Assembly (NCBI GenBank): GCA_029974855.1
Contig: JARKQO010000129.1
Location: forward strand, 1-6,717
Origin: Eubacteriales bacterium
GTDB taxonomy: Bacteria; Bacillota_A; Clostridia; Christensenellales; Aristaeellaceae
DNA length: 6,717 nt
Reading direction: 5' to 3'
Position 1 is the first letter of the stretch. Each line of letters starts with the position of its first letter. The translations under genes were made by a program, and so were the position numbers. This document shows positions 1 to 6,717 of the stretch, in pieces. Below the pieces are notes generated by a model that saw only the letters and a list, made by a program, of their open reading frames with translations, made no database searches and was not told where the DNA came from.

Positions 1-1235
1 CAGGAGCCCTCCCCGGCCTCGTAGGAGCATAGGGCTTCCGGGGGAAACTGGGCGATATAGGTTTTGCCCCGGAGCAGCTGTAGCTCCCGCCCCTGGTCGT
101 CGTAAAACACGGTGGGCTCTTCCAAGGAAGGGCGCACCCAGAAACCGGGAATATAGCGGCCACCGATAAAGATGTCCGCATTGCCCTGGCCCACGGCCAG
201 GGGAATCAAAAAGTATTTTCGATCCGCATGGTAGGGCACCCGCTGCAAAATCACATTGGCAAAGGGCAGAGGCTGCCTGTGCTCTTCGCTACGGTCCTTT
301 GTAGCGGCAAAGGAGGAGAAGGGGGCCCATTTGGCCGGGTTGAGTTTGGGGCCGCAGTAGCGCAGGTATGCCTGGGCCTGTTCGTCGTACTGAAAATGAG
401 AGACGGTGTATTTGCCGCCCCAGTCCAAATGGAGGGTGCGGGCACCGGCGTAGCCGTCTGTATAGGGGCTTTGGTCCCCAAAGAGGAAGGGCCTGGGCGT
501 GGAGGAAAAGGTAGCGGGAATCAGATCCCGCAGGCCCATGATGTCCACGTTGAGGCTGCTGGGGGCCTTCAACTCCTTGACTCCCATGACCCAGTACCGA
601 TAGTCTCTCAAAAGGCCGGAGCCCCGCATCACATCAAAGGTCACCCATTGCCCGTTTTCCTCGGCTTTCCGCAAGCTCTTGGCCAGGGGGTGCTCCTGCC
701 ATTCCGGGGACCCCCGATAGAACCCTGAATGCACCAAAGCGCATTGCCATTCCGCCCCCAGAAGCTGCTGCCCCACGCGGGTGGAGCGCACAGGGCCCAC
801 CCCTTGGGCAGGCTCCCCTTGGGCGAAGGAGTCGCTGAACAAAAAGGCGAAGCGGGTGGACCCTCCCGTCACAGTAGCCCCTTCGTAAACGATATCCGCA
901 TAGTGCACGCCCCAGGGGGAAGCGGTGCCGACGCCTGCCAGCTGCACGCTGTTTCCCCTGACCTGCGCCTTGCCTATCCCATTGTCGATATGCACCAGCA
1001 TGGGCAGGTAAACCCCTTCCCAGGGCAGGCCCGTGGTGGGGCTCTGGCCGGGGATCAGCTCATGGCGGGACGGCGGGGTTTGGGGCGTGATGTTCCGGAG
1101 GGGCGCATTCTGCAAGACAGTGGTGCCTTTCGCGGGAAGGGTGTACTGATCCTTGGGCGCGGCCCCGGCGGTGGGGAGGGTGGAAAGCACGAGACAAAGG
1201 CAACAGAGGGAAAGCAGTTTCTGGAGGGTCTTCAC
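1..1235 (-). CDS. DUF3048 (YerB-like) secreted protein, C-terminal end cut by window edge
   Basis: This gene is read leftward from a GTG start and stays open for 411 codons to the window edge. The start is chosen because AGGAG lies 8 bases upstream and a signal peptide follows at once: Lys-rich start, hydrophobic core at about residues 7-22, then TAGA-AP. The N-terminal DUF3048 hallmarks are YADIVYEG (112-119), GGSTRFAFLF (124-133) and GVGPVRSTR (145-153). The C-terminal DUF3048 half shows GNADIFIGGRYIPGFW (351-366) and PTVFYDDQGRELQLLRGKT (374-392). Family members usually end soon after that last motif, so only a few residues are probably missing. The family is found in Firmicutes, is exported, and has no firmly known biochemical role. 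B. subtilis YerB is a lipoprotein, but I see no convincing lipobox Cys here, so this one is probably released or wall-associated. It diverges from the SH3 protein gene and shares its operator region. The family call is firm; the function is unknown. Confidence 0.88.
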   Translation of the reverse strand, partial: MKTLQKLLSLCCLCLVLSTLPTAGAAPKDQYTLPAKGTTVLQNAPLRNITPQTPPSRHELIPGQSPTTGLPWEGVYLPMLVHIDNGIGKAQVRGNSVQLAGVGTASPWGVHYADIVYEGATVTGGSTRFAFLFSDSFAQGEPAQGVGPVRSTRVGQQLLGAEWQCALVHSGFYRGSPEWQEHPLAKSLRKAEENGQWVTFDVMRGSGLLRDYRYWVMGVKELKAPSSLNVDIMGLRDLIPATFSSTPRPFLFGDQSPYTDGYAGARTLHLDWGGKYTVSHFQYDEQAQAYLRYCGPKLNPAKWAPFSSFAATKDRSEEHRQPLPFANVILQRVPYHADRKYFLIPLAVGQGNADIFIGGRYIPGFWVRPSLEEPTVFYDDQGRELQLLRGKTYIAQFPPEALCSYEAGEGS

Positions 1236-1241
1236 GGATAT

Positions 1242-1250
1242 CACTCCTTC
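1242..1250 (-). promoter_or_regulatory. Ribosome binding site deciding the GTG start of the DUF3048 gene
   Basis: On the minus strand this reads GAAGGAGTG and places AGGAG 8 bases before GTG at 1235-1233. No ATG in the same frame fits both a ribosome binding site and a signal peptide, so the GTG is preferred. The outer base of operator-like dyad 1 touches its upstream edge. Confidence 0.7.
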
Positions 1251-1261
1251 GACAACTGTCG
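1250..1261. promoter_or_regulatory. Operator-like dyad 1 (BlaI/MecI/CopY-type)
   Basis: The sequence CGACAACTGTCG is an inverted repeat of CGACA arms around two bases. It lies between the predicted start point and the ribosome binding site of the DUF3048 gene. The GACA-NN-TGTC core resembles half-sites described for BlaI/MecI-type repressors. The assignment to that family is inference. Confidence 0.55.
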
Positions 1262-1274
1262 TATGTATGATATC

Positions 1275-1303
1275 ATTCTACATCTGTCGCAGATGCTTGT
1301 CAA
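1275..1303 (-). promoter_or_regulatory. Sigma-A-type promoter of the DUF3048 gene
   Basis: On the minus strand a perfect -35 box TTGACA (1303-1298) is followed by a 17-base spacer and the -10 box TAGAAT (1280-1275). Transcription would begin near 1268, giving a leader of about 32 bases before the GTG start. Dyad 2 (1278-1289) overlaps the -10 box and spacer, and dyad 1 lies just downstream of the expected start. A repressor bound there would block the promoter. Box match and spacing are close to ideal. Confidence 0.75.
1278..1289. promoter_or_regulatory. Operator-like dyad 2 (hybrid half-sites)
   Basis: CTACATCTGTCG joins a TACA half-site to a TGTC half-site with the same two-base gap. It covers part of the -10 box and spacer of the leftward promoter. 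Its centre is 28 bp from dyad 1 and 35 bp from dyad 3. Repressor identity is inferred, not shown. Confidence 0.55.
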
Positions 1304-1325
1304 GAGAGTTTTCTACATTTGTAGA
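1297..1325 (+). promoter_or_regulatory. Probable promoter of the SH3 protein gene, -35 shared with the divergent promoter
   Basis: TTGTCA (1297-1302), a 17-base spacer and TGTAGA (1320-1325) form a moderate sigma-A match. The leader would be about 80 bases. The -35 box overlaps the minus-strand TTGACA almost completely (CTTGTCAAG). An alternative is an extended -10, TGG-TACGAT at 1343-1351, which lacks a clear -35 box. Either choice puts dyad 3 inside or next to the promoter. Confidence 0.45.
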
Positions 1326-1326
1326 A
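1311..1326. promoter_or_regulatory. Operator-like dyad 3, cop-box-like TACA-NN-TGTA
   Basis: TTCTACATTTGTAGAA is a 16-base dyad, perfect except for its two central bases. Its core TACA-TT-TGTA matches the pattern known for CopY 'cop boxes' and BlaI/MecI operators. It covers the predicted -10 region of the rightward promoter, so it is the best candidate for controlling the SH3 gene. An AT-rich chance dyad is possible, but the three sites share one pattern. Confidence 0.6.
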
Positions 1327-1410
1327 AATAATGGAAAGTTTTTGGTACGATGCGGAAGAATCCCGCTGCTTTGGTCGTTGGATGGGCACAAGCTTAGGGA
1401 GGAAACGAAG

Positions 1411-2541
1411 ATGCTGAGGACGCGAAAATGGGCGCTGGTTCTGGTGGCGTTGGCGGGGTTGGTTTTGTGCGGTTCTGCCGTCGGGGCGGCCAAGGGCGTG
1501 ACAGCGGTGATACAGGGCCAAAGCGCCGACAAGGTGCATCTGAGGGAAGGCCCCTCCGCGAAAACCAAATCTCTGGGGCTGTACTTCACAGGCACCGAGG
1601 TTTGGTGTGAGGCGGCCCCCAGCGCGGAGTGGACGCGGGTCCAGATTGGGGCCCAAGGGGGCTATATCAAGACCGAGCTGCTGGCCTGGGGGGAGGCGTT
1701 GGGGCGCGTGACCCCCAAACAGCCCACGGCTACGGTAAGCGGCATCAAGGCGGGGAGCTGGGTGAACCTGCGGCAGAAGCCCTCCCAGAACGGGGCCGTG
1801 GCAGGAACGCTTGCCAAGGGGGATACGGTGACCGTGCTGGGGGAAACCGTCACCCATTGGTACTATGTACAAGCAGGGGACCAATACGGATATATGATGT
1901 CCAAGTATGGGACCTTGGGAGGGACGGGGTCCTCCGGTGAGCTTTCCTCCGGCAAGCCTTCCGGTTCCTCCGGCGGCAATGCCTCTGTGGACGCCGCGCT
2001 GAACGCGTACCTGGGCGTGCTGCGGAATGGGTCCGCATTTTTCAGCCCTGAGCACAACGCAACCCTAACCCTGAGCCAGCTGGTCCGTTCCCTGGAGAAT
2101 GACTCCGTCCAGATCACGCGGTTTGCGGTGATGGACCTGGACCGGGACGGCATCCCGGAAGTGATCCTGGAGCAAAGCGCCCATGGGTATGGCTGGGGTG
2201 TGGAAATTTTGCGCTATCAGGACGGAGCGGTGTACGGCTATGGCCTGGTATACCGCGCTTTCATGGATTTGGCAGCGGATGGAACGTTTTCTTTTTCCAG
2301 CGGGGCATCGGACAATGGCTTCGGCGTGCTGAAGTTCACCCACGACACATGCGCTATCGAAGAGAGAACCTATTGCCAATCCTCTGATTTCAATGGCAAT
2401 GATGGCGTTTCCTATTTTGTGGACCGCAAGGCCGCCACCAAAGAGGCCTTTGACGAGGCGGTGAAGAATCAGGTTCAGAAGCCTGAGGCCGCGTGGTATG
2501 ATTTTACAGAAGCCAACCTCAAAAGGGCGCTTGCCCAGTAG
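1411..2541 (+). CDS. Secreted protein with two SH3-type repeats and a calcium-loop-like C-terminal domain
   Basis: The start is ATG at 1411, 376 residues, because AGGGAGGAAACGAAG stands directly before it and a signal peptide follows: MLRTRKW, hydrophobic residues 8-20, likely cut near AVGA-AKG (23-29). The frame stays open upstream, but that stretch contains the promoter and operators. Two bacterial SH3 (SH3_3-like) repeats follow. The first, at about 30-92, has VHLREGPSAKTKSLG and GGYIKTELL. The second, at about 106-169, has WVNLRQKPSQNGAVAGTL and YGYMMSKYG. These folds commonly bind cell-wall peptides or glycans. A Gly/Ser linker (170-192) leads to a domain of about 185 residues with DLDRDGIPE (242-250), a DxDxDG calcium-loop pattern common in clostridial exported proteins. 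No catalytic motif was recognised, so a wall-binding or sensing role is inference. The gene diverges from the DUF3048 gene and shares its operator region. Confidence 0.87.
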   Translation: MLRTRKWALVLVALAGLVLCGSAVGAAKGVTAVIQGQSADKVHLREGPSAKTKSLGLYFTGTEVWCEAAPSAEWTRVQIGAQGGYIKTELLAWGEALGRVTPKQPTATVSGIKAGSWVNLRQKPSQNGAVAGTLAKGDTVTVLGETVTHWYYVQAGDQYGYMMSKYGTLGGTGSSGELSSGKPSGSSGGNASVDAALNAYLGVLRNGSAFFSPEHNATLTLSQLVRSLENDSVQITRFAVMDLDRDGIPEVILEQSAHGYGWGVEILRYQDGAVYGYGLVYRAFMDLAADGTFSFSSGASDNGFGVLKFTHDTCAIEERTYCQSSDFNGNDGVSYFVDRKAATKEAFDEAVKNQVQKPEAAWYDFTEANLKRALAQ

Positions 2542-2543
2542 GG

Positions 2544-2575
2544 GGAAGGGGTTAGGGGAGTAGCCCTTTCCTTTT
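2544..2575 (+). terminator. Possible intrinsic terminator of the SH3 protein gene
   Basis: GGAAGGGG (2544-2551) can pair with CCCTTTCC (2564-2571) over 8 bp with one G-T wobble and a 12-base loop. TTTT follows. It begins two bases after the stop codon. The T tract is short and runs into the convergent gene's stop codon, so termination may be partial. Confidence 0.5.
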
Positions 2576-4034
2576 ACATTCTTTCTAAGAGCTGCCGCTT
2601 CTTCTTTTCATACTCCTCTTGTGAAAGAATCCCTTGCACAAACAGGCCGTGCAGCTCTTTGATATGGCTTGCAAGGGTTTGTGCAGAGGAAGCGGCAGGG
2701 GCGACGCTTGGGGAAGATTGGGGGTGGATTTGAGTTCGCTCCGTTTCCTCCCGATAGGCCGAACCATCCGCCGGGCGCAACGCCCCTGTGCAGATCATCA
2801 CCAGGTCAATGATCCACCAAATGCCCAATCCCCCGCCAGTTATCAGTTTCACGATCCCTAGGCCTATGTAGCCAAGGTAGAAGCGGTCGATACCCAGGGC
2901 GCCCAACAGAACGGAAAGAATAATGGCGGTGGTTTTGCTTTTCCCTTGTGAACTTTCTTCCAGGGCTGCCTTTTGCGGCAAAGTGAGAATGGCGGCCGCG
3001 AACACAAGCACCGTATTGTATAGCATGGCCCAAAGAAATGCCGCATTGTATAACATGGCCAACCAGGTCCCCCCGCTGGTGAATGGGTATAGGAGGGGAT
3101 AAATCGCCCAATTGATAAGCGCTCCATAATAAGCGCCCATCCGCTGTCCACTTTTTGATATGGAGTCCTCCAATGGGAGGCGTTTCCCATAGGCAGGGAA
3201 TAGCCTGCATAACAATAATATAGTAGCAATACAGGCGGAGATGAAGCATAAACAATCGAAATAGCCGTCCAGATACCCGGGACCGAAATACTGAACAGAG
3301 GAAACCAAAGCAAGTATTCCGCAAAGCAGGGATATAAGCATATCTACCGTCAACCAAGAAGTGATAACCCAATACCTTTGCTTTTTAACGGCAGAAAACA
3401 ATCCAATTGCCAATGGCACGGCTCGCAATATCCACCAAAAAAATAAGGAGAGGAGGGTTATACTCAGCGAACCCATCATGCCGTAGGAAAAATCCCATAA
3501 ATTCGTCAAAGCCTGAAAATCGTCTAGCTTTCCTACAGCGGAAGCAAACCGTATTAGAAATACTAAAGTGACATTGGATTGTAAAAATGGCAGAATAGGA
3601 AGAAGGCATAGAAGGATCAGGATCAGCCAGATGCGTTTGATCGCAAATCTTTGTAGCCTCATAGCCAAAGGGAATAAGGGCCGGGCCTTCTTTTCCGGCG
3701 TTGCGGGATTTGTGTCCGCCGCGTGCCGCAACGGCTCATCGTCCTCTATCGGGACGGGCGGGCGGATGTGGGCCGCGTAGGATAACGATGGAAGGCCATG
3801 TGCCGGTGCCGCCGGATTTGGATTTGCCGTCTGCCGCAATGGCCGGGAGGCATATTCCCGGGGTACCGGACGGGCGTGCGCCCCATGGGATAATGGCGGA
3901 AGTTTAACTGCCGGTGCTGCCGGATTTGGGTCTGCCATCTGCCGCCGCGGCTGAACGGGGTCTTCCGGCACTGCCGGATTCATGTCTATCACATGTCGAT
4001 CGATTCGTCTGGTCCTTGGCTGTTGCATACTCAT
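2574..4034 (-). CDS. Multispanning membrane protein with TM2 and C-terminal SHOCT domains and N-terminal repeats
   Basis: This is a 486-residue protein. The first ATG is preferred over the one two codons later because GAGGG sits 7 bases upstream. Residues 1-125 are Pro/Asn/Ala-rich, probably cytosolic and disordered, and carry repeats of 36 residues around (D/N)xNPAxP. Hydrophobic segments lie at about 134-151, 155-167, 187-215, 222-248, 258-280, 302-318 and 324-352. A TM2 domain follows (about 368-418) with GALGIDRFYLGYIGLGI, a conserved Trp pair and IIDL. Such a motif usually forms two helices joined by a short loop. The last 36 residues match SHOCT: IKELHGLFVQGILSQEEYEKKK (458-479, key residues L461, G468, I469, E473, K478), a short oligomerisation or recruitment motif. 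Function is not known; a scaffold or regulatory role in the membrane is inference. The membrane part is AT-rich compared with neighbours. It converges on the SH3 gene and has its own promoter. Confidence 0.85.
   Translation of the reverse strand: MSMQQPRTRRIDRHVIDMNPAVPEDPVQPRRQMADPNPAAPAVKLPPLSHGAHARPVPREYASRPLRQTANPNPAAPAHGLPSLSYAAHIRPPVPIEDDEPLRHAADTNPATPEKKARPLFPLAMRLQRFAIKRIWLILILLCLLPILPFLQSNVTLVFLIRFASAVGKLDDFQALTNLWDFSYGMMGSLSITLLSLFFWWILRAVPLAIGLFSAVKKQRYWVITSWLTVDMLISLLCGILALVSSVQYFGPGYLDGYFDCLCFISACIATILLLCRLFPAYGKRLPLEDSISKSGQRMGAYYGALINWAIYPLLYPFTSGGTWLAMLYNAAFLWAMLYNTVLVFAAAILTLPQKAALEESSQGKSKTTAIILSVLLGALGIDRFYLGYIGLGIVKLITGGGLGIWWIIDLVMICTGALRPADGSAYREETERTQIHPQSSPSVAPAASSAQTLASHIKELHGLFVQGILSQEEYEKKKRQLLERM
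3011..3060. repeat. Short direct repeat within a membrane segment of the TM2 protein
   Basis: CCGTATTGTATAGCATGGCC (3011-3030) and CCGCATTGTATAACATGGCC (3041-3060) match at 18 of 20 positions with a 30-base period. They encode AMLYN twice, at residues 326-330 and 336-340. This looks like a small in-frame duplication lengthening a hydrophobic segment. Confidence 0.6.
3675..3998 (-). repeat. Degenerate 108-bp (36-residue) tandem repeats in the TM2 protein N-terminus
   Basis: Two full units lie at 3837-3944 and 3729-3836. Each encodes R-Q-x-A-(D/N)-P-N-P-A-A-P and ends in PL. They are flanked by partial units at 3945-3998 (RHVIDMNPAVP) and 3675-3728 (RHAADTNPATP). The DNA copies are also alike: TGCCGGTG(C/T)CGCCGGATTTG-type strings recur 108 bases apart on the plus strand. 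The partial first copy is 18 codons long, exactly half a unit. Confidence 0.75.
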
Positions 4035-4087
4035 TCGTAAGCCCTCTTTTTTCCGGGAGAAAGTTAATAACTGCCTTCTGTGTATGG

Positions 4088-4117
4088 ATTATACCATGCT
4101 TACGATGCTTTATACAA
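4088..4117 (-). promoter_or_regulatory. Extended -10 promoter of the TM2/SHOCT gene
   Basis: On the minus strand a consensus TATAAT (4093-4088) is preceded by TGG, giving an extended -10. TTGTAT (4117-4112) lies 18 bases upstream as a weak -35 box. The start point would be near 4081, leaving a leader of about 45 bases. This makes the gene independent of the cyclo-ligase gene upstream. Confidence 0.65.
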
Positions 4118-4165
4118 CCAGTGGACGAATTTGACCTATGTGGCTATTATGCTGATAATAAGGGC

Positions 4166-4185
4166 GCGGTAATGTGGAATACCGC
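4166..4185 (-). terminator. Weak hairpin after the cyclo-ligase gene
   Basis: GCGGTA (4166-4171) and TACCGC (4180-4185) form a 6-bp stem with an 8-base loop, five bases beyond the stop codon. No real T tract follows on the minus strand, so it may only protect a 3' end or stop transcription poorly. Confidence 0.25.
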
Positions 4186-4190
4186 AAAGC

Positions 4191-4757
4191 TCACCGATAC
4201 AGGCCCTCCTCGGTGATCACCCCGTCCACAGCGACATCCAGTTCATCCGTAGGCACCTGCCCCAGCAAAAACACGCCTCGGCATAGGCACAGCACCGGGC
4301 AGCGCACCCGGGGCAGGTACCGGTCATAGTAGCCGGCCCCATGGCCCAGGCGATGGAGGCTGCGGTCCGCAGCCACGCAGGGGGCCACCACCAAATCGAT
4401 TTCTGTTGGCAGCACCAAGGGAAAGGAATCGTCCGGCTCCAAAATGCCAAAGCTCTTGGGGACAAGCCCCTCCAAGGAGGTGATTTCCCTGGCTTCCATG
4501 ACCCAGCCTTTCAGGCAGCGGGGGACGGCCACCCGCTTTTTTTGCTGCCAGGCCCGGGCCAGAAGGGCGTGGGTGTCCGGCTCCTTTCCCACGCTGAGGT
4601 AGAGAAACACGGTCTTTGCGGCCTTCCATTCCTCCAGTCCCAGCAAAGTGTCGGTGATCCTTTGATCAGAATCCCGCAGGTAGGCCGGGTCCAGCTGAGC
4701 CAGCTTCTGGCCGATCAACCGGCGCAGCGCGGCCTTTTGTTCCATGATGGATTCCAT
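4191..4757 (-). CDS. 5-formyltetrahydrofolate cyclo-ligase (MTHFS family)
   Basis: The enzyme uses ATP to convert 5-formyltetrahydrofolate to 5,10-methenyltetrahydrofolate in the cytosol, returning a stored or inhibitory folate to one-carbon metabolism. The product is 188 residues, the usual family length. The start ATG is chosen because GGGAGG lies 9 bases upstream. The frame continues upstream, but only through the hairpins and the PepV gene. Family marks are a basic N-terminus (KAALRRLIGQKL, 8-19), YLSVGKEPDT (53-62), FGILEP (103-108), DLVVAPCVAAD (121-131) and the nucleotide-binding signature RLGHGAGYYDRYL (136-148), then DVAVDGVITE (174-183). The residue before D174 is Leu, where many relatives have His-Asp, so this is a possible variant position. 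It follows the PepV gene by 155 bp with a terminator between, so co-transcription is doubtful. Confidence 0.93.
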   Translation of the reverse strand: MESIMEQKAALRRLIGQKLAQLDPAYLRDSDQRITDTLLGLEEWKAAKTVFLYLSVGKEPDTHALLARAWQQKKRVAVPRCLKGWVMEAREITSLEGLVPKSFGILEPDDSFPLVLPTEIDLVVAPCVAADRSLHRLGHGAGYYDRYLPRVRCPVLCLCRGVFLLGQVPTDELDVAVDGVITEEGLYR

Positions 4758-4797
4758 AGCCACATTCCTCCCTTCCGCCAACAGAGCCAACAGAACA

Positions 4798-4806
4798 ATC
4801 ATACCA
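4798..4806 (-). promoter_or_regulatory. Possible extended -10 promoter of the cyclo-ligase gene
   Basis: The minus strand reads TGG-TATGAT directly after the terminator's T run. A start point near 4791 would leave a leader of about 34 bases. No -35 box is seen because that position falls in the terminator stem, so support is limited to the extended -10. Confidence 0.35.
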
Positions 4807-4836
4807 AAAAATTTTGGCGGCGCACAGCGCCGCCAA
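4806..4836 (-). terminator. Strong intrinsic terminator downstream of the PepV gene
   Basis: On the minus strand TTGGCGGCGC, loop TGT, then GCGCCGCCAA form a perfect 10-bp GC-rich stem (4836-4814), followed by AA and six T residues (4811-4806). This is a classical rho-independent terminator for the aminotransferase-PepV transcript. It lies 77 bases beyond the PepV stop codon. Confidence 0.85.
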
Positions 4837-4844
4837 TAATAGGT

Positions 4845-4889
4845 CCAGGGCATAGCCCTGGGCAGGGTCTTAGGGACGGCAGTCCCTAA
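4845..4889. repeat. Two perfect hairpins before the terminator
   Basis: CCAGGGC-ATA-GCCCTGG (4845-4861) is a 7-bp stem with a 3-base loop. TTAGGGAC-GGCA-GTCCCTAA (4870-4889) is an 8-bp stem with a 4-base loop. They stand 8 bases apart just ahead of the terminator in the direction of transcription. Neither has a T tract. They may stabilise the 3' end, or be a dispersed intergenic repeat of the genome. Confidence 0.7.
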
Positions 4890-4912
4890 CGTCCCCCCGT
4901 TCTCTCCCCGTC

Positions 4913-6283
4913 TTACGCCCCCGCCAGCTTCACGATGGCGTTGGCGAAGATGCGGATGTTCATCATGAGGCCGTCCACGCTGGCGTATTCTCCGGCCTGG
5001 TGGGCCAGTTCCTCGTCCTCGGGGAAGGCGCTGCCAAAGGCCACGCCCTGGCCCAGGCAGCGGGCGTAGGTGCCGCCGCCGGTGGAGACGCACTCCCGCT
5101 CCCGGCCGGTTTCCTCGTGGTAGGCGTCCAGCAAGGCGGTGACCAGGGGGGAGCTGGGGGGCACGTGGTGGGGCTCCTTGTGGGCGGCCACGGTGACCTG
5201 GACGTCCTCGCCCAGGGCGGCCCGCAGGCTGGCTACCAGGCGCTGGTGGTAGGCCAGCACGGGATAACGGATGTCCAGGGTGGCAAAGCAGCCGTCCTGG
5301 TCGTAGCGGAGAATGCCCAGGTTGCAAGTGAGGGGACCGCTGAGCTCGTCCTGACAGCGAACCCCCAGGCTGCTGCCGTCGTATTCCATGCCCACGCAGT
5401 CCGCCAGGGTTTTCAGCACCCCGGTGACCCCCAGGGCCCGGAGCATCAGCAGCAGCTGGCCGTTGGCGTTGCGGGCGGCCTCGGGGTAGGCGGCGTGGCC
5501 GTTGATGCCGGTGGAGATGAGCTTCACCAGGCTGTCCCCGGCCATCTCCGCCTCTACGGGCAGGTGCATATCCCCGGCCAGCTTGTTGACCTTGGCGCAG
5601 AGGGTCCCGTCCCCGTGGACCAGAGCGGTGGCCAGGCCGGGCACCACGTTGGGCCGCTGGCCTACGTCAATGCTCTTCACGGGCAGGCCGTCCGGGCTGG
5701 CGGGGGCGCGAAGCTCCAGCTGGAGCAGGCCCTTTTCCGTGTTGATGACGGGAAAGCTGGCGTCGGGGCTGAAGCCGGTCTTGGGCATCAGGCCCTGAGC
5801 CGCGTAATACTTCATGTCCTCCATGCCGGTCTCCTCGTCGCAGCCCAAAATCAGCCGCACCTCCCGGGAGAGGGGGATGCCCGCCTGCTTGACGGCGTAC
5901 ATGGCCAACAGGGCGGCCACGGCGGGGCCCTTGTCGTCGCTGGTGCCCCGGCCATAGAGGCGGTCCCCCTCCAGCAGCCCGCCAAAGGGGTCCACCTGCC
6001 AGCCGTCCCCTACGGGCACCACGTCCAGGTGTACCAGAATGCCCAGGGGGTCCTGGTCCAGAGGGCCCATGCGCACATCCCCGGCATGGCCGTCAATGTC
6101 GCGGACCTCAAAGCCCAGCTTTTGGGCGTCGGCCAAGGCCGCGTCCAGGGCCCGCCGGACCTCCGGGCCATAGGGCGCGCCGGGGGCCGGGGCGGCCTTC
6201 AGGCTGGGAATGGCGACCCAGCGGCGCAGCATGTCGATCAATGGGTTCCGCAGTTCCTCGATGATGGCGTTCAGGTTATCCAT
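4913..6283 (-). CDS. M20-family dipeptidase, PepV-like
   Basis: A cytosolic zinc peptidase of 456 residues, close to the roughly 470 usual for PepV/Sapep. It would release amino acids from dipeptides. The start ATG is supported by AGGAGG 7 bases upstream. An open stretch of 53 codons further up overlaps the preceding gene and is not used. All expected metal and catalytic positions are visible: H85 and D87 in VHLDVVPVGDGW, bridging D117 in GRGTSDDKGP, general base E150 with E151 in CDEETG, D174 in FSPDASFP, and H428 near the end. H263 in GINGHAAYPE matches the lid-domain His that aids transition-state binding. The sequence is very GC-rich. It lies 49 bp behind the PLP-enzyme gene on the same strand, which suggests one transcript for peptide and amino-acid catabolism, ended by the hairpin at 4806-4836. 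Exact substrate range is not shown by sequence. Confidence 0.93.
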   Translation of the reverse strand: MDNLNAIIEELRNPLIDMLRRWVAIPSLKAAPAPGAPYGPEVRRALDAALADAQKLGFEVRDIDGHAGDVRMGPLDQDPLGILVHLDVVPVGDGWQVDPFGGLLEGDRLYGRGTSDDKGPAVAALLAMYAVKQAGIPLSREVRLILGCDEETGMEDMKYYAAQGLMPKTGFSPDASFPVINTEKGLLQLELRAPASPDGLPVKSIDVGQRPNVVPGLATALVHGDGTLCAKVNKLAGDMHLPVEAEMAGDSLVKLISTGINGHAAYPEAARNANGQLLLMLRALGVTGVLKTLADCVGMEYDGSSLGVRCQDELSGPLTCNLGILRYDQDGCFATLDIRYPVLAYHQRLVASLRAALGEDVQVTVAAHKEPHHVPPSSPLVTALLDAYHEETGRERECVSTGGGTYARCLGQGVAFGSAFPEDEELAHQAGEYASVDGLMMNIRIFANAIVKLAGA

Positions 6284-6289
6284 ACGTCT

Positions 6290-6295
6290 TCCTCC
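6290..6295 (-). promoter_or_regulatory. Ribosome binding site of the PepV-like gene
   Basis: The minus strand reads ACAGGAGGAAGACGT before ATG. The near-consensus AGGAGG fixes the start at 6283 and excludes longer versions of the protein. Confidence 0.8.
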
Positions 6296-6332
6296 TGTCG
6301 GTTGATGGAACGGTATCGGCAAAGGGGTGAGA

Positions 6333-6717
6333 TCAGGGCAGGGGCCCCAGGATAGCCTTTTGCAGCCGGGCCAGGGCTTCCCGGAGCTGGCTGTGGGGGC
6401 AGGCCAGGTTGATGCGCAGGAAGCCCTCCCCCTGGGTGCCAAAGAAGGTTCCCATGGTGAAGGCCACCCCGGCCTGATGGGTGCGCTGTTTCAGCTCCTG
6501 GGTGGAAAAGCCGTAGGCCCGCAGGTCCACCCAGGCCAGGTAGGTGGCCTCCAGGGGGCTGAGGACGGCCTTGGGCAAGGCAAGGGGCAGTTCCCGCTCC
6601 AGGATGGCCCTGGCTTCTCGCAGATAGGCCAGCAGCCCGTCCAGCCATTGATCCCCCTGCTCGTAGGCCGCCTGGGTGGCGACCATGCCGAAGATGTTGC
6701 CCATGGCCACCCCGGTT
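6333..6717 (-). CDS. MalY/PatB-type PLP-dependent aminotransferase or C-S lyase, C-terminal part
   Basis: Only the last 127 residues lie in the window; the gene begins beyond the right edge, so no start is given. Family marks are the run GNIFGMVATQAAYEQGDQWL, TYLAWVDLRAYG, then GVAFTMGTFFGTQGEGFLR and INLACP, ending in an ALARL helix. In this fold-type I group the Arg of the R-I-N-L-A-C-P stretch binds the substrate carboxylate. The lysine that holds PLP would be upstream of the window. Relatives are cystathionine beta-lyases (MalY, PatB) that split C-S bonds, though many members are annotated only as aminotransferases. The stop codon is 49 bp before the PepV-like gene, in the same direction, without a terminator between them, so they are probably co-transcribed. 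Confidence 0.88.
   Translation of the reverse strand, partial: TGVAMGNIFGMVATQAAYEQGDQWLDGLLAYLREARAILERELPLALPKAVLSPLEATYLAWVDLRAYGFSTQELKQRTHQAGVAFTMGTFFGTQGEGFLRINLACPHSQLREALARLQKAILGPLP

Follow-up and report, generated by a model that had tools for sequence, protein, structure and literature searches.

The window, which is the whole stretch of 6,717 nucleotides analysed here, carries three short inverted repeats between two divergent genes for exported proteins, one with a DUF3048 domain and the other with a bacterial SH3 domain. The question raised by this locus is which repressor reads these dyads, and whether both genes answer to it. BlaI/M56 systems have mostly been read through beta-lactam resistance; here such a system apparently drives a DUF3048 protein and an SH3 wall-type protein, which offers a handle on two families without a known function. 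DUF3048 (YerB) is named among lipoproteins with no assigned function (PMC13068155).

Known BlaI systems provide two points of comparison. Three BlaI operators, OP1 to OP3, are described between the divergent blaP and blaI-blaR1 units of Bacillus licheniformis, and the OP1 probe contains TACA-TA-TGTA (PMC3305447). The window likewise has three predicted operators between two divergent units, but here the genes encode the DUF3048 and SH3 proteins, and neither a beta-lactamase nor a repressor or receptor is encoded next to them in the window. In Clostridium thermocellum, BlaI sites in ordered sets are reported at blaI itself and, for BlaI_0696, at three operons of which one encodes a protein without known function; regular site spacing served as a regulon criterion (PMC8457756). 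The window resembles this in having an ordered series of predicted BlaI sites; the motifs reported there are GTCTAT/GACTAT repeats (PMC8457756) and those of the window are CTACA-NN-TGTAG.

Three dyads between two divergent genes

All three dyads described in the first-pass annotation are exact at the positions given in Table 1, and are evenly built as it claimed. O1 and O3 are perfect palindromes, all three dyads are intact, and O2 combines, as had been said, one half-site of each outer type. On the minus strand O2 reads CGACA-GA-TGTAGAAT and O1 reads CTACA-AA-TGTAG. The spacing is uneven, with centre-to-centre distances of 28 and 35 bp.

Table 1. Features of the window that bear on the dyads.
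Feature	Position	Strand	Details
DUF3048 exported protein gene	3-1235	minus	probable start GTG 1235; truncated by window end
DUF3048 ribosome-binding site	1244-1249	minus	AAGGAG; directly adjoining O3
Operator O3 (dyad 1), predicted	1250-1261		CGACAACTGTCG = CGACA-AC-TGTCG; weight-matrix score 19.6
DUF3048 promoter	1275-1303	minus	-35 TTGACA 1303-1298, 17-nt spacer, -10 TAGAAT 1280-1275
Operator O2 (dyad 2), predicted, hybrid	1278-1289		CTACATCTGTCG = CTACA-TC-TGTCG; weight-matrix score 18.6
Probable SH3-gene promoter	1297-1327	plus	TTGTCA 1297-1302, 19-nt spacer, TAGAAA 1322-1327; weak, by eye
Operator O1 (dyad 3), predicted	1313-1324		CTACATTTGTAG = CTACA-TT-TGTAG; weight-matrix score 27.4, top of window
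Exported bacterial SH3-domain protein gene	1411-2541	plus	376 aa
SH3 protein C-terminal domain	1981-2541	plus	last 186 residues; model pLDDT 95.1, pTM 0.90

The dyads are genuine and far beyond chance. ACANNTGT occurs three times in the 6,717 bases, each time as one of the dyads, and when one mismatch is allowed CKACANNTGTMG also matches only these three. Shuffled windows gave a mean of 0.24 matches to CKACANNTGTMG and none of 200 reached three, and when the intergenic region (1245-1410) was shuffled 20,000 times three ACANNTGT sites were never seen (mean 0.04); the pattern was defined post hoc, so the comparative tests weigh more than these shuffles.

The minus strand reads, in order, CTACAAATGTAG (O1), 9 nt, TTGACA, 8 nt, CGACAGATGTAGAAT (O2 fused to the -10 TAGAAT), 13 nt, CGACAGTTGTCG (O3), AAGGAG, 8 nt and GTG. 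O1 thus lies 9 nt upstream of the DUF3048 -35, O2 overlaps the -10, and O3 lies in the leader and touches the ribosome-binding site. This promoter is strong, with 11 of 12 bases of the consensus in the promoter scan; the mechanical open reading frame begins at 1244, as against the probable GTG at 1235. The -35 of the probable SH3 promoter overlaps the opposite -35, and its -10 TAGAAA is fused to, and covered by, O1. This promoter is absent from the output of the scanner, which accepts spacers of 16-18 nt and has a plus-strand candidate of its own (TCGACA 1249-1254, 16 nt, TATCAT 1271-1276). The earlier placement of the dyads on two divergent promoters stands for the DUF3048 side, while the SH3 promoter is weaker and drawn by eye. 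Dyads with an ACA-NN-TGT core do overlap promoter elements, as is expected of a BlaI/MecI-controlled promoter.

No repressor gene is present in the window, as had been stated. Further along, the minus strand encodes a membrane protein with TM2 and SHOCT domains (2574-4034), preceded on the same strand by genes for 5-formyltetrahydrofolate cyclo-ligase and an M20 peptidase.

The same arrangement at blaI promoters of related Clostridia

The sites of the window and their arrangement recur at the autoregulated blaI promoters of relatives. The closest case is genome G043: its blaI promoter matches the window in the offsets of all three sites from TTGACA (-23, +12 and +40), and 53 of 76 bases are identical in an ungapped comparison; two of its three sites carry one mismatch to CKACANNTGTMG. 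The blaI-M56 promoter of G009, which encodes a BlaI 67% identical to that of G043, aligns with the window promoter with a score of 43, where none of 2000 shuffles exceeded 26. The blaI-M56 promoters of G043, G009, G129, G685, G120 and G113 are all variants of O1-9-TTGACA-8-O2/-10-O3 with the same half-sites, G043 having all the spacings; the O2 of G009 is degenerate, however, and several relatives' blaI promoters have no clear O1 or O3. Hybrid sites resembling O2 are also found at blaI, as CGACAAATGTAG in G043 and as TGCGACAGCTGTAGAA in G120, compared with TGCGACAGATGTAGAA in the window. The modules of these relatives control blaI and its M56 receptor, whereas that of the window stands before other exported proteins.

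When the G009 BlaI was used as a query, 41 places were found in 32 of 200 family genomes, and 30 of the 41 were fetched. The 200 bases upstream of blaI contained 17 ACANNTGT sites in 14 of these 30 loci, where 2.07 were expected (at most 8 in any of 300 shuffles), and stretches of 200 bases within the blaI genes yielded one site in all; the other 16 of the 30 loci have no ACANNTGT upstream of blaI. In G009, G113 and G120 the sole exact CKACANNTGTMG of the genome is the site before blaI, and in G043 it is one of three, the remaining two being inside reading frames. These four genomes have 1-3 CKACANNTGTMG sites each, compared with 12-40 for the reversed control, as if spurious operators were avoided or the site were disfavoured by composition.

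Eight blaI promoters (G685, G129, G120, G113, G066, G131, G166 and G077) have a common -35, 8 nt and O2/-10, which follows from their having been picked via a composite pattern, and O1 and O3 vary among them. In local alignments to the window, eight of ten blaI promoters beat all 500 randomised sequences; that of G166 aligned no better than randomised sequence and that of G066 only tied with the best randomised one. A weight matrix built from 21 sites of ten blaI promoters gave the dyads the scores in Table 1, the next score in the window being 4.9 and the best in 200 randomised windows 14.3, in a test which is partly circular as the gathering pattern was taken from the window and nine of the ten promoters were found or kept with it. 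The location of sites before blaI is a less circular test because the genes beside the sites played no part in the pattern.

Not every blaI fits this picture. G007 has a single clear blaI, and its surroundings lack such a dyad (L138). In a further blaI group, that of G014 and G015, a pair of ACA-NN-TGT dyads separated by 21 bp lies close to the blaI start (L136 5325-5362 and L137 5502-5539). In G466 an ATAGAC...GTCTAT inverted repeat precedes blaI (L120 3139-3159) and is reminiscent of the C. thermocellum BlaI_0696 motif; it does not resemble CTACA-NN-TGTAG, and these BlaI proteins may therefore recognise operators of more than one class.

Pattern scans of the family and class

The composite TTGACA-N8-CKACANNTGTAGAAT, with up to two mismatches, was found at 59 places in 53 of 308 family genomes, and its reversed control at four. 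Three of the 59 were repeated sequences and two rows were left out, leaving 54 distinct sequences. A BlaI frame follows 12 of these at a distance of 1-42 nt, and the remaining 42 have none in the vicinity. Nine places carry one mismatch or none, and six of the nine precede BlaI, so that many of the other places probably arose by chance. None of the 54 stands before a DUF3048 gene, and none before the SH3 protein's domain.

In the class, 12 of 331 genomes have two exact CKACANNTGTMG sites separated by 11-40 nt, at 13 places in all (reversed control, four places). Ten of these are directly before a BlaI gene followed by an M56 gene; two (L236, which falls within a reading frame, and L239) have neither in the flanking 1.5 kb to either side; and the thirteenth, L242 of G263, precedes an exported lipoprotein. 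A looser form of this pattern found two places in the 308 family genomes as against 13 in the control, so double exact dyads are no general mark within the window's own family; one of the two is upstream of a BlaI match in G175, and the other, L250, is before a frame that looks BlaI-like by eye. Another pattern count over 200 genomes gave two places and a control of four, the two being the G009 blaI promoter and L140, which has no BlaI frame. Site counts were below the reversed control in all four genomes counted singly (G009, G043, G113 and G120), and in G263 both stood at 12 rows, with six of the site rows from the lipoprotein module and one before blaI.

DUF3048 and SH3 homologues in relatives

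Relatives of the DUF3048 gene are found in uncultured Clostridia, Candidatus Limiplasma among them. None of 22 related DUF3048 genes has CKACANNTGTMG upstream, and two of the 22 have a different ACANNTGT. The domain of the SH3 protein is near none of these 22 loci, so the same gene pair is not available there. This outcome goes partly against the first-pass annotation, which had made conservation of the dyads with the gene pair one of its tests. The target pair under such dyads is seen only in the window, and the operator module before DUF3048 may be a recent capture.

A BlaI match is present in 11 of the 19 genomes reached via DUF3048 loci (ten above the curated cut-off) and absent in eight. 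All four searched genomes with a full-length SH3 homologue (G007, G009, G014 and G015) have BlaI genes. The starts of these four homologues and of ten further domain genes contain a single dyad (L131), with other half-sites.

Which repressor reads the dyads

The same half-sites lie at the same positions round the promoter before the blaI-M56 operons of relatives, and this match strongly supports the BlaI/MecI assignment made in the first-pass annotation. The three dyads are thus very probably operators of a BlaI/MecI-family repressor, which we infer to be encoded elsewhere in the genome of the window's organism, and which would hold both genes down together. Control of the exported DUF3048 protein is predicted with equally high confidence from the sequence; control of the SH3 protein is likely and less well shown, so that the joint regulon that had been proposed is supported for DUF3048 and is probable for SH3. 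With a BlaI dimer bound at O2, the -10 of the DUF3048 promoter would be masked; a dimer at O3 would block the beginning of the DUF3048 transcript, O1 adding a flanking site. O1 would also cover the probable divergent SH3 promoter, so that both exported proteins would be repressed together until an M56 (BlaR1-type) membrane receptor sensed an envelope signal and BlaI was inactivated, turning both genes on. The inducer is likelier to be a wall-damage signal than copper.

Copper had been the other option, under which the dyads would be cop boxes of a CopY-type repressor and both genes would respond to the metal. The KACANNTGTM core is indeed common to CopY and BlaI, and the authors who give the CopY consensus as RNYKACANNTGTMRNY caution that the ten-base core is by itself no basis for naming a repressor (PMC7253601). 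The outer bases and context differ from those of CopY/CopR cop boxes, however: all three dyads violate positions 1 and 16 of that consensus on both strands, the matching sites of relatives precede BlaI-M56 operons, and the CXC motif is absent from all seven BlaI proteins inspected, which are from other genomes. The CopY option is thus disfavoured, and we give it next to no credence. The position of the sites at blaI promoters may, as far as sequence comparison goes, also answer the caution about naming from the core. Short palindromes by themselves name no protein, and some other helix-turn-helix repressor could happen to bind ACA-NN-TGT; with an exact positional match to a blaI promoter, and double dyads at blaI across the class, this is very unlikely.

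The window architecture equals that of a blaI autoregulatory promoter, the DUF3048 genes of relatives are without the module, and a copied module is known from G684. The dyads could accordingly be a relic, a blaI promoter copied or captured before DUF3048 whose matching repressor has since been lost, leaving the genes constitutive. Decay would be expected to spoil the sites, but all three are intact and two are still perfect palindromes, and a relic is improbable. A weightier alternative, if still an unlikely one, is that control reaches the DUF3048 gene alone, the SH3 gene being an uninvolved neighbour transcribed from a separate promoter that lies closer to it: the module is oriented towards DUF3048, and the plus-strand promoter has a poor 19-nt spacer and is unlisted by the scanner. 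Against this, O1 overlaps the plus-strand TAGAAA box, and the SH3 protein's domain is used at the sensor position of M56 proteins, which ties the protein to such systems. With BlaI as the preferred repressor, the three-site switch shared with the blaI genes of relatives suggests that a BlaI/M56-type sensor system can run an unrelated cell-surface programme, and the module O1-9-TTGACA-8-O2-13-O3 could serve to predict which genes BlaI controls in uncultured Clostridia.

The SH3 protein, M56 sensors and BlaI-linked proteins

The last 186 residues of the SH3 protein have no Pfam model match, and the high-confidence structural model of this domain has no clear match to a solved fold in structure comparison, the XAC2610/CarG-like fold included. 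When the copy of the domain in protein P0170 was the query, 22 of 35 matches (P0170 included) carried an M56 domain, in a search that took only proteins of about 359-1141 residues and so favoured M56 fusions; with the SH3 protein itself as the query, two of 88 did. In P0170 and P0175 the domain sits after the M56 part, where BlaR1 has its sensor. G466 has an M56-type gene with the domain at its end (L120 3594-5840), divergent to a blaI-M56 operon; the protein has BNR/sortilin-like matches, and its Pfam M56 match is shortened and incomplete.

The G263 lipoprotein (L251 5810-7828) is preceded by O1-9-TTGACA-8-O2 plus two more sites, and it adjoins an 821-residue M56 protein and blaI, which has its own CTACGCGTGTAG upstream; the module can therefore also serve a target other than blaI. 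Like the window, this is an exported target other than blaI with O1-9-TTGACA-8-O2; unlike the window, it is beside blaI-M56, has four sites and shares a different domain. Within the lipoprotein, the outer domain of the neighbouring M56 protein occurs twice (BLASTP E 9e-36 and 6e-34). Among 27 blaI-M56 loci, three were excluded as their M56 tails were too short, and three of the 24 testable loci have a non-M56 neighbour that repeats part of the M56 tail: L251 (G263), L277 (G685) and L278 (G129). The other 21 had none. The L277 and L278 proteins are near-identical and share about 105 residues with the M56 tail (E 3e-10 and 3e-11).

It is possible, and we put it forward tentatively, that many M56/BlaI systems of uncultured Clostridia are closed ligand circuits and not beta-lactam devices. 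A main output of such a regulon would be an exported protein with the outer ligand-binding domain of an M56 receptor, which would mop up or present the receptor's ligand; the SH3 protein of the window would be a soluble copy of the sensor and the DUF3048 protein its partner, both under BlaI via capture of a whole three-operator blaI promoter. This can be likened to beta-lactamases and the class-D-like BlaR1 sensor, which share a ligand; the BlaR1 sensor is described as related to class D beta-lactamases (PMC9834060), so a receptor and a resistance protein sharing a ligand-binding fold have a precedent in kind. How many matches carry M56 varies with the protein lengths that the search admitted, which makes such circuits slightly less probable. 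Neither BlaI control of a DUF3048 protein nor a BlaI target sharing a domain of its receptor appears among the literature matches listed, as judged by titles and abstract openings. The link between regulated exported proteins and the outer domains of M56 proteins is the part worth following. That the SH3 protein shares a domain with M56 receptors offers a testable lead on the signals read by non-beta-lactam receptors of this kind.

In G684 the blaI promoter module is present twice (L223 729 and 3453), and at the second the first ten blaI codons are joined to a 682-residue, apparently exported frame. This looks as if a promoter had been captured through duplication, and shows how capture could happen. 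In L277 (10410-11399) and L278 (10633-11622) the gene directly after blaI-M56 encodes a 329-residue exported protein, which repeats the M56 end and is weakly PepSY-like.
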